A DNA stretch of 64,000 nt from Psychromonas ossibalaenae ATCC BAA-1528 (lineage in GTDB: Bacteria; Pseudomonadota; Gammaproteobacteria; Enterobacterales; Psychromonadaceae), in contig NZ_KB906980.1 of assembly GCF_000381745.1 (NCBI RefSeq), positions 1 to 64,000 of the forward strand, written 5' to 3'. The first letter of the stretch is position 1. Every line of letters begins with the position of its first letter. This document shows positions 1 through 64,000 of the stretch, piece after piece. The notes under the pieces were generated by a model that ran no database searches, had not been told where the DNA came from, and worked only from the letters and a program-made list of their open reading frames with translations. Position numbers and translations under genes: made by a program.

Positions 1-3
1 TAA

Positions 4-31
4 AAGCACTGCATTTAGCGGTGCTTTTTTT
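4..31 (+). terminator. Rho-independent terminator, first of a tandem stack
   Basis: An 8-bp stem (5-12 with 18-25, one T-G wobble), loop ATTTA, then seven T. It serves a plus-strand gene lying left of the window. The same hairpin recurs at 123-150. Confidence 0.8.
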
Positions 32-122
32 GTATGGATTTAGGTCATCCGTAAGTTGATTCAGACAATACACTTTTCTTCTGACCACGTTATTACTTAA
101 TAACTAAGTACAGAATGGATAG

Positions 123-150
123 AAGCACTGCATTTAGCGGTGCTTTTTTT
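123..150 (+). terminator. Rho-independent terminator, second copy in stack
   Basis: Stem, loop and T-run are identical to those at 4-31, 119 bp downstream. Confidence 0.75.
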
Positions 151-225
151 GTCTGGATTTCAGTCATCTATGAGTTGATTAAGACAATACACACTTTATT
201 ACTGAATAACTAAATATAGAATGAT

Positions 226-254
226 ACAAGCACTGCAACTAGCGCTTGTTTTTT
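226..254 (+). terminator. Rho-independent terminator, diverged third copy
   Basis: ACAAGC pairs with GCTTGT, followed by a run of T. Its start matches the other two copies (AAGCACTGC) but the right arm has changed in a compensating way. Confidence 0.6.
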
Positions 255-352
255 AACCTCATACTGCAGAATATACAATAAAATCCCATCCAGCTTTCAT
301 TTTGTATATAATCTGCATTTCCTTTTTCCATTTATACTTGGTCATAAAACAG

Positions 353-1450
353 ATGAATTTGAAAGCACGGCTGCTGTATTTTGTAAAACCTATTTTCTGG
401 GGCATTATTATTGCCCTGCTGGTCACTAACGGCGCGCAGTTCATTACAGTAATCTCTTCTTTTTTAAAGACTGATACAGTTGCCGGTTACAGTGATGCAG
501 TTAAAAAAGCAGCACCGGCAGTAGTAAACATTTATTCACAGCAGTATCTGGACTCGAGCCTTGATAATCAGCAGCATCTGCAGCCTTCTGAGTTAGGCTC
601 CGGTATTATTGTTGATAAAAAAGGCTACATCCTGACCAACTTTCATGTGGTATCACAAGCCGATCAGATTCTTATTGCGCTGCAGGACGGACGCTTATTT
701 ACTGCATCTATTGTCGGCAGTGACCTGATCACGGACCTTGCAGTTCTGCAGATAAAAGGTAACAACCTGCCGGTCATTCCCCAGAATATGCAGTACAAAC
801 CTCAAGTGGGTGATATTGTGCTTGCTATCGGCAACCCCTATAACTTAGGACAGACTACCACCCAGGGGATCATCAGCGCAACCGGTCGAAACGGGATGAG
901 CTCTTCGGGGCGTCAGGATTTTCTACAAACCGATGCGGCCATTAATGAAGGTAATTCCGGAGGGGCCCTGATCAACAGTAGGGGAGAGCTAGTAGGCATT
1001 AACACTTCTGAATTCTCCAGCAATAATAATGGCTTCAGCAGCGGTATCAGTTTCGCAGTTCCTTACAAACTGTCACGTCGTATTATGCAGAGTCTGATTT
1101 CACAAGGACGTGTTATTCGCGGCTCCTTAGGTATTACAGCTGAGAATCTGGATCCGCTTTTAGCTCGATTGTGGGGATTAAAAGCGCAGAACAGCATTAT
1201 TATCAAAAATATACACCCAGGCGGACCGGCTTCAACAGCAGGTGTGCAAGTCAATGATATTCTTTTAAAAATCGACGGTGTCGAGGTTGAAAACTTAATC
1301 ATTGCGATGGATAAGGTAGCTGAAATCAAACCCGGTACCAAAGCTGTGTTGACCCTGCTGCGCAAAGGTAATGAAATTGAGCTTGAGGTAGAAATTGGCG
1401 AGCTGAATAATATCCAGGCCCTCTCCAGGAAAGAGCAGGATATAGAATAA
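353..1450 (+). CDS. degS: DegS-type membrane-anchored periplasmic serine protease
   Basis: A 365-residue trypsin-like protease with one PDZ domain, the DegS architecture (DegP and DegQ have two). In the family it senses misfolded outer-membrane porins through the PDZ domain and starts the cleavage of anti-sigma factor RseA. An N-terminal membrane anchor spans about residues 12-30. The catalytic triad is visible as His98 (NFHVV), Asp128 (ITDLAVL) and Ser202 (GNSGGAL); the PDZ domain covers about 255-345. I chose ATG 353 because the reading frame open from TTG 302 adds 17 residues unlike the family and has no Shine-Dalgarno. It is convergent with murA across a shared hairpin. Confidence 0.93.
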   Translation: MNLKARLLYFVKPIFWGIIIALLVTNGAQFITVISSFLKTDTVAGYSDAVKKAAPAVVNIYSQQYLDSSLDNQQHLQPSELGSGIIVDKKGYILTNFHVVSQADQILIALQDGRLFTASIVGSDLITDLAVLQIKGNNLPVIPQNMQYKPQVGDIVLAIGNPYNLGQTTTQGIISATGRNGMSSSGRQDFLQTDAAINEGNSGGALINSRGELVGINTSEFSSNNNGFSSGISFAVPYKLSRRIMQSLISQGRVIRGSLGITAENLDPLLARLWGLKAQNSIIIKNIHPGGPASTAGVQVNDILLKIDGVEVENLIIAMDKVAEIKPGTKAVLTLLRKGNEIELEVEIGELNNIQALSRKEQDIE

Positions 1451-1480
1451 AAAAAGGGAAGCTTAATGCTTCCCTTTGTA
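1449..1480. terminator. Bidirectional terminator between degS and murA
   Basis: Perfect 10-bp stem (1453-1462 with 1468-1477), loop TTAAT. The minus-strand side is followed by TTTTATT, so it fits murA best; the plus-strand T-run is shorter. Confidence 0.8.
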
Positions 1481-1501
1481 TTTAACTGCTAAAATTAAAA
1501 C

Positions 1502-2761
<1,260 letters not shown>

Positions 2762-2781
2762 CTAACTATCCTTCCCGCTTA

Positions 2782-3030
2782 CTAAATAAAATGTTTTTGT
2801 TTTTGCCACTCATCTGGCGTTAATGCTTTAATTGTTAATGCATGAATTGCATTACTTGCAATCTCTTCAGTTAAAGGTCCGTAAACAACCTGCTGCTTTT
2901 TAACCCGGCTTAAATCTGAAAATATTTCTCCGACCGCTATTACTTGAAAGGTACCATTTTCACCTTTAACGATGCATTCATCGAGTACTAATGCCTGCTC
3001 TAATTTTTCTTTAATTGTTTCAATATTCAT
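2782..3030 (-). CDS. ibaG: BolA-family protein IbaG
   Basis: An 82-residue BolA-fold protein of the IbaG (YrbA) subgroup, implicated in iron-sulfur handling with monothiol glutaredoxin and in acid response. The conserved BolA helix-turn segment around VVYGPLTEEI and the C-terminal HALTIKALTP are visible. ATG at 3030 has GGGG about 9 bases upstream; an in-frame GTG at 3042 would overlap the mlaB stop and add four residues. It is translationally close to mlaB and precedes murA. Confidence 0.93.
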   Translation of the reverse strand: MNIETIKEKLEQALVLDECIVKGENGTFQVIAVGEIFSDLSRVKKQQVVYGPLTEEIASNAIHALTIKALTPDEWQKQKHFI

Positions 3031-3041
3031 TGAATGCCCCA

Positions 3042-3302
3042 CTATTTGAAGAGAAAACTTACCCCGTATAAATCGGCTAAGATGGTTGTTTTTTCAGGTA
3101 CCCCGATAAAGGATAAGCCGGGATTCTTAGTTTTTATTTGTACTAAATATGCAAGCCCGGCGGAGTCTATGTTTATTAACTGCTGTAAATCAATTGTTTT
3201 GACATCTTGAAAAGCAGCCGCAGATAATCTGCCGGCCGCTAACTCACTTAGTATCAGGGGTCCCGTTAATCTCATTGTCTCGTTATTTATTGTGTTAGTC
3301 AC
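3042..3302 (-). CDS. mlaB: MlaB, STAS-domain subunit of the Mla lipid ABC transporter
   Basis: An 86-residue single STAS domain protein. In the family it binds the ATPase MlaF in the inner-membrane MlaFEDB complex and is needed for its assembly and activity. The STAS signature around LINIDSAGLAYLVQI (about residues 42-56) is clear, including the Asp-Ser-Ala core. Its start overlaps the mlaC stop by four bases, indicating coupled translation. Confidence 0.92.
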   Translation of the reverse strand: MTNTINNETMRLTGPLILSELAAGRLSAAAFQDVKTIDLQQLINIDSAGLAYLVQIKTKNPGLSFIGVPEKTTILADLYGVSFLFK

Positions 3303-3913
3303 GAGGAAAACTCACTGTTTTTTTTCTCTAACAGCTGAATAACATGGTTAATACCTTTTTTCTTAATTAAATCATTAATTTCAGACTGTTTAGTATTAAG
3401 CATACTGATCCCTTCTGCTATCACATCAAAAACTTTCCATTCACCGGTTTTCTTGTTTTTTCGTAATTTAAACGCCAGCTGAGTAAGCTGCTCGTTCTGA
3501 TCTCGGATTCTAACAGGAATACTCACTATTTTCTTATCCATAAAATGCGTGTTGTCTAAAATTTCAATCTGCTGCTGATCGTATTTAATCAAGATATTCC
3601 CGTACGCATTCACCAGATAAGTACGAAAGGCCTGCACAAAGTCATTGCGCTGTTCAGCTGAAGTCTTTCTTAAATGACTGCCCATGACTTTATAAGCTGC
3701 ATATTTATAATCAAAATAGGGAATTAATTCTTCTTCAATAACAACTTGTATATAACCAGGCTCTTTCTGCAGATGCTCTTTTTCGGCATTAATTCGAGAA
3801 AAAGTATTAATAGAAACCGAATGAATAACCTGATTCGGATTACTCATATCCACTTCATCGGCAGTGGCCAGACTACTGTACAGCATTAATAAAACAACTG
3901 ATAAAATTCGCAT
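3299..3913 (-). CDS. mlaC: MlaC, periplasmic phospholipid carrier
   Basis: A 204-residue periplasmic protein with an N-terminal signal peptide (hydrophobic residues 4-15, likely cleavage after ATA near residue 18). MlaC shuttles phospholipids between the outer-membrane MlaA complex and inner-membrane MlaFEDB, keeping the outer leaflet free of phospholipid. The family motif RNDFVQAFRTYLVNAYGNIL appears in the first half. It overlaps mlaD by one base and mlaB by four. Confidence 0.95.
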   Translation of the reverse strand: MRILSVVLLMLYSSLATADEVDMSNPNQVIHSVSINTFSRINAEKEHLQKEPGYIQVVIEEELIPYFDYKYAAYKVMGSHLRKTSAEQRNDFVQAFRTYLVNAYGNILIKYDQQQIEILDNTHFMDKKIVSIPVRIRDQNEQLTQLAFKLRKNKKTGEWKVFDVIAEGISMLNTKQSEINDLIKKKGINHVIQLLEKKNSEFSS

Positions 3914-4383
3914 TAATTATCCTTATTGATTGAGTAAATAAACTGGCCGATTAAGTCTTCAAGCACCAAAGCAGATTTTGTATCTTCGATACTGTCACCG
4001 TCCGCTAACATATCTATATCGTCATCAATAAACCCAGGTTGAATACCGATATACTGCTCTCCTAATAAACCAGACGTTAAAATAGCCAAAGAAGATGTTT
4101 CCGGGTAAAACCCCGTATTTTCAAACATGGCTAAACGCACCACAGGTGTATAGGTATTTTTATCCAGGTGGATATTTTCCACTCGCCCGACAACAACACC
4201 ACCAAGCTTAACCGGCGCACGTACCTTTAATCCGCCGACATTTGAAAAATTAGCGTAAAGTGTATAACTGTCGCCCTCTCCTTTAAATGAAACACCAGCA
4301 ACACTGAAGGCTAATACACCTAAGGAAACCACAGATGCGATAACAAAAGCACCAACCCATAACTCTAGTTTTTTCTGTAACAT
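3913..4383 (-). CDS. mlaD: MlaD, MCE-domain membrane subunit
   Basis: A 156-residue protein with an N-terminal transmembrane helix (about residues 8-28) and one MCE domain (about 40-120, with VGGLKVRAPVKLGGVVVGRV). MlaD forms the hexameric ring that hands lipid between MlaC and the MlaE permease. The C-terminal tail is short and charged. It is placed between mlaE (26 bp away) and mlaC (one-base overlap). Confidence 0.96.
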   Translation of the reverse strand: MLQKKLELWVGAFVIASVVSLGVLAFSVAGVSFKGEGDSYTLYANFSNVGGLKVRAPVKLGGVVVGRVENIHLDKNTYTPVVRLAMFENTGFYPETSSLAILTSGLLGEQYIGIQPGFIDDDIDMLADGDSIEDTKSALVLEDLIGQFIYSINKDN

Positions 4384-4409
4384 ATTAATTCCAATTATTC
4401 CGTAACTGA

Positions 4410-5189
4410 TTATGTGCCGAACATAAATACAGTTAAAATAAAATCCATTGCTAATACTAGTAATGAAGAGACAACAACGGTCTGCGTCGTTGCTTTGCTG
4501 ATCCCCTGCGCGGTGGGAACAACGTGATAACCGTTATAAAGTGCAACCCAGGTGATCATAACAGCAAAAATGACACTTTTAATAATGCCGTTACCGACAT
4601 CAGGCAGGTATTCGACACTGCCCTGCATAACTGACCAGTATGCGCCGCCGTCAATGCTCATCCAGCTCACGCCGATTAAGTATCCCCCCCAGATAGCGAT
4701 AACATTAAACAACAGCGTCAGCATAGGCAGGGTTACAATACCGGCATAAAAACGCGGCGCAATCACCCGCTTCAAAGGGGAAACAGCCATCATCTCCATA
4801 CTGGCAATCTGCTCTGTACTCTGCATTAAACCAATTTCGGCCGTTAAAGCGGAACCTGCTCGACCAGCAAAAAGCAGGGCGGCAACAACCGGGCCTAATT
4901 CACGTAACAGCGACAAAGCCACCATGCTGCCTAAACTCTGTTCAGCGGCATAATCAACTAAAACATAATATCCCTGCAGACCTAAAACCATGCCGATAAA
5001 CAGACCGGCAGTTAAAATAATCGGCAAAGATAAAATACCGAGCTGAAATACCTGCGCAATGAACAGCGAAAATAGTTTCGGGTGAGGTGCTCCCCAGACA
5101 GTACGCAGCAGCAGCAGAGCAGACTTTCCAGCCGTGCGCGTTAACGCTAAACTAAAACGTCCAACGGACCTTACATAAATGCCTATCAT
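4410..5189 (-). CDS. mlaE: MlaE, lipid ABC transporter permease
   Basis: A 259-residue integral membrane protein of the MlaE/YrbE family, the permease of the Mla system that acts in retrograde phospholipid transport. The diagnostic ELGPVVAALLFAGRAGSALTAEI core is at about residues 96-118; several hydrophobic spans follow. It overlaps mlaF by four bases (ATGA), so ATPase and permease are coupled. Confidence 0.96.
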   Translation of the reverse strand: MIGIYVRSVGRFSLALTRTAGKSALLLLRTVWGAPHPKLFSLFIAQVFQLGILSLPIILTAGLFIGMVLGLQGYYVLVDYAAEQSLGSMVALSLLRELGPVVAALLFAGRAGSALTAEIGLMQSTEQIASMEMMAVSPLKRVIAPRFYAGIVTLPMLTLLFNVIAIWGGYLIGVSWMSIDGGAYWSVMQGSVEYLPDVGNGIIKSVIFAVMITWVALYNGYHVVPTAQGISKATTQTVVVSSLLVLAMDFILTVFMFGT

Positions 5190-5995
5190 TTATTCACCTT
5201 GTTCAGATCCGACTGAAAATCATCACTTTTAAAATGAAAAGGTACTGGACCATCACTTCTACCGTGCAGAAACTGCTGTAATAGCGGGTTATCTGTCTGC
5301 TGCAGAATGGAATCAGCAGGCCCCTGCGCTATGATTCTCTGCTCTGCTAACACATAAACATTATCAGCAATCGCCAGCACTTCATTAACATCATGAGAAA
5401 CAATAATAGAGGTAAGGCCCAGTATATCATTAAGCTGCTTGACCAGTTTTAATAATACATTCATAGAAATTGGATCCTGTCCGGTAAAAGGTTCATCATA
5501 TAAAATCAACTCAGGATCCAATGCTATTGCACGAGCAAGCGCAACTCGTCTTGCCATGCCTCCGGAAAGCTCTGCAGGCTTTAAATCTTTTGCACCGCGC
5601 AGTCCGACCGCTTCTAACTTCATTAATACCAGAGTAGAAATTAATGACTCTTCTAGTTGAAAATGCTCCCGCAGCGGGAAAGCAACATTCTCAAATACGC
5701 TGAGCTCATTAAATAACGCACCGCTTTGAAATAACATGCCCATTTTTTTACGAGCTTCATACAACATCTTGTTAGAGCAGTTATGGATAGGAATATCATT
5801 AAAAATTATCTCACCACTATCCACAGGCAGCTGCCCGCCGATAAGCTTAAGCAGAGTCGTTTTTCCGATACCGCTTGGCCCGAGAATAGCCGTTATTTTG
5901 CCGCGCTCAAATTCGAAACATAAATTATCAAATAATAATCGTTCATTTCGAGAGAAGCAGAGATTGTTTATAAAAAGATGGCGTGCCTGTTTCAT
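5186..5995 (-). CDS. mlaF: MlaF, lipid ABC transporter ATPase
   Basis: A 269-residue ABC ATPase with Walker A GPSGIGKTT (about residues 39-47), signature LSGGMARR, and Walker B LILYDEPFTGQDP. It powers the MlaFEDB complex. This is the first gene of the operon; its promoter should lie in 5996-6377. The Shine-Dalgarno ahead of ATG 5995 is weak. Confidence 0.95.
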   Translation of the reverse strand: MKQARHLFINNLCFSRNERLLFDNLCFEFERGKITAILGPSGIGKTTLLKLIGGQLPVDSGEIIFNDIPIHNCSNKMLYEARKKMGMLFQSGALFNELSVFENVAFPLREHFQLEESLISTLVLMKLEAVGLRGAKDLKPAELSGGMARRVALARAIALDPELILYDEPFTGQDPISMNVLLKLVKQLNDILGLTSIIVSHDVNEVLAIADNVYVLAEQRIIAQGPADSILQQTDNPLLQQFLHGRSDGPVPFHFKSDDFQSDLNKVNK

Positions 5996-6227
5996 CGCTA
6001 GCTATTATCTATATATCTAAAATTAATCAATATTGTAAGGTTATGCTCATGCATATACAAATAATTAAATTCTGAAATCGTCTGTATTGGCAGCCTTACT
6101 GTCCGTTTACTTAAAATGAGCACCTTTTTTAAGTTGTAAGTTTATTTTTCATTAAATAAAATACAGCTGTAAACTTTATTATAAAAACCATGGAAGAAGT
6201 TATTCGACAGTTATCACCTGAAGGAAG
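5996..6227. promoter_or_regulatory. Divergent upstream region of mla and kdsC operons
   Basis: An AT-rich gap between divergent mlaF and kdsC. I see no complete gene and no confident -35/-10 pair. The right-hand part of the gap (6228-6376) is described separately as a possible coding remnant. Confidence 0.5.
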
Positions 6228-6376
6228 CTGAGATTTACTTCAGTTATGCCTGTTCTCACGATTTTACTTATACCTCTATTGCTAAACCGGAAATCATTAC
6301 TCGCGTTGCAGGTGGCATTTTGTTATTTTATTCAACAGCCTTCATTTGCGGCATAATAAGAATTAATCGAGAATAA
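6228..6376 (+). pseudogene. Possible remnant of the 3' end of yrbG (CaCA antiporter)
   Basis: Two overlapping frames give hydrophobic peptides reminiscent of the last two segments of YrbG-family calcium/sodium antiporters: TSVMPVLTILLIPLLL from about 6240, and in the next frame EIITRVAGGILLFYSTAFI ending at a TAA at 6374-6376. In related genomes yrbG and kdsD lie exactly here, directly upstream of kdsC. A frameshifted, truncated yrbG tail would explain both; chance similarity in an AT-rich gap is the alternative. Confidence 0.35.
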
Positions 6377-6377
6377 A

Positions 6378-6926
6378 ATGATCACAACGCCTTACGGACA
6401 AGTCAGCACTGAGAATTATCAAAAGGCTGAAAAAATTAAACTGCTTATATGCGATGTTGACGGGGTCTTCTCTGATGGACGCATCTATTTAGGCAACCAG
6501 GGTGAAGAGTTAAAAGCTTTTCATACCAAGGATGGCTTCGGCATTAAAGCCATATTAAATATCGGCATCAATGTCGCTATTATCACAGGCCGTCAGTCAA
6601 ATATTGTTGAAAATAGAATGAAAGCGCTGGGAGTGCCTTACATATTCCAAGGTCAGGAAGACAAATTAACCGTTTATCAGTCTTTATTAACTACACTTAA
6701 TTTAACACCGCAGCAGGTTGCTTATATTGGAGATGACATGGTTGATCTTCCGGTTATCCGGGACTGTGGCTTAGGTATCGCCGTACAGGACGCTCATCCG
6801 CTTGTCTCACAAGGTGCAGACTTAATTACCCATGTTAACGGCGGCTTCGGCGCGGTACGAGAAGTATGCGACCTTTTTTTACAGTGCGCAGATAAACTTG
6901 ATATCACACAGGGTAAAAGCGAATAG
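6378..6926 (+). CDS. kdsC: 3-deoxy-D-manno-octulosonate 8-phosphate phosphatase
   Basis: A 182-residue HAD-family phosphatase (C1 cap-less type) that removes phosphate from KDO-8-P, giving KDO for lipopolysaccharide inner core. Motif I is LLICDVDGVFSDG (about residues 22-34), motif II IITGRQS, and motif III/IV GDDMVDLPV. The gene starts the plus-strand lpt operon and its stop codon abuts the lptC start. The usual upstream partner kdsD (arabinose 5-phosphate isomerase) is absent. Confidence 0.96.
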   Translation: MITTPYGQVSTENYQKAEKIKLLICDVDGVFSDGRIYLGNQGEELKAFHTKDGFGIKAILNIGINVAIITGRQSNIVENRMKALGVPYIFQGQEDKLTVYQSLLTTLNLTPQQVAYIGDDMVDLPVIRDCGLGIAVQDAHPLVSQGADLITHVNGGFGAVREVCDLFLQCADKLDITQGKSE

Positions 6927-7490
6927 ATGAACAAACGCCAGAGCATCCCATTTGTTTTATTATTGGCAGCCTTTTTATTATGGTTATATTTCAAACCAGA
7001 AGCAGTGCTGCCAGAATTACCTGAACATCACCCTAGCTATATTGCCAATAATGTAAACAATACTCATTTTGATAAGACAGGTTTAATCAGTCACAAAATT
7101 TTTGCAGATAAAGCGACTAGCTTCACTGAAAAAAATATTACAGTCTTTGAGAAACCGAAAGTCATTGTTTATATTTATAATGAAGAAACGGATGATACAA
7201 CGGTCTGGCAGGTAACGAGTGAAGACGCAGTACTTCACGAACAGAACCGCCTAGAATTAGAAAATAATGTATTTTTGAAAAATCTCAGTTTAGATCAGCT
7301 GGTACAGTCTATGGCAACTGAAAAGTTAACGGTTCTACTCGATCAAAACGAGATCAGCAGTGACCTGTTTGTAACCTGGTTAGGGCCGCAGATGAAACAG
7401 CAGGGGGTTGGAATGTGGGCCTCTTTAGTGACAGAAGAATTAATTGTTAAAGACCAAATCAAAACGGTATACCTAAATGAAAAAAAATAA
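6927..7490 (+). CDS. lptC: LptC, LPS transport bridge protein
   Basis: A 187-residue bitopic inner-membrane protein: one N-terminal helix (about residues 7-22), then a periplasmic beta-jellyroll. LptC accepts LPS from LptBFG and passes it to LptA. Sequence conservation is modest, as usual, and the call rests on length, topology and its place between kdsC and lptA. It follows kdsC with no gap and overlaps lptA by 14 bases. Confidence 0.9.
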   Translation: MNKRQSIPFVLLLAAFLLWLYFKPEAVLPELPEHHPSYIANNVNNTHFDKTGLISHKIFADKATSFTEKNITVFEKPKVIVYIYNEETDDTTVWQVTSEDAVLHEQNRLELENNVFLKNLSLDQLVQSMATEKLTVLLDQNEISSDLFVTWLGPQMKQQGVGMWASLVTEELIVKDQIKTVYLNEKK

Positions 7491-8166
7491 CCTAAGTATC
7501 ATATTCAGCATATTCTTCTTTTCATGCTCCAGCTTTGCGCTGCAGTCTGACTTTGATCAGCCGATTAATGTCAGCTCAGTCAGCCAGCATGCGAAAATGA
7601 AAAGCAATACAGTTGTCTTTCAAAAAGATGTACTGCTGACTCAGGGCACAATAAAAATCACCGGTGATAAATTGACCGTTATTCGCGGTACAAAACCGAA
7701 TCATGAAGTGATGACAGCCGAAGGAAAAGTGGCTACTTTTTACCAGACGCAGGATGACGGCAAACCTTTTGATGCGGAAGCAGACAGCATTCGTTATGAG
7801 GTTGCCAAAGGTAAAATAACCCTCACAGGTAATGCGCAGGTGAAGCAGCTTGACAGCCAGATCAACGGTGCAAAAATAATTTACTTTCTGGAAACTGAAG
7901 AACTGATAGTCAATACCGACCAAAGTAAAGGTGAACGTGTTAAAACTGTATTTTTACCGGCCCAGTTTGAAAAAAATAAAACTAAGCAGCCGGCGGCAGA
8001 GCAGTCCGAGAAGAGCAGTGAAAATGCCCCTTCTGATCAAGTAGAAACTAATACTGAAAATATGAGTTCTCATAAATCAGAAATTAACACTGAAAATACA
8101 GTCTCAGAAAAAACAGATAAATCAGCAGTCGACACAGAAAACAACACTACAGAAAAAGAAGAATAA
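7477..8166 (+). CDS. lptA: LptA, periplasmic LPS-transport protein with long acidic tail
   Basis: A 229-residue protein with a signal peptide (cleavage near ALQ, residues 20-23) and an OstA-like beta-jellyroll at about 25-165 ([20 protein letters not shown]-like [10 protein letters not shown]). LptA builds the periplasmic bridge carrying LPS to LptD. The last ~60 residues are a low-complexity Ser/Thr/Glu/Asn tail with repeated TENT/SEKT-like words, longer than the C-terminus of the E. coli protein (185 residues). It overlaps lptC and ends 5 bp before lptB. Confidence 0.93.
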
Positions 8167-8171
8167 GCAAA

Positions 8172-8897
8172 ATGGCTGAATTAATAGCAAAAGGTTTAGT
8201 AAAAAGCTACAAAGGCCGCACGGTTGTAAATGGTGTCGCTTTAACGGTAAAAACAGGTGAAATTGTCGGTTTACTTGGTCCGAACGGTGCGGGAAAAACA
8301 ACGTCATTTTATATGGTGGTAGGTTTAGTTAAACAAGATGAAGGCTCTATCATCATTGATAATGAAGATATTTCTCATCAGCCTATGCATATTCGCGCGC
8401 AGAAAGGTATCGGGTACCTGCCCCAGGAAGCCTCAATATTTAGGCGCTTAACAGTGACTGAAAATATTATGGGCATTCTGCAGACACGTAAGGAATTATC
8501 TAACCAGCAGCGCGAAGATAAACTAAATACCCTGCTGGAAGAGTTTCATATTACTCATATCCGCGATAATAAAGGCATGAGCCTGTCCGGTGGTGAGCGG
8601 CGTCGAGTTGAAATAGCACGGGCACTGGCTACTGAGCCTAAATTTATTCTCTTAGATGAACCATTTGCCGGTGTTGATCCGATATCTGTAATTGATATAA
8701 AAAATATTATTCAGCAGCTGCGCGACCGCGGATTAGGTGTATTAATTACCGATCACAACGTACGCGAAACATTAGATGTCTGTCAGCATTCCTATATAGT
8801 GAGCCATGGTGAAATTATTGCAGTCGGCACACAAGACGAAATATTAGCGAACGACCATGTAAAACAAGTATATCTTGGCGAAGAATTTAAACTATAG
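8172..8897 (+). CDS. lptB: LptB, LPS export ABC ATPase
   Basis: A 241-residue ATPase with Walker [11 protein letters not shown]-loop [14 protein letters not shown], signature LSGGERRR and Walker [13 protein letters not shown]. It drives LPS extraction by LptFG from the inner membrane. The FRRLTV segment is characteristic of LptB. Cotranscribed with lptA; rpoN follows after 49 bp. Confidence 0.98.
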
Positions 8898-8946
8898 TTT
8901 ATAATAACTTACACTCTTTATTTCCCGGATTAGGAAAAATATTTTG

Positions 8947-10392
8947 ATGAAACAAGGTTTACAATTGAAAATGGGTCAGCAGCTTGCGATGACCCCTCAA
9001 TTACAACAGGCAATCAAACTATTACAGCTGTCCACACTGGATCTGCAGCAGGAGATCCAGAATGCACTCGATGAGAATCCGCTCCTTGATCAGGATGACG
9101 ACAGCAGCATCGAACAGGTAAATAAAGAGCAGGACAGCAGTCAGGTCGATACAGCAGAGGCCTTAACCAAACAAGAGTTTTCTGATGATCTGCCGGCAGA
9201 TAATAACTGGGAAGAGTCATATACCCCGGTACAGGCAGCTTCGCCGGCTTCAGGTTCGACAAATTTTGATGGTGAAAACACTGTTTATCAGGGAGAGTCA
9301 TCAGCCTCGCTGCAGGATCATTTGATCTGGCAGATGCAGCTGACTCCTTTTTCTGACAGCGATTTAATGATTGCAACAGCAATTATCGACTCTATCGATG
9401 ATTCTGGTTATTTAACCACAAGCTGTGAATCTATTTTTGAGAGTCTGGTGAGTGAGGACAACGAGCTTGAATTAGATGAAGTTCAGGTGGTATTAAAACG
9501 CATCCAGCATTTTGATCCTATCGGTGTGGCGGCTCGCTCGACACAGGAATGCCTGCAGATACAACTGCGGCACCTACCTGAACAGACTCCATGGCGCAGT
9601 GAAGCATTAATGGTGCTGGATTTATATATGGATCTGCTTGGCAACCGCGATTACCGCACGCTGGCTAGAAAAAGTAAGCTAAAGGAAGCACAGTTAGCTG
9701 AAGTGATGCGTCTAATTCAGACTTTAGAGCCTAGACCAGGCAATCAGATTGAAGACAGTCAAGCGCAATATATTGTGCCTGATGTTTATGTGAAAAAAAT
9801 TGCCGGACAGTGGCGGGTATCCTTAAACCCTGACTGTAACCCGAACCTGTCGGTAAACCAGCAGTATGCGGATTTATGCAAAGGTAATATCAGTAAAACA
9901 GATTCTCAGTTTATCAAGGGACATCTGCAGGAAGCAAAGTGGTTTATAAAAAGCTTAGAAAGCCGTAACGAAACTCTATTAAAAGTATCAAACTGTATCG
10001 TGCAGCAGCAGCAGGCCTTTTTTGAATATGGTCATGAAGCAATGAAACCTATGGTCTTAAATGATGTTGCATTTGAGGTTGAGATGCATGAATCAACCAT
10101 CTCACGTGTCACTACACAGAAATTTATGCATACTCCAACGGGCATTTATGAACTGAAGTTTTTCTTCTCCAGCCATGTAGCAACGGAAAACGGCGGCGAA
10201 TGTTCTTCGACCGCTATCCGTGCACTGATCAAAAAGCTGGTTAATGCAGAAATAAGTACGAAACCTTTAAGTGACAATAAAATAACCCAGTTACTTGAAG
10301 AGCAGGGAATTAAAGTAGCACGGCGTACCATTGCAAAATACCGGGAGTCACTGGGTATTCCGCCGTCAAATCAGCGAAAACAGCTACTCTAG
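8947..10392 (+). CDS. rpoN: RNA polymerase sigma-54 factor
   Basis: A 481-residue sigma-54. Region I is the Gln/Leu-rich N-terminus (QLAMTPQLQQAIKLLQLS), region II is acidic (about 45-110), and the RpoN box ARRTIAKYRE sits near the C-terminus. I use ATG 8947; the preceding TTG codon adds one residue. Sigma-54 promoters require AAA+ activators and serve nitrogen, motility and other regulons. The lptB-rpoN-ptsN order is conserved, but the hibernation factor gene hpf usually found between rpoN and ptsN is not present. Confidence 0.98.
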   Translation: MKQGLQLKMGQQLAMTPQLQQAIKLLQLSTLDLQQEIQNALDENPLLDQDDDSSIEQVNKEQDSSQVDTAEALTKQEFSDDLPADNNWEESYTPVQAASPASGSTNFDGENTVYQGESSASLQDHLIWQMQLTPFSDSDLMIATAIIDSIDDSGYLTTSCESIFESLVSEDNELELDEVQVVLKRIQHFDPIGVAARSTQECLQIQLRHLPEQTPWRSEALMVLDLYMDLLGNRDYRTLARKSKLKEAQLAEVMRLIQTLEPRPGNQIEDSQAQYIVPDVYVKKIAGQWRVSLNPDCNPNLSVNQQYADLCKGNISKTDSQFIKGHLQEAKWFIKSLESRNETLLKVSNCIVQQQQAFFEYGHEAMKPMVLNDVAFEVEMHESTISRVTTQKFMHTPTGIYELKFFFSSHVATENGGECSSTAIRALIKKLVNAEISTKPLSDNKITQLLEEQGIKVARRTIAKYRESLGIPPSNQRKQLL

Positions 10393-10543
10393 GTATTAAT
10401 ATACGAGCAGCAGAGCCGCAAAATATATTATGATTAAAATCATTATTATTGTTGATTAATGTTAAGAAACTGCAATTTCTTCATAGCCATTCATCAACAA
10501 ACTGCTAAACTGGCGCGTTCAGTTACAGCAAATTAAATATAAT

Positions 10544-10990
10544 ATGAAAATTTCTAGTTTATTAAATCAAGAATCCGTTTTTAGCCAGACGAACTGCACC
10601 AGCAAAAAATGTGCGTTAGAAAAAATCAGCCATATTGCCGGTGAGAAATTAAATATCGATCCGCAGATATTATTTAATAATTTAATCGCCCGCGAAAAAA
10701 TCGGTTCAACCGGCGTAGGATCAGGCATAGCCATCCCACACGTAAAGATTGACAGCTCACTGCCCGCCACTGCCGTATTTATACAATGTGATTCGGGCAT
10801 CGATTACGATTCATATGATGGTAATAAGGTAGATATCCTTTTTGCTATTTTTGTGCCGGAAGACCGCTGTAAAGAATACCTGGCGGCACTTGCTGAAATC
10901 AGTAAAAAACTGTTAGATAAACCTTTTTTACGTCAATTACGTAACGCTGAAAGTAATGAGGCTTTATTCAAGTTACTGCAGACAAACTAA
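10544..10990 (+). CDS. ptsN: Nitrogen-PTS enzyme IIA
   Basis: A 148-residue EIIA of the nitrogen PTS, a phosphorylation-dependent regulator of potassium and nitrogen responses rather than a sugar transporter subunit. The phospho-acceptor is His66 in GIAIPHVKID. It follows rpoN by 150 bp with no intervening gene, so it may have its own promoter; AT-rich AAATATAAT directly precedes the start. rapZ follows 21 bp downstream. Confidence 0.95.
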   Translation: MKISSLLNQESVFSQTNCTSKKCALEKISHIAGEKLNIDPQILFNNLIAREKIGSTGVGSGIAIPHVKIDSSLPATAVFIQCDSGIDYDSYDGNKVDILFAIFVPEDRCKEYLAALAEISKKLLDKPFLRQLRNAESNEALFKLLQTN

Positions 10991-11011
10991 CATGCTCAAG
11001 TTGGAATAAAA

Positions 11012-11857
11012 ATGAAATTAATAATCATTAGCGGACGCTCCGGCTCAGGAAAAACCATCGCACTACATGTGCTTGAAGATTTAGGTTATAACTGTATCGA
11101 CGGTGTCCCGTTCCAACTGCTTGAACAACTGATCGATACCATTGATGCAGAAAATAATAAAGTGGCGATTAGCCTGGATGTTCGCAATTTACCTACCGAA
11201 ACATCTGCAATAGAGCAGCTGCTTGCTTCATTGAAAAATAAAATTGCTATCGAAATAATTTATATTGATGCAATAACAACTGAATTAATCCGCCGTTACA
11301 GTGAAACGAGACGGCTTCACCCGCTGTCTAAACAAAAATTATCCCTGTCTCAAGCGCTTGAGCTTGAAAATGAACTGCTCCAGCCAATTCGTTCCTGTGC
11401 AGCCTTATCAGTCGATACAACAACACTGTCTATCCATAATTTAAGTGAGCGTATTAAGATTCATCTACAGGGGTCATCCAAAAGCAAGCTGCTGATTATA
11501 TTTCAGTCTTTCGGCTTTAAATATATGCACCCGGAAGATGCTGATTATATTTTTGATGTACGGTTTCTACCAAACCCGCACTGGGAACCAGAATTACAAA
11601 AATTCAGCGGTTTAGATCAGCCGATTAAAGATTATCTTGATTCTTTCAGTCTGGTAAAACAGACCGCTAACCAGATTGAAAACCTTTTTCATTCCTGGCT
11701 GCCTCACCTTGAAACCAATAACCGTAACTACGTGACAATTGCAATCGGCTGTACAGGCGGAAAACACCGTTCCGTTTACCTGACGGAGCAAATTGCGGCG
11801 CGTTTCAAACAAAAATACCAGGTACAAATTGAGCATAAGTGCTTAAAGGAGCAATAA
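11012..11857 (+). CDS. rapZ: RNase adapter protein RapZ
   Basis: A 281-residue P-loop protein. In enterobacteria RapZ binds the sRNA GlmZ and delivers it to RNase E, controlling glucosamine-6-phosphate synthase. Walker A GRSGSGKT occupies residues 8-15; the conserved C-terminal motif GCTGGKHRSVYLTE is present. Clustered with ptsN and npr as usual. Confidence 0.97.
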   Translation: MKLIIISGRSGSGKTIALHVLEDLGYNCIDGVPFQLLEQLIDTIDAENNKVAISLDVRNLPTETSAIEQLLASLKNKIAIEIIYIDAITTELIRRYSETRRLHPLSKQKLSLSQALELENELLQPIRSCAALSVDTTTLSIHNLSERIKIHLQGSSKSKLLIIFQSFGFKYMHPEDADYIFDVRFLPNPHWEPELQKFSGLDQPIKDYLDSFSLVKQTANQIENLFHSWLPHLETNNRNYVTIAIGCTGGKHRSVYLTEQIAARFKQKYQVQIEHKCLKEQ

Positions 11858-11862
11858 AATAA

Positions 11863-12138
11863 GTGGATATCATCAAACAAACTATTACAATACAAAACAA
11901 ATTAGGTCTACACACTCGTGCAACCATTAAACTTGTTGAATTAGTTAATTCTTTTGATGCAACCATTATAATCAAGCATCAAGGTAAACAGGCAGATGCC
12001 GACAGTGTACTTGGTTTACTGGTTTTAGAAACATGTTACGGCCAGGAAATTGAAATATTAGCAAAAGGAACAGAGGCGAAGCAGGCAATGCTTGCGGTCA
12101 CTAAGCTGATAGAAGATAAGTTTTTAGAAGAAGAATAA
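11863..12138 (+). CDS. npr: Nitrogen-PTS phosphocarrier NPr
   Basis: A 91-residue HPr-like protein starting at GTG 11863. The phospho-acceptor is His17 in LGLHTRAT, and the segment around DADSVLGLLVLE aligns with the NPr/HPr serine region. It relays phosphate from EI-Ntr to PtsN. It lies 5 bp after rapZ, with mgtE 19 bp downstream. Confidence 0.95.
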   Translation: MDIIKQTITIQNKLGLHTRATIKLVELVNSFDATIIIKHQGKQADADSVLGLLVLETCYGQEIEILAKGTEAKQAMLAVTKLIEDKFLEEE

Positions 12139-12157
12139 TAATACAGGAGCTTACGTA

Positions 12158-13516
12158 ATGCTGGAAAATACCGACACACAAAATGCCCAGCAACGCCTCC
12201 AAGAAGTGAATAAAGCCCTCGAAAGCGGCATGTTTGTACTCGCGCGCAGCATTCTTGAAAAAATGCCGGCTTGTGATGTTGCTCTGCTGCTCGAATCCTC
12301 CCCCCCTGCCAATCGTAAAGTTTTATGGAATTTAACCGATCACGACCAGCAGGGTGAAATACTGGAAGAATTAAACGAAGATGCTAAAGACGGCATTATC
12401 AGTTTAATGGGTGCTGCTAACTTGGTCGCGGCAACAGAGGGTATGGATACAGATGACCTTGCTTATATCCTGCGAGGCATCCCGGACAGTCTTTATCAAG
12501 CAGTACTGCAGCAGATGGATGCTCAGGACAGGCACCGTGTAGAGCAGGCACTTGCCTACCCGGAAGATACTGCCGGCTCAATAATGAATACCGATACTAT
12601 CACCCTGCGCCCGGATGTTTCCATTGATGTTGTATTACGTTATCTGCGCTTAAAAGGTGAACTGCCGGAAGCAACCGATACTCTTTATGTGGTTGATGAA
12701 GATGATCAGTTAATCGGTGACGTCCCTCTTTCTACTTTGCTGACCGTCGACCCCTCTCTTTCTGTTGCCCAGGTGATGGATAATAAAACCGAAACGTTAC
12801 TCGCTGAGATGGATGAAACTGAAATAGCCAAACTGTTCGAACGTCATGACTGGATTTCAGCCCCCGTTGTTGACGCCCAAAACCACCTTCTTGGCCGTAT
12901 TACCATCGATGATGTTGTTGACATCATCCGTGAGAATGCTGAGCATTCTATGATGGGTATGGCGGGCATGGATGATGACGAAGATACTTTTGCTCCTATT
13001 CTGCCAAGTACAAAACGCCGCACCGTTTGGCTTTCGATTAATTTAATTGCGGCATTTATCGCGGCCTCTGTCACGAATATGTTTGAAGCAACATTAGAGC
13101 AGATGGCAACACTTGCAATATTAATGACCATAGTGCCAAGCATGGGCGGTATTGCCGGTAATCAGACTCTTGCTTTAGTTATCCGCGGGATTGCTGTCGG
13201 CCATATAGGCAGTGGCAATACTAAATGGTTAATCGGCAAAGAAGCTGCTGTCGGCATTCTTAATGGCTTGATCTGGGCATTTTTAGTAGCGACTGCTGTT
13301 ACCCTGTGGAAAGGCGATATTTCCGTTGGTTTAATCATTGGCGGCGCTATGTTTATCAATCTATCAGCGGCCGGAATAGCAGGGGTCACCATCCCGCTGA
13401 TTATGCATAAATATAAAATAGATCCCGCACTTGCCGGCGGTATGGCTTTAACAACGGTAACCGATGTTATCGGCCTGTTTTCTTTCTTAGGTATGGCGAC
13501 ATTAGTATTAAGTTAG
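12158..13516 (+). CDS. mgtE: MgtE-family magnesium transporter
   Basis: A 452-residue Mg2+ channel: N-terminal MgtE superhelical domain (about 30-130), tandem CBS domains (about 135-255, with AGSIMNTD at the start), and five C-terminal membrane helices (about 285-450) with the pore segment GGIAGNQTLALVIRG. The cytosolic acidic domains act as the magnesium sensor that closes the channel. It ends the plus-strand run and converges with yacL. Confidence 0.96.
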   Translation: MLENTDTQNAQQRLQEVNKALESGMFVLARSILEKMPACDVALLLESSPPANRKVLWNLTDHDQQGEILEELNEDAKDGIISLMGAANLVAATEGMDTDDLAYILRGIPDSLYQAVLQQMDAQDRHRVEQALAYPEDTAGSIMNTDTITLRPDVSIDVVLRYLRLKGELPEATDTLYVVDEDDQLIGDVPLSTLLTVDPSLSVAQVMDNKTETLLAEMDETEIAKLFERHDWISAPVVDAQNHLLGRITIDDVVDIIRENAEHSMMGMAGMDDDEDTFAPILPSTKRRTVWLSINLIAAFIAASVTNMFEATLEQMATLAILMTIVPSMGGIAGNQTLALVIRGIAVGHIGSGNTKWLIGKEAAVGILNGLIWAFLVATAVTLWKGDISVGLIIGGAMFINLSAAGIAGVTIPLIMHKYKIDPALAGGMALTTVTDVIGLFSFLGMATLVLS

Positions 13517-13523
13517 TAAGTTT

Positions 13524-13551
13524 ACTGCAATGACAGGTGTGTCATTGCAGT
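13524..13551. terminator. Hairpin between convergent mgtE and yacL
   Basis: Perfect 11-bp stem (ACTGCAATGAC, 13524-13534, with 13541-13551) and a 6-base loop. It lacks a good T-run on either strand, so it may stop transcription weakly or protect 3' ends. Confidence 0.55.
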
Positions 13552-13559
13552 TTCCCCCC

Positions 13560-13928
13560 TTATCCCTGGATAAATTCTAACCAGGACTCAAGTAGATTTA
13601 AAAAATCTTCCAGACCGCAGCAGGCCTCAATTTCCAGATCATAAAAACTCCAGTCATCCTGCAGGTCACTGTCATCATCATTATTTAACAAACTGTGATT
13701 AATAACCTGCGCTTCTTCCTGATTAAGTAAAAGTGAAAATTCACTACCGACTAACTTAACCTCAGTAATTTCCCGCTGCTGCAGCTGCACTACCTGAGTA
13801 AGTAAGCCTTCTATCCAGTTCAGCGCCTGCCCTTCTTGTTCCAACCAGGTGGCAAATGCTTCATGTCCCATCGATAACTTAACCGTAGCCTGACCGGTAA
13901 TAAAATCTTTTCTAAAATCAAATTCCAT
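13560..13928 (-). CDS. yacL: YacL/UPF0231 family protein
   Basis: A 122-residue acidic cytoplasmic protein of the UPF0231 family, function unknown. The N-terminal SMGHEAFATWLEQE and the C-terminal CCGLEDFLNLLESW resemble E. coli YacL (SMGHEVVGHWFNEE, LCGVEDFLQVV), and E. coli yacL also lies just beyond acnB. Here a regulator gene separates it from acnB, and a terminator (13945-13979) separates it from that regulator. Confidence 0.88.
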   Translation of the reverse strand: MEFDFRKDFITGQATVKLSMGHEAFATWLEQEGQALNWIEGLLTQVVQLQQREITEVKLVGSEFSLLLNQEEAQVINHSLLNNDDDSDLQDDWSFYDLEIEACCGLEDFLNLLESWLEFIQG

Positions 13929-13944
13929 AATTTCTCTTTAAAGC

Positions 13945-13979
13945 AAAAAAGGCCCTAACGTTTCCGCTAGAGCCTTTTT
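13945..13979 (-). terminator. Rho-independent terminator of the wHTH-receiver gene
   Basis: On the minus strand a long stem closes on a GAAA tetraloop (CTAGCG/CGTTAG core, GGC/GCC base) and is followed by six T. Confidence 0.85.
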
Positions 13980-13996
13980 ACAGAATAAATGAATCT

Positions 13997-14842
13997 TTAT
14001 TCGTTAACAGCTTTTGCTTGTGCAAGTACTTCTAATACGTCTGTTGGTACAAGCTCATAAGCAGCTTGAGGTTTTAAAACAACATTTGATTTATTTGCAA
14101 CCATTAACATCTGTTTTAGACGGTTAGCCTCAAATGGTTTCAATAATAATCCCTGAACGTCTAATAAACTGTTCAGGCCAAGCAGCTCACGCTGCACATC
14201 AAAGTGTGAACTTAAAATGCTGATATCAGCAGATGCAGAAGTCTGACCCGTACGGATACGCTTGATCAGTTCAACACCGGCACTGTTTTCAAGCAGTGTG
14301 TCAACAATAACCAGATCAAAATCCTGCAGTGCAACAGAACGTTCAGCTTCAATAGTTGTTGCAACACCTTCAACATAAGAAACTTCTAAACTTTCAAGTT
14401 GTTCAATTAACTCAATACGTTCAGCAGCCTGACCTTCAACAACTAACACCTTCATGCTGTTAATCGCATTAGCAGAAACTTCAGACTGTACCATTGGTGA
14501 TACTTGATTTTCAGAAATACCAACACCTTCCATGCGCGCGATATAACCGCGTTTAGGAATGGTAGAAATATTTAAACCATGCAGACTCAACGTACCGATG
14601 CTTTTACGCAGCTGAGAAATATGCTGGTTAATAGTATGGTCAGTAACCAAGCGGCCCCACACGTGTTGAGCGAGATCTTCGCGCGTTACAACTGTGTTAA
14701 CATTTTTACATAAGAAATGTAATAGTGATGTACGTAAAGGACCCAGGTAAACCTTACGGCTTCCATGGATTAAACTGTTTTGACTTGTATCTATGTGGTA
14801 TTCACCCACGACTAAACTTTTCTCTAACATAATAGTACCCAT
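13997..14842 (-). CDS. Transcriptional regulator with N-terminal winged helix and C-terminal receiver domain
   Basis: 281 residues. Residues about 12-103 form an OmpR/ToxR-type winged helix (VTREDLAQHVWG, HISQLRKSIG, IPKRGYIA). A linker follows, then a receiver-like domain at about 130-250: beta-1 VLVVEGQ, candidate phospho-Asp181 (VIVDTLL) and Lys235 (LLLKPFE). The order is the reverse of ordinary OmpR-type response regulators. The usual acidic pair after beta-1 is reduced to Glu136-Gly137, so phosphorylation may be altered or lost. There is no membrane segment, unlike ToxR/CadC, and no kinase gene adjacent. A second start at 14830 is possible. Target genes are unknown; acnB lies upstream on the same strand beyond a terminator. 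Confidence 0.8.
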   Translation of the reverse strand: MGTIMLEKSLVVGEYHIDTSQNSLIHGSRKVYLGPLRTSLLHFLCKNVNTVVTREDLAQHVWGRLVTDHTINQHISQLRKSIGTLSLHGLNISTIPKRGYIARMEGVGISENQVSPMVQSEVSANAINSMKVLVVEGQAAERIELIEQLESLEVSYVEGVATTIEAERSVALQDFDLVIVDTLLENSAGVELIKRIRTGQTSASADISILSSHFDVQRELLGLNSLLDVQGLLLKPFEANRLKQMLMVANKSNVVLKPQAAYELVPTDVLEVLAQAKAVNE

Positions 14843-15019
14843 TCTATAGATTTACGTTAATAGTAATTTATTATTGCGGGCTGTTTCGACAGCCTCTGTT
14901 TTTTATCATCGTTAATAATTTTATCAAATTTTGGTGAAAAAACAAACTAAATTGCATTTGTTAACGTTTTTGTCACAGTTTTTTGCTTTACAAACTAAGT
15001 TTATTAACTAGCTACAGAC

Positions 15020-15055
15020 AAAAAAACCCCATTCTCAAATAAGAATAGGGTTTTA
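15020..15055 (-). terminator. Rho-independent terminator of acnB
   Basis: On the minus strand AAAACCCTATTCTT pairs with GAGAATGGGGTTT, followed by a run of T. It closes the acnB transcript before the regulator gene. Confidence 0.85.
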
Positions 15056-15092
15056 ATTGAAAGACTTACAATCAATTTAAGAAGTTAAAAAA

Positions 15093-17690
15093 TTATTCCT
15101 CTTTTATTGAAATAATTGTCTCTGCTTTATCAGTATAACTCTTAATTTGATCAAAATTAAGGTATCTATAAGTTTCAGCAGCAACTGCATCTAACGATTT
15201 TGCATATTTCATGTATTCCTCTACCGATGGTAATTTACCTTCTATAGCAGCTACTGCCGCTAATTCAGCAGAGCTTAAATATACGTTAGCACTGTTACCT
15301 AAACGGTTCGGGAAATTACGGGTAGAAGTAGAAACAACTGTTGTATTATCACCTACGCGCGCCTGATTACCCATGCATAAAGAGCAGCCCGGCATTTCGG
15401 TACGAGCACCAACTTTACCAAAAATGCTGTAATAACCTTCGTCAGAAAGCTGAGCCGCGTCCATTTTCGTCGGCGGAGCCACCCACAAACGAGTAGGTAA
15501 TTGACCTTTATATTTTTCAAGTAAATTACCAGCAGCACGGAAATGTCCAATATTGGTCATACATGAACCGATAAATACTTCATCTATCTGCTGTCCAGCA
15601 ACTTCTGACAGCAGTTTTACATCATCAGGATCATTCGGACATGCAACAATCGGCTCTTTTATGTCATTTAAATTAATGTCGATAACAGCTGCATATTGTG
15701 CATCTTTATCTGCTTCCATTAACTGCGGATCAGCAAGCCAGGCTTCCATCTCTTCAATACGACGAGTAATCGTACGAACGTCACCGTAACCTTCCGCAAT
15801 CATCCATTTAAGCATAACTATGTTGGAATTTAAGTATTCAATAATAGGCTCTTTATCCAGCTTAATAGAACAACCAGCAGCGCTTCGCTCTGCAGATGAA
15901 TCTGAAAGCTCAAAAGCCTGCTCAACTTTTAATGTTGAAAGCCCTTCGATTTCAAGTACTCTACCGGAGAAAACATTAATCTTACCTGCTTTATCAACAG
16001 TTAAATGACCGTCTTTTATTGCCTGATGCGGAATCGCATTAACCAGATCACGTAATGTGATACCCGGCTGGATTTCACCTTTAAAACGAACGAGTACTGA
16101 TTCCGGCATATCTAAAGGCATAACTCCAGTAGCAGCAGCAAAGGCAACTAAACCAGAACCGGCAGGGAAAGAGATACCAATAGGGAAACGCGTATGAGAA
16201 TCACCACCGGTACCAACAGTATCAGGCATCAGCATACGGTTTAACCATGAATGGATAACACCGTCACCAGGTCTCAGTGATACGCCGCCACGGTTCATAA
16301 TAAAATCCGGCAGAGTATGATGGGTGATCACATCAATAGGTTTCGGATAAGCCCCCGTATGACAGAAAGACTGCATAACCAGATCCGCAGAGAAACCTAA
16401 ACAGGCTAAATCTTTAAGCTCATCACGTGTCATTGGACCCGTAGTGTCCTGTGAACCAACAGTGGTCATTTTAGGCTCGCAGTACTGACCAGCACGAACG
16501 CCGTCGGTACCGCATGCTTTACCGACCATTTTCTGCGCCAGCGTATAACCTTTTGTTGAAACCTCTGCATCAACAGGCAGCTCAAACACCGTGGAAGCTT
16601 CAAGCCCCAAAGATTTACGAGCCCGCTCAGTCAGACCACGGCCGATAATTAATGGAATACGGCCGCCGGCACGCACTTCATCAAGAATAATATTTGTTTT
16701 TAATACGAACTCAGAAACGACTTCGCCCGTCGCACTGTTTTTTACCATACCGTGATGCGGGTAGATATCAATAACATCCCCCGTATTTAACGCGCTGACA
16801 TCCATTTCGATCGGCAGTGCACCGGAATCTTCCATGGTATTAAAGAAAATAGGGGCTATTTTATTACCGATACAGACACCGCCGGCACGTTTATTTGGTA
16901 CAAACGGGATATCATTACCCATAAACCATAAAACTGAGTTAGTTGCAGACTTACGAGATGAGCCCGTACCAACAACATCACCAACATAAACTAAAGGATG
17001 TCCCTGCGCTTTTAATGCTTCAAGCTGCTTAACCGGACCAACAACACCTTCCTGATCCGCATTAATCCCGTCACGAGAGATTTTTAACATCGCCAGTGCG
17101 TGCAGCGGAATATCAGGACGAGACCAGGCATCAGGAGCCGGTGACAGATCATCGGTATTGGTTTCGCCGCTTACTTTAAATACCGTCATAGTAATTTTTT
17201 CGGCAACCGTTGGTTTTTCAGTAAACCACTGCGCATCAGCCCATGACTGGATAACCTGCTGTGCAAAAGCATTACCTGCTTTTGCTTTTTCTTCAACGTC
17301 ATAAAAAGAATCAAACATTAACAGGGTGTGCGACAGCGCAGTTACTGCCAGCGGTGCAAGCGCTTCATTATCAAGCTGAGTTATCAAGGCTTCGATATTG
17401 TAACCGCCCTGCATCGTGCCCAGCAGCTTAACGGCATGCTCTGGATGAACAATCGGTGAGATCACTTCACCGGCTGCAATGGCAGATAAAAAACCGGCTT
17501 TTACGTAAGCAGCTTCATCAACACCGGGAGGAATACGGTTTTCTAAGAGATCAATCAGGAAGACTTCTTCACCTAATGGTGGATTTTTCAACAGTTCAAC
17601 GAGTGCGGCAGTCTGCTCAGCATTCAAAGGTTGTGGAACAATACCCTGTTCGGCACGTTCAGCGACATGTTTACGATAAGCTTCTAGCAC
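15093..17690 (-). CDS. acnB: Aconitate hydratase B
   Basis: An 865-residue bifunctional aconitase/2-methylisocitrate dehydratase of the TCA cycle, the same length as E. coli AcnB. The N-terminal HEAT-like domain is followed by the swivel domain (about 165-340, [13 protein letters not shown]) and the [4Fe-4S] catalytic core. Cluster cysteines are visible in [13 protein letters not shown] and [13 protein letters not shown]. AcnB apo-protein can bind mRNA when iron is scarce. It lies with lpdA, aceF and aceE, the usual pyruvate/TCA cluster. Confidence 0.98.
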
Positions 17691-17882
17691 AATAGTAACC
17701 TCTTGTTTTAGCGAAATTCTTCGCTTTTATTGGAATCGTTATTTTACTTTACTGTTATTTGGCGCAAAGTATATCGCATCATCTGCACAAATAAAACGCA
17801 TGCCCCTCCAGCCCCTTTATTAAGTTACAAAAATGTTAACACCGTCTGCACAACAAAAAACCTGCTATGCGGTCAATTTCAG

Positions 17883-17914
17883 ATAAAAAAAAGACAGCTC
17901 AATGAGCTGTCTTA
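17883..17914 (-). terminator. Rho-independent terminator of lpdA
   Basis: Perfect 10-bp stem AAGACAGCTC/GAGCTGTCTT with a 3-base loop, followed on the minus strand by TTTTTTATCT. The rest of the lpdA-acnB gap holds no gene. Confidence 0.9.
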
Positions 17915-17933
17915 ACAATAAACCTGGTGTAGG

Positions 17934-19361
17934 TTACTTACGTTTGACCGCTTTAGCATTAGGAAGGTCAGTAATTGAACCTTCATAAATTTCGGCTGCC
18001 AGCCCCACTGATTCGTGCAGTGTAGGATGCGCATGGATTGTTAATGCAATATCTTCGGCATCACAACCCATTTCGATTGCCAGACCGATTTCACCTAATA
18101 ATTCACCCGCATTTGAACCAACCACAGCACCACCGATTACGCGGTCCGTTTCTTTATCAAAGATAAGCTTAGTTAAACCGTCAGAGCAGTCTGAAGCGAT
18201 TGCACGACCAGAAGCCGCCCAAGGGAATACGGCTTTCTCATAGTTAATGCCCTGCTCTTTGGCTTCTTTTTCAGTTAAACCAACCCAGGCCATTTCTGGT
18301 TCAGTATAAGCAATTGAAGGAATCGTTTTCGGATCAAAGTAATGTTTCTTACCGGAAATAACTTCAGCGGCAACATGCCCTTCATGCACACCTTTATGCG
18401 CAAGCATAGGCTGACCGACAATATCGCCGATTGCATGAATATGTTCAACATTAGTGTGCATCTGCTTGTCAACTTCGATGAAACCACGCTCAGTCACAGT
18501 AATGCCTGCTTTTTCAGCATCCAGAGACAGACCGTTTGGTACACGGCCGACGGCAACTAATACTGCATCGTAGGCTTTTTCTTCTGCAGGAGCATTTTTA
18601 CCTTCAAATGAAACATAAAGCGCATCTTCTTTCGCATCAACCGCGGTCACTTTGGTTTCCAGCATGATGTTAAATTTATTTTTCACTTTTTTAGTATAAA
18701 TCTGCACAATATCTTTATCTGCAGCCGGCACCAGCTGGTCTGCAAACTCAACAACATCAACATCTGAACCCAGTGATTTATATACAGTCCCCATTTCCAG
18801 ACCTATGATACCGCCGCCTAAAATAAGCAGACGTTTCGGTACGCAGCGAAGCTCTAATGCATCAGTTGAATCCCAGACACGGTGATCATCATGTGGAATA
18901 AACGGTAATTTAACCGGGCGGGAACCAGCAGCGATGATCGCATTATCAAAGTTAACCGTGGTTTTTTCATCTTCGCCCTGCACAACAATCGTATTAGCGC
19001 CGGTAAATTTACCAAAACCGTTTACCACGGTCACTTTACGCATTTTAGCCATGCCTTTCAGGCCGCCGGTCAGCTGTGAAACAACTTTGTCTTTCCAGAT
19101 GCGGATTTTATCCACGTCTGTTGAAGGTTCACCGAATAATACGCCGTGTTCAGAAAGTGCTTTAGCTTCTTCAATCACCTTTGAAACATGTAACAGGGCT
19201 TTTGACGGGATACAGCCGACATTTAAACAAACACCGCCAAGTGTGCTGTATTTTTCGATTAATACGGTTTCTAAGCCTAGATCAGCTGCACGGAATGCTG
19301 CTGAGTAACCAGCAGGGCCTGAGCCTAATACCACAACTTGTGCTTTAATTTCTTTACTCAT
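17934..19361 (-). CDS. lpdA: Dihydrolipoamide dehydrogenase (E3)
   Basis: A 475-residue FAD/NAD disulfide oxidoreductase shared by the pyruvate and 2-oxoglutarate dehydrogenase complexes. It has an FAD-binding GSGPAGYSAA, redox-active cysteines in GGVCLNVGCIPSKAL (about residues 42-56), an NAD-binding GGGIIGLEMG and the C-terminal His-Glu pair in HAHPTLHE. It follows aceF after a hairpin at 19441-19468. Confidence 0.98.
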   Translation of the reverse strand: MSKEIKAQVVVLGSGPAGYSAAFRAADLGLETVLIEKYSTLGGVCLNVGCIPSKALLHVSKVIEEAKALSEHGVLFGEPSTDVDKIRIWKDKVVSQLTGGLKGMAKMRKVTVVNGFGKFTGANTIVVQGEDEKTTVNFDNAIIAAGSRPVKLPFIPHDDHRVWDSTDALELRCVPKRLLILGGGIIGLEMGTVYKSLGSDVDVVEFADQLVPAADKDIVQIYTKKVKNKFNIMLETKVTAVDAKEDALYVSFEGKNAPAEEKAYDAVLVAVGRVPNGLSLDAEKAGITVTERGFIEVDKQMHTNVEHIHAIGDIVGQPMLAHKGVHEGHVAAEVISGKKHYFDPKTIPSIAYTEPEMAWVGLTEKEAKEQGINYEKAVFPWAASGRAIASDCSDGLTKLIFDKETDRVIGGAVVGSNAGELLGEIGLAIEMGCDAEDIALTIHAHPTLHESVGLAAEIYEGSITDLPNAKAVKRK

Positions 19362-19440
19362 TTTGACCTCTATTATTAGCGTTTACGCTAGAAAAACGAC
19401 TGAAGTTTTTCGAGTCTATTTAATTGTTAAACAAATGCAA

Positions 19441-19468
19441 AATAAAAGGTCGACAAATGCCGACCTGT
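19441..19468 (-). terminator. Hairpin/terminator between aceF and lpdA
   Basis: Six-bp stem AGGTCG/CGACCT with extended loop pairing, followed on the minus strand by TTTTATT. It is likely partial, letting some transcription reach lpdA. Confidence 0.6.
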
Positions 19469-19476
19469 TAACATTA

Positions 19477-21084
19477 TTATAAAATTAATGTACGTAAATC
19501 AGATAGGTAGTTATTGACTGCGGTAATGAAACGCGCACCGTCAGCACCATCGATCACACGATGATCGTATGAAAGAGCTAGAGGAACCATTAAGCGAGGT
19601 TCAAACTCTTTACCATTCCATAATGGTTTCATTGCCGATTTAGAAACACCTAAAATAGCCACTTCCGGTGCATTTACGATAGGTGTAAACTGTGTACCAC
19701 CAATACCGCCAAGACTGGAAATTGTCATGCTTCCGCCCTGCATATCTTTAGTTGTTAATTTACCTGCACGTGCTTTCTTAGATATTTCACCGATTTCACG
19801 ACAAATATCATAAATACCTTTGTTTAATACATCTTTCACAACCGGAACAACCAGACCGTTTGGTGTATCTACCGCAATACCGATATTGAAATATTTTTTC
19901 AGAATTAAACTTTCACCGTCTTCAGATAATGAAGAGTTGAAGTTAGGGTACTGCTGCAGCGCTTTAGCAACAGCTTTCATCATAAATACCAGCGGGCTGA
20001 TTTTAACACCTAAATCTTGTTTTGCAGCAATGGCATTCTGTTCTTTACGGAATGCTTCTAAATCCGTGATATCTGCTTCATCAAATTGAGTAACATGCGG
20101 AATCGTTACCCAGTTACGGTGCAGAGTCGGGCCGGATATTTTCTGAATGCGGGATAACGGTTTAACTTCAATTTCACCAAATTTAGAGAAATCAATGCTA
20201 GGTGAAGCGATTACCTGCAGACCATTTCCGCCGCCGGTTACCGTAGATGCCGTTGCTTTAGGACGAGATAATTCGTATTTAACAAATGCCTGAACGTCTT
20301 CTTTTAAGATACGTTTCTTACGACCGGTGCCAGTTACTTTTAGTAAATCAACACCAAACTCACGAGACAAACGGCGCACAGAAGGAGAAGCATGAATTGC
20401 CCCGCCTTTGGTCTGCTCATTTGACGCAGGGTGGTATGAAACAGGCGGTGCTTTTGGCGCAGGAGCTGCCGATACTGCTTTTGGTGCTTCAACAGGAGCA
20501 GAAACAACAGGAGCTGGAACGCCGCCTTCACTTAGCGTTTCAACAATCAGTATTAATGTGCCTTCAGAAACTTTATCACCAGCAGCAATTTTAACTTCTT
20601 TAACGATTCCGGCAAACGGTGCAGGTACGTCCATTGACGCTTTATCACCTTCAACGCTAAGAATGTCCTGCTCAGCTTCAATGCTGTCACCAACAGAAAC
20701 CAAGACTTCAGTTACTTCAACTTCATCACCACCGATATCCGGTACGCAGACTTCTTTTAATTCATTAACCGATGCAGCCGCTGTTTCAGCTTTAACTTCA
20801 GCAGCGGGAGCAGCTTCTACAACAGGAGCAGCAGCTGAACTGTCGCCGGCAGCTTCAACAATCAGTACAACATGACCTTCAGAGATACTGTCACCGACGT
20901 TTACTTTGATTTCTTTAACAACACCGGCAACTGAAGACGGGACATCCATTGCGGCTTTATCACCTTCAACAGACAGAATATCCTGATCTAAGTCGATAGT
21001 ATCACCAACAGAAACTAAAATTTCAGTGATATCAGCTGCATCAGCGCCGATATCAGGCAGTAAAAATTCTTTTAATTCAGACAT
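19477..21084 (-). CDS. aceF: Pyruvate dehydrogenase E2, dihydrolipoyl acetyltransferase
   Basis: A 535-residue E2 core. Two lipoyl domains occupy about residues 2-75 and 107-180, each with a lipoylated lysine in VEGDKA(A/S)MDVP. Ala/Pro-rich linkers follow, then a peripheral subunit-binding domain ([16 protein letters not shown], about 232-268) and the acetyltransferase domain ending with catalytic [13 protein letters not shown]. coli AceF has three lipoyl domains; two are seen here. Confidence 0.98.
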
Positions 21085-21110
21085 AATAATTTTTCCTAAT
21101 CAATAAAAAC

Positions 21111-21141
21111 AGTTAAGCCATGCTGATAAGCATGGCTAAGA
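21111..21141 (-). terminator. Intercistronic hairpin between aceE and aceF
   Basis: Nine-bp perfect stem AGCCATGCT/AGCATGGCT with a 4-base loop. Few T residues follow directly, so it may be an mRNA processing or stability element, or a partial terminator. Confidence 0.5.
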
Positions 21142-21152
21142 CTTAGTTTTAT

Positions 21153-23816
21153 TTACGCTAATAACGGGTTGATTTTGTTTACATCGATATCAAATTTAGC
21201 GATTGCTTGTGTTACCACGGAGCGCTCAACTTCACCTGATTTAGCAAGTTCATGCAGCGTCGCAACAACCACATAACCTGCATTAACTTCAAAATGGCGG
21301 CGTAAGTTTTCACGGCTGTCACTGCGGCCGAAACCATCAGTACCTAATACGCGGTATGTACCTGGTACATAAGCACGTACCTGTTCAGCGTATGATTTCA
21401 TGTAGTCCGTACATGCAACTGTTAATACATTCTCTTCAAGCTGCTCAGTAATGTACGCTTTAACTTCTTTCGCTTCCGGGTTAAGCATATTGATGCGGTC
21501 AACAGCCTGGCCGTCACGTGCTAACTCGTTAAACGATGTTGCACTGAATACCGTTGAATCAATACCGTAATCATCGCTAAGAATCTGCGCGGCTTTACGT
21601 ACTTCAAGCATAATAGTACCTGAGCTAAGCAGCTGTACTTTCGCTTTGCCTGAACCTTTAACTTCGTCCAGTTTGTAGATACCTTTACGGATCCCTTCTT
21701 CAACGCCTTCCGGCATTTCCGGCTGCACATAGTTTTCATTCATAACAGTCAGGTAGTAGAAGATATCTTCCTGATCATCATACATACGTTTCATACCGTC
21801 CTGTACGATAACCGCTACTTCATAACCGTAAGTCGGGTCATAAGTAATACAGTTAGGAATAACGCCCGCCTGAATGTGGCTGTGGCCGTCTTCATGCTGC
21901 AGACCTTCACCGTTCAGTGTTGTACGTCCCGCTGTTCCACCGATCATGAAACCACGCGCACGCTGATCACCGGCAGCCCAGGCCATATCACCGACACGCT
22001 GGAATCCAAACATTGAGTAGTAGATGTAGAAAGGAATCATCGGCATATCATTGGTACTGTATGATGTTGCGGCGGCAACCCAGTCACACATAGCACCCAG
22101 CTCATTGATACCTTCCTGAAGTACCTGACCTTTCGTATCTTCACGATAGTAAGCAACCTGCTCACGATCCTGCGGCGTATATTTCTGACCTTCACGCGAG
22201 TAGATACCCACTTGACGGAACAGACCTTCCATACCGAATGTACGTGCTTCATCAGGGATGATAGGTACGATATGTTTACCAATTGCTTTATCTTTAAGCA
22301 GTGCAGTTAATACACGAACAAAAGCCATAGTTGTTGAAATTTCACGACCGTTTGAACCGGCAAGTAATGCTTTAAACAAGCTTAGTTTTGGAATATCTAA
22401 CTCAACAGTCGTCTGCATACGACGTTTCGGCAGGAAACCGCCTAACGCTTCACGACGAGCTGTCATGTACTTAACTTCTTCAGACTCTGGTCCCGGATGA
22501 TAATAAGGCAGTGACTCAAGATCTGCATCGGCAACCGGAATATTAAAACGATCACGGTAATGTTTAATCGAATCCAGCGGCATTTTCTTAACACCGTGAG
22601 CGATATTTTTACCTTCACCCGCATCACCCATGCCGTAACCTTTAACAGTTTTAACCAGAAGTACGCTTGGACGACCTTTAGTTTCTGCTGCTTTTTTGTA
22701 AGCGGCATAAACTTTAAACGGGTCATGACCACCGCGGTTTAAGCGGTAAATGTCGTCATCTGACATATTAGCAACCATAGCCGCTGTTTCCGGGTATTTA
22801 CCGAAGAAGTGCTTACGTGTGTAAGCTCCGCCTTTGGCTTTAAAGTTCTGGTATTCACCATCAACAGTTTCTTCCATCAGCTGCAGCAGTTTACCCGTCG
22901 TATCCTGTGCAAGCAGTGCATCCCAGTAACGTCCCCAGACAACTTTGATAACTTCCCAGCCTGCGCCGCGGAATGTACCTTCAAGTTCCTGAATGATTTT
23001 ACCGTTACCACGAACAGGGCCGTCAAGACGCTGCAGGTTACAGTTAACAACGAACACTAAGTTATCTAGTTTTTCACGAGATGCCATACCGATCGCGCCT
23101 AGCGCTTCCGGCTCATCAATCTCGCCGTCACCTAGATATGCGTAAACTTTCTGCTGTGAGCAGTCTTTAATACCACGATCCGTTAGGTACTTAAGGAAAC
23201 GTGCCTGGTAAAGTGCAGAGATTGGACCAAGGCCCATAGATACTGTCGGGAACTGCCAGTATTCAGGTAATAATTTAGGATGCGGGTATGAAGGAATACC
23301 TTTACCGTCAACTTCCTGACGGAAGTTATTTAACTGATCTTCACTAATACGGCCTTCAAGGAATGAACGCGAGTAGATACCCGGTGCAATATGTCCCTGG
23401 AAGTAAACTAAATCACCGCCGTCAATATCGCTTGGACCACGGAAGAAATGGTTAAATGCAACATCATAGATTGTCGCAGAAGACGCAAAGCTTGAGATGT
23501 GACCACCTAGTTCTAAATCTTTCTTAGAAGCACGTAATACTGTAATCAGAGCATTCCAACGGATAATCGAACGGATACGCTGCTCTAATGGTAAATCACC
23601 AGGGAAATGAGGTTCTTGACCCGGAGTAATCGTATTGATGTAAGCAGTTGTAGAGTTGAATGGCAGATGACCACCACTACGACGTGTTTTATCAATTAAT
23701 TTCTCAAGTAAAAAATGAGCACGATCTGTGCCTTCTTCTTCAATTATCGCTTCAAGCGCTTCAAGCCACTCAGAAGTTTCCTGCGAATCAATATCACTGT
23801 TTAAGATGTCAGTCAT
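21153..23816 (-). CDS. aceE: Pyruvate dehydrogenase E1, homodimeric type
   Basis: An 887-residue thiamine-diphosphate enzyme decarboxylating pyruvate, the same length as E. coli AceE. The ThDP motif GDGEIDEPEALGAIGMASRE (about residues 230-249) and the transketolase-like pyrimidine domain are visible. I chose ATG 23816 because AAGGA precedes it by about 8 bases and the product begins MTDILNSD; a longer in-frame extension to 23837 lacks such a site. Transcribed behind pdhR. Confidence 0.98.
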   Translation of the reverse strand: MTDILNSDIDSQETSEWLEALEAIIEEEGTDRAHFLLEKLIDKTRRSGGHLPFNSTTAYINTITPGQEPHFPGDLPLEQRIRSIIRWNALITVLRASKKDLELGGHISSFASSATIYDVAFNHFFRGPSDIDGGDLVYFQGHIAPGIYSRSFLEGRISEDQLNNFRQEVDGKGIPSYPHPKLLPEYWQFPTVSMGLGPISALYQARFLKYLTDRGIKDCSQQKVYAYLGDGEIDEPEALGAIGMASREKLDNLVFVVNCNLQRLDGPVRGNGKIIQELEGTFRGAGWEVIKVVWGRYWDALLAQDTTGKLLQLMEETVDGEYQNFKAKGGAYTRKHFFGKYPETAAMVANMSDDDIYRLNRGGHDPFKVYAAYKKAAETKGRPSVLLVKTVKGYGMGDAGEGKNIAHGVKKMPLDSIKHYRDRFNIPVADADLESLPYYHPGPESEEVKYMTARREALGGFLPKRRMQTTVELDIPKLSLFKALLAGSNGREISTTMAFVRVLTALLKDKAIGKHIVPIIPDEARTFGMEGLFRQVGIYSREGQKYTPQDREQVAYYREDTKGQVLQEGINELGAMCDWVAAATSYSTNDMPMIPFYIYYSMFGFQRVGDMAWAAGDQRARGFMIGGTAGRTTLNGEGLQHEDGHSHIQAGVIPNCITYDPTYGYEVAVIVQDGMKRMYDDQEDIFYYLTVMNENYVQPEMPEGVEEGIRKGIYKLDEVKGSGKAKVQLLSSGTIMLEVRKAAQILSDDYGIDSTVFSATSFNELARDGQAVDRINMLNPEAKEVKAYITEQLEENVLTVACTDYMKSYAEQVRAYVPGTYRVLGTDGFGRSDSRENLRRHFEVNAGYVVVATLHELAKSGEVERSVVTQAIAKFDIDVNKINPLLA

Positions 23817-23967
23817 GACACTTTCCTTATATAGCACTAGGTAATCTCAGCCGTTAAGCTAAGCGTTAAATTTCATAACTATTTAGATTGACCCACTACC
23901 TGTGGTTTATGCCATCCCGGCAATAAGTAATCTAAATAGCTACACATTGCGGTTATTTTTTTAAAAG

Positions 23968-24717
23968 CTAAAAGCGTCCTAACTCGCGCTTAAACAAACT
24001 CTCTTCACGTAACATAACCAGACGTGTTTCTTCGATATAAATTAAATGTTTTGCCGACGCTTCCTGCGCTTTTTTCGGCTGTTTAGAAAGAATTGCATCC
24101 AGCAACTGTACACGGTGCTGATGAATTTTTTTAGCCACTTCAGGATAAGAATAAAGCTGCTTAACGTTATCGGAAATATTCTTTTCCAGTAACGGTTTAA
24201 TACCACGCGCTAAATGTAGAAATACTACATTATGCGACGCTTCGATTACGGACAGATAAAACAATGCAACATTCTGTATTTCAAGTTCTAAATCATCAGC
24301 CTGCTGCGCTTTTTCAATGGCTTCAAAACTATTTTTTATAGCGCAGAAATCTTCTGCGGTGCCGCGCAGCGCTGCGTAATACGCCGAGACACCTTCCAGA
24401 GCATGACGAAATTCAAGCAGGTCATATTGAGATTCTGGGTGTGTATTTAATAATTCAAATAGCGGATCGGTTAACTGTTCGCGCAGTTCCTCTTTAACAT
24501 AAGTACCGCCGCCTTGACGACGTGTAAGTAACCCCTTTGACTCTAACCGCTGAATAGCTTCCCGCAGAGAAGGACGGGACACATCAAACTGTTTAGCCAG
24601 CTCCCGCTCCGGAGGCAGTTTTTCACCTAACTCTAAAGTGCCTTCTAAAATCATGCTTTCAAGACGGTTTTCGATCACATCTGCAAGTTTAGGTTGTTTG
24701 ATTTTTGCGTAAGACAT
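23968..24717 (-). CDS. pdhR: Pyruvate-responsive GntR regulator PdhR
   Basis: A 249-residue FadR-subfamily GntR repressor. The winged helix lies at about 10-75 (PPERELAKQFDVSRPSLREAIQRLESKGLL) and the all-helical FCD effector domain at 85-235. In E. coli PdhR represses pdhR-aceEF-lpd and respiratory genes, and pyruvate relieves it. It heads the cluster; two PdhR-like boxes lie upstream, so autoregulation is likely. Confidence 0.96.
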   Translation of the reverse strand: MSYAKIKQPKLADVIENRLESMILEGTLELGEKLPPERELAKQFDVSRPSLREAIQRLESKGLLTRRQGGGTYVKEELREQLTDPLFELLNTHPESQYDLLEFRHALEGVSAYYAALRGTAEDFCAIKNSFEAIEKAQQADDLELEIQNVALFYLSVIEASHNVVFLHLARGIKPLLEKNISDNVKQLYSYPEVAKKIHQHRVQLLDAILSKQPKKAQEASAKHLIYIEETRLVMLREESLFKRELGRF

Positions 24718-24752
24718 GATGCCCTTAATAAACAGAAATTCAATTGTAGAAC

Positions 24753-24770
24753 AAATGGTATTACCAATTT
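24753..24770 (-). promoter_or_regulatory. PdhR-like operator, promoter-proximal
   Basis: Near-palindrome AAATGGTATTACCAATTT, matching the PdhR consensus (A)ATTGGTnnnACCAAT(T) with one changed base. It is 36-53 bp upstream of the pdhR start. Confidence 0.75.
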
Positions 24771-24820
24771 ACTTTTAAGCATGAAAATTAACAATTATTT
24801 CCACCACTGTCCAGTGCTTA

Positions 24821-24834
24821 TTGATCTACATCAA
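24821..24834. promoter_or_regulatory. FNR-like box upstream of pdhR
   Basis: TTGATCTACATCAA is an exact match to the FNR consensus TTGATnnnnATCAA. FNR regulation of pdhR is known in E. coli, so oxygen control of this operon is a reasonable inference. Confidence 0.65.
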
Positions 24835-24887
24835 CAAAAAGATATACTACAGATTTTAATCGGCGTCATTTTATACTTAAATATTCA

Positions 24888-24903
24888 AAAGGTATGACCA
24901 ATT
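24888..24903. promoter_or_regulatory. Second PdhR-like operator, distal
   Basis: AAAGGTATGACCAATT contains GGTnnnACCAATT. It lies about 170 bp upstream of the pdhR start and 120 bp from the proximal box. The remaining upstream sequence to 25096 shows no gene. Confidence 0.5.
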
Positions 24904-25096
24904 TTAAAATAATGTTAATAAAATGTGACTAGGCCGGGGTTTTTGAGGATGTAAAAAGCAAAGGTAATTACATAAACACAGATGGGGTAAAAACAATGTA
25001 GTTAAGCAGCAAACAGCAAAAGGAATGATAATCAACTTATACGAGTGCCGTCCTTTTACTGTACAGAGCACGCAGTCCCTGCTTAGGAACTTTGGT

Positions 25097-27310
25097 TTAT
25101 TTTCCTATCGCTTCGGATATGATGCTTTTTTCTCCGCTCTCTCCCAGCCCCTTCGGAGAGGGGTTAACAGATATACTTCTATCTAGCCGGGCTTCGCCTT
25201 GTGTGCTTTCAGTATCAACACAAGACTTTAACCATTTACACTTATCAGATTCAAGCAGCGCTTCTATCTGATCTACCGGAACAGGTTTTGAATAAAAATA
25301 TCCCTGAATCAGATCACAACCGTAACCGTGTAGACAGGCAAGCTGCTGTGCATTTTCTACTCCTTCAGCTACAACTTCTAACCCGAGGTTTTTTGCCAGA
25401 CTAAGAATAGATTTAACGATGGCAACATCCTGCTCATCATCTGGAATATGATCAACAAATGACTTATCAATTTTTAATGTAGAAATAGGAAGATTTTTCA
25501 ACTGTGATAAAGAGGAATATCCCGTGCCGAAATCATCAATTGACATTTTAATACCCAGTTCAGATAATTTTCTTAGTGTTTCCTGACAGTCACCGTCCCG
25601 TTTTTTCGGCACAAGGTGGTCTTCGGTGATCTCGATTTCAAGAAGCGACGCACTAACCCCCTCTTTCTCAAGGACGCTGCACACATAATCGGTGAACTGA
25701 TCACTGTACAGCTGACGACCAGATACATTAACCGCAATCGTCAGCTCTGCACACAGGGTTTTCTGCCAGCTGCGCAGCTGACTGACCGCCTGCTGAATCA
25801 CCCATCTGCCTAACGGAATAAGCAGGCCGGTTTCTTCTGCAACCGGAATAAACTCACTGGGCAGTATTACCGGCTTATCACCTCTATCCCAGCGGATCAA
25901 AGCCTCAACACCGACAATATGACCGCTGCCGGGTTCTACTTTAGGTTGATACAAAAGATAAAAATCATTATTTTCTAATGCCTTGCGCAAGCCGTTTTCT
26001 AATGACCAACGTCTGATGGTACTTTCGGTAAGATCTGCTGAATAAAAAGAAAAGTGATGCAGCTCGGCACGTTTCGCCTGATACATCGCCATATCAGCAT
26101 TGCGAAGCAGCTCCTCGCCGCTGGAGGCGTTATCTGGATAAAGGCTGATACCGATACTGGCCTCGACATAGAGCATTTTATTATTGAGATAAAAAGGCTG
26201 TTCAAACAAAGCAACAATACGTTGAATAAAATGCAGCGCTTCCTGCACATTTTCAACTGCATCAAGAATAATGGCAAACTCATCGCCGCCAAGCCGGGCC
26301 ACCATATCGTAATTGCGAATTTCACGGCGAAACCTGGCGGCAACCTCACGCAGCAGGCAGTCACCAATTTCATGTCCTAATGAATCATTAATATTCTTAA
26401 AACGGTCCAGATCAATAAATAACAATGCGACTTTACGATCACGTCGTTTAGCCCGCTCCATCGCCCGTTCCAGCTGCTGATGAAACAAAATTCGATTAGG
26501 CAGATCAGTGAGGGCGTCATGGTGGGCAATATGGACCAGGCGATGCTGCGACCTCTTGAGTTCAGTCACATCTTGTATTACCCCGGAAAGAACGGGGCTG
26601 GCACTATTGCGGCTTTCCAGCCGCCGTCCCTGCAGCTGCACATATAATAAACTCTGATTAGCAAGCTTTAACCTTATATCAAGACTGAACGCCTTCCCGT
26701 TAGATAATGCCTTAATAAATATATTTCTTGCAAATAATCGATCCGCCGGATGTATCAAAGCAATCAGGTAATCAAGACCATGACCAAACAAGGTGCCGGG
26801 TAAAGAACACATTTCAGCTATCTGCCGGGACAAAAGCAGACATCCATCAGTTCCATCCAGCTCCCAGTGCCCCAGCCGGGCAATATGCTGAGCATGCTCC
26901 AGGCGCTTTTCACTTTTCTTTAAAGATTCCAGATAATAACTGGCACGCAGAATATAACGGATATGATGTTCAATTAACGACCAGTTAATCGGTTTGACAA
27001 TAAAATCCGTCGCACCTAGCTGATAAGCTTTATCAATTGAGGCCGTATCATCTGATCCGGTAATCATAACTACAGGTACATCTTTCCCCTGAAGCGACTC
27101 TCTAATCCGTCTGCACACCTCGAATCCGTTTAATTCCGGTAACTGCACATCTAAAAGCACTATATCCGGTGACTGTTCATAAAACAGGGACAGTCCCTGG
27201 GAGCCGTTTTCCGCTTCGATAATATTATAAAGACTTTCTGATAATGACTGGCGAATCAGCAGCCGGGTCATTTCATCATCATCCACCACCAAGATCGACT
27301 TTCTATTCAT
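25097..27310 (-). CDS. Response regulator with PAS, GGDEF and EAL domains
   Basis: 737 residues. A receiver domain (about 5-120, phospho-Asp54 in LLDVQLPE, Lys in IVKPINW) is followed by a PAS-like region (about 135-255), a GGDEF domain with intact RLGGDEFAIIL, and an EAL domain with VEALIRW, IDDFGTGYSSL and VVAEGVE. Both c-di-GMP synthase and phosphodiesterase signatures look intact, so net activity cannot be told from sequence. It is the last gene of a four-gene operon, 17 bp after the hybrid kinase, which makes that kinase its probable phosphodonor. The C-terminal ~40 residues are unrelated low-complexity sequence. Confidence 0.9.
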   Translation of the reverse strand: MNRKSILVVDDDEMTRLLIRQSLSESLYNIIEAENGSQGLSLFYEQSPDIVLLDVQLPELNGFEVCRRIRESLQGKDVPVVMITGSDDTASIDKAYQLGATDFIVKPINWSLIEHHIRYILRASYYLESLKKSEKRLEHAQHIARLGHWELDGTDGCLLLSRQIAEMCSLPGTLFGHGLDYLIALIHPADRLFARNIFIKALSNGKAFSLDIRLKLANQSLLYVQLQGRRLESRNSASPVLSGVIQDVTELKRSQHRLVHIAHHDALTDLPNRILFHQQLERAMERAKRRDRKVALLFIDLDRFKNINDSLGHEIGDCLLREVAARFRREIRNYDMVARLGGDEFAIILDAVENVQEALHFIQRIVALFEQPFYLNNKMLYVEASIGISLYPDNASSGEELLRNADMAMYQAKRAELHHFSFYSADLTESTIRRWSLENGLRKALENNDFYLLYQPKVEPGSGHIVGVEALIRWDRGDKPVILPSEFIPVAEETGLLIPLGRWVIQQAVSQLRSWQKTLCAELTIAVNVSGRQLYSDQFTDYVCSVLEKEGVSASLLEIEITEDHLVPKKRDGDCQETLRKLSELGIKMSIDDFGTGYSSLSQLKNLPISTLKIDKSFVDHIPDDEQDVAIVKSILSLAKNLGLEVVAEGVENAQQLACLHGYGCDLIQGYFYSKPVPVDQIEALLESDKCKWLKSCVDTESTQGEARLDRSISVNPSPKGLGESGEKSIISEAIGK

Positions 27311-27327
27311 AGGACCTCAACATTATA

Positions 27328-29724
27328 TTATGTTTCACGAAAATAACGTTTTACTGCACAGGATTCCTTTTCAATCTCGCTAATCAGTTCAGGTATCACA
27401 GACAACATTTCCTTAATAGCGGCTTTTTCTAGCTGGCAGCATAAATTCGACAGCTGATGAGCCCCGACATTAGCACTGCTCGATTTCAAAGTATGGGCTA
27501 ATAAGCGCAGGCTTGCGACCTGTTGAGGCTTTTCAGCCAGCTCCTTTAAACTTTTTTCCAGTGTTTCTAAAAATAGAGCTGTAACTTTAGCCGTTAAGGC
27601 CTGCCCCGCTTCCGAACTCAGCACTGCAATATCATGCAGAGCTTTAGGATCCACACATAGACCTGAATGTGAAACTTCGTTGTCAATTTTTTCCAGCGCA
27701 GCTAAGCTCTCTCGCTGAGCAGATTCTGCTGTCTTATTTGATGTTAACGCCTTTGATGCACTCAACCACGGTCTTAAGACTTCAAAAAGTTCAGCAACCG
27801 AAAAAGGCTTGCTCAGATAACCATCCATCCCAGCCCGCAGACAGCACTCCCTGTCGCCGTCCATAGCATTGGCTGTTAATGCTATAATCGGAAGTTTAGA
27901 AAAAGGTACTCCGTTTAAGTTCATTTCCCGTATTTTTCCGGTAGCTTCCAGTCCGTCCATCTGCGGCATGTGCATATCCATCAGAATAAGGTCATAGCTC
28001 TGATGCAGAACCGCTTTAACAGCCGCCAGCCCGTTATCTGCCAGATCAACCTGCAGGCCTAAGGCCTGCAGCATAACGACCGCGACCTCCTGATTGACTT
28101 TATTATCTTCCGCCAGCAGTAAACGATAAGGCTGTTCAAAATGAAAATCACCTATAGGCCCATAACTATTGACTTCCGCAGTCTGGCGCATAGATAATTC
28201 GTAAGGAAGTGCTGAAGCAGTGTCCACTACAGGCAGCAGCGGCAATGTAAAAGCAAAACAACTGCCTTTAGCAACTTCTGACTTTACGTTTAATTCTCCG
28301 TCCATCATCTCAACCAGCTGACGGCTGATCGCTAAACCTAACCCCGTGCCGCCATATTTCCTGGTAGTTGAACTGTCTGCTTGAGAAAAAGAGCTGAAAA
28401 TATATTCTATTTTATTCTCTTTAATACCTATTCCAGTGTCTTCAACTTCAAAGTGCAGCCTTCCAGTTTCCAACTCAGCAACACGCAGTATTACCTGTCC
28501 GTGATCGGTAAATTTAATGGCGTTGCTGATCAGATTACTAAGTACCTGCCTTAGCCTTATCTGATCGCCTAGATAGGTACAATGAAAATCATCAGGCATA
28601 AAAAATGTCAGCTGTATGCCTTTTCGAGATGCGCCCTCTGTATACAAAACAAGCACTCTTTCAATAAGCTCCCGCAGATTAAACTCAACCGATTCCAACT
28701 CCATTTTTCCCGCTTCAATTTTCGAAAAGTCTAAAATATCGTTGATAATATCGAGCAGAGATTTTCCAGACTGATAAACAATTTCAGTAAAACGCTTTTG
28801 CCGCGGATCAAGCGGACTGTCAAGCAGCAGCTCAGTCATACCCAGCACACCGTTCATCGGCGTACGAATCTCATGACTCATGGTCGCTAAAAATTCACTT
28901 TTGGCTTTACTGGCAGCTTCGGCATTTTCTTTGGCTAGTAATAACTCATGAGTCCGCAGTGTTACTTTCTGCTCTAAAGTATCACGGTGTTCAGCCAGGA
29001 CTCTGTCTCGAGTTTCAACCTGCTCTAACATCATATTAAAACCGCTGATCAGTGCTCCGATTTCATCATTACGCTGACCAGGAATGCGGATATGATAATT
29101 TCTCTGTGCAGAAACCTGCTCCATCACCTGAGTCATCTGCAGTAAAGGTAGAGAAATAAGGCGCTGCATACGGGTAGCAAGTATAAAAGCCAGTAAGGTG
29201 CCAAGCATAATAATAAAAGGGGCAAAAAATGCCTGGCGCCATAAACGGGCCAGAAGCTGACTCAAATCGTTAATAAGAATGACATGTCCGAGAATTTTAT
29301 CCTCTAAACGAACCGCCTCAATATGATAGATAACATCATCAGGTCCGCTGCTTTGCAGGCTTTTTAAATTCATCTGCAGTAGTTTTTTATTTATATCAGG
29401 ATCAAAAGAAGTCTTGATATATTCAGCCAGCAGCTGGTTATCGTTGTCATAAATCCTAGCCAGTACAATTTCTGGTTTTGCCTCAAGGCTAGCCAGACTT
29501 TCTTCAGCAGCTTCTTTATCCTGAAAAGTTAGAGAAGCAGTACTCTGTGAAGCCATTAATCTGGCCAGTGCTTTGAGTTGATTTTCAGCATCCGTATAGC
29601 TGTAGTGGTACTGCATGACTGCAATTAATATCACGATAATTACAGCAACCAGCGTACCGGATAACAATCCGATTGAAGTTAGCTGACTGCGTAATGAAAA
29701 ACGGTTGAGTCTGATCATTAACAT
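27328..29724 (-). CDS. Hybrid histidine kinase with YfiN-like sensor region, receiver and Hpt
   Basis: 798 residues. A first membrane helix (about 18-40) leads to a periplasmic segment of ~120 residues with [17 protein letters not shown], like the CHASE8 sensor of YfiN/TpbB cyclases. A second helix (about 167-188) is followed by HAMP, HisKA with His284 (MSHEIRTP), HATPase ([23 protein letters not shown]), a receiver ([13 protein letters not shown]) and a C-terminal Hpt domain ([14 protein letters not shown]). This is a complete phosphorelay. It overlaps the yfiR-like gene by one base, which suggests that the YfiR-like protein gates the kinase as YfiR gates YfiN. Confidence 0.88.
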
Positions 29725-30281
29725 TACCTCGGTTTATCAACTAAGATCGCGATTTTAAGCAGTTTAGAACTTAATTTAAGCTCCGTCTGCGAGAGTCGGC
29801 GCATATTCACTTCAAAACGCAGACGCTGATCTTTTTCAACTAAATTTATTAATCCCCCGTGACGTAAGAAACGTCCGTCGTCACTGATAGTTAACACCGC
29901 ATTGCGGTTAATTAATGAAATAATATAACGATACCTAAGATGCTCAGATGGTTCGATATACAAGGCATTGCATTGACTAAAGTCAGCCTCATTGAGTGGT
30001 TGATACAAAACAATAGAATGACCAGTAATCTTTTTATTATGCAGAGTCTGTAACTCATTAGAGACCCGCCCTGAGCCATAAACACAAAACTGAAAGGAGC
30101 TTTCAGGAGTCTTCCAAGTCGATACTGGCCAGCGGGTAAATTTGGCCAGGTTGTACATATATGCAACCTTTAACGATTCTAAGGTGTGCACAGCCGGAAC
30201 AGACGCTGAACTCACTTTAGCGGTCGTTATTAGCAAGCAGAAAAAAATAAGCGGTAAACGCCAGGCACCAACTCTGAGCAT
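29724..30281 (-). CDS. YfiR-family (DUF4154) periplasmic protein
   Basis: A 185-residue protein with a signal peptide (about residues 8-26, ending near VSSA). The DUF4154 hallmark [15 protein letters not shown] appears at about 37-51, plus FCVYGSG and [20 protein letters not shown]. In Pseudomonas YfiR is a periplasmic inhibitor of the diguanylate cyclase YfiN. Here it lies between a TonB-dependent receptor gene and a kinase with a YfiN-like sensor. Confidence 0.88.
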
Positions 30282-30300
30282 TAATATCCCCTAAGATAAA

Positions 30301-32316
30301 TCACCACGTCAATACACCTTGAACAAAGACGCTTCGCTCAATCATTGACGGTGAAGCCCAAGGATCTGCTATCGTCTCCTGCTTTGCAGAGTCCAGCAAG
30401 TTACGACCGGTAAGGGATAATTCAAATGATGATAGCGGGTGCCAAGCAAGGCGCAGGTCGCCATCAATATAGCTGTTGACAGTACTATCCGGCCAGGAGC
30501 GTGTGCCTGTATAATAAAGGCGTAGATCCAGATCTAGACTGCGATTCAAATCAAAACTTCCCCATAATGAGGCTTGCTGTTCAGGTGTTCTACTGGCCAC
30601 CGTGGAGGTTGGATCAGCACTAGATCCATTGTCCTGTAAATGAATATCTATCATGCTGTACACCAGGCGATAACGACTGCTGGAGGTGGCCTGCCATGTG
30701 GTTAATAGTTCAAGCCCCTGACTGTATACTTGAATATTATTAGCGATATCCATCGGAAGCAGTAGAAATGTTTCACCATTGATAACCTCTGTAGACGCAC
30801 TACCCGGCTCATAACTGCGCACATCTGAATAGTCATTATAAAAAGCAGCCAGATCCACTGCAAAAGCAGCCCGAGGCTGCCAGCGGATGCCGAATTCATA
30901 AGCATCTAACTGCTCAGACTGAAAATCTTCGCTGCCCGCAACCTGCATCATAGTCGGCAGCGGGTTATTCGGGTCCAGTGCAAAAGAAGGGGCTGAAGCA
31001 ATATTAACGATGAACTCACTTTCTCCACGAGAAGGAGTACGCATTGCACGTGAAACAGCTCCCCATACAGTAAACTGTTCATCCGGTACCCAGCTCAAGC
31101 GGATATTAGGCTGCAGCTCGGTACCGCTATAGCTGCTTCTTTCCAATTTAGTACCTAAGGTCAGAGAAAGCTTCTGCTCAGGAAATCGAATTGTATCCTG
31201 AATAAAGGCGCTCCATATATCACTGTGATCCACAGGATCTTCAATAGAAATTAACAGTGAAGAAGTCGCATCACTACGACTCCAGCGATAACCAGCTCCC
31301 CAGACCAGTTCATGCTCCTTAAAAGGAACAAGCTGATGCTGCAGCTCAAAATTAACAGTATCGCGACGTTCATTATATTTAAGATCAATGTGATCATAAA
31401 AGTCATAATTAAACTTTACATTGAGCTCTGAATCCAGTCCCTGCAACTGCCGCCAACTAAGACCTAAGTTACCGCCTTTTGCCTCAACATCACCATTAGC
31501 AATATTATTCGCATAAGGAGGATCAAATCCGGGGACTGTATGCTGCTGCCTTAAATCATTACGGTAAAGATCTCCCTGGAAACTCAACAGTTGATCATCT
31601 TTATGCTGCACATCAAGACGCATACCTGTCTGTAGGTAGTCACCACCGTTATCCTGATCCGTTTCAGACAGATCCAGTGACTCATCCAGGCTGCGTCCTT
31701 TAGCATAAACACGCATTTGTGCATTGTCAGAAGGTTCGAATCCCTGCCGTATTTCAGCCATTCCTCGTAATTCATTACCGGCAGCAAGTGACAAATATCC
31801 GCCCTGAGTATCCACGGCTTCTTTAGTAATAATATTGATAACACCATTAACCGCATTCATGCCCCACAGGGTAGCCCCTGGGCCGCGGATAACCTCAATA
31901 CGGTCAATATCAGCCATCAGATAATCAAGATACTCCCAGTAAACACCGGAATAGGTCGGGGTATAGACACTACGCCCGTCAACCAGTACTAATAATTTAT
32001 TAGCCAGACGACCGTTAAAACCACGAATGCTGACAGCCCATTTATTAGGATCTATCTGCGCAACATCAACCCCGGGTACTAGCCTTAATGCTTCAGGAAT
32101 AGAGGTCGCGCCGGAACGGCGGATCTCATTTTCAGTCACCACATAAACAGCGGCGGCCGCCTCGGAGAGCTTTTCACTTTTTTTACTAACGGAGGTGATC
32201 TCAATCTGCATTAATTCATCAAAATCAAGTTCCGCCAGATCATTTGTTTCATTTTCAGCCTGCACCAGGCAAGAGAACAAACTAAGCAGTACAGTTAGAT
32301 AGTTGATATTTTTCAT
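30301..32316 (-). CDS. TonB-dependent outer-membrane receptor
   Basis: 671 residues. A signal peptide (about 1-20), a plug domain (about 50-165; GATSIPEALRLVPGVDVAQI, RIEVIRGPGATLWGMNAVNGVINI) and a 22-strand barrel ending in an aromatic residue (LTW). The early segment ELMQIEITSVSKK resembles a TonB box region. The ligand cannot be read from sequence; small siderophore/vitamin-type barrels of this length occur with YfiR-like partners in many marine bacteria. It is the first gene of the signalling operon, 19 bp before the yfiR-like gene. Confidence 0.9.
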   Translation of the reverse strand: MKNINYLTVLLSLFSCLVQAENETNDLAELDFDELMQIEITSVSKKSEKLSEAAAAVYVVTENEIRRSGATSIPEALRLVPGVDVAQIDPNKWAVSIRGFNGRLANKLLVLVDGRSVYTPTYSGVYWEYLDYLMADIDRIEVIRGPGATLWGMNAVNGVINIITKEAVDTQGGYLSLAAGNELRGMAEIRQGFEPSDNAQMRVYAKGRSLDESLDLSETDQDNGGDYLQTGMRLDVQHKDDQLLSFQGDLYRNDLRQQHTVPGFDPPYANNIANGDVEAKGGNLGLSWRQLQGLDSELNVKFNYDFYDHIDLKYNERRDTVNFELQHQLVPFKEHELVWGAGYRWSRSDATSSLLISIEDPVDHSDIWSAFIQDTIRFPEQKLSLTLGTKLERSSYSGTELQPNIRLSWVPDEQFTVWGAVSRAMRTPSRGESEFIVNIASAPSFALDPNNPLPTMMQVAGSEDFQSEQLDAYEFGIRWQPRAAFAVDLAAFYNDYSDVRSYEPGSASTEVINGETFLLLPMDIANNIQVYSQGLELLTTWQATSSSRYRLVYSMIDIHLQDNGSSADPTSTVASRTPEQQASLWGSFDLNRSLDLDLRLYYTGTRSWPDSTVNSYIDGDLRLAWHPLSSFELSLTGRNLLDSAKQETIADPWASPSMIERSVFVQGVLTW

Positions 32317-32661
32317 CTATATCAAATCCTTTTGCTATGGAATCTTATGTGCTGATATTAACCTCAGGGCTGTTAACTAACTGCAGTCGGCATGTATTTA
32401 TTTCACCGGCTTGAAGAGAATGAATGATAAGCAGTGAGTTATTAGAAACCGCTGCAGAATATGAAGATATTAAAAGCCCAAACGTATCAACTCATGATCA
32501 AGTCATAGTATTTAAAGTAGCAGCTGCAGGTGCTTTTTAGTAGCAAAAAATTGAAATAAACTGGATACTTAACTAAAAATTCACTTTTTTTATCTGTATA
32601 ACACAGTGAAAACATAAACAAAAAAACATATACATTTATAATTTTGTGGCACACAAAGATA
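32317..32661. promoter_or_regulatory. Gap upstream of the TonB receptor operon
   Basis: Non-coding on inspection. It should contain the promoter of the receptor operon (minus strand); I cannot assign -35/-10 elements with confidence. Confidence 0.4.
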
Positions 32662-32698
32662 ACCAAACCTCAACTTAGTAATTAAGCTGAGGTTTGGC
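32662..32698 (-). terminator. Long hairpin at end of chitobiose operon
   Basis: CCAAACCTCA (32663-32672) pairs with TGAGGTTTGG (32688-32697), continued by an inner CTTA/TAAG pair. There is no strict T-run. With the hairpin at 32713-32740 it forms a double block after the last operon gene. Confidence 0.65.
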
Positions 32699-32712
32699 TG
32701 TGCTGTACTCTC

Positions 32713-32740
32713 AATTATTGCCCTCTACGGGGCAATAATT
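32713..32740 (-). terminator. Hairpin at the stop codon of the mutase gene
   Basis: AATTATTGCCC (32713-32723) pairs with GGGCAATAATT (32730-32740), an 11-bp perfect stem that begins at the stop codon. Confidence 0.6.
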
Positions 32741-34151
32741 AAAGTGCTAAGAAAGACTTCACCTGATTAACAATGCCTTCCGCAATCGTCTGGCTTTCCA
32801 TTTCCGAGAAGATGCGTAATAACGGCTCAGTCCCGGAAAAACGGGCAATCACCCAGCCGCCGTTTTTAAAGTAAACTTTAAGACCGTCCGCATAACTGAC
32901 TCTTTCAATGTCGTATTGAAATTCAGGCAGCTGCTTTTCAACATAAACTTTATTGTAAATAACCTCTTTTTGCTCTGCTTTAAAAGTACAGTCACCTTCT
33001 GCAGTGTAAGAGTAACCGTAGATATCATAGATCTCTTCAAGCAGCTCAGATATTTTTTTCCCCGTTACCGCAATCATTTCCACTAACAGACTGGCGGCAA
33101 AAACACTGTCTTTACCTTTGATATGACCACGAATTGTAAGACCGCCGGAGCTCTCGCCGCCGATTAATGAATCATCTGCTTCCATTTGTGAGCTGATATG
33201 CTTAAAACCAACAGGTACTTCAAAGGATTTCTGACCGTGATCAGCCGCTATCTTATCCAGAATATGGGTGGTAGCGATATTACGTACCACCGAGCCGCTT
33301 TGTTTTTTGTATTTGATCAGGTAGTAATAAAGCAGGATTAATACTTCATTAGGATGAACAAAGTTACCCTTCTCATCAATAATACCGATCCTGTCCGCAT
33401 CACCGTCCGTGCCGACACCAATATCATAACCTTTCGCTACCACAAGATGCTTAAGCTGATATAACGTAGCGGCACTTGGTGACGGCATCAGCCCACCAAA
33501 GGCCGGGTTTTCGCCGTCATTGATAACATCAACATCACAGCGCCCGGTGATTAATACCGTCTGCAGTGCATTTTTAGCCACACCAAACATGGGATCGATT
33601 AAAACCCGTAAATTAGCCTGTTTAATCGCTTCCACATCAAGCAGATCCAGTACCGAATCAACAAACTCATTCATCGGATTTATAACAACAATTTGACCAT
33701 CTTCTACTGCTTTTTCAAAATCCAGCGCTTGAATATCAGCAGAGTTTATTGCCTCAATTTGTGTCTCAATTTTTTCCGTAATGATTTCATCTGCATCACG
33801 TCCGCCTTCGATAAACACCTTAATACCGTTGTAGTCTGACGGATTATGCGATGCAGTAATACATGCGGAATAAATTGTGCCCATTGCTTTAGCTTTGTGC
33901 ATAACAATCGGAGTCGGCACGAACTTATCAATAAAACTTACTTTAATACCGTTACCCGCCAGCACTTCCGCAAACCATTTTGAGGCCTTATCGGAAAGAA
34001 AACGACGGTCATAACCAATCACAAAACCTTTGTTAACAACATCTTCAATCATCATAATATTTGCCAGCGACTGTGCTACTAAACAAACATTTGCTTTGGT
34101 GAATTCATCACCAATAATTGAGCGCCAGCCGCCTGTACCGAACTTAACCAT
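32739..34151 (-). CDS. Phosphohexomutase, probable GlcNAc-phosphate mutase of the chitobiose pathway
   Basis: A 470-residue alpha-D-phosphohexomutase. The active serine is in TASHNPSDYNG, the metal loop is DGDADRIG, the sugar loop GGESSGG and the phosphate loop RFSGTEPLLRIF. In Vibrio the homologous gene sits in the same place, after chitobiose phosphorylase. The inferred role is conversion of the GlcNAc-1-phosphate made by that enzyme to GlcNAc-6-phosphate. ATG 34151 is preferred because GGAG lies 7 bases upstream; an ATG at 34163 is also in frame. Confidence 0.88.
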   Translation of the reverse strand: MVKFGTGGWRSIIGDEFTKANVCLVAQSLANIMMIEDVVNKGFVIGYDRRFLSDKASKWFAEVLAGNGIKVSFIDKFVPTPIVMHKAKAMGTIYSACITASHNPSDYNGIKVFIEGGRDADEIITEKIETQIEAINSADIQALDFEKAVEDGQIVVINPMNEFVDSVLDLLDVEAIKQANLRVLIDPMFGVAKNALQTVLITGRCDVDVINDGENPAFGGLMPSPSAATLYQLKHLVVAKGYDIGVGTDGDADRIGIIDEKGNFVHPNEVLILLYYYLIKYKKQSGSVVRNIATTHILDKIAADHGQKSFEVPVGFKHISSQMEADDSLIGGESSGGLTIRGHIKGKDSVFAASLLVEMIAVTGKKISELLEEIYDIYGYSYTAEGDCTFKAEQKEVIYNKVYVEKQLPEFQYDIERVSYADGLKVYFKNGGWVIARFSGTEPLLRIFSEMESQTIAEGIVNQVKSFLAL

Positions 34152-34186
34152 AACTATCTCCATCTATTTTCTATAAGCTGAATATT

Positions 34187-34211
34187 AAAAAAGAGGCCGA
34201 AGCCCCTTTAT
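34187..34211 (-). terminator. Terminator between chitobiose phosphorylase and mutase
   Basis: Eight-bp stem AAAGGGGC/GCCTCTTT closed by a TTCG loop and followed by T residues on the minus strand. It probably reduces rather than abolishes mutase expression. Confidence 0.8.
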
Positions 34212-34215
34212 TGAA

Positions 34216-36621
34216 TCAGCCCATTACCACGATAACTTCGTTAACACTTCCTGTATCCTGTACCGGAACGGCACCATGGATCATATTGCCGTTCAAAGTG
34301 ATTGATTTAACACCTTTGCTGACATTATTTGGATTTTCAATTTTGATATTAAACAAAGCACCGCGCCACTCACGTGTTACTGCAAATCCCGGCCAGTCAG
34401 TCGGGATACAAGGATCCACAATCAGACCATCAAAACCTAAACGTACACCTAGAATAAAGTTAGTGACCGCAAAGTATGCCCAGCCGGATGTCCCCGTTAA
34501 CCACGGGTGATTAGCACGCCCGTGATCCTGATGATCACGCCCCATAATAAACTGCACATATGAATAGGGTTCTGCAATACGTGTCTCAATCATGTCATTC
34601 TGGTTGTAAGGGTTAAGTGCATCGTAGAACTTCATCGCCTGATCGCCGCGACCTAATTTAGCTTCTGCTACCCAGGCCCACGGGTTAGGGTGCGAGAAGA
34701 TCGCGCCGTTTTCTTTTACGCCCTGATATACACGGGTAACAAAACCAATATCATCATTAGGTGTTGAGAATGACGGAGAGTTAAGGTGTAAACCAAACTC
34801 AGAATAGAGGTGTTCATCAACCGAGTTCATCGCAGTTTCACCACGTTCTTGTGATACCGCACCAGATAATACCGCCAGTGTATTTGACTCAAGATGAATA
34901 CGGCCTTCGGTCTGCTGTGCGGTACCGATTTTTTCACCATTTTTAGTTAAACCACGGATATACCAGCCGCCCTCTTCATCCCAAAGGTGTTTTTCACAGG
35001 CGGCGCGAACGCCCTCAGCCATTGCCGTATATTTTTCAATGTCTGCAACTTTGTCACGATATTTAGCCAGATCGAGAAACTCCTGCAGTGCCCAGTAATG
35101 CAGGAAAGACACCATAGATGACTCGCCGCCGCCTAAATTCAGACAGTCATTCCAGTCAGCCCGCAGACCTTTACAGATCCCCGTTTGGCCGACATATTCA
35201 GCAGAGAAATCAAGAGCAGCTTTCATATGATCGTAAACAGTTGCATCGCCGCCGTTGGCATAAGGGATCACTTCGTCAAAGAAACTCTCTTCACCGGTTT
35301 CCATGACATATTTACAAATCGTCGGTACGATCCACAGATGGTCATCGCTGCAGGTATCATCGATACCGTGAATTTTGTCATCATCAGAAGGTGTTGGTAC
35401 AACAGTTGGTGATTTAGACGGCACAACATCCGCTTTTTCCGGATCAAACCAGTCCGGATCAAACAGATGTAAACCATAACCTTCTTTAACCTGCCCACGG
35501 AGCAGGTCAACAATACGTTTACGGGTCATTGCAGGATTTGAATGCGGTACTGAAATCGCATCCTGAGCAGTATCACGATAACCAAGACCAGTTCGCCCGC
35601 CGACTTCAATAAATGATGCAAAGCGCGACCAGACAACACAGGTTTCTGCCTGGTACAAGGTCCAGGTATTGATCATGGCATCAAGACCGGCGTTTGGCGA
35701 TTTAACCTGGAATTTACTGCAGCGGCTTTCCCAGTGATCTTTAATCTCCTGAAAAGCGCTATCAACATTGCTTAGGTCCTGATATTTGGTGCGTAATTTA
35801 GCCCCGTTACCTTTGCCGATACCTAAAATGTAAACAAAGCGCACCTCTTCACCCGGCTGGATCACAAACTGCTTATGCAGAGAACCACAATGATTATTAC
35901 AGGTTTGTGCAGAGTTAGAACATCTGCCTTTTTCAACCGCGATCGGATTTGCTTCATCCCGGTAAGCACCTAAAAATGCATCACGCTGACCGTCGTATGA
36001 ATCAGGTTCAAAAGAAGAAGCCAGATAATAATAACCATCAAGTTCATTGGTGTTGTAATAAAGATCGTATTCAATCACCCCGTTCTGGTATAAGGTGCCC
36101 GCAGAGTATAAAGACATCTGGTGATTCTGGTTATCTGACTGAATATGGCTGAATGAAAACTCAACAAACGAAAAGGCAGAAATAGTACGTGCTTTATCGC
36201 CGTCATTTTTTATTACCACATCCCAGATCTCAGCATCTTCGCCTTTTGGTACAAACAGGGTTTTCGTTGCAGTAATACCGTTATAAACACATTTAAATTT
36301 TGAGTAAGACAGACCGTGACGTACTTCGTAATCCGCTTCATCTAAACTTTTCGCTACCGGCTGCCATGAGATAGACCAGTAGTCCCCCGTCTGATCATCA
36401 CGTAAGTAAACATAATGTCCGGGACGATCAAATGACGCATTCGGGCGGAATTTAGTCACACGGTTGTATTCAGGTGAATTATAAAAAGAGTAACCACCAG
36501 CATTCTGCGAAATTACGGTGCAGAACTTTTCTGTACCTAAGTAGTTAGTCCATGGCGCCGGTGCATCCGGGCGTGTGATAACGTATTCTCTGTTGTCATT
36601 ATCAAAAAAACCGTATTTCAT
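34216..36621 (-). CDS. chbP: N,N'-diacetylchitobiose phosphorylase (GH94)
   Basis: An 801-residue GH94 phosphorylase that cleaves (GlcNAc)2 with phosphate to GlcNAc-1-phosphate and GlcNAc in the cytoplasm. The catalytic acid region is DDHLWIVP, preceded by GRTGLGYRDTAQDA and followed by LRADWNDCLNLGGGESSM, all typical of this family; length equals that of the Vibrio enzymes. It lies between GH20 and the mutase gene as in the Vibrio chb operon. Confidence 0.95.
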   Translation of the reverse strand: MKYGFFDNDNREYVITRPDAPAPWTNYLGTEKFCTVISQNAGGYSFYNSPEYNRVTKFRPNASFDRPGHYVYLRDDQTGDYWSISWQPVAKSLDEADYEVRHGLSYSKFKCVYNGITATKTLFVPKGEDAEIWDVVIKNDGDKARTISAFSFVEFSFSHIQSDNQNHQMSLYSAGTLYQNGVIEYDLYYNTNELDGYYYLASSFEPDSYDGQRDAFLGAYRDEANPIAVEKGRCSNSAQTCNNHCGSLHKQFVIQPGEEVRFVYILGIGKGNGAKLRTKYQDLSNVDSAFQEIKDHWESRCSKFQVKSPNAGLDAMINTWTLYQAETCVVWSRFASFIEVGGRTGLGYRDTAQDAISVPHSNPAMTRKRIVDLLRGQVKEGYGLHLFDPDWFDPEKADVVPSKSPTVVPTPSDDDKIHGIDDTCSDDHLWIVPTICKYVMETGEESFFDEVIPYANGGDATVYDHMKAALDFSAEYVGQTGICKGLRADWNDCLNLGGGESSMVSFLHYWALQEFLDLAKYRDKVADIEKYTAMAEGVRAACEKHLWDEEGGWYIRGLTKNGEKIGTAQQTEGRIHLESNTLAVLSGAVSQERGETAMNSVDEHLYSEFGLHLNSPSFSTPNDDIGFVTRVYQGVKENGAIFSHPNPWAWVAEAKLGRGDQAMKFYDALNPYNQNDMIETRIAEPYSYVQFIMGRDHQDHGRANHPWLTGTSGWAYFAVTNFILGVRLGFDGLIVDPCIPTDWPGFAVTREWRGALFNIKIENPNNVSKGVKSITLNGNMIHGAVPVQDTGSVNEVIVVMG

Positions 36622-36689
36622 TTTGCTTCCTTACTCTGTAGTAGAATTAGTTGTAAATAATTATTCTGATTTAAATATTAAATCTGCTG

Positions 36690-38603
36690 TTAAAATTCTC
36701 TGAAATTAATACCCTGCGCGGTTAACAAGCGACGATGTCCCTGCAGTCGGCTTTGAAAGTTCTGCCAGTTACGATTTTTCGGCTGTGACCAGCAGACTTC
36801 AGCATTCGCTAGAAGGCGCGGAAAAAGCATATGGTCAATCCGATCCTGATTAAGCACCACCTCACTCCATAGTGCACACTGCACCCCTAATATGCGTGAC
36901 CTTAACGGGTCATCCTGGTCCAGTAGTTTCAGAGGTTGATAGCTATAAGCCTGCTCTAAAGGCAGAGTACCGGCCCAGTCAACACCCAGCTCCTGCGGCG
37001 CATAATCCTGAACCAGATCGAAATAGGTATAGCGGCTTGGCTGCATCACCACATCAAAACCGTTCTGTATACATTCCAACCCAGCCTGCTCACCTATCCA
37101 GGAGTAAACAACCGTCTCTTTACTGACCTTGTCACCCTGTTTAACTTCTTCCCAGCCAAGCATTCTTCTGCCGCGTTTATGCAGTCTGTTTTCCACATAC
37201 CGAAGCAGATGCCCCTGCAGCTCTTTTGTTTCCGTATACCCGTGCTCAGCCATTAATAAACGGCATTTTTCACTTCTGCTCCAGACTCCTTCTGGCACTT
37301 CATCTGCACCGATATGTATATAAGGTGAAGGAAACAGAGCACAAACTTCATCGATTACTTTATCGATGAACTGATAGGTACCCGGCAGTGCAGGAGACAG
37401 CACGTTATCCGTATAAGCCTGAATGCTTAAATAGTCCGACTTGTCTTGTTGATCCGCCAGTAGATACGGCAGTGATTTAATGGCAGCGCGGCTGTGCCCG
37501 GGAATATCTATTTCAGGGATCACTGTAATGGCAAACTGTTCGGCATAGCTGATCACCTCGCGGATTTCCTGCTTCGTGTAATAACCACCGTATTTTTCAG
37601 TTAAATGTGAAAACTGCGGCTCTAACTCAGTGCCCGGCCCCCGCCATGCACCAATCTCTGTTAATTCAGGAAATGCATTTATCTCAATCCGCCAGCCCTC
37701 ATCATCAGTCAGGTGCCAGTGAAAATAATTGTATTTGTATAAGGCTAACTGCTTAATCAGACGCTTAACCGTAGCGATAGAATGAAAATGGCGGGCACAA
37801 TCGAGCATCAGACCACGATACTGATAACGAGGCTGATCATTAATTTTCAGACAGGGTAATAAAATCACATTGTCCAGCCGCTCTGCCCCGCTAATTAACT
37901 GTATTAAAGTAGCGCAGGCATGCACAAAACCCTGCTGCGAATTTGCTTTGATCAGCACACTGTTTGGATTAACAGAAAGCGAATAAGCACAAACCGGCAT
38001 CTGTTCATCCAATACTAAAGAGACAGTGCCGCCGACACTTCTTCCCAGTGTAAAACCCGATGCTTGTGTAATTTCTGCACTCAGCCAGTCGCTGGCGGCC
38101 ATGGCCGGTTCATACTGAGAATTAATCTGTGTATCTGCCGATAACTCAAAAACACCTAAGAGACTGACCTGCGAAGCTGGCTGTGGAATAACTGCGCCGG
38201 CAGCAGCTTTAGCAGTAATTTTGTTCACTGTTTTCTGCACCGGCAGTTTTAAACTAACCGGATTAATAGATACCACTGTCGTTTTCTGGTAATTATCCGA
38301 AGCATCACAAATGAATGCTTCTCTGATACCGCATTCATAATTACTAAACGGCGCAGATTTTATTTTAAATTCAACAGTGTAACTACTGTTAGCAGCAATA
38401 ATTTCAGCTGCAGGCGGTGTTAACCTGCTGAAGGTTCCGACCTGTTTTACTGCACCTTTACTCAGTGACTCAGGAAAAATATAACGCGCAAAATCCATAG
38501 TCAGCAGCCAGTCAGAAAGCGCTGCATCCGTTCGATTATGCAGGGTTAAAGACAGGCGCATCTCTTGTGCATCGAGAACTGCGAGATCTATTTTAAAATT
38601 CAT
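36690..38603 (-). CDS. Beta-N-acetylhexosaminidase (GH20)
   Basis: 637 residues without an evident signal peptide, so cytoplasmic. An N-terminal carbohydrate-binding-like region (about 1-130) and a GH20b domain precede the catalytic barrel: GLMLDCARHFHSI, YFHWHLTDDEGWRIE, and the catalytic Asp-Glu pair in IHIGADEVPEGVW. It trims GlcNAc from imported chitooligosaccharides. In Vibrio the next upstream gene is the GlcNAc kinase; here GH9 is only 36 bp away. Confidence 0.94.
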   Translation of the reverse strand: MNFKIDLAVLDAQEMRLSLTLHNRTDAALSDWLLTMDFARYIFPESLSKGAVKQVGTFSRLTPPAAEIIAANSSYTVEFKIKSAPFSNYECGIREAFICDASDNYQKTTVVSINPVSLKLPVQKTVNKITAKAAAGAVIPQPASQVSLLGVFELSADTQINSQYEPAMAASDWLSAEITQASGFTLGRSVGGTVSLVLDEQMPVCAYSLSVNPNSVLIKANSQQGFVHACATLIQLISGAERLDNVILLPCLKINDQPRYQYRGLMLDCARHFHSIATVKRLIKQLALYKYNYFHWHLTDDEGWRIEINAFPELTEIGAWRGPGTELEPQFSHLTEKYGGYYTKQEIREVISYAEQFAITVIPEIDIPGHSRAAIKSLPYLLADQQDKSDYLSIQAYTDNVLSPALPGTYQFIDKVIDEVCALFPSPYIHIGADEVPEGVWSRSEKCRLLMAEHGYTETKELQGHLLRYVENRLHKRGRRMLGWEEVKQGDKVSKETVVYSWIGEQAGLECIQNGFDVVMQPSRYTYFDLVQDYAPQELGVDWAGTLPLEQAYSYQPLKLLDQDDPLRSRILGVQCALWSEVVLNQDRIDHMLFPRLLANAEVCWSQPKNRNWQNFQSRLQGHRRLLTAQGINFREF

Positions 38604-38639
38604 CTCTTACTCCTTCTCTAATTAAGGCAAAATACTTCA

Positions 38640-40349
38640 TCAGACCTCCTGCTGATCTGCATACTGCGCAGTCACAGCCAGCAGATACCAGCCGGCATGC
38701 GGGATCCACTGTTCACCCCAGCGCCAGTTCTGAAGCATGTCTCTGCCATGTACAGGCGGGTTAAAAGCGATATCATTTTCATTTTCAAAACCGCCGGTAA
38801 TGCCGTTACAAACGCCGCCTTTGGCATTAAAAAAACCTAATTCCGGCAGGTAATCCGGATTGTTAAAACCCGCCCCATCCAGCATGCACATATCGTATGG
38901 ATTTAATCCCAGGATCCAGTTCAGCGATCCCTGCGCAAACTTGTCTAGTTGAGCAGTAATCTCTGCATCATTAACCCAGGGTTTAGCAAAATAAGCCATG
39001 CAGGCTAATGAAGCTAAACGCGCATTTTCCCCCTGCCACCAGTAACCGCTCTCGTTATCATGAGCAATAAAGAAAGCACTGCGTTTTTCACCATTAACAG
39101 ATTTAACGTACTGACGCGGATAAGAAAACGGATTAAAAACTTCACTGCTGATAGACAGCTCAAAATTCAGTGCATTAATTAATATCTGCTGATACAGCTC
39201 TCTCTGCTGCAGATCTGTTTCAATCTCCAGATACTGACAAAGTGCAATAACCGGCAGGCCGGCTTCCGCGCCGTGAAAATAGGGACGTGAACCGTCGGCA
39301 TTAGCAGACCAGAAATGGTTGTGACTGGCATCGCTTTGCTGACGCCTGCTTAACTGTGCCGCCCAGTAACGTGCTTCCTGCAGGTATTTATCCAGCTCTG
39401 TTGTGCTGAAAAGCTCTACCGCTGCGATTAATGCACAATATTCATCAATAATATTTTCAACGGCGTCATCACAGTAATTGCAGTTATAGGTTTTCAGGTG
39501 CCAGTAAGCTGTTTCAGCACAGTTCAGATACTGCTGTGCATCATACTCTCCACCTTCAGGGCTTCGTGATGCTCGGGCAAGGGCGGCAATTGCCATGCCG
39601 GCTCCCTGACGAAAAGCAGCCTGATAATCATCCGTTTTATTACCGCTTTGTTTTTCGTAGGCACAGATATCGCGCTGCTTTGGATCTTTGCTCCATTTAT
39701 CAAAAACCGTCAGGTAAAAATAGCCCTCTTCACTGAACATGCGAAGCAGAAAATCGGCTCCAAATACAGCTTCCTCCTGCAGGCGAATTTTTGAATGGGT
39801 CGCAAAGTCCGGGCTGTCTTGTAATAAATCTAAACCTTTAAACATATTCCATACGATCATCGGGATCTGCTGCGGATTCATATAATTGGCATAGGAAAGG
39901 TGGCTGAAATATTTACTCATATCCCCCGATGCGTCATACCAGCCTCCGTGTACATCAACTTTTTTATCACTTCCCAAAACAGGTGCCTGCTTATCGTGCT
40001 GATCAAAAGTACCAGTGCAGCGCTGTGATTTGAAATAATGTAAAACATCAGAAAAACTGCTGTGCATTAAAATATTTTCAGCAATCAGGAAAGTATGTGA
40101 TGTACTGTCACCGCAGCGAAGAAAATATGAACCTGACAACTGAAAATCAGAAAAATCAACGAGATAAAAGTATCTATGGCTCCATTGGTCAACTGAACCG
40201 GAGGATAAAATCGGCAGGTGTTTAATCACTTCTCCATTTTCTGCGGATACTAATTTTACTGCGGGTAATTCTAAAAACGTTTCAGTCTGCAGGACGGCCT
40301 GCTTAGCCCCAAAACGCTCGTAACCTATATGATTGCTAAGCAGCTCCAC
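38640..40349 (-). CDS. GH9 glycosidase, probable exo-beta-D-glucosaminidase
   Basis: 569 residues: an N-terminal Ig-like domain (about 1-90) and a GH9 (alpha/alpha)6 domain with the Asp pair in VHGGWYDASGDMSKYF (about residues 134-149) and the C-terminal ALWSE-like equivalents NENDIAFNPP. No signal peptide, so cytoplasmic. The family member in the matching operon position of Photobacterium was reported to be an exo-glucosaminidase; cellulase annotation would be misleading here. Deacetylated chitobiose units are the likely substrate. Confidence 0.88.
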   Translation of the reverse strand: MELLSNHIGYERFGAKQAVLQTETFLELPAVKLVSAENGEVIKHLPILSSGSVDQWSHRYFYLVDFSDFQLSGSYFLRCGDSTSHTFLIAENILMHSSFSDVLHYFKSQRCTGTFDQHDKQAPVLGSDKKVDVHGGWYDASGDMSKYFSHLSYANYMNPQQIPMIVWNMFKGLDLLQDSPDFATHSKIRLQEEAVFGADFLLRMFSEEGYFYLTVFDKWSKDPKQRDICAYEKQSGNKTDDYQAAFRQGAGMAIAALARASRSPEGGEYDAQQYLNCAETAYWHLKTYNCNYCDDAVENIIDEYCALIAAVELFSTTELDKYLQEARYWAAQLSRRQQSDASHNHFWSANADGSRPYFHGAEAGLPVIALCQYLEIETDLQQRELYQQILINALNFELSISSEVFNPFSYPRQYVKSVNGEKRSAFFIAHDNESGYWWQGENARLASLACMAYFAKPWVNDAEITAQLDKFAQGSLNWILGLNPYDMCMLDGAGFNNPDYLPELGFFNAKGGVCNGITGGFENENDIAFNPPVHGRDMLQNWRWGEQWIPHAGWYLLAVTAQYADQQEV

Positions 40350-40418
40350 TTAACCTCCAGATGTCCGTTAAGATAACAAGGTTGCTTTTCAAAGCGCTTA
40401 ATTATCTGATCTACTATA

Positions 40419-40452
40419 AAAAAGAATCCCCGAGCCGTACGGCCCGGGGAAG
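40419..40452 (-). terminator. Terminator between transport and hydrolase parts of the operon
   Basis: On the minus strand a GC-rich stem (CCCCGGGCCG/CGGCTCGGGG with one offset) is followed by ATTCTTTTTT. It divides the binding-protein/ABC section from the GH9-GH20-GH94 section. Confidence 0.85.
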
Positions 40453-40510
40453 ACCACTTTAGAACGATGTTCCGCGATTCAAAGGAGAGTTGAATCGCAG
40501 GCATTTACCA

Positions 40511-41503
40511 TTACTCGTGTAAATGACAACGGACAAAGTGGTTTTCAGCAAGCTGCTTAGCCGCCGGCATCTCGTCTTTACAACGAGGTACAGCATGTAA
40601 ACAACGGCCGGCAAAAGGACAGCCAACTGAATCAGGTGTCCACAAAGGGATCTCTCCCTTGTTGCCTGCCAGTTTGGTATGAATCGATTTGCCCGGATCG
40701 GGTACAGCAGAAACCAACAGCTGTGTATAGGGGTGCTGCGGATCATGAATGATCTGATCGGTATCTCCCCACTCAACCATATGACCAACATACATTACCG
40801 CGAGATCTTCAGCGATATAACGTGCAGTGGCAATATCATGAGTGATGTACAGCAGTGACATTTCACGATCAAATTTCATTTCCTGCATCAGGTTAAGTAC
40901 CCCTGCGCGGATAGAAACATCTAGCATCGAGGTCGGCTCATCGGCAAGTACTACTTCAGCCCCCACCGCAATATTACGCGCTAAGTTAACCCGCTGACGC
41001 TGACCGCCGGAAAGCTGATGCGGAAACTTAGCAGCAGTTTCTTTAGCCGGAATAAGGCCAACCTGCTCAAGAAGTTCGTAGACGCGCTCTTCCAGCTCTT
41101 TTTTATTACCCTTGCTGACCTTGTTATGAATCTTCAAAGGACGGGCAATATGGTGGAAGATATTATGGGTCGGATTTAAAGAACCAAACGGGTCCTGCCA
41201 GACCATCTGCACACCTTCCCGGTAGGTCATCAGCTCCTTACGATGTGTAATGGTCTGAATATCACGCCCTTTATATAAAATCTTGCCGGCTGTCGGGGCA
41301 TACATTTTAGCTATCATTTTAGCAATGGTAGATTTACCGGAACCGGATTCACCTACAACAGCCATACCGCGGCTTTTGTACATTTTAAAAGAGACATCAT
41401 TAGATGCGCGCATCAGCGGCTGTTTTAATGCATTACTGCTGACCTTGAAGTCTTTGACGATATTCTGCCCTTCAACCAGAAGTTCACCGTACTTATTACT
41501 CAT
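40511..41503 (-). CDS. Chitobiose ABC transporter ATPase (OppF/DppF type)
   Basis: A 330-residue ATPase with Walker A GESGSGKST, signature LSGGQRQRV and Walker B VVLADEPTSMLDVS, ending with the oligopeptide-family C-terminal Cys-rich segment (CPFAGRCLHAVPRC). Vibrio homologues in this operon import (GlcNAc)2 rather than peptides. It is 33 bp after the partner ATPase gene. Confidence 0.92.
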   Translation of the reverse strand: MSNKYGELLVEGQNIVKDFKVSSNALKQPLMRASNDVSFKMYKSRGMAVVGESGSGKSTIAKMIAKMYAPTAGKILYKGRDIQTITHRKELMTYREGVQMVWQDPFGSLNPTHNIFHHIARPLKIHNKVSKGNKKELEERVYELLEQVGLIPAKETAAKFPHQLSGGQRQRVNLARNIAVGAEVVLADEPTSMLDVSIRAGVLNLMQEMKFDREMSLLYITHDIATARYIAEDLAVMYVGHMVEWGDTDQIIHDPQHPYTQLLVSAVPDPGKSIHTKLAGNKGEIPLWTPDSVGCPFAGRCLHAVPRCKDEMPAAKQLAENHFVRCHLHE

Positions 41504-41536
41504 AACTATTTCCTTAAATAATCTAATCTGAAGGTC

Positions 41537-42553
41537 CTAAACCGCGACAGCCTCAGTTTCAACAATCGCAATCGGCTGGCCGCCGACAGCAAGATGACAA
41601 TTAGAGAGATGCCCTGCCTGGACATCACGCAGCTGCGTCGCTTTCCTGCGGCAGATATCAGTGACACGTTCACAACGCGCCTGAAAACGACAGCCCTGCG
41701 GCAGATCCAGCAGATTAAGCGGATTTCCCGGAATACCTTTTAGTTCAGCTTTAGGTCCGGTTAATGACGGGAAAGAACTTCCTAAACCATGTGTATAGGG
41801 ATGGTAAGGGCTTTCTAAAATGTCTTTAGCGGCGGCAACTTCAATTAACTCACCTGAGTACATGATGCCGATACGGTCTGAAAACTCGACCATTAGCGAC
41901 AGATCATGGGTAATGAATAAAATAGAGAAACCAAACTCTTCTTTTAAGGCATAGATTTTTTGTAATATTTCACGCTGTACCACCACATCAAGCGCGGTAG
42001 TCGGCTCATCCATAATGATTAATTTAGGATTAAGCGCTAAGGCAATAGCAATCACTAAACGCTGACGCATACCGCCGGAGAACTGGTGCGGATAGTCTGA
42101 TAAACGATTAGGGTGAATATCAACAATCTGCAGCAGCTGCTCTGCACGTTTTACTGCTTCATATTTGTTTTTATCGGTGTGACGCATAATCACATCGGTA
42201 AACTGATCAACAATCGGGATAACCGGATTCAAAGCGTTCATCGCACTTTGAAATACCATGGACATTTCACTCCAGCGAAAGATGCCCATTTCACCATCGC
42301 TGTACTTCATGATGTCTTTTGCACCGTTACCATCATCAAAGAGAACTTCACCGCCGCTGATATAAGCCGGCGGCTTATGCAGGCGCATTAATGAAAAAGC
42401 AACCGTTGATTTACCGCAGCCAGACTCACCAGCAAGGCCGAATACTTCACCTTTGCCGATATCAAAACTAACATTGTTTACCGCACGTACATCACCATCA
42501 GCAGTGATGTAGTCAACACATAAATTACGGATAGATATTTGAGGTGTAGTCAT
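41537..42553 (-). CDS. Chitobiose ABC transporter ATPase (OppD/DppD type)
   Basis: 338 residues with Walker A GESGCGKST, signature FSGGMRQRL, Walker B IIMDEPTTALDVV and the C-terminal oligo_HPY Cys cluster (CRFQARCERVTDIC). It pairs with the following ATPase as a heterodimer. It overlaps the permease stop codon, so the two are coupled. Confidence 0.92.
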   Translation of the reverse strand: MTTPQISIRNLCVDYITADGDVRAVNNVSFDIGKGEVFGLAGESGCGKSTVAFSLMRLHKPPAYISGGEVLFDDGNGAKDIMKYSDGEMGIFRWSEMSMVFQSAMNALNPVIPIVDQFTDVIMRHTDKNKYEAVKRAEQLLQIVDIHPNRLSDYPHQFSGGMRQRLVIAIALALNPKLIIMDEPTTALDVVVQREILQKIYALKEEFGFSILFITHDLSLMVEFSDRIGIMYSGELIEVAAAKDILESPYHPYTHGLGSSFPSLTGPKAELKGIPGNPLNLLDLPQGCRFQARCERVTDICRRKATQLRDVQAGHLSNCHLAVGGQPIAIVETEAVAV

Positions 42554-43593
42554 TATTTTTCTCCGCCCGCTAAGTCTTTTACACCAGCAAAGCTTGGAAC
42601 AGCTGTATGCGGGGTACGTGATTCTTTATCTTTTTTAGCCATTTTTTCCCAGCGTTTCATGCCCTTATTAGAGCGCAACTGCGGATTGGCAATTTCATCA
42701 ACGGCAAAGTTAAGCATGGAAAGACCGATTGCCAGCGTTGACAGTGCTAAACACGGCGCTAATAACTCCCACCAGGCGCCGATCAGAATCGCCGATGAAG
42801 TCTGCACGTTATAGAGCATAATGCCCCAGCTGATTGTGCCCGGGTCACCAAGACCTAAGAATGAGATAGTTGCTTCAGTCACGATTGCGTAGCTGACCGA
42901 ACCGATAAAACTTGCTCCGACAATTGAGATCAGGTTTGGCAGAATCTCAATAAAGATAATACGTATACGCGACTCTCCTAATACCTCAGCGGCTTTTACA
43001 AACTCTTTTTCTCTTAATGACATGGTCTGTGCGCGTATTACCCGCGCCCCCCATGCCCAGGAGGTCATACCGATTATCAGTGCAATGGTTAACGGCCCCG
43101 CCTCCCCGATAAAGGCGGCTAATACAAACAGCAGCGGATACTGAGGAATAACCAGCATGATGTTCATCGCCGCACTTAATATGTCGTCGACACGACCGCC
43201 GAAGTAACCTGCTGATATACCGACCACTGTTGCTAAGAAACAAACAACGATACCTGCGCCGAAACCAACCGCCAGAGATACACGTGCGCCGTAGGCAACC
43301 TGCGCCCAGACATCACGCCCCATGCGGGTTGTACCTAAAACATGATCTGCTTTTTTAGACATCAGCATTTTTCGCTTATCATCAGCTAAGTTCTGCGCCA
43401 CCCAGCCGTCTGGAGAAGCTTGTGCCATTTTCACAATAGCCCCTGGGTATTCATGCGGTTTACCAGTACGTTTATCTGGTACATGCCCGGTAATTAACGG
43501 TGCAAATACCGCCATAAAGATAAATATAAACAGGATGCTGCAGCCGAATAATGCTTTCGGATTATTTGACAGTAATTTAATCAAACCTTTCAT
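42553..43593 (-). CDS. Chitobiose ABC transporter permease (DppC type)
   Basis: 346 residues. An N-terminal helix (about 12-34) and a periplasmic insert with VLGTTRMGRDVWAQVAYGAR precede five helices bearing the EAA motif (EKEFVKAAEVLGESRIRIIF). It is the second permease, with 5 bp between its start and the DppB-like stop codon. Confidence 0.92.
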   Translation of the reverse strand: MKGLIKLLSNNPKALFGCSILFIFIFMAVFAPLITGHVPDKRTGKPHEYPGAIVKMAQASPDGWVAQNLADDKRKMLMSKKADHVLGTTRMGRDVWAQVAYGARVSLAVGFGAGIVVCFLATVVGISAGYFGGRVDDILSAAMNIMLVIPQYPLLFVLAAFIGEAGPLTIALIIGMTSWAWGARVIRAQTMSLREKEFVKAAEVLGESRIRIIFIEILPNLISIVGASFIGSVSYAIVTEATISFLGLGDPGTISWGIMLYNVQTSSAILIGAWWELLAPCLALSTLAIGLSMLNFAVDEIANPQLRSNKGMKRWEKMAKKDKESRTPHTAVPSFAGVKDLAGGEK

Positions 43594-43598
43594 AATTC

Positions 43599-44582
43599 TT
43601 AAGCTCCCTTACGAAGGCGAGGATCCAGCACAACATAAAGCATGTCGGCTAATAAATTGAAGAACAGCATAAACAGTGTCATTACCAGTAACTGCCCCTG
43701 CAGTACCTGATAGTCACGCGCATTGATTGCATTCAATAAAACTGTCCCAAGGCCGGGGTAATTGAAAATAATTTCCACAATCATCTGACCACCGATAGCC
43801 ATACCCAGCGCCATAGACAGCGCAGTGACACTCGGCAGCATAGCGTTACGCGCCGCATAGTTAAATACCACACGGTTTTCACTCAGCCCCTTGCCTTTAG
43901 CCATAGTGATGTAATCTTCAGCTAACAAGTTGATCATATTATTACGCATGTTGATAAGGAAACCGCCGACCTGCACAATCGAAGCTGCAATTAACGGCAA
44001 TACTGCGTGGTAAGCGACATCTTTTAGAAATGTCCAGCTTGTCCAGTCAGGAGTGAGTCCCGGCGTGTAGGCATTACCGGTAGGGAACCAACCTAAACCG
44101 ATAGCAAAAGTAAACATCAGAATCATCGCAATAACCACTTGCGGTACAGACTGAACAGCCAACATGCCGGGGGAAAAAATCGTATCGAACTTACTGCCGC
44201 GGCGCCAGGCGGCAAAAATGCCGAGTACAGAGCCTAAAGTAAATGATAATAATACTGCACTACCGGCGAGGAACAGAGACCAGCCGAATGCGTTACCCAG
44301 TACAGAGTTTACCGATAACGGGTAGAACTGCACTGAAGTGCCTAACTCCCAGCTAAGAACACTTTTGATGTAGATAAAAAACTGCTCATAAAGAGGACCG
44401 TCAACAAAGCCTAATAACTCTTTCATGGCAGCGATACGCTCAGGTGTTACTTGAGTAGTTGCGTTTGCAAACATCATGGTTACCGGATCGCCCGGCATTG
44501 CCCGTGGAATAATAAAGTTCAAGGTTGCTGCAAAGAGCAACGCAATAAAGTAAAACGATAAACGTCTTAAGAAAAATCCCAT
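43599..44582 (-). CDS. Chitobiose ABC transporter permease (DppB type)
   Basis: 327 residues, six predicted helices, with N-terminal FFLRRLSFYFIALLFAATLN and the motif NFIIPRAMPGDPV typical of DppB proteins; EAA-like DYITMAKGKGLSENRVVFNY. First gene after the binding protein, beyond a terminator and ~205 bp. Confidence 0.92.
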   Translation of the reverse strand: MGFFLRRLSFYFIALLFAATLNFIIPRAMPGDPVTMMFANATTQVTPERIAAMKELLGFVDGPLYEQFFIYIKSVLSWELGTSVQFYPLSVNSVLGNAFGWSLFLAGSAVLLSFTLGSVLGIFAAWRRGSKFDTIFSPGMLAVQSVPQVVIAMILMFTFAIGLGWFPTGNAYTPGLTPDWTSWTFLKDVAYHAVLPLIAASIVQVGGFLINMRNNMINLLAEDYITMAKGKGLSENRVVFNYAARNAMLPSVTALSMALGMAIGGQMIVEIIFNYPGLGTVLLNAINARDYQVLQGQLLVMTLFMLFFNLLADMLYVVLDPRLRKGA

Positions 44583-44752
44583 AACTTACACCTTAATAAT
44601 CCATTACTTGTCCGCGTAAGCGGAATGGAAAAATCATCATGGTAAAACAGTCACCACAATAAAAAATTGCGAGGAAAAAAGGCGCACAATAGATGCGCCA
44701 AAACTTACTTCTATAGAACTGTTAACTTATATTTAACAAATAACGGTTTAAT

Positions 44753-44781
44753 TAAAAAAGGCACACAATGTGTGCCTTTGG
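44753..44781 (-). terminator. Terminator/attenuator after the chitooligosaccharide-binding protein gene
   Basis: Perfect 10-bp stem AAAGGCACAC/GTGTGCCTTT with a 3-base loop, followed on the minus strand by TTTAATTAAA. It would let the binding protein be made in excess over the membrane components. Confidence 0.9.
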
Positions 44782-44787
44782 TTAACG

Positions 44788-46470
44788 TTATTTAATCGGT
44801 TTTAAGTCTAATACCTGTAGAACACGCTCAGGAATACCTGCATAGATGCCTGGACGGCCTTTCGCATTGTCTGCATTCCACCAGCCGCTGAAGCGACTTG
44901 TGTTGTATTGGAAGCTGTTTAAGCCGGACATAACTGGAATGGTTACCTGATCAGCAGCAATGATTGCCTGAATCTGGTTTGCCATCTTGATCTGTTCAGC
45001 TTTATCAGCCGTTTTGTAGAAGCTTGCTAATAAAGCGTCAACTTTAGCGTTTTTCCAATGGTGCATAGCAAAACGCGGCGCAGTTGCTGTCTGGTACTTA
45101 GACGCGTACGCGCTGTCCCAGTATTTGTGCGGGTCACTACCGTGGAAGTAGTTAGTGTAAGCTACATCATAAGTCGCATCCTGCATCGCTTTGTTGTATA
45201 CCGCAAAATCAGGCGTACGTGCTTTAGCTTTAATACCTACTTCTTCTAAGTTTTCAACAGCAAGCTGTACCGTGTTGTTAAAATCAGTCCAGCCGTTTGG
45301 AGACTGAATAATCAGCTCAAATGATTTACCAGACGGAGTTTCTACATAACCATCGTCATTTAAATCTTTAAAGCCGGCTTTCGTTAATAAGGCTTTAGCG
45401 CCGTCAACATTGTAGGTATTGAATTTTTTGTATTTATTATGAACAGCTTCGTCAGACCATGCTTCAAACGCATAACCTAAACCAGAAGCAAAATCATTCA
45501 CCACACCGTTACCGTAGAATGCGATATCAATAATAGTTTCGCGATCTATCGCCATTGAGAATGCACGACGGAAATCAACATTCGTCAGTGCTTCATTTTT
45601 AGCAGCATCAGGGTTTTTGAAGTTAACAACAAATGCCTGAGTACCTGCCGGCGTTAACCAGTATTTATGATTTGGATTTTTAGATGCGTATGTTTTGTCG
45701 ATATCTGGAATGAATGAAGCAGACCAGTCCAGCTCAGAATTGATAACCTTGCCTAATAACTGATCGTTGTTTGCAATTTGCGGCATACGGATACAGTCAA
45801 CATCTAGATTATCTGCATCCCAGTATGTTGCAGAAGTACACTGAGTGTATAAAGTAGGAGTAAACACATCCACTTCAGTAAACGGACCAGTACCTACAGG
45901 GTTTTCATTGGTAAATGTATCCGGCTTGTCAACTTTGCTCCATACGTGCTGTGCTACAACTGGTACACGAACTATTTCGTAAGGTGCGTTAGAGTTTGCT
46001 TCAGCTAAAGTGAACTCAACTTTGTATTCATTTATTTTCTTAACCGAAGTAACAACTTTATTAACACCGGTCTGGTCTAGAGAGGTTGTGTTTTTCACTA
46101 AATCGAATGTGAACACAACATCATCTGCAGTGAATTTTTCACCGTCAGACCACTTAACACCTTTACGGATATCAAAGGTTACTGATTTTAGGTCTTTAGC
46201 CATTTCAAAACCAGTGGCTAAACGGAACTCAGGTTTGTTAGCGTGCATCTCATTAAAGATAACCAGCGGCTCGTATACAAAACCGAGTGTTGTACGTAAA
46301 GCAGTACCCAGGAACGGATTAAAGTTACGGATACTTGTAGGGTATAGGTGAGAAACAATTGTTAATTCGCTTTTATCTGAAGCTTGAGCAATTTGCGGTG
46401 TAATCAAACCCGCAGCAGCTGCTGAAAGAACAAGTGCAGTTATTTTCGTTTTTTTAAAATTGGCAAACAT
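44788..46470 (-). CDS. Periplasmic chitooligosaccharide-binding protein (CBP, SBP family 5)
   Basis: A 560-residue solute-binding protein with a signal peptide (hydrophobic about 11-27, cleavage near AQA-S at 30). Family 5 features: PTSIRNFNPFLG at the start, WSDGEKFTADDVVFTFD, and NVDFRRAFSMAIDRE. In Vibrio the homologue binds chitooligosaccharides in the periplasm and, when unliganded, holds ChiS inactive, so it both feeds the transporter and controls the divergent kinase. First gene of the operon. Confidence 0.93.
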   Translation of the reverse strand: MFANFKKTKITALVLSAAAAGLITPQIAQASDKSELTIVSHLYPTSIRNFNPFLGTALRTTLGFVYEPLVIFNEMHANKPEFRLATGFEMAKDLKSVTFDIRKGVKWSDGEKFTADDVVFTFDLVKNTTSLDQTGVNKVVTSVKKINEYKVEFTLAEANSNAPYEIVRVPVVAQHVWSKVDKPDTFTNENPVGTGPFTEVDVFTPTLYTQCTSATYWDADNLDVDCIRMPQIANNDQLLGKVINSELDWSASFIPDIDKTYASKNPNHKYWLTPAGTQAFVVNFKNPDAAKNEALTNVDFRRAFSMAIDRETIIDIAFYGNGVVNDFASGLGYAFEAWSDEAVHNKYKKFNTYNVDGAKALLTKAGFKDLNDDGYVETPSGKSFELIIQSPNGWTDFNNTVQLAVENLEEVGIKAKARTPDFAVYNKAMQDATYDVAYTNYFHGSDPHKYWDSAYASKYQTATAPRFAMHHWKNAKVDALLASFYKTADKAEQIKMANQIQAIIAADQVTIPVMSGLNSFQYNTSRFSGWWNADNAKGRPGIYAGIPERVLQVLDLKPIK

Positions 46471-46589
46471 TTGTATTCCTTACTCTATATTTTTCAATAA
46501 TATTTATACGTACAAACATTTTTCAATAAGTTTTATGTCTCATCCTGAGTGCCTAGCAGCTCATTCTTGAGTCTCGTATTCACTCTTAT

Positions 46590-46601
46590 CTGAGTGCTAA
46601 C
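46590..46601. promoter_or_regulatory. Possible SlmA-type site
   Basis: CTGAGTGCTAAC (opposite strand GTTAGCACTCAG) matches 9 of 12 positions of the SlmA-like palindrome GTGAGTACTCAC. SlmA co-activates the chitobiose promoter in V. cholerae. The match is weak. Confidence 0.25.
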
Positions 46602-46709
46602 CTATTGAAAAATTCCATTCAAACCATGGCCACTTAAACTCTGAAACATTCTCATGTCCGGCTTTCGCTGCTAAGAAAACTACAGCAGTTCAAAAGAGTC
46701 AATTCCTCT

Positions 46710-46754
46710 CTCCGTTAAATACGTCAAAAGCCTTTAAAACTCCGTTAAAAACGT
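46710..46754. repeat. Direct repeat pair, candidate operator
   Basis: CTCCGTTAAATACGT at 46710-46724 and CTCCGTTAAAAACGT at 46740-46754, start-to-start 30 bp, close to three helical turns. The second copy overlaps the inverted repeat at 46746-46771. Confidence 0.6.
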
Positions 46755-46771
46755 TATTTTCAACGTTTTTA
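46746..46771. repeat. Inverted repeat, candidate operator
   Basis: TAAAAACGTT and AACGTTTTTA form perfect 10-bp arms separated by 6 bp. No gene ends nearby, so a DNA-binding site is more likely than a terminator. Confidence 0.6.
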
Positions 46772-47177
46772 TGCTTGTTTTATAAACATATTTATCTGCT
46801 GTAGATCACCTTTATTTACAACACAAAGAAAGATTACGTTAGCGCCCACTTACAACGACACATAAGCAACACTTAAGAAAAGAGCATAAAAAAACGATAG
46901 CACTTTGATTTGTTACAGTTCATGATTTTTTCTTCCTGCATTTTGCCGATTCGTTGTGACTTCTCTCGCATTTTACTTAACAATTCTATTTAAAAGACTA
47001 AAGTGATAAGAAATAATGCCGCTTTGTGATAACTTTAACTAGAATATTTTGCCTAGCAAATTAAGGTTGTTCTCTTAAATTGATGTTACATATTTGATGT
47101 ATTTATTACGGCTGAGAAAATAGGTTTAATTAAAAAAATTATCGCTTAACAGATCCATCTCCTGAAAGAGAGACAAA

Positions 47178-47222
47178 ATGAAGACTACTTGGGGTTATCA
47201 CTTAAAAAGTTTCTATGATTAA
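47178..47222 (+). CDS. Leader peptide overlapping the chiS start (14 codons)
   Basis: ATG 47178 follows GAAAGAGAG at a good distance and opens a 14-codon frame (MKTTWGYHLKSFYD) ending at TAA 47220-47222. chiS begins inside it at 47215 in the +1 frame. chiS itself has no visible Shine-Dalgarno and an in-frame stop at 47203-47205 excludes a longer N-terminus. Translational coupling is the simplest reading; the peptide may have no function of its own. Confidence 0.45.
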   Translation: MKTTWGYHLKSFYD

Positions 47223-50200
47223 AATTAACTACTTCAAAAAACTTAAAAACACCTTAATGGTCGCTTTCCTGGTGCTCAGCATTACGCCGTTAACTCTGAG
47301 TTCGTTATTTTACCTATACACGCAAAGTCAGGATTTAAGCGAACAGATTAAAACCCATCTGACGACTCAACGTGATAATCAGCAGCAGCAGGTAGAAAGT
47401 TATTTCAAAGCCCAGGAGTCTGAAGTCCGCAGCTTTGCACGCTCAGAATTAGGCATCTCCAGCGGCGGACGTTTTTACGGACTGGTAAAGGCGTTCCAGC
47501 ATTTAGGTAATACTACCCAGGAAGCACAAATACATGCACAAAGACGTTATGAAACCGGCTCTGGAGATGTTATTAACAGTAAAATAAAACGCGATTCACC
47601 CGAGTACCTTGGTAGTGAACGCTACCGTCTGATCCATAAACGTTACCACCACCTCTATTCAGACCTGCTGGCTCGATCTGATTTTAGCGATATTCTTCTG
47701 GTTAATTTAAAAGGCACGATTGTCTATTCTACCCGCAAATTCGATTATTACGGTACTAACCTGCTTAACGGTAAATATCAGAACAGTCCGCTGGCAGAAA
47801 CCTTTAAAACAGTTGCTCAGCACGTTAAAATCAATCCAGACGAAAAAATAACGCCGGTAATTTTTTCTGATTTTAAGAAGCAGGGAACAGAAGAGCCTGC
47901 CTGGTTTGCAGCTCCGATAAAAGAGCAGGGGTACCTGCACAGCTTTGTTATTTTTAAACTTGATAATACTCACTTAAGTACTTTGCTTGCTAAATCCAGC
48001 GGGCACCAGCAGCGGACATTATTAACTGACGGTAATTCCCGCTCACGGATCAAAACTGCACAGGAGCAAAATAGCGAGAGCCAAACCGACAGTATCCTAC
48101 AGGCAATTAACGGTTTCACTTCGGTTGACAGCTTCAGTAATACACAGGGAGACCAGGTACTGGCAGCCTTTACACCGATATCTGTGCTAGGGAAAAGTTG
48201 GGCATTAGCAGTTGAGCTGCCGGAAAAATTAGCCTACGCACGGATAAAACAACTAGAACAGGTATTTATCATCACTCTGCTGCTTGCTATTGCACTGGTC
48301 GTTATTGCTTCACATTATTTATCCAATTCAATTACCGCCCCTATTCTTAATTTAGCCTGGATTGCAGAGCGTCTGGCCGCCGGAGATCTTGAGCAGGAAA
48401 TGACAGGAACTGAGCGCCAGGATGAAATAGGCAGGCTGGCCGTCAGTTTTGCACGAATGAAACACTCAGTAAGTGAAAAACTGCAGTTGATTAATAAACA
48501 GAATAAAGAACTAGAAACCAACCTGACACTTATTCAGCAGCAGAATAACGAGCTGCAGCTTAGCGATAAATTAAAAGATGAATTTTTAGCCACTACCTCC
48601 CATGAGCTTCGCACTCCGTTACACGGCATGCTGGGTATCACAGAGATGTTATCATCCGGTGCCTACGGCCCCCTTAATAAAGATCAGCTGTATCAGCTCG
48701 ATATAATCAATAACAGCGGCATGCGTTTATCTAATCTGGTTGATGACCTGCTCGACTACCATAAAATGCGCTATGGTAATTTATACATTAACAAACATGC
48801 GGTTGATTTATCATCTGCAGTACACCTGGTTTTAGAACTCTCCAGTCACCTCCTGAATAACAAACCGTTAAGAATAATTAACCAAGTCCCCGAGCAGCTG
48901 CCGCTGGTGACTGCAGATGAACAACGCTTAGAACAGGTATTATACAACCTGATCGGCAACGCGATAAAATATACCAGTGAAGGGAAAATTATTATCTGCG
49001 CAAGTATAATGGAAACGAACCTGCAGGTGCAGGTCATAGATACCGGCAGCGGTATTGAAGCAGGCCAGCTTGAACATATCTTTGAACCACTTATTCAGGC
49101 TAATGTAGACAGCCCCTATTACCGCCAGGGTGCAGGACTAGGGCTGTCAATCAGCCGGCGTTTAATTGAATTAATGGGCGGCAGTTTATATGTCAGCAGC
49201 CAGCCGCAGATAGGCACCACTTTCAGCTTCACCCTGCCCCTGGCATCAGCAGTAGCAGTCTCTGAAACAAATTTGCCCAATGCGGTTAAACATTTTGATA
49301 TTCCTGCTCCCTATGAACAGATATCGGTTACAACCGACTCCTTGCCCGATAATCCGGATGCTCCGTTATTAATTGTTGCCGATGATGAAGCAGTCAATTT
49401 ACAGGTATTAACCAGCTTTTTAAGACTCGAAGGTTACCGCGTAAAAACCGCACCAAACGGTGTAGAAACACTTGATCTTATAGAGCAGGAAATACCGGCA
49501 TTATTGTTATTAGACGTCATGATGCCGGGAATGAGCGGTTATGAAGTTTGTCAGGCTGTGCGTAAAGAGTTTGATGCCGGCAGTCTGCCGATTATTATGC
49601 TGACAGCATTAAGTCAAAGTAAGGACCGTATTAGAGGTTTTGAGGCCGGGGCGAATGATTATGTCAGTAAACCCTTTAATCAGAAAGAGCTGGCAGCCCG
49701 AATCAATGCCCATCTGCAGGCAAGTCAGACTCAGCGTTTGAATAACAGTAACATACAGCTGCGTCAAACCCTTAAAAATCAGGAGCAGATAGAAGCAGAC
49801 TTGTTAGAAACGCAGGGTAACCTGCTGACCCTGCTTGAGCATAGCCCAGATGCCGTCCTGTGTATCCGCAATGATGAAAGAATCCATTTTGCCAACCGCA
49901 ACGCCGGTAAGTTATTCAAACGCAGTCTGCAGCAGCTGCAGCATTATCAGCTTGATGATTTGGTAGTGAAACGCAGCTTAGAAAATAAAAACAAGCATAA
50001 TCATGAAATTGATATTTATATCGAAGGTAAAATTCAACGCTTAACCGCTTCAGTTATCCCTCTGCCTGAGCAGTCAGGGCTGCACAGCCTGATTATCTTC
50101 TGCATTGATGATAACTATGATGCGCAGCGGGTCACTAACTTAGAAAATGCCGTCGATGCCCTTTCCAGCTATGCCTTTGACGGCGACAGCAGACAGTTAC

Positions 50201-50580
50201 AGTCATTAAAAGAGTTAGGCGGCGAATTCACCCGCCTGGTGGATAAAGTTGAAGGCAAAGGAGCAGATAAAAACCAGCTTAAACGCGAGGTACTAGTAGA
50301 TGTCATGAACCGAACACTGGAATACTGGGAATTAGAAAGTAATCAAACTAAATTTGAACTAGCCGAACAAAGCCGCTTATGGCGAGTTTATTTAGACCGC
50401 AGCACACTGCAGACCCGTACTCTTGATAAATACCTGCATTTAGAAACCTTACCTAAAGCACCGCGCTGGCGGACGGTACTAAGCACTATCGAGTATGTAC
50501 TTAGTAATTGTGATGTACACAATCAGCAGCGTTTGAAAATTGAGCAGCTGCGCTCACAGCTGCAGAAGTTAATCAGCTAA
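47215..50580 (+). CDS. chiS: ChiS-type hybrid sensor kinase, chitin-utilisation regulator
   Basis: 1121 residues. Membrane helices at about 15-35 and 345-365 flank a ~310-residue periplasmic sensor. HAMP, a Gln-rich coiled coil, HisKA (His463 in TSHELRTP), HATPase (NLIGNAIKYT, DTGSGI, GAGLGLS), a receiver (Asp767 in LLDVMMPGMSG), a PAS-like region (about 865-950) and a helical C-terminus follow. V. cholerae ChiS, of nearly the same length, is held inactive by unliganded binding protein and directly binds the chitobiose promoter through its C-terminal domain; the same is inferred here. It is divergent to the operon and overlaps the ampD 3' end by 12 bp. Confidence 0.93.
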   Translation: MIKINYFKKLKNTLMVAFLVLSITPLTLSSLFYLYTQSQDLSEQIKTHLTTQRDNQQQQVESYFKAQESEVRSFARSELGISSGGRFYGLVKAFQHLGNTTQEAQIHAQRRYETGSGDVINSKIKRDSPEYLGSERYRLIHKRYHHLYSDLLARSDFSDILLVNLKGTIVYSTRKFDYYGTNLLNGKYQNSPLAETFKTVAQHVKINPDEKITPVIFSDFKKQGTEEPAWFAAPIKEQGYLHSFVIFKLDNTHLSTLLAKSSGHQQRTLLTDGNSRSRIKTAQEQNSESQTDSILQAINGFTSVDSFSNTQGDQVLAAFTPISVLGKSWALAVELPEKLAYARIKQLEQVFIITLLLAIALVVIASHYLSNSITAPILNLAWIAERLAAGDLEQEMTGTERQDEIGRLAVSFARMKHSVSEKLQLINKQNKELETNLTLIQQQNNELQLSDKLKDEFLATTSHELRTPLHGMLGITEMLSSGAYGPLNKDQLYQLDIINNSGMRLSNLVDDLLDYHKMRYGNLYINKHAVDLSSAVHLVLELSSHLLNNKPLRIINQVPEQLPLVTADEQRLEQVLYNLIGNAIKYTSEGKIIICASIMETNLQVQVIDTGSGIEAGQLEHIFEPLIQANVDSPYYRQGAGLGLSISRRLIELMGGSLYVSSQPQIGTTFSFTLPLASAVAVSETNLPNAVKHFDIPAPYEQISVTTDSLPDNPDAPLLIVADDEAVNLQVLTSFLRLEGYRVKTAPNGVETLDLIEQEIPALLLLDVMMPGMSGYEVCQAVRKEFDAGSLPIIMLTALSQSKDRIRGFEAGANDYVSKPFNQKELAARINAHLQASQTQRLNNSNIQLRQTLKNQEQIEADLLETQGNLLTLLEHSPDAVLCIRNDERIHFANRNAGKLFKRSLQQLQHYQLDDLVVKRSLENKNKHNHEIDIYIEGKIQRLTASVIPLPEQSGLHSLIIFCIDDNYDAQRVTNLENAVDALSSYAFDGDSRQLQSLKELGGEFTRLVDKVEGKGADKNQLKREVLVDVMNRTLEYWELESNQTKFELAEQSRLWRVYLDRSTLQTRTLDKYLHLETLPKAPRWRTVLSTIEYVLSNCDVHNQQRLKIEQLRSQLQKLIS

Positions 50581-51114
50581 CAAACGGAAATAATAATTCC
50601 AGTCAAATAAAGCACCGGGATCCGTTTTTCGCCCCGGTGCAATATCACTGTGTCCCGTTATCCGCGACCTTGTGATTGCCGGATAACACTGCTGAATCTG
50701 CACCGTTAATGCAGCAAGCGCCCGATACTGATCTTCTGTATAAGCACTCTTATCTGTCCCCTCCAGCTCGATACCGATAGAATAATCATTGCACCCTTCA
50801 ATACCTGCAAAACAAGAAAAACCTGCATGCCAGGCACGTTTTGCAAAAGGAACATACTGCTCCACTTGACCATCACGGCGGATCACACAATGCGCCGATA
50901 CTTCTAAGCCCTGCAGGTCTGCAAAGCCGGGATCTTCACTGCAGTCTAAACAGCCGGTAAACAGCTGCTCAACGGCTTTCCCGCCATATATACCTTCGGG
51001 AAGGCTGATACAGTGGATCACTAATAAGCTAATCTGAACATCAGCGGGACGCTCATTATAAAAGGGACTGCGGATCTGTTTTGCTGCCGGGTAAATGCCG
51101 AGTTTGTCGATCAT
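50569..51114 (-). CDS. ampD: 1,6-anhydro-N-acetylmuramyl-L-alanine amidase AmpD
   Basis: A 181-residue cytoplasmic zinc amidase of peptidoglycan recycling. Zinc ligands are expected in VIHCISLP (His near residue 34) and in GHSDIAPGRKTDPG (His and Asp near the C-terminus). There is no signal peptide, which separates it from periplasmic AmiD. Its 3' end overlaps that of chiS tail to tail. It lies downstream of eno beyond the terminator array, an unusual place: ampD more often adjoins pdhR or nadC. Confidence 0.94.
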   Translation of the reverse strand: MIDKLGIYPAAKQIRSPFYNERPADVQISLLVIHCISLPEGIYGGKAVEQLFTGCLDCSEDPGFADLQGLEVSAHCVIRRDGQVEQYVPFAKRAWHAGFSCFAGIEGCNDYSIGIELEGTDKSAYTEDQYRALAALTVQIQQCYPAITRSRITGHSDIAPGRKTDPGALFDWNYYFRLLAD

Positions 51115-51170
51115 AATAATTTTCCAGTATCTGTATTTTCGCTAAGCCATCATAGTCTTTCCTACACATA

Positions 51171-51317
51171 AAAAAAATCCCCACCGAAGTGAGGATTTAA
51201 AATCTTTAAAATTTAAAAATCAGAATTACTGAGCTTCTCTTTAAGGTTGAGGTGTTTCAGCGCCTAGAGCAACACGGTCAGAACGGCTTAAAGCTCTTCA
51301 TCCGCTAAACCGCAGGC
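51171..51317 (-). pseudogene. Decayed copy of the eno 3' end, unit 4
   Basis: Read on the minus strand it contains an exact 22-bp enolase segment (51269-51290, coding SRSDRV in eno), then LG and a degraded tail. The 33 bp for [11 protein letters not shown] are cleanly missing between two GCT codons. The enolase-like stop region and a terminator identical in stem and loop to that of eno (51175-51198) follow. Confidence 0.85.
51175..51198 (-). terminator. Terminator, eno array unit 4
   Basis: Ten-bp stem with TTCG loop, same sequence as the eno terminator, followed on the minus strand by a T-run. Confidence 0.85.
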
Positions 51318-51440
51318 AAAAAAAATCCCCACCGAAGTGAGGATTCTAAATCTTAAAATTTAAAAATCAGAATTACTGACCTTCTCTTTAAGACTGAAGT
51401 GAATGATGGTGCTTTGCACCTATATTTATAAACCGCAGAC
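51318..51440 (-). pseudogene. Decayed copy of the eno 3' end, unit 3
   Basis: It retains the region corresponding to the last ~15 codons of eno (GTCTTAAAGAGAAGGTCAGTAA on the minus strand), the 3' untranslated stretch and the terminator at 51323-51345. It lacks the 22-bp SRSDRV block present in units 2 and 4. Confidence 0.8.
51323..51345 (-). terminator. Terminator, eno array unit 3
   Basis: Same TTCG-loop hairpin as the eno terminator with one base changed at the 5' base of the stem, followed by a T-run on the minus strand. Confidence 0.85.
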
Positions 51441-51446
51441 ATAAAA

Positions 51447-51468
51447 AAACGCTTCCGAAGAAGCGTTT
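51447..51468 (-). terminator. Terminator, eno array unit 2 (different stem)
   Basis: AAACGCTTC/GAAGCGTTT stem with a TTCG loop on the minus strand and seven T. The stem sequence differs from the other three, but loop and position are kept. Confidence 0.85.
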
Positions 51469-51567
51469 CAAATCTTATCGTTTAAAACTCAGTAAATATT
51501 ACTGACCTTTTCTTTAAGACTGAAGTAAATGCAGGTGCTTTTGAGCCTAGATCAACTTAGCTACGTT

Positions 51568-51610
51568 AAATATTGATTCAATTTATAAGTTATAAATTGA
51601 ATCAATATTT
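51568..51610. repeat. Perfect 43-bp palindrome
   Basis: Two 21-bp arms (51568-51588 and 51590-51610) are perfect inverted copies around a single base. The sequence is AT-rich and lies inside eno array unit 2, splitting the 22-bp block from the tail. It is too tight a loop for a standard terminator. Confidence 0.85.
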
Positions 51611-51683
51611 GTTGCTTGCCCGTAGTTAACAAAGAGTTGCAACACGGTCAGAACGGCTTAATGTTCTTTGTTTACTAAATAGC

Positions 51684-51717
51684 GGGCAAAAAAAATCCCC
51701 ACCGAAGTGAGGATTTA
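51684..51717 (-). terminator. Terminator of eno
   Basis: AAATCCTCAC/GTGGGGATTT stem (one T-G wobble on the minus strand) with a TTCG loop, followed by eight T and GCCCGC. Confidence 0.92.
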
Positions 51718-51743
51718 AAATCTTAATATTTAAAAATCAGTGA

Positions 51744-53105
<1,362 letters not shown>

Positions 53106-53152
53106 TTATTTTGTAATTTTTTAACAAAATAAAGTGATAGGGTCAATAAAAA

Positions 53153-55111
<1,959 letters not shown>

Positions 55112-55945
55112 CTATGAAGAAAGATCTTCGTTAAGCCTCTTTTTAACTTTTACCCAAATTTCTTCTAATTCTTCTAAGGAGCAGTCACTCATCCGCTTTC
55201 CCTGTTTAAAAACTTCAATCTCGACCAAACGGAAGCGTTTTTCAAATTTATGGTTAGCCTGTCGCAGGACCTGTTCAGGGTTACATTTCAGGTGACGCAC
55301 TAAATTAACATTGGCAAATAACAGATCCCCGAGCTCATCTTCAATGAGAAGCTGCCTCTGCTGATCCGTTAAATCATCACGTTTAACTTCCACCAGCACC
55401 TCATCGAGTTCTTCTTTAATTTTATCAACCACTGGAGCAAGCTTCTTCCAGTCAAATCCCACATTTGCGCAGCGTTTTTGTATTTTATAAGCACGGCTTA
55501 ATGCGGGTATTGCTAGAGGGATATTATCCAGAACACTTTCATCTATATCCGCGGCTTGCGCTTTTAAGGCCCGCTCTTTCTCTTTTTCGGCTTCCCAGTT
55601 AGCATGAACAGCATCTTCATCAGCAAATTCTTTATCGGCAAAAACATGCGGATGACGGCGCATCAGTTTTTCATTTAAGACGGCAATAATGTCATCAAAC
55701 TCAAACAGGTTTTGTTCTTTTGCCATCTGTGCATAAAACACCACTTGAAATAATAGATCCCCCAGCTCTCCCTGCAGCTCCTTATAGTCTTTCTGCTCAA
55801 TCGCATCCGCGACTTCATAAACTTCTTCAATGGTATGCGGCACAATCGAAGCAAAAGTCTGCTTAATATCCCAGGGACATCCATTTTCAGGATCCCTTAA
55901 CTGCTTCATAATATTTAATAACTGTTCAATGTGACTTTGGGACAT
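55112..55945 (-). CDS. mazG: Nucleoside triphosphate pyrophosphohydrolase MazG
   Basis: A 277-residue tandem MazG-domain protein that hydrolyses NTPs/dNTPs and modulates (p)ppGpp pools. The metal-binding pattern EELQGELGDLLFQVVFYAQ appears in domain 1 and IEDELGDLLFANVNLVRHL in domain 2. I chose ATG 55945, giving MSQSHIEQLLNIM as in the family; the open frame extends to 56026 but that part is not conserved in type. relA, the usual upstream neighbour, is absent. Confidence 0.94.
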   Translation of the reverse strand: MSQSHIEQLLNIMKQLRDPENGCPWDIKQTFASIVPHTIEEVYEVADAIEQKDYKELQGELGDLLFQVVFYAQMAKEQNLFEFDDIIAVLNEKLMRRHPHVFADKEFADEDAVHANWEAEKEKERALKAQAADIDESVLDNIPLAIPALSRAYKIQKRCANVGFDWKKLAPVVDKIKEELDEVLVEVKRDDLTDQQRQLLIEDELGDLLFANVNLVRHLKCNPEQVLRQANHKFEKRFRLVEIEVFKQGKRMSDCSLEELEEIWVKVKKRLNEDLSS

Positions 55946-56340
55946 CAGCTGCTTTCCAATAATAGGGGTAAGAATAGATTTAAGGATAATGGAATTGCTG
56001 AATATTGTAAAAACCCTCAGCTGCATATTATTTATTCTTACAATATACAGTTATTCCCCAACTTTCTTCACCCAGGGATCTTTTATCAAAAAACTCACAA
56101 CCAAACAAAATAACAGCAAACCCATAAAAAGCACGACATTCACCCACACAACAAGAGTTTGGCGACACAAAAAACCAGCAAACAGCATTTTTCGGCAAGA
56201 TCTACCATGCAAAGCTATTGCCTTAAGCGCCTCAAATAGGTAGTCTGCATTTATCGCTTAGCTCCAGAGAGCTTAAGCACAGTACGATCAATGGTTAGCA
56301 TCGGCTAATTATCAAGGATGAATTACTTAGGAAATTTTTT
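55946..56340. other. mazG / NSS transporter divergent gap
   Basis: 395 bp, no convincing gene. A hairpin with arms GCTTAGCTC (56256-56264) and GAGCTTAAGC (56269-56278, one-base bulge) lies 60 bp before the transporter start and could be regulatory. No MetJ or SAM-riboswitch signature was recognised. Confidence 0.4.
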
Positions 56341-57840
56341 ATGAAACGAGAACAATGGGGCTCCCGTGCGGGGTTTATTCTTGCAGCCGTAGGATCTGCA
56401 ATCGGGTTAGGTAATATTTGGCGTTTTCCGTATATGGCTTATGAAAACGGCGGAGGAGCGTTTTTCATCCCTTACCTGTTTGCGATGTTAACAGCTGGTA
56501 TTCCATTTATGATCATGGAATTCGGCATGGGCCATAAATACAGAGGCGCCGCACCGCGAACATTTGCCAGGTTAAGTAAAAAATATGAATGGCTCGGCTG
56601 GTTCCAGGTTTTTGTTGCAGCTGTTATTGCCGTTTATTACGTTGCCGTTATCGGCTGGGCAATTTCATATTTCAGTATGTCTTTTACACAAAGCTGGGGA
56701 ACAGACACAAATGCTTATTTCTTCGGTGAATACCTGAAGCTTGGCAGTGATAACTCTCCAAGTAAATTAGGCTCTGTACAGTGGCATATTGCTATTCCAA
56801 TGCTGATTGCCTGGGCGATTACCTTCGCCGCAATTTTCGGCGGTATAAAAGCAGGTATTGAGCGTGCCAGCAAAATTATGATGCCTTTACTGTTTTTAAT
56901 GGTTGTTGCATTAATTGCACGCATGGTTTTTCTACCAGGTGCTTTAGACGGACTGAATTACCTTTTCCAGCCGGATTTCAGTAAGATCACAGATCCTAAA
57001 GTCTGGTCTGCTGCTTATGGTCAGATATTTTTCACGCTAAGTGTTGGTTTTGCCATTATGCTGGCTTATTCAAGCTACCTGCCTGAAAAATCAGATATTA
57101 ATAATAATGCCTTTATGACAGTATTAATTAACTGTGGTTTCTCTATTGTTGCCGGTATATTAATATTCTCAATCCTAGGTAATATGGCTCATGAGCAGGC
57201 AAAACCTCTAACAGAGGTAGTTAGCGCCGGTGTAGGTCTTGCATTTGTGACAATTCCAGCCGCGATTAACTTACTGCCTGCACCGTCAGTTTTAGGGCCG
57301 GTATTTTTCTTCGCATTAGTGATTGCCGGATTAAGCTCGCATATCTCTATCATTGAAGCAGTCACTTCTGCCTTTATGGACAAATTAAACTGGTCGCGTA
57401 AAAAAGCAGCTTCCATTGTTTGTGGTGTTGGTTTTGTTGTATCCATGTCTTTTGCAACCAACGGTGGTTTATTACTGCTTGATTTAGTGGATTACTTTAT
57501 TAATAACATTGCGCTGCTGGCTAGCTGTGTTGTGGAATTATTCATTATGGGATGGTTGGTGAAACTGACCGATATTCATAAACATGTAAACAGCGTATCT
57601 GAATTCACTATCGGTAAATGGTTTGAAATCTGCCTGCGTTTCATTAGCCCGGCATTTTTAATCGTGATTTTAGGTACCAACATTGTTACCGCGTTAACAG
57701 AAGGTTACGGCGGCTATGCACAGTCCGATCTACTGATGCTTGGCTGGGGACTGATTGCGCTGATGTTAATCGTTGCAATTGTAATTAATAAATCCAGCAG
57801 CTTTGATACTGTAACAACTGAAACCAATAAGGAAGCTTAA
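56341..57840 (+). CDS. NSS-family sodium-dependent amino-acid transporter
   Basis: A 499-residue neurotransmitter:sodium symporter with 11-12 hydrophobic helices. The first-helix signature SAIGLGNIWRFPYMAYENGG that lines the sodium and substrate sites is intact (about residues 18-37). The gene for a MetS-like small subunit follows after one base, which places it in the MetPS-like group importing methionine and/or alanine. Exact substrate is not determined by sequence. Confidence 0.9.
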   Translation: MKREQWGSRAGFILAAVGSAIGLGNIWRFPYMAYENGGGAFFIPYLFAMLTAGIPFMIMEFGMGHKYRGAAPRTFARLSKKYEWLGWFQVFVAAVIAVYYVAVIGWAISYFSMSFTQSWGTDTNAYFFGEYLKLGSDNSPSKLGSVQWHIAIPMLIAWAITFAAIFGGIKAGIERASKIMMPLLFLMVVALIARMVFLPGALDGLNYLFQPDFSKITDPKVWSAAYGQIFFTLSVGFAIMLAYSSYLPEKSDINNNAFMTVLINCGFSIVAGILIFSILGNMAHEQAKPLTEVVSAGVGLAFVTIPAAINLLPAPSVLGPVFFFALVIAGLSSHISIIEAVTSAFMDKLNWSRKKAASIVCGVGFVVSMSFATNGGLLLLDLVDYFINNIALLASCVVELFIMGWLVKLTDIHKHVNSVSEFTIGKWFEICLRFISPAFLIVILGTNIVTALTEGYGGYAQSDLLMLGWGLIALMLIVAIVINKSSSFDTVTTETNKEA

Positions 57841-57841
57841 G

Positions 57842-57943
57842 ATGACAACAGGTGCAATCATTATGATGGTTCTTGGTTTAGGGATAACATGGGGAGGCGC
57901 CGCCTTCTGTATTCGTAAAGCGATGAATAACAAAAACAAATAA
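57842..57943 (+). CDS. MetS-family NSS transporter small subunit (33 aa)
   Basis: ATG 57842 overlaps the end of the transporter gene by proximity (one base after its TAA) and encodes MTTGAIIMMVLGLGITWGGA then AFCIRKAMNNKNK. One membrane helix with conserved Gly-x-x-Trp-Gly-Gly and a basic tail match the small subunits that NSS methionine/alanine importers need. A terminator at 57984-58018 ends the two-gene operon. Confidence 0.88.
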   Translation: MTTGAIIMMVLGLGITWGGAAFCIRKAMNNKNK

Positions 57944-57983
57944 TTAAAGCCGGCTATTTAAGCGCCCGCTTTAAATACTTAAT

Positions 57984-58018
57984 AAGAAAGGATCAGCTGT
58001 GCTGATCCTTTCTTTTAT
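57984..58018 (+). terminator. Rho-independent terminator of the NSS operon
   Basis: AGAAAGGATCAGC pairs perfectly with GCTGATCCTTTCT around TGT, followed by TTTAT. Confidence 0.92.
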
Positions 58019-58651
58019 CTACAGCCTGATTAAGATGTTTTAAATTATCCTGCAGTCGTTTCCGGTTAAAACTCTCCTCCCATGAACGAAACTAATATGC
58101 TTCTCTTTCTTGTTAATAATTATACAAATTATTGATCAAGCAAAAGCACTGCGGCTGAAAAAGGTGCCGGTTAAAAAACAAAAAATAAAACTATAATCAA
58201 GAACAATGTTTACAGCTTAAAATACACCAACTCACACTACCACATAACAAGCAGCACTATAGACTGCACCGGCAGCCACGAACTAAACTTAATAACCAGC
58301 AGAAAAACACATTAAAAGCATATTTTATCAAATATTGGTAACTGAACATTCATCTCACTAGCATCGAAAGTGAACTTTATATTAAGGGCGGCAATCACAG
58401 TTTTTATCTGCACCGGCTTGTGCAGGTTGTTTTCTGACCATATATTCAGCGGCATCTGATTCAATAAAATTATCTAAAGCAACTAATCAGAGCAATACAA
58501 TATTTGAATCAAGCAGCAGGGACAGGTAAAGCAAAATTTAAAAGTTTTTCCCGCTACGATCCTGTACGGAACAGCTCAATTTTGTTTCCTTTCCTCGGCT
58601 TTGCTTCGACCTTTTCACTTAATTCTCACTGCAAATCAAAGGGATGAATGT
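58019..58651. promoter_or_regulatory. Long upstream region of the chitinase gene
   Basis: About 630 bp with no supported gene. It presumably holds the chitinase promoter. The chitobiose-operon direct repeat (CTCCGTTAAAnACGT) does not recur here exactly. Confidence 0.4.
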
Positions 58652-61273
58652 ATGAAAAAAAATATTTTAGCAGCCTCTATTCTAGCGGCTTTTGCCAGTA
58701 ACTCCTACGCGGCTGCCCCTTCTGTCCCGTCTCTGGCATGGGCTGACTATTCCAAGCTAGGTTTTGTAACCCTCAATACCGATGCAACGGTTGGTTACAA
58801 ATCAATGTACACGCGTGTTGATGTGGTTGAAGTGCCTGTCGCCTGGAATGTCTGGTCTGGTGATAAAGCGACATCCTGGCAGGTACTTATTGACGGTGAA
58901 GCTGCAGTATCAGGAACAGGTCAAGGTGACAGCACTGTTATTCCTTTTAGCAGCGGCGGTTTAAAATCAATGGTTATCAAACTTTGTAATGCTGACGGCT
59001 GTTCTGAAAGTGCACCCACTGAGCTATTGATTTCTGATACAGACGGAGCACATTTGCAGGCAGATCTGCCGATGGATATTGATCCTGCCAACAAGCCCTA
59101 CGCACAGCAGAAAGACAGCATTGTTGGTACATACTTTGTGGAATGGGGTGTTTATGGTCGGAAATTTAATGTTAACGATATTCCAGCTAACAACTTAACC
59201 CATATTATCTACGGCTTTGTGCCGATTTGCGGCGGCACAGGTGACAATCAGTCATTAAAAGAGCCGAATCCTAAGGGACATGCGCTACTTAAAACAGTGT
59301 GTTCTGATATGAATGATTATGAAATTGTTATTCATGATTCCTGGGCGGCATTAAACTCTACCTACGGTACACCGGCGAAAAGGCTTGATGGTAAAGCTGT
59401 AGGCTCTCTTGAAATTGGTAAAGGTAACTACGGTAATTTAATGGCACTGAAAAAAGCCTATCCGCATCTTAAGATTGTTCCATCAATCGGCGGCTGGACA
59501 CTTTCTGATCCGTTTTTCGGTTTCACCGATAAAGCTAACCGCGACACATTTGTTGCTTCGGCAAAAGAGTTCCTGCAGACATGGAAATTTTTTGACGGTA
59601 TCGATATCGACTGGGAATTCCCCGGCGGCGGCGGTGCGAATGCCTCTTTAGGTGATCCGCTCAAAGACGGCCCGGCTTACGTGGCATTAATGCAGGAACT
59701 GCGCGCCATGTTAGATGAATTAGAGGAACAGTACAGCCGTAAATACGAGCTAACTTCGGCGATTGGTCTAGGTTACGACAAGCTGGAGGATGTAGATTAC
59801 GCGGCTGCTTCTCAGTACATGGATAATATATTCATGATGTCTTACGATTTCTACGGAGCGTGGGGGCCAGAAACAGGTCATCAGACCGCTATTTACTGCG
59901 GTGCCCATATCAGCGCGGATAAATGCAGCGGTATCGGTGAATTTGCCGGAAAACCAGAATACACACTGGATAACGCAACTAAGATTCTGTTAGCTCAAGG
60001 CGTTCCGGCGAAAAAACTGGTTGTCGGCGCGGCAATGTACGCACGCGGCTGGACAGATGTGGTAGCTGAAAACGGTAATCCTCTGGGCTCCATTGGCCAG
60101 CATGTTGACAACTCTGCAGACAGCCCGTTTAACGGCAGTAGCGGTACAGGAACAGAAGTTGATGAAGCAGCCTGGGCGTGGGAAGCAGGCATTATGGATT
60201 ACCGCGGCGCACTTAAATTCTCAGAAGCAAATTCCAATGCAATTCTCGGCTGGGATGATGTCGCTAAAGCCTCATTTATCTGGGACGATTTGAGCAGCAC
60301 ACTGCTTACACTGGACACTCCGCGCTCTGTACTCGCTAAAGGTGCCTATCTGCGCAGTTTAGGCTTGGGCGGTATCTTCTCCTGGGAAATTGATGGCGAC
60401 GGCAATGGTGATATCTTAAATGCGATGAACCAGGCTGTCGGTAATCCTGAAGGCACAACTGACTGGTCAACTACCATACCAGCTGAAAATAAAGCGCCAA
60501 GTGTATCAATCAGCTCTCCGACATCAGGCGGTAAACTTACTGCCGGCAGTACAGCTTCATTCAGTGCTAATGCGAATGACAGCGATGGAACACTGAGCTC
60601 TGTGATTGTGACCCTTAATGGTAATACCCTTGCGGCGGCACTAAACGGTTCAACATACACAGCGGACTTTACGGTTACCTTAGGCGATAACCTGCTGACT
60701 GTTAAAGCAACTGATAACGAAGGAACAGTAACAAGTAAATCAGTTACTTTTACAGGTGAAGATAAACCTGCAGAATGTACTGCGGATCAAGTTCTGGTAA
60801 ATGGAGTTTGTGAAGAAAAACCTGCCGAGTGTACTGCGGATCAAGTTTTGGTAAACGGTGTTTGCGAAGATAAAGTCGTGGATCCGACAATACCTGTTTA
60901 TGTGCCTGGCACCTCAACGGCGGGCAACGGCGAAGTATTTTCTTACAATGGAGAATGTTTTGAAGCTCAAAACAACCCAGGTACATGGGAAGCACCGAGT
61001 GCTGCATCGTGGTTCTGGGCTCCTGTCGCCTGTGAAGGCGGTGCCCCAGTCGATCCCATAGGCCCGATTGATCCTGTTGATCCTGTTGATCCTGTTGATC
61101 CTGTTGATCCTGTTGATCCTGTTGATCCTGGGGCAACTACCTGGAATGCTTCTGCGGAATACAACAGCGGTGATCAAGTCATTGTAAATGGTATTACCTA
61201 CCGTGCTGAATGGTGGACAAAAGGTGATAACCCGGAGCAGTCAGGTGAATGGGGAGTCTGGAGAAAAGCATAA
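58652..61273 (+). CDS. Secreted multidomain chitinase (GH18)
   Basis: 873 residues. Signal peptide (about 1-21, cleavage near SYA-A), ChiA-type N-terminal fibronectin-like domain (to about 135), GH18 barrel (about 155-600) with FDGIDIDWEFPGG and catalytic Glu322, an Ig-like domain (about 610-700), two Cys-containing 18-residue repeats, and two chitin-binding modules: a CBM at about 750-800 and a C-terminal CBM5/12 (ATTWNASAEYNSGD ... GEWGVWRKA) after a (VDP)n linker. ATG 58652 has AAAGGG upstream; the frame open from 58601 lacks a signal-like start. It degrades chitin outside the cell and supplies the oligosaccharides imported by the 32739-46470 operon. Confidence 0.95.
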   Translation: MKKNILAASILAAFASNSYAAAPSVPSLAWADYSKLGFVTLNTDATVGYKSMYTRVDVVEVPVAWNVWSGDKATSWQVLIDGEAAVSGTGQGDSTVIPFSSGGLKSMVIKLCNADGCSESAPTELLISDTDGAHLQADLPMDIDPANKPYAQQKDSIVGTYFVEWGVYGRKFNVNDIPANNLTHIIYGFVPICGGTGDNQSLKEPNPKGHALLKTVCSDMNDYEIVIHDSWAALNSTYGTPAKRLDGKAVGSLEIGKGNYGNLMALKKAYPHLKIVPSIGGWTLSDPFFGFTDKANRDTFVASAKEFLQTWKFFDGIDIDWEFPGGGGANASLGDPLKDGPAYVALMQELRAMLDELEEQYSRKYELTSAIGLGYDKLEDVDYAAASQYMDNIFMMSYDFYGAWGPETGHQTAIYCGAHISADKCSGIGEFAGKPEYTLDNATKILLAQGVPAKKLVVGAAMYARGWTDVVAENGNPLGSIGQHVDNSADSPFNGSSGTGTEVDEAAWAWEAGIMDYRGALKFSEANSNAILGWDDVAKASFIWDDLSSTLLTLDTPRSVLAKGAYLRSLGLGGIFSWEIDGDGNGDILNAMNQAVGNPEGTTDWSTTIPAENKAPSVSISSPTSGGKLTAGSTASFSANANDSDGTLSSVIVTLNGNTLAAALNGSTYTADFTVTLGDNLLTVKATDNEGTVTSKSVTFTGEDKPAECTADQVLVNGVCEEKPAECTADQVLVNGVCEDKVVDPTIPVYVPGTSTAGNGEVFSYNGECFEAQNNPGTWEAPSAASWFWAPVACEGGAPVDPIGPIDPVDPVDPVDPVDPVDPVDPGATTWNASAEYNSGDQVIVNGITYRAEWWTKGDNPEQSGEWGVWRKA
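60764..60871 (+). repeat. Tandem 54-bp coding repeat in chitinase
   Basis: Two adjacent copies encode KPAECTADQVLVNGVCEE-type 18-residue units, each with two cysteines. The copies differ at synonymous positions, so the duplication is not very recent or is under protein-level selection. Confidence 0.85.
61070..61129 (+). repeat. 9-bp tandem repeat encoding (Val-Asp-Pro)n linker
   Basis: Six exact copies of GATCCTGTT followed by GATCCT. It encodes the linker between chitin-binding modules. Identical units mean the length can change by slippage. Confidence 0.95.
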
Positions 61274-61296
61274 ACTTTACTGAATCTTAAGGTAGA

Positions 61297-61328
61297 TATT
61301 AAAAAGGGCTGCGGCTGCATCCCTTTTT
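61297..61328. terminator. Terminator between convergent chitinase and csdA-like genes
   Basis: AAAAAGGG/CCCTTTTT stem with an internal GCTGCGGCTGC loop, T-run on both strands. Confidence 0.75.
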
Positions 61329-61336
61329 ATTAGTTA

Positions 61337-62566
61337 TCATTCCTGAAGCATCTGGATAACATTTTTTAACGCGGCAATAAACCGCTGCGCCTCTGCCATC
61401 GTATTATAAATAGAAAATGATACTCTCACCGTACCGTTACAGTTCAGCGCTTTCATTAAAGGCATGGCACAATGTGAACCACTGCGCACCGCAATTCCCT
61501 GCGCATCTAACAGCATAGCGATATCCGTCGGATGCTCACCTTTTACCGAAAAACTGACTGCCCCCGACTTCTTAATACCGGCACAAAACAGAGTAATTTC
61601 AGGTATCTGCGCAAGCGCCTGCTCAGTAAAGCTTAATAATGACTGCTCATGTTTTAAAAGATCCTGACGATCATAGCTGTTAATAAAATCAACAGCGGCG
61701 GCCAGTCCAATCACACCAGCAATATTAGGCGTTCCCGCTTCAAACTTAAATGGTAAATCATTATAAGTTGTCTGCTCAAAACTCACTGATTTAATCATCT
61801 CGCCGCCGCCCTGCCACGGCGGAAGCTGTTCTAATAGATGCTGTTTACCGTATAAAACACCAATACCTGTCGGGCCGAACAGCTTATGTCCGGAAAATAC
61901 ATAATAATCACAATCCAGCTCCTGAACATCCACTCTCTGATGCGCAACAGCCTGAGCACCGTCAATCAACACCTGTGCACCAACATCATGTGCCAGTTTA
62001 ATAATCTCTTTAACTGGGTTGATCACGCCTAATGCATTTGAAATATGTGCGACAGCAACCAGTTTAGTTTTATCACTCAGTAATGTTTTATAAGCAGCGA
62101 TATCTAAAGTAAAGTTGTCAGTTAACGGGATCACTTTTAACACAATGCCGATACGTTCAGCCAGCATCTGCCAGGGAACAATATTAGCGTGATGCTCTAA
62201 TGCACTGATGATGATCTGATCACCCTTAGATAACTGCGCCGTTAGAACATTTGCCAGTAAGTTAATGCTTTCCGTGGTGCCTTTGGTCCAGATAATCTCT
62301 TTACTGTCTGCCGCATTAATAAAGCTTTTTACTTTCTCTCGAGCGGCTTCAAATGCACAGGTAGCCCGATTACTTAACTGGTGACTGGCGCGGTGCACAT
62401 TAGCGTTGTTATTAAGATAATAACAGCTGACGGCTTCAACAACTGCGAGCGGTTTTTGCGTCGTAGCGGCATTATCTAAATAAACCAGCGGGAATTCATT
62501 TACAGACTGATTTAATATCGGAAAATGAGTGCGGATTTGAGAAACAGAGAAAGTAGAATCAGACAA
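61337..62566 (-). CDS. csdA: Cysteine desulfurase, CsdA/SufS group
   Basis: A 409-residue group II PLP cysteine desulfurase. The PLP lysine is in YYVFSGHKLFGPTGIGVLYG and the catalytic Cys in RSGSHCAMPLM; VHRASHQLSNRAT lies near the start. It mobilises sulfur from cysteine. No suf genes and no csdE are adjacent, so CsdA versus SufS rests on sequence only (GSHC favours CsdA). Terminator of the upstream pdxJ lies between. Confidence 0.88.
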   Translation of the reverse strand: MSDSTFSVSQIRTHFPILNQSVNEFPLVYLDNAATTQKPLAVVEAVSCYYLNNNANVHRASHQLSNRATCAFEAAREKVKSFINAADSKEIIWTKGTTESINLLANVLTAQLSKGDQIIISALEHHANIVPWQMLAERIGIVLKVIPLTDNFTLDIAAYKTLLSDKTKLVAVAHISNALGVINPVKEIIKLAHDVGAQVLIDGAQAVAHQRVDVQELDCDYYVFSGHKLFGPTGIGVLYGKQHLLEQLPPWQGGGEMIKSVSFEQTTYNDLPFKFEAGTPNIAGVIGLAAAVDFINSYDRQDLLKHEQSLLSFTEQALAQIPEITLFCAGIKKSGAVSFSVKGEHPTDIAMLLDAQGIAVRSGSHCAMPLMKALNCNGTVRVSFSIYNTMAEAQRFIAALKNVIQMLQE

Positions 62567-62589
62567 AATAGGCTCGCTTTGTCGCTTGA

Positions 62590-62613
62590 ATAAAAGAGGG
62601 AAAGCGATTCCCT
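62590..62613 (-). terminator. Rho-independent terminator of pdxJ
   Basis: GAGAGGGAA/TTCCCTC stem with short loop followed by TTTTATT on the minus strand. Confidence 0.8.
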
Positions 62614-62628
62614 CTCAACTGAATTTTA

Positions 62629-63366
62629 TTATTTACTGTTACGACCTTCAATCATCAGGCGTTTCATTTCACTTACCGCTGAGGCAAAGCCATCTACAAC
62701 AGCACGTGCAACAATAGCATGACCGATATTCAGTTCGATGATTTCCGGCAGAGCTGCAATCGCTTTTACATTGTGATAATTAAGACCGTGACCCGCGTTC
62801 ACTTTAATACCCGTCTGAGCAGCATAAGTCGCGGCTTTAGCTACCCGCTTAAGTTCAGCTTCCTGAATCTCTTCAGACTCTGCATCTGCATACTGGCCGG
62901 TATGAAGCTCAATATAAGCGGCCCCGGTTTTAACGGCCGCGTCAATCTGGCTGTTTTCAGGATCAATAAACAGCGAAACCTGAATACCAGCAGCATTTAA
63001 GCGCGACACCGCAGACTCAACTTTAGCAAAAGAACCCGCTACATCTAAGCCGCCTTCAGTGGTCAGTTCTTCACGCTTTTCCGGTACTAAACAGACAAAT
63101 GCCGGTTTCGTTTTAACGGCAATTTCCACCATCTCATCGGTAACCGCCATTTCCAGATTCATACGCGTCTGCAGTGTCTGTGCAAGCACAGCTACATCAC
63201 GGTCGATGATATGGCGACGGTCTTCACGCAGATGAATAGTAATACCGTCAGCACCGGCACATTCAGCAACGGCGGCTAAATGAGCAGGCTCCGGGTAACA
63301 AGTTCCACGGGCGTTACGTAATGTTGCGATATGGTCGATATTGACACCAAGTAGAAGTTTGCTCAT
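62629..63366 (-). CDS. pdxJ: Pyridoxine 5'-phosphate synthase
   Basis: A 245-residue TIM-barrel enzyme condensing 1-deoxyxylulose 5-phosphate with 3-amino-2-oxopropyl phosphate in vitamin B6 synthesis. Family segments: [16 protein letters not shown] at the N-terminus, [16 protein letters not shown], and GHGLNYHNV. recO lies just upstream (27 bp), the conserved recO-pdxJ order. Its product PLP is the cofactor of the next gene's product. Confidence 0.98.
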
Positions 63367-63393
63367 TTAAATACTGTCCTTTGTGATTGTTTG

Positions 63394-64000
63394 TTATTTA
63401 GCCGCAAAAAGTGCACGACTATGTAATGGTTTGTCACCCAGAAAATGGGCTAAGGCTTGTCGACAAAAACGCTTTGCCGCTTTTAAAATCTGCGGATCTG
63501 AAAAATCCCGGCTGGCTAGTGCAAGCAGCTCTTCTCCCCGATAAACAGAATCTTTATTGTGAATGGCCTGCTTGGCAAAAAAACCAGCCTGCTGCTGATA
63601 CTGATAATCGTAACCGGCTTCAATCAGCTCGCCGCTGTAAATATCTTCTTCGAAATTAACGCCGTAACCTAATGTATCTAAAAGCGTCAGTTCGAAACGG
63701 CGTAAGGCGACCTGCGGATCTATTTCACCGGCAAGGGCTAATAACGTTTCCTGGTAACACTCAAACAAACCGTCACAAGCGGTTTCAGCCTGCACCAGAC
63801 GGTATATTAATTCGTTAATATACATAGCCAGATAAAGACGATCTCCAGCTAACGGTACAACTTGTGTTTGCGCTTCAAACGATTTAACAGTTTTTAAACT
63901 GCCTCGCCCAAAATAAGAAACTTGTAATAATGTAAAAGGCTGCGGCGTTCCTCTACGCATACGAGTCCCGCTGCGCCCGCCTTTATAAACTAAACTGACT
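63394..64000 (-). CDS. recO: DNA repair protein RecO (5' end outside window)
   Basis: The frame stays open to the window edge: upstream of an internal Met at 63960 it continues (VSLVYKGGRSGTRMRRGTPQ), which matches the RecO OB-fold (E. coli [20 protein letters not shown]). About 201 residues are seen of a ~235-residue protein. RecO loads RecA with RecR onto SSB-coated DNA. LRRFELTLLDTLGYGVNF is conserved. The zinc-like cysteines of some RecO proteins are not evident. Confidence 0.95.
   Translation of the reverse strand, partial: VSLVYKGGRSGTRMRRGTPQPFTLLQVSYFGRGSLKTVKSFEAQTQVVPLAGDRLYLAMYINELIYRLVQAETACDGLFECYQETLLALAGEIDPQVALRRFELTLLDTLGYGVNFEEDIYSGELIEAGYDYQYQQQAGFFAKQAIHNKDSVYRGEELLALASRDFSDPQILKAAKRFCRQALAHFLGDKPLHSRALFAAK

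What the first reader, a model, noticed from the sequence alone, without database searches (positions are those of the whole stretch)
51171..51743. Array of three decayed copies of the enolase 3' end, each with its own terminator
Between ampD and eno lie three successive degraded copies of the end of eno. Units 2 and 4 keep an exact 22-bp piece of the enolase coding sequence (51639-51660, 51269-51290; the source is 51829-51850). Unit 2 still reads LGSKAP, unit 4 has a precise 33-bp in-frame deletion between GCT codons, and every unit ends in a TTCG-loop terminator. Linkers between units are also similar. Possible origins: repeated tandem duplication and collapse of eno; scars of integrative elements that target the eno 3' end; or selection for repeated termination behind a very highly expressed gene.
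Basis: partly seen in the sequence, partly recalled or inferred. Interest (0 to 1): 0.78.

Follow-up and report, generated by a model that had tools for sequence, protein, structure and literature searches.

The report
Tandem copies of enolase's tail end
Behind the enolase gene of some Psychromonas, Vibrio and Neiella bacteria lie repeated, partly decayed copies of the end of that same gene, often with their own stop signal for transcription; the copies appear to exchange sequence with the gene, an unusual way for a gene's tail to evolve, but what they are for is not known.

Summary
Confirmed and widened. Behind eno lie three degraded eno-tail units, two with the exact 22-bp eno core (0 expected), each with an intrinsic terminator. 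Eno-tail copies behind eno also occur in 13 other Psychromonas genomes (14 of 23 with eno), at least 47 of 196 Vibrio genomes and two Neiella. They are eno-specific as far as tested: 0 of 278 other ORF ends in the same DNA. Copies track their own genome's eno (34 of 56; random 2-8), and window eno and P. aquimarina eno carry each other's array 3' ends. So: an old tandem duplication that keeps recombining with eno. Integration scars are unsupported: no phage integrase on this contig nor within 148 kb of eno in 10 relatives. Long units share a 19-20 nt non-eno insert, more conserved than pyrG silent sites; its role is open. Terminators persist in 49 of 63 units, 36 with changed letters, which suits fail-safe termination, not proven. 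A conserved RNA fold was not found.

The parts
51744..53042 (-). eno, the intact parent gene; its last ~110 bases are the source of the units
   Evidence: ORF of 432 aa; TIGR01060 eno, 672 bits
51693..51716 (-). eno's own intrinsic terminator (T1), TTCG loop
   Evidence: terminator scan
51443..51687 (-). unit 2, long (L) type: linker, 22-bp core, 20-nt non-eno insert, palindrome, eno tail, UTR, terminator T2
   Evidence: same architecture in relatives
51639..51660 (-). 22-bp exact copy of eno codons (source 51829-51850) in unit 2
   Evidence: 0 expected
51619..51638 (-). insert A: 20 nt in place of 6 eno bases; similar 19-20 nt inserts at the same place in long units of Psychromonas, Neiella and Vibrio
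   Evidence: conservation
51568..51610 (-). 43-bp palindrome (42 of 43 positions) inside unit 2; a different 40-bp palindrome sits at the same place in Psychromonas sp. SP041
   Evidence: (I2)
51446..51469 (-). terminator T2 of unit 2 (GAAACGCTTC-TTCG-GAAGCGTTTT)
51318..51442 (-). unit 3, short (S) type: linker with GGTGCAAAGCACC, last ~45 bases of eno, UTR, terminator T3
   Evidence: S units in relatives
51322..51347 (-). terminator T3 of unit 3
51170..51317 (-). unit 4, L type with a deletion right after the core; ends in terminator T4
51269..51290 (-). 22-bp exact copy of eno codons in unit 4
51175..51198 (-). terminator T4 of unit 4, last before ampD
50569..51114 (-). ampD, next gene in the same direction (not part of the array)
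   Evidence: NF008758 AmpD, 263 bits

Best explanation
The array arose from an old tandem duplication of the last ~110 bases of eno together with its UTR and intrinsic terminator, and has since gained, lost and reshuffled units by unequal homologous recombination and gene conversion among the units and with eno itself. Shown by sequence: the units are eno-derived; no other gene end tested has such copies; unit number differs between apparently close species; many units resemble the eno of their own genome; in two close species the 3' UTR and terminator behind eno are those of a unit in the other. Inferred: that homologous recombination does this; that the units are kept partly because each adds a fail-safe terminator behind a gene that is presumably very highly transcribed (expression was not measured). 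The 19-20 nt insert in the long units predates the split of the three genera or moved between them, and looks constrained; its function is not known.
For: Collinear copies with E down to 1e-108 behind eno in 14 of 23 Psychromonas genomes with eno. Of 196 Vibrio genomes, 24 have long units and 23 more have shorter eno-tail pieces directly behind eno; two Neiella have long units. Five L units in tandem at a 210-bp period in one Vibrio (G260); one unit in G336 where the apparently close G297 has three. Own eno is the best or tied-best match of 34 of 56 copies among 47 enos, against 2-8 of 56 for a random same-clade genome. From the unit-2 UTR into unit 3, the window matches the UTR and following unit of P. 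aquimarina eno at 114 of 117 aligned bases; the window's eno UTR matches the first-unit UTR of P. aquimarina at 56 of 58; the two eno UTRs match each other at 42 of 56. In G245 the first of two units lacks the insert and runs on as eno, as a recombinant would. 0 of 278 non-eno ORF ends have a downstream copy. Substitutions of 48 copies against own eno fall on codon positions 1, 2, 3 as 49, 57, 89, less biased to position 3 than eno against eno (61-70%), and 20 of 32 indels shift the frame, so the copies are non-coding. 49 of 63 units end in a terminator-like hairpin, 36 of them not letter-identical to eno's own.
Against: 22 of 56 copies match another genome's eno better than their own, 13 of them from long and 9 from short units, so homogenisation is incomplete. 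The insert is not explained by exchange with eno, which has no such bases. Termination as the reason is weakened by the 9 of 23 Psychromonas and 149 of 196 Vibrio genomes without detected copies, and by 14 of 63 units without a terminator by my criteria. 11 of the 23 Vibrio genomes rest on pieces of only 24-28 bases. The duplication event itself was not observed, and a deletion in one lineage could also give part of the UTR pattern.
Confidence: 0.75

Rival explanations
1. Scars of integrative elements that use the eno 3' end as attachment site: each element brought a replacement 3' end and left the old one behind.
For: The 22-bp core is the best kept part of the window's units; duplicated gene 3' ends are the usual mark of such elements (recalled). 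The genes that follow the array differ between species (by eye).
Against: None of the genome's 12 phage-integrase matches is on the window's 98.5-kb contig; in 10 array-bearing genomes the nearest match is about 148 kb or more from eno. Between units only insertion sequences were seen in the arrays read. Long distal copies carry an out-of-frame insert and could hardly have been working ends. S units lack the core. The eno tail peptide matched 28 phage records, of which 20 were listed, most without annotation and some annotated as enolase. With the Vibrio L unit as query, 2 phage-collection and 10 plasmid-collection records matched; in 11 of these 12 the matched stretch is about as long as plain eno, without room for the insert, and one is a 79-base eno end on a Serratia plasmid.
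Confidence: 0.07
2. The units are a selected regulatory element: an eno-derived small RNA or 3' trailer whose insert A is a binding or processing signal, kept eno-like because it must mimic eno mRNA (decoy).
For: Insert A differs at 0.053 per site among 9 Vibrio genomes against 0.386 at pyrG and 0.182 at eno four-fold sites and 0.377 in the adjacent linker; in 8 Psychromonas genomes 0.115 against 0.468 and 0.188. Variable columns: Vibrio 3 of 19 against 188 of 245 (pyrG, P 3e-8) and 97 of 208 (eno, P 0.005); Psychromonas 6 of 19 against 133 of 154 (pyrG, P 7e-8) and 93 of 196 (eno, P 0.12). 49 of 63 units end in a terminator.
Against: No Rfam family at gathering score in 14 loci; in the window region only matches below gathering score. 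No promoter-like site in the array. No consensus fold with covariation in 17 units, and 38 L units are not better folded than native eno ends (median z -0.74 against -0.98, p 0.40). Columns and genomes are not independent, and eno's own silent sites are nearly as slow.
Confidence: 0.25
3. Serial fail-safe termination behind a very highly transcribed gene is the main reason for the array.
For: Four terminators within 542 bases here; 49 of 63 units keep one, 36 not letter-identical to eno's own, from single changes and shortened stems to wholly different stems.
Against: Many relatives show a single terminator only; another glycolytic gene, fba, shows one match in each of 46 genomes (a protein search, less sensitive than the DNA searches). 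A bare second terminator would do; the eno tail is not needed for it.
Confidence: 0.3
4. Neutral residue: chance duplication with slow decay and no function.
For: Distal units are often broken (G003, G017, G018, G021); copies are not detected in many relatives.
Against: The same breakpoint and similar inserts in three families, slow insert, kept terminators, recent re-amplification.
Confidence: 0.3

Closest known systems
Concerted evolution of tandem repeats by unequal crossing-over and gene conversion (general process, recalled)
   Same: Many copies resemble those of the same genome and the parent gene more than orthologous ones; unit number changes quickly
   Different: Here the unit is only the last ~110 bases of a housekeeping gene plus its terminator, and the working gene itself takes part
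Attachment-site duplications left by site-specific integration into gene 3' ends (recalled)
   Same: Partial copy of a gene's 3' end lies downstream of the gene
   Different: No element and no nearby integrase found, units about 125-250 bp apart, distal copies not working ends
Double intrinsic terminators behind strongly transcribed operons such as rrn (recalled)
   Same: Several strong terminators in series
   Different: Each terminator comes with a copy of the coding 3' end
Larger partial duplication of the eno region in Salmonella enterica subsp. houtenae AGRM01000002.1
   Same: A broken eno 3' copy with terminator lies behind eno
   Different: About 2 kb apart, 401-base match at 95%, other annotated ORFs in between, no insert A

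Membership tests
Tandem array under concerted evolution | Adjacent copies collinear with a parent | tested here: met
Tandem array under concerted evolution | Copies closer to those of the same genome than to orthologues | tested here: met
   34 of 56 copies best or tied (9 ties) with own eno among 47; random 2-8 of 56; 22 of 56 are not
Tandem array under concerted evolution | Exchange between members shown by recombinants | tested here: met
   UTR and terminator pattern of G000 and G002; insert-free unit in G245
Integrative element attachment site | Integrase or element adjacent in some genome | tested here: not met
   own contig: 0 of the genome's 12 matches; 0 of 10 genomes within about 148 kb of eno; other genomes not tested
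Integrative element attachment site | Distal copy is the former working 3' end | tested here: not met
   out-of-frame insert in long units; 20 of 32 indels in 48 copies shift the frame
Dispersed palindromic repeat or MITE | Copies at many unrelated loci | tested here: not met
   own genome: only the eno locus; DNA query in 24 genomes of the genus: eno arrays only; insert pattern at up to 2 mismatches in 394 genomes: eno arrays only (it does not fit the 19-nt Vibrio form)
Known structured RNA (Rfam) | Match at gathering score | tested here: not met
Conserved structured RNA | Covarying consensus fold | tested here: not met
   3 pairs, no double change, 17 units; z not better than native eno ends, 38 units
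Serial intrinsic terminators | GC hairpin followed by U run behind each unit | tested here: met
   eno and 3 of 3 units here; 49 of 63 units in relatives
Serial intrinsic terminators | RNA ends at each terminator in the cell | not testable with these tools
   no transcript data

The most novel reading that the evidence does not exclude
A widespread 'enolase-tail cassette': a ~200-bp unit (eno core, 19-20 nt constrained insert, eno tail, terminator) inherited across Psychromonas, Neiella and Vibrio, which works as a reservoir of alternative 3' ends. Recombination between eno and the cassettes keeps the cassettes eno-like and swaps the gene's UTR and terminator, while the insert is a selected DNA or RNA signal, so that the 3' end of one housekeeping gene evolves by cassette exchange.
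Probability: 0.3. Interest if true: 0.75.

Novelty: new variant of a known kind. Interest (0 to 1): 0.6.

Why it matters
Partial tandem copies of a gene end are usually taken for isolated scars. Here they recur behind one gene and none of the others tested, in three families, with the same breakpoint and similar inserts, and they appear to exchange sequence with the working gene. That makes a testable case of recombination-driven turnover of transcription terminators and 3' UTRs in bacteria, and of an unexplained constrained motif outside coding sequence beside a core glycolytic gene.

Tried and rejected
Structured-RNA reading: by eye many linkers look like inverted repeats of the copy, and the whole array folds far better than shuffles (z -11.4), but that stretch includes four terminators and the 43-bp palindrome; units without their terminator fold no better than native eno ends and show no shared covarying fold. 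Peptide reading of the Vibrio units (ATG AGC CGT ...): the frame differs between units by insert length and the ATG is missing in Psychromonas units (by eye); not pursued. Promoter inside the array: 0 sites. Rfam: matches below gathering score only, none at gathering in 14 loci. Phage and plasmid collections: enolase-bearing records and one Serratia plasmid. A first terminator count failed because my tail pattern was wrong; one search replaces it. A first eno silent-site figure (0.335) came from ungapped codon matching and is replaced. Papers: searches gave nothing on this array; I saw search listings with starts of abstracts, and for PMC5971314 three passages (plasmid-borne eno, no array). 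Searches demanded five terms at once and are narrow.

Limits of the counts: only up to 4 candidate places per genome were scored and the match list was cut, so 47 of 196 is a lower bound; the 28 genomes with two or more matches but no long unit in the listed part were re-searched. The protein control (fba) is less sensitive than the DNA searches: with the same kind of search the eno tail showed extra copies in 4 of 18 Psychromonas and 5 of 16 Vibrio genomes drawn. ORFs are mechanical, not curated genes. Rows dropped: G020 (51% complete, no eno match) and G019 (odd contigs) left out; G005 left out for lack of the anchor word; copies under 40 nt not counted; units of G000 and of G002 contig C29 not caught by the tail pattern; one insert per Psychromonas genome chosen by hand, with G011 (shorter form) and G016 (other lengths) left out, and 9 of 13 Vibrio genomes used because pyrG and eno were complete only there.

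Full report
WHAT IS THERE. Between them, read in the direction of eno, come T1 (51716-51693), unit 2 (51687-51443), unit 3 (51442-51318) and unit 4 (51317-51170), each unit ending in a TTCG-loop terminator. The 22-bp core occurs exactly at 51829-51850 (eno), 51639-51660 and 51269-51290, with none expected in shuffles.

TWO KINDS OF UNIT. Relatives show two kinds. The long (L) unit is: linker after the previous T run; eno core (eno codons around LSRSDRVA or MSRSDRVA); a non-eno insert of 19-20 nt in place of 6 eno bases; the rest of eno to its stop; UTR; terminator. The short (S) unit keeps only about the last 25-45 bases of eno in Psychromonas. Units 2 and 4 here are L, unit 3 is S. The 33-bp in-frame deletion of unit 4 is measured against eno; against an L unit it would be longer and not in frame, and the copies are non-coding anyway.

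HOW WIDE. In the genus, 23 of 24 genomes have eno. 14 of these 23 have eno-coding sequence again within about 1 kb behind eno: G000, G001, G002, G004, G006, G008, G011, G013, G015, G016, G017, G018, G021, G023. Nine show none by that test: G003, G005, G007, G009, G010, G012, G014, G019, G022, though G003 has a decayed unit at the start of another contig. In a draw of 247 genomes of the order, extra copies of the 36-residue eno tail right behind eno appeared in the window's genus (4 of 18 drawn), in f20/g34 (2 of 3 drawn) and in f21/g21 (5 of 16 drawn); the other second matches are far from eno, in mostly long open frames like other enolase-like genes or at contig ends. Named genomes identify these genera as Neiella and Vibrio (23 loci, of which 14 are Vibrio or Vibrionaceae/Vibrionales, 2 Neiella, 2 Psychromonas and 5 unrelated chance matches). 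A 20-nt insert pattern at up to 2 mismatches hit 12 of 394 genomes, all of those three genera and all in the eno array; 15 hits with 3 mismatches lie elsewhere and look like chance, as 13 hits of the reversed pattern suggest; the pattern does not fit the commoner 19-nt Vibrio form. Among 196 Vibrio (f21/g21) genomes 52 had two or more matches to an L-unit query: 24 have L units beside eno; of the other 28, re-searched, 23 have shorter eno-tail pieces within about 650 bases behind eno (12 with pieces of 66-73 bases, 11 with 24-28 bases only), one (G263) has copies on another contig and four (G275, G293, G382, G417) have second matches elsewhere. So 47 of 196, a lower bound. In E. coli, 5373 of 5426 genomes match the eno end and each has exactly one place (that mode needs a 28-base exact word, so short decayed pieces would be missed).

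IS IT SPECIAL TO ENO. In the window and 65 fetched loci, 316 ORF ends (ORFs of 120 aa or more) were tested for a copy of their last 120 bases within 700 bases downstream: 29 of 38 eno ends had one and 0 of 278 others did. The loci were chosen for eno, so 29 of 38 is not a frequency; 0 of 278 is the control. Another glycolytic gene, fba, gave exactly one match to its 36-residue tail in each of 46 genomes, 39 of them array-bearing; this protein search is less sensitive than the DNA searches. Other strongly expressed genes were not tested.

EXCHANGE WITH THE GENE. Copies of 40 nt or more: 56, compared with the eno tails of 47 genomes. Own eno is best or tied best for 34 (9 ties); a random genome of the same clade (own excluded) was best for 2-8 in ten trials. 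Of the 22 others, 13 are from long and 9 from short units. L units of G260, G254, G236 and G013 are 98.7-100% identical to their own eno tail over 79-82 bases, in G013 over 199 bases with the UTR. G260 has five L units at a 210-bp period; G336 has one unit where the apparently close G297 has three, one of them split by a transposase gene (the transposase is named from its sequence, not by a family search). The strongest sign of exchange: the stretch from the unit-2 UTR into unit 3 of the window matches the UTR and following unit of P. aquimarina eno at 114 of 117 aligned bases, and the window's eno UTR matches the first-unit UTR of P. aquimarina at 56 of 58, while the two eno UTRs match each other at only 42 of 56. 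Each of these orthologous genes thus carries a 3' end that sits in the other's array. In G245 the first of two units lacks the insert and runs on as eno, as a recombinant would.

THE INSERT. eno has no such bases, so conversion from eno cannot keep it. Among 9 Vibrio genomes its mean distance is 0.053, against 0.377 for the 16 bases of linker upstream of the core, 0.182 at eno four-fold sites and 0.386 at pyrG four-fold sites; among 8 Psychromonas genomes 0.115 against 0.188 and 0.468. Variable columns are 3 of 19 and 6 of 19; against pyrG P is 3e-8 and 7e-8, against eno's own silent sites 0.005 and 0.12. The Vibrio sample was found with a pattern that fixed its flanks, its length range and two purines near its end, but not the rest. 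Shared ancestry makes these P values optimistic. I read this as constraint, moderately supported.

TERMINATORS. 49 of 63 units found by a fuzzy eno-tail pattern, in 38 of 49 sequences, are followed by a terminator-like hairpin before the next unit or within 170 nt; 13 are letter-identical to eno's own stem-loop and 36 are not, from single changes or shortened stems to entirely different stems. This suits selection for termination. The 14 misses include the last unit of some arrays (G011, G015, G021, G431), as decay would give.

RESULTS AGAINST. Structure beyond terminators is not supported. No promoter-like site, no Rfam family at gathering score (only below it). 22 of 56 copies are closer to another genome's eno. 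Many relatives show no copies.

INTEGRATION READING. The genome has 12 phage-integrase matches, none on the window's contig. In 10 array-bearing genomes, nine Vibrio and one Psychromonas, the nearest such match is about 148 kb from eno (G117) and in the others 190 kb or more. In the arrays read, nothing but insertion sequences interrupts the units. I hold this reading unlikely.

NOVELTY. Unequal exchange and gene conversion of tandem repeats are known processes (recalled). I found no report of this array in the listings, which cover open-licence PubMed Central papers only. New, as far as I can tell, are the unit (a gene's coding tail with its terminator), the gene specificity, the spread over three families with a similar insert, and the exchange of 3' ends with the working gene.

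Noticed in passing
window 51568-51610; L040 (G008): A 43-bp palindrome (42 of 43) replaces eno codons in unit 2; Psychromonas sp. SP041 has a 40-bp perfect palindrome at the same place whose inner letters differ on both arms, and G018 an imperfect one (by eye).
   Followed up: partly
L138 (Salmonella enterica subsp. houtenae AGRM01000002.1) around 11700-12450: A broken second eno 3' part with terminator and downstream sequence about 2 kb behind eno, 401 bases at 95%, with small annotated hypothetical genes between.
   Followed up: no
L137 (Serratia proteamaculans plasmid NZ_MT039179.1) 5001-5079: The last 79 bases of an eno gene with a terminator-like hairpin sit on a conjugative plasmid; the match begins at nearly the same eno codon as the tail of the L units.
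   Followed up: no
L080 and L081 (P. aquimarina contigs C29 and C43): The eno array is split between two contig ends by what looks like an insertion sequence.
   Followed up: no
L116, L129, L131, L183, L184, L187, L188: Vibrio units have a second insert (T-rich, then ACAA..AAAGC or similar) before CGGTCTTAAA, near where Psychromonas units have CATTAACTTCA; its ending resembles that of the first insert (by eye).
   Followed up: no
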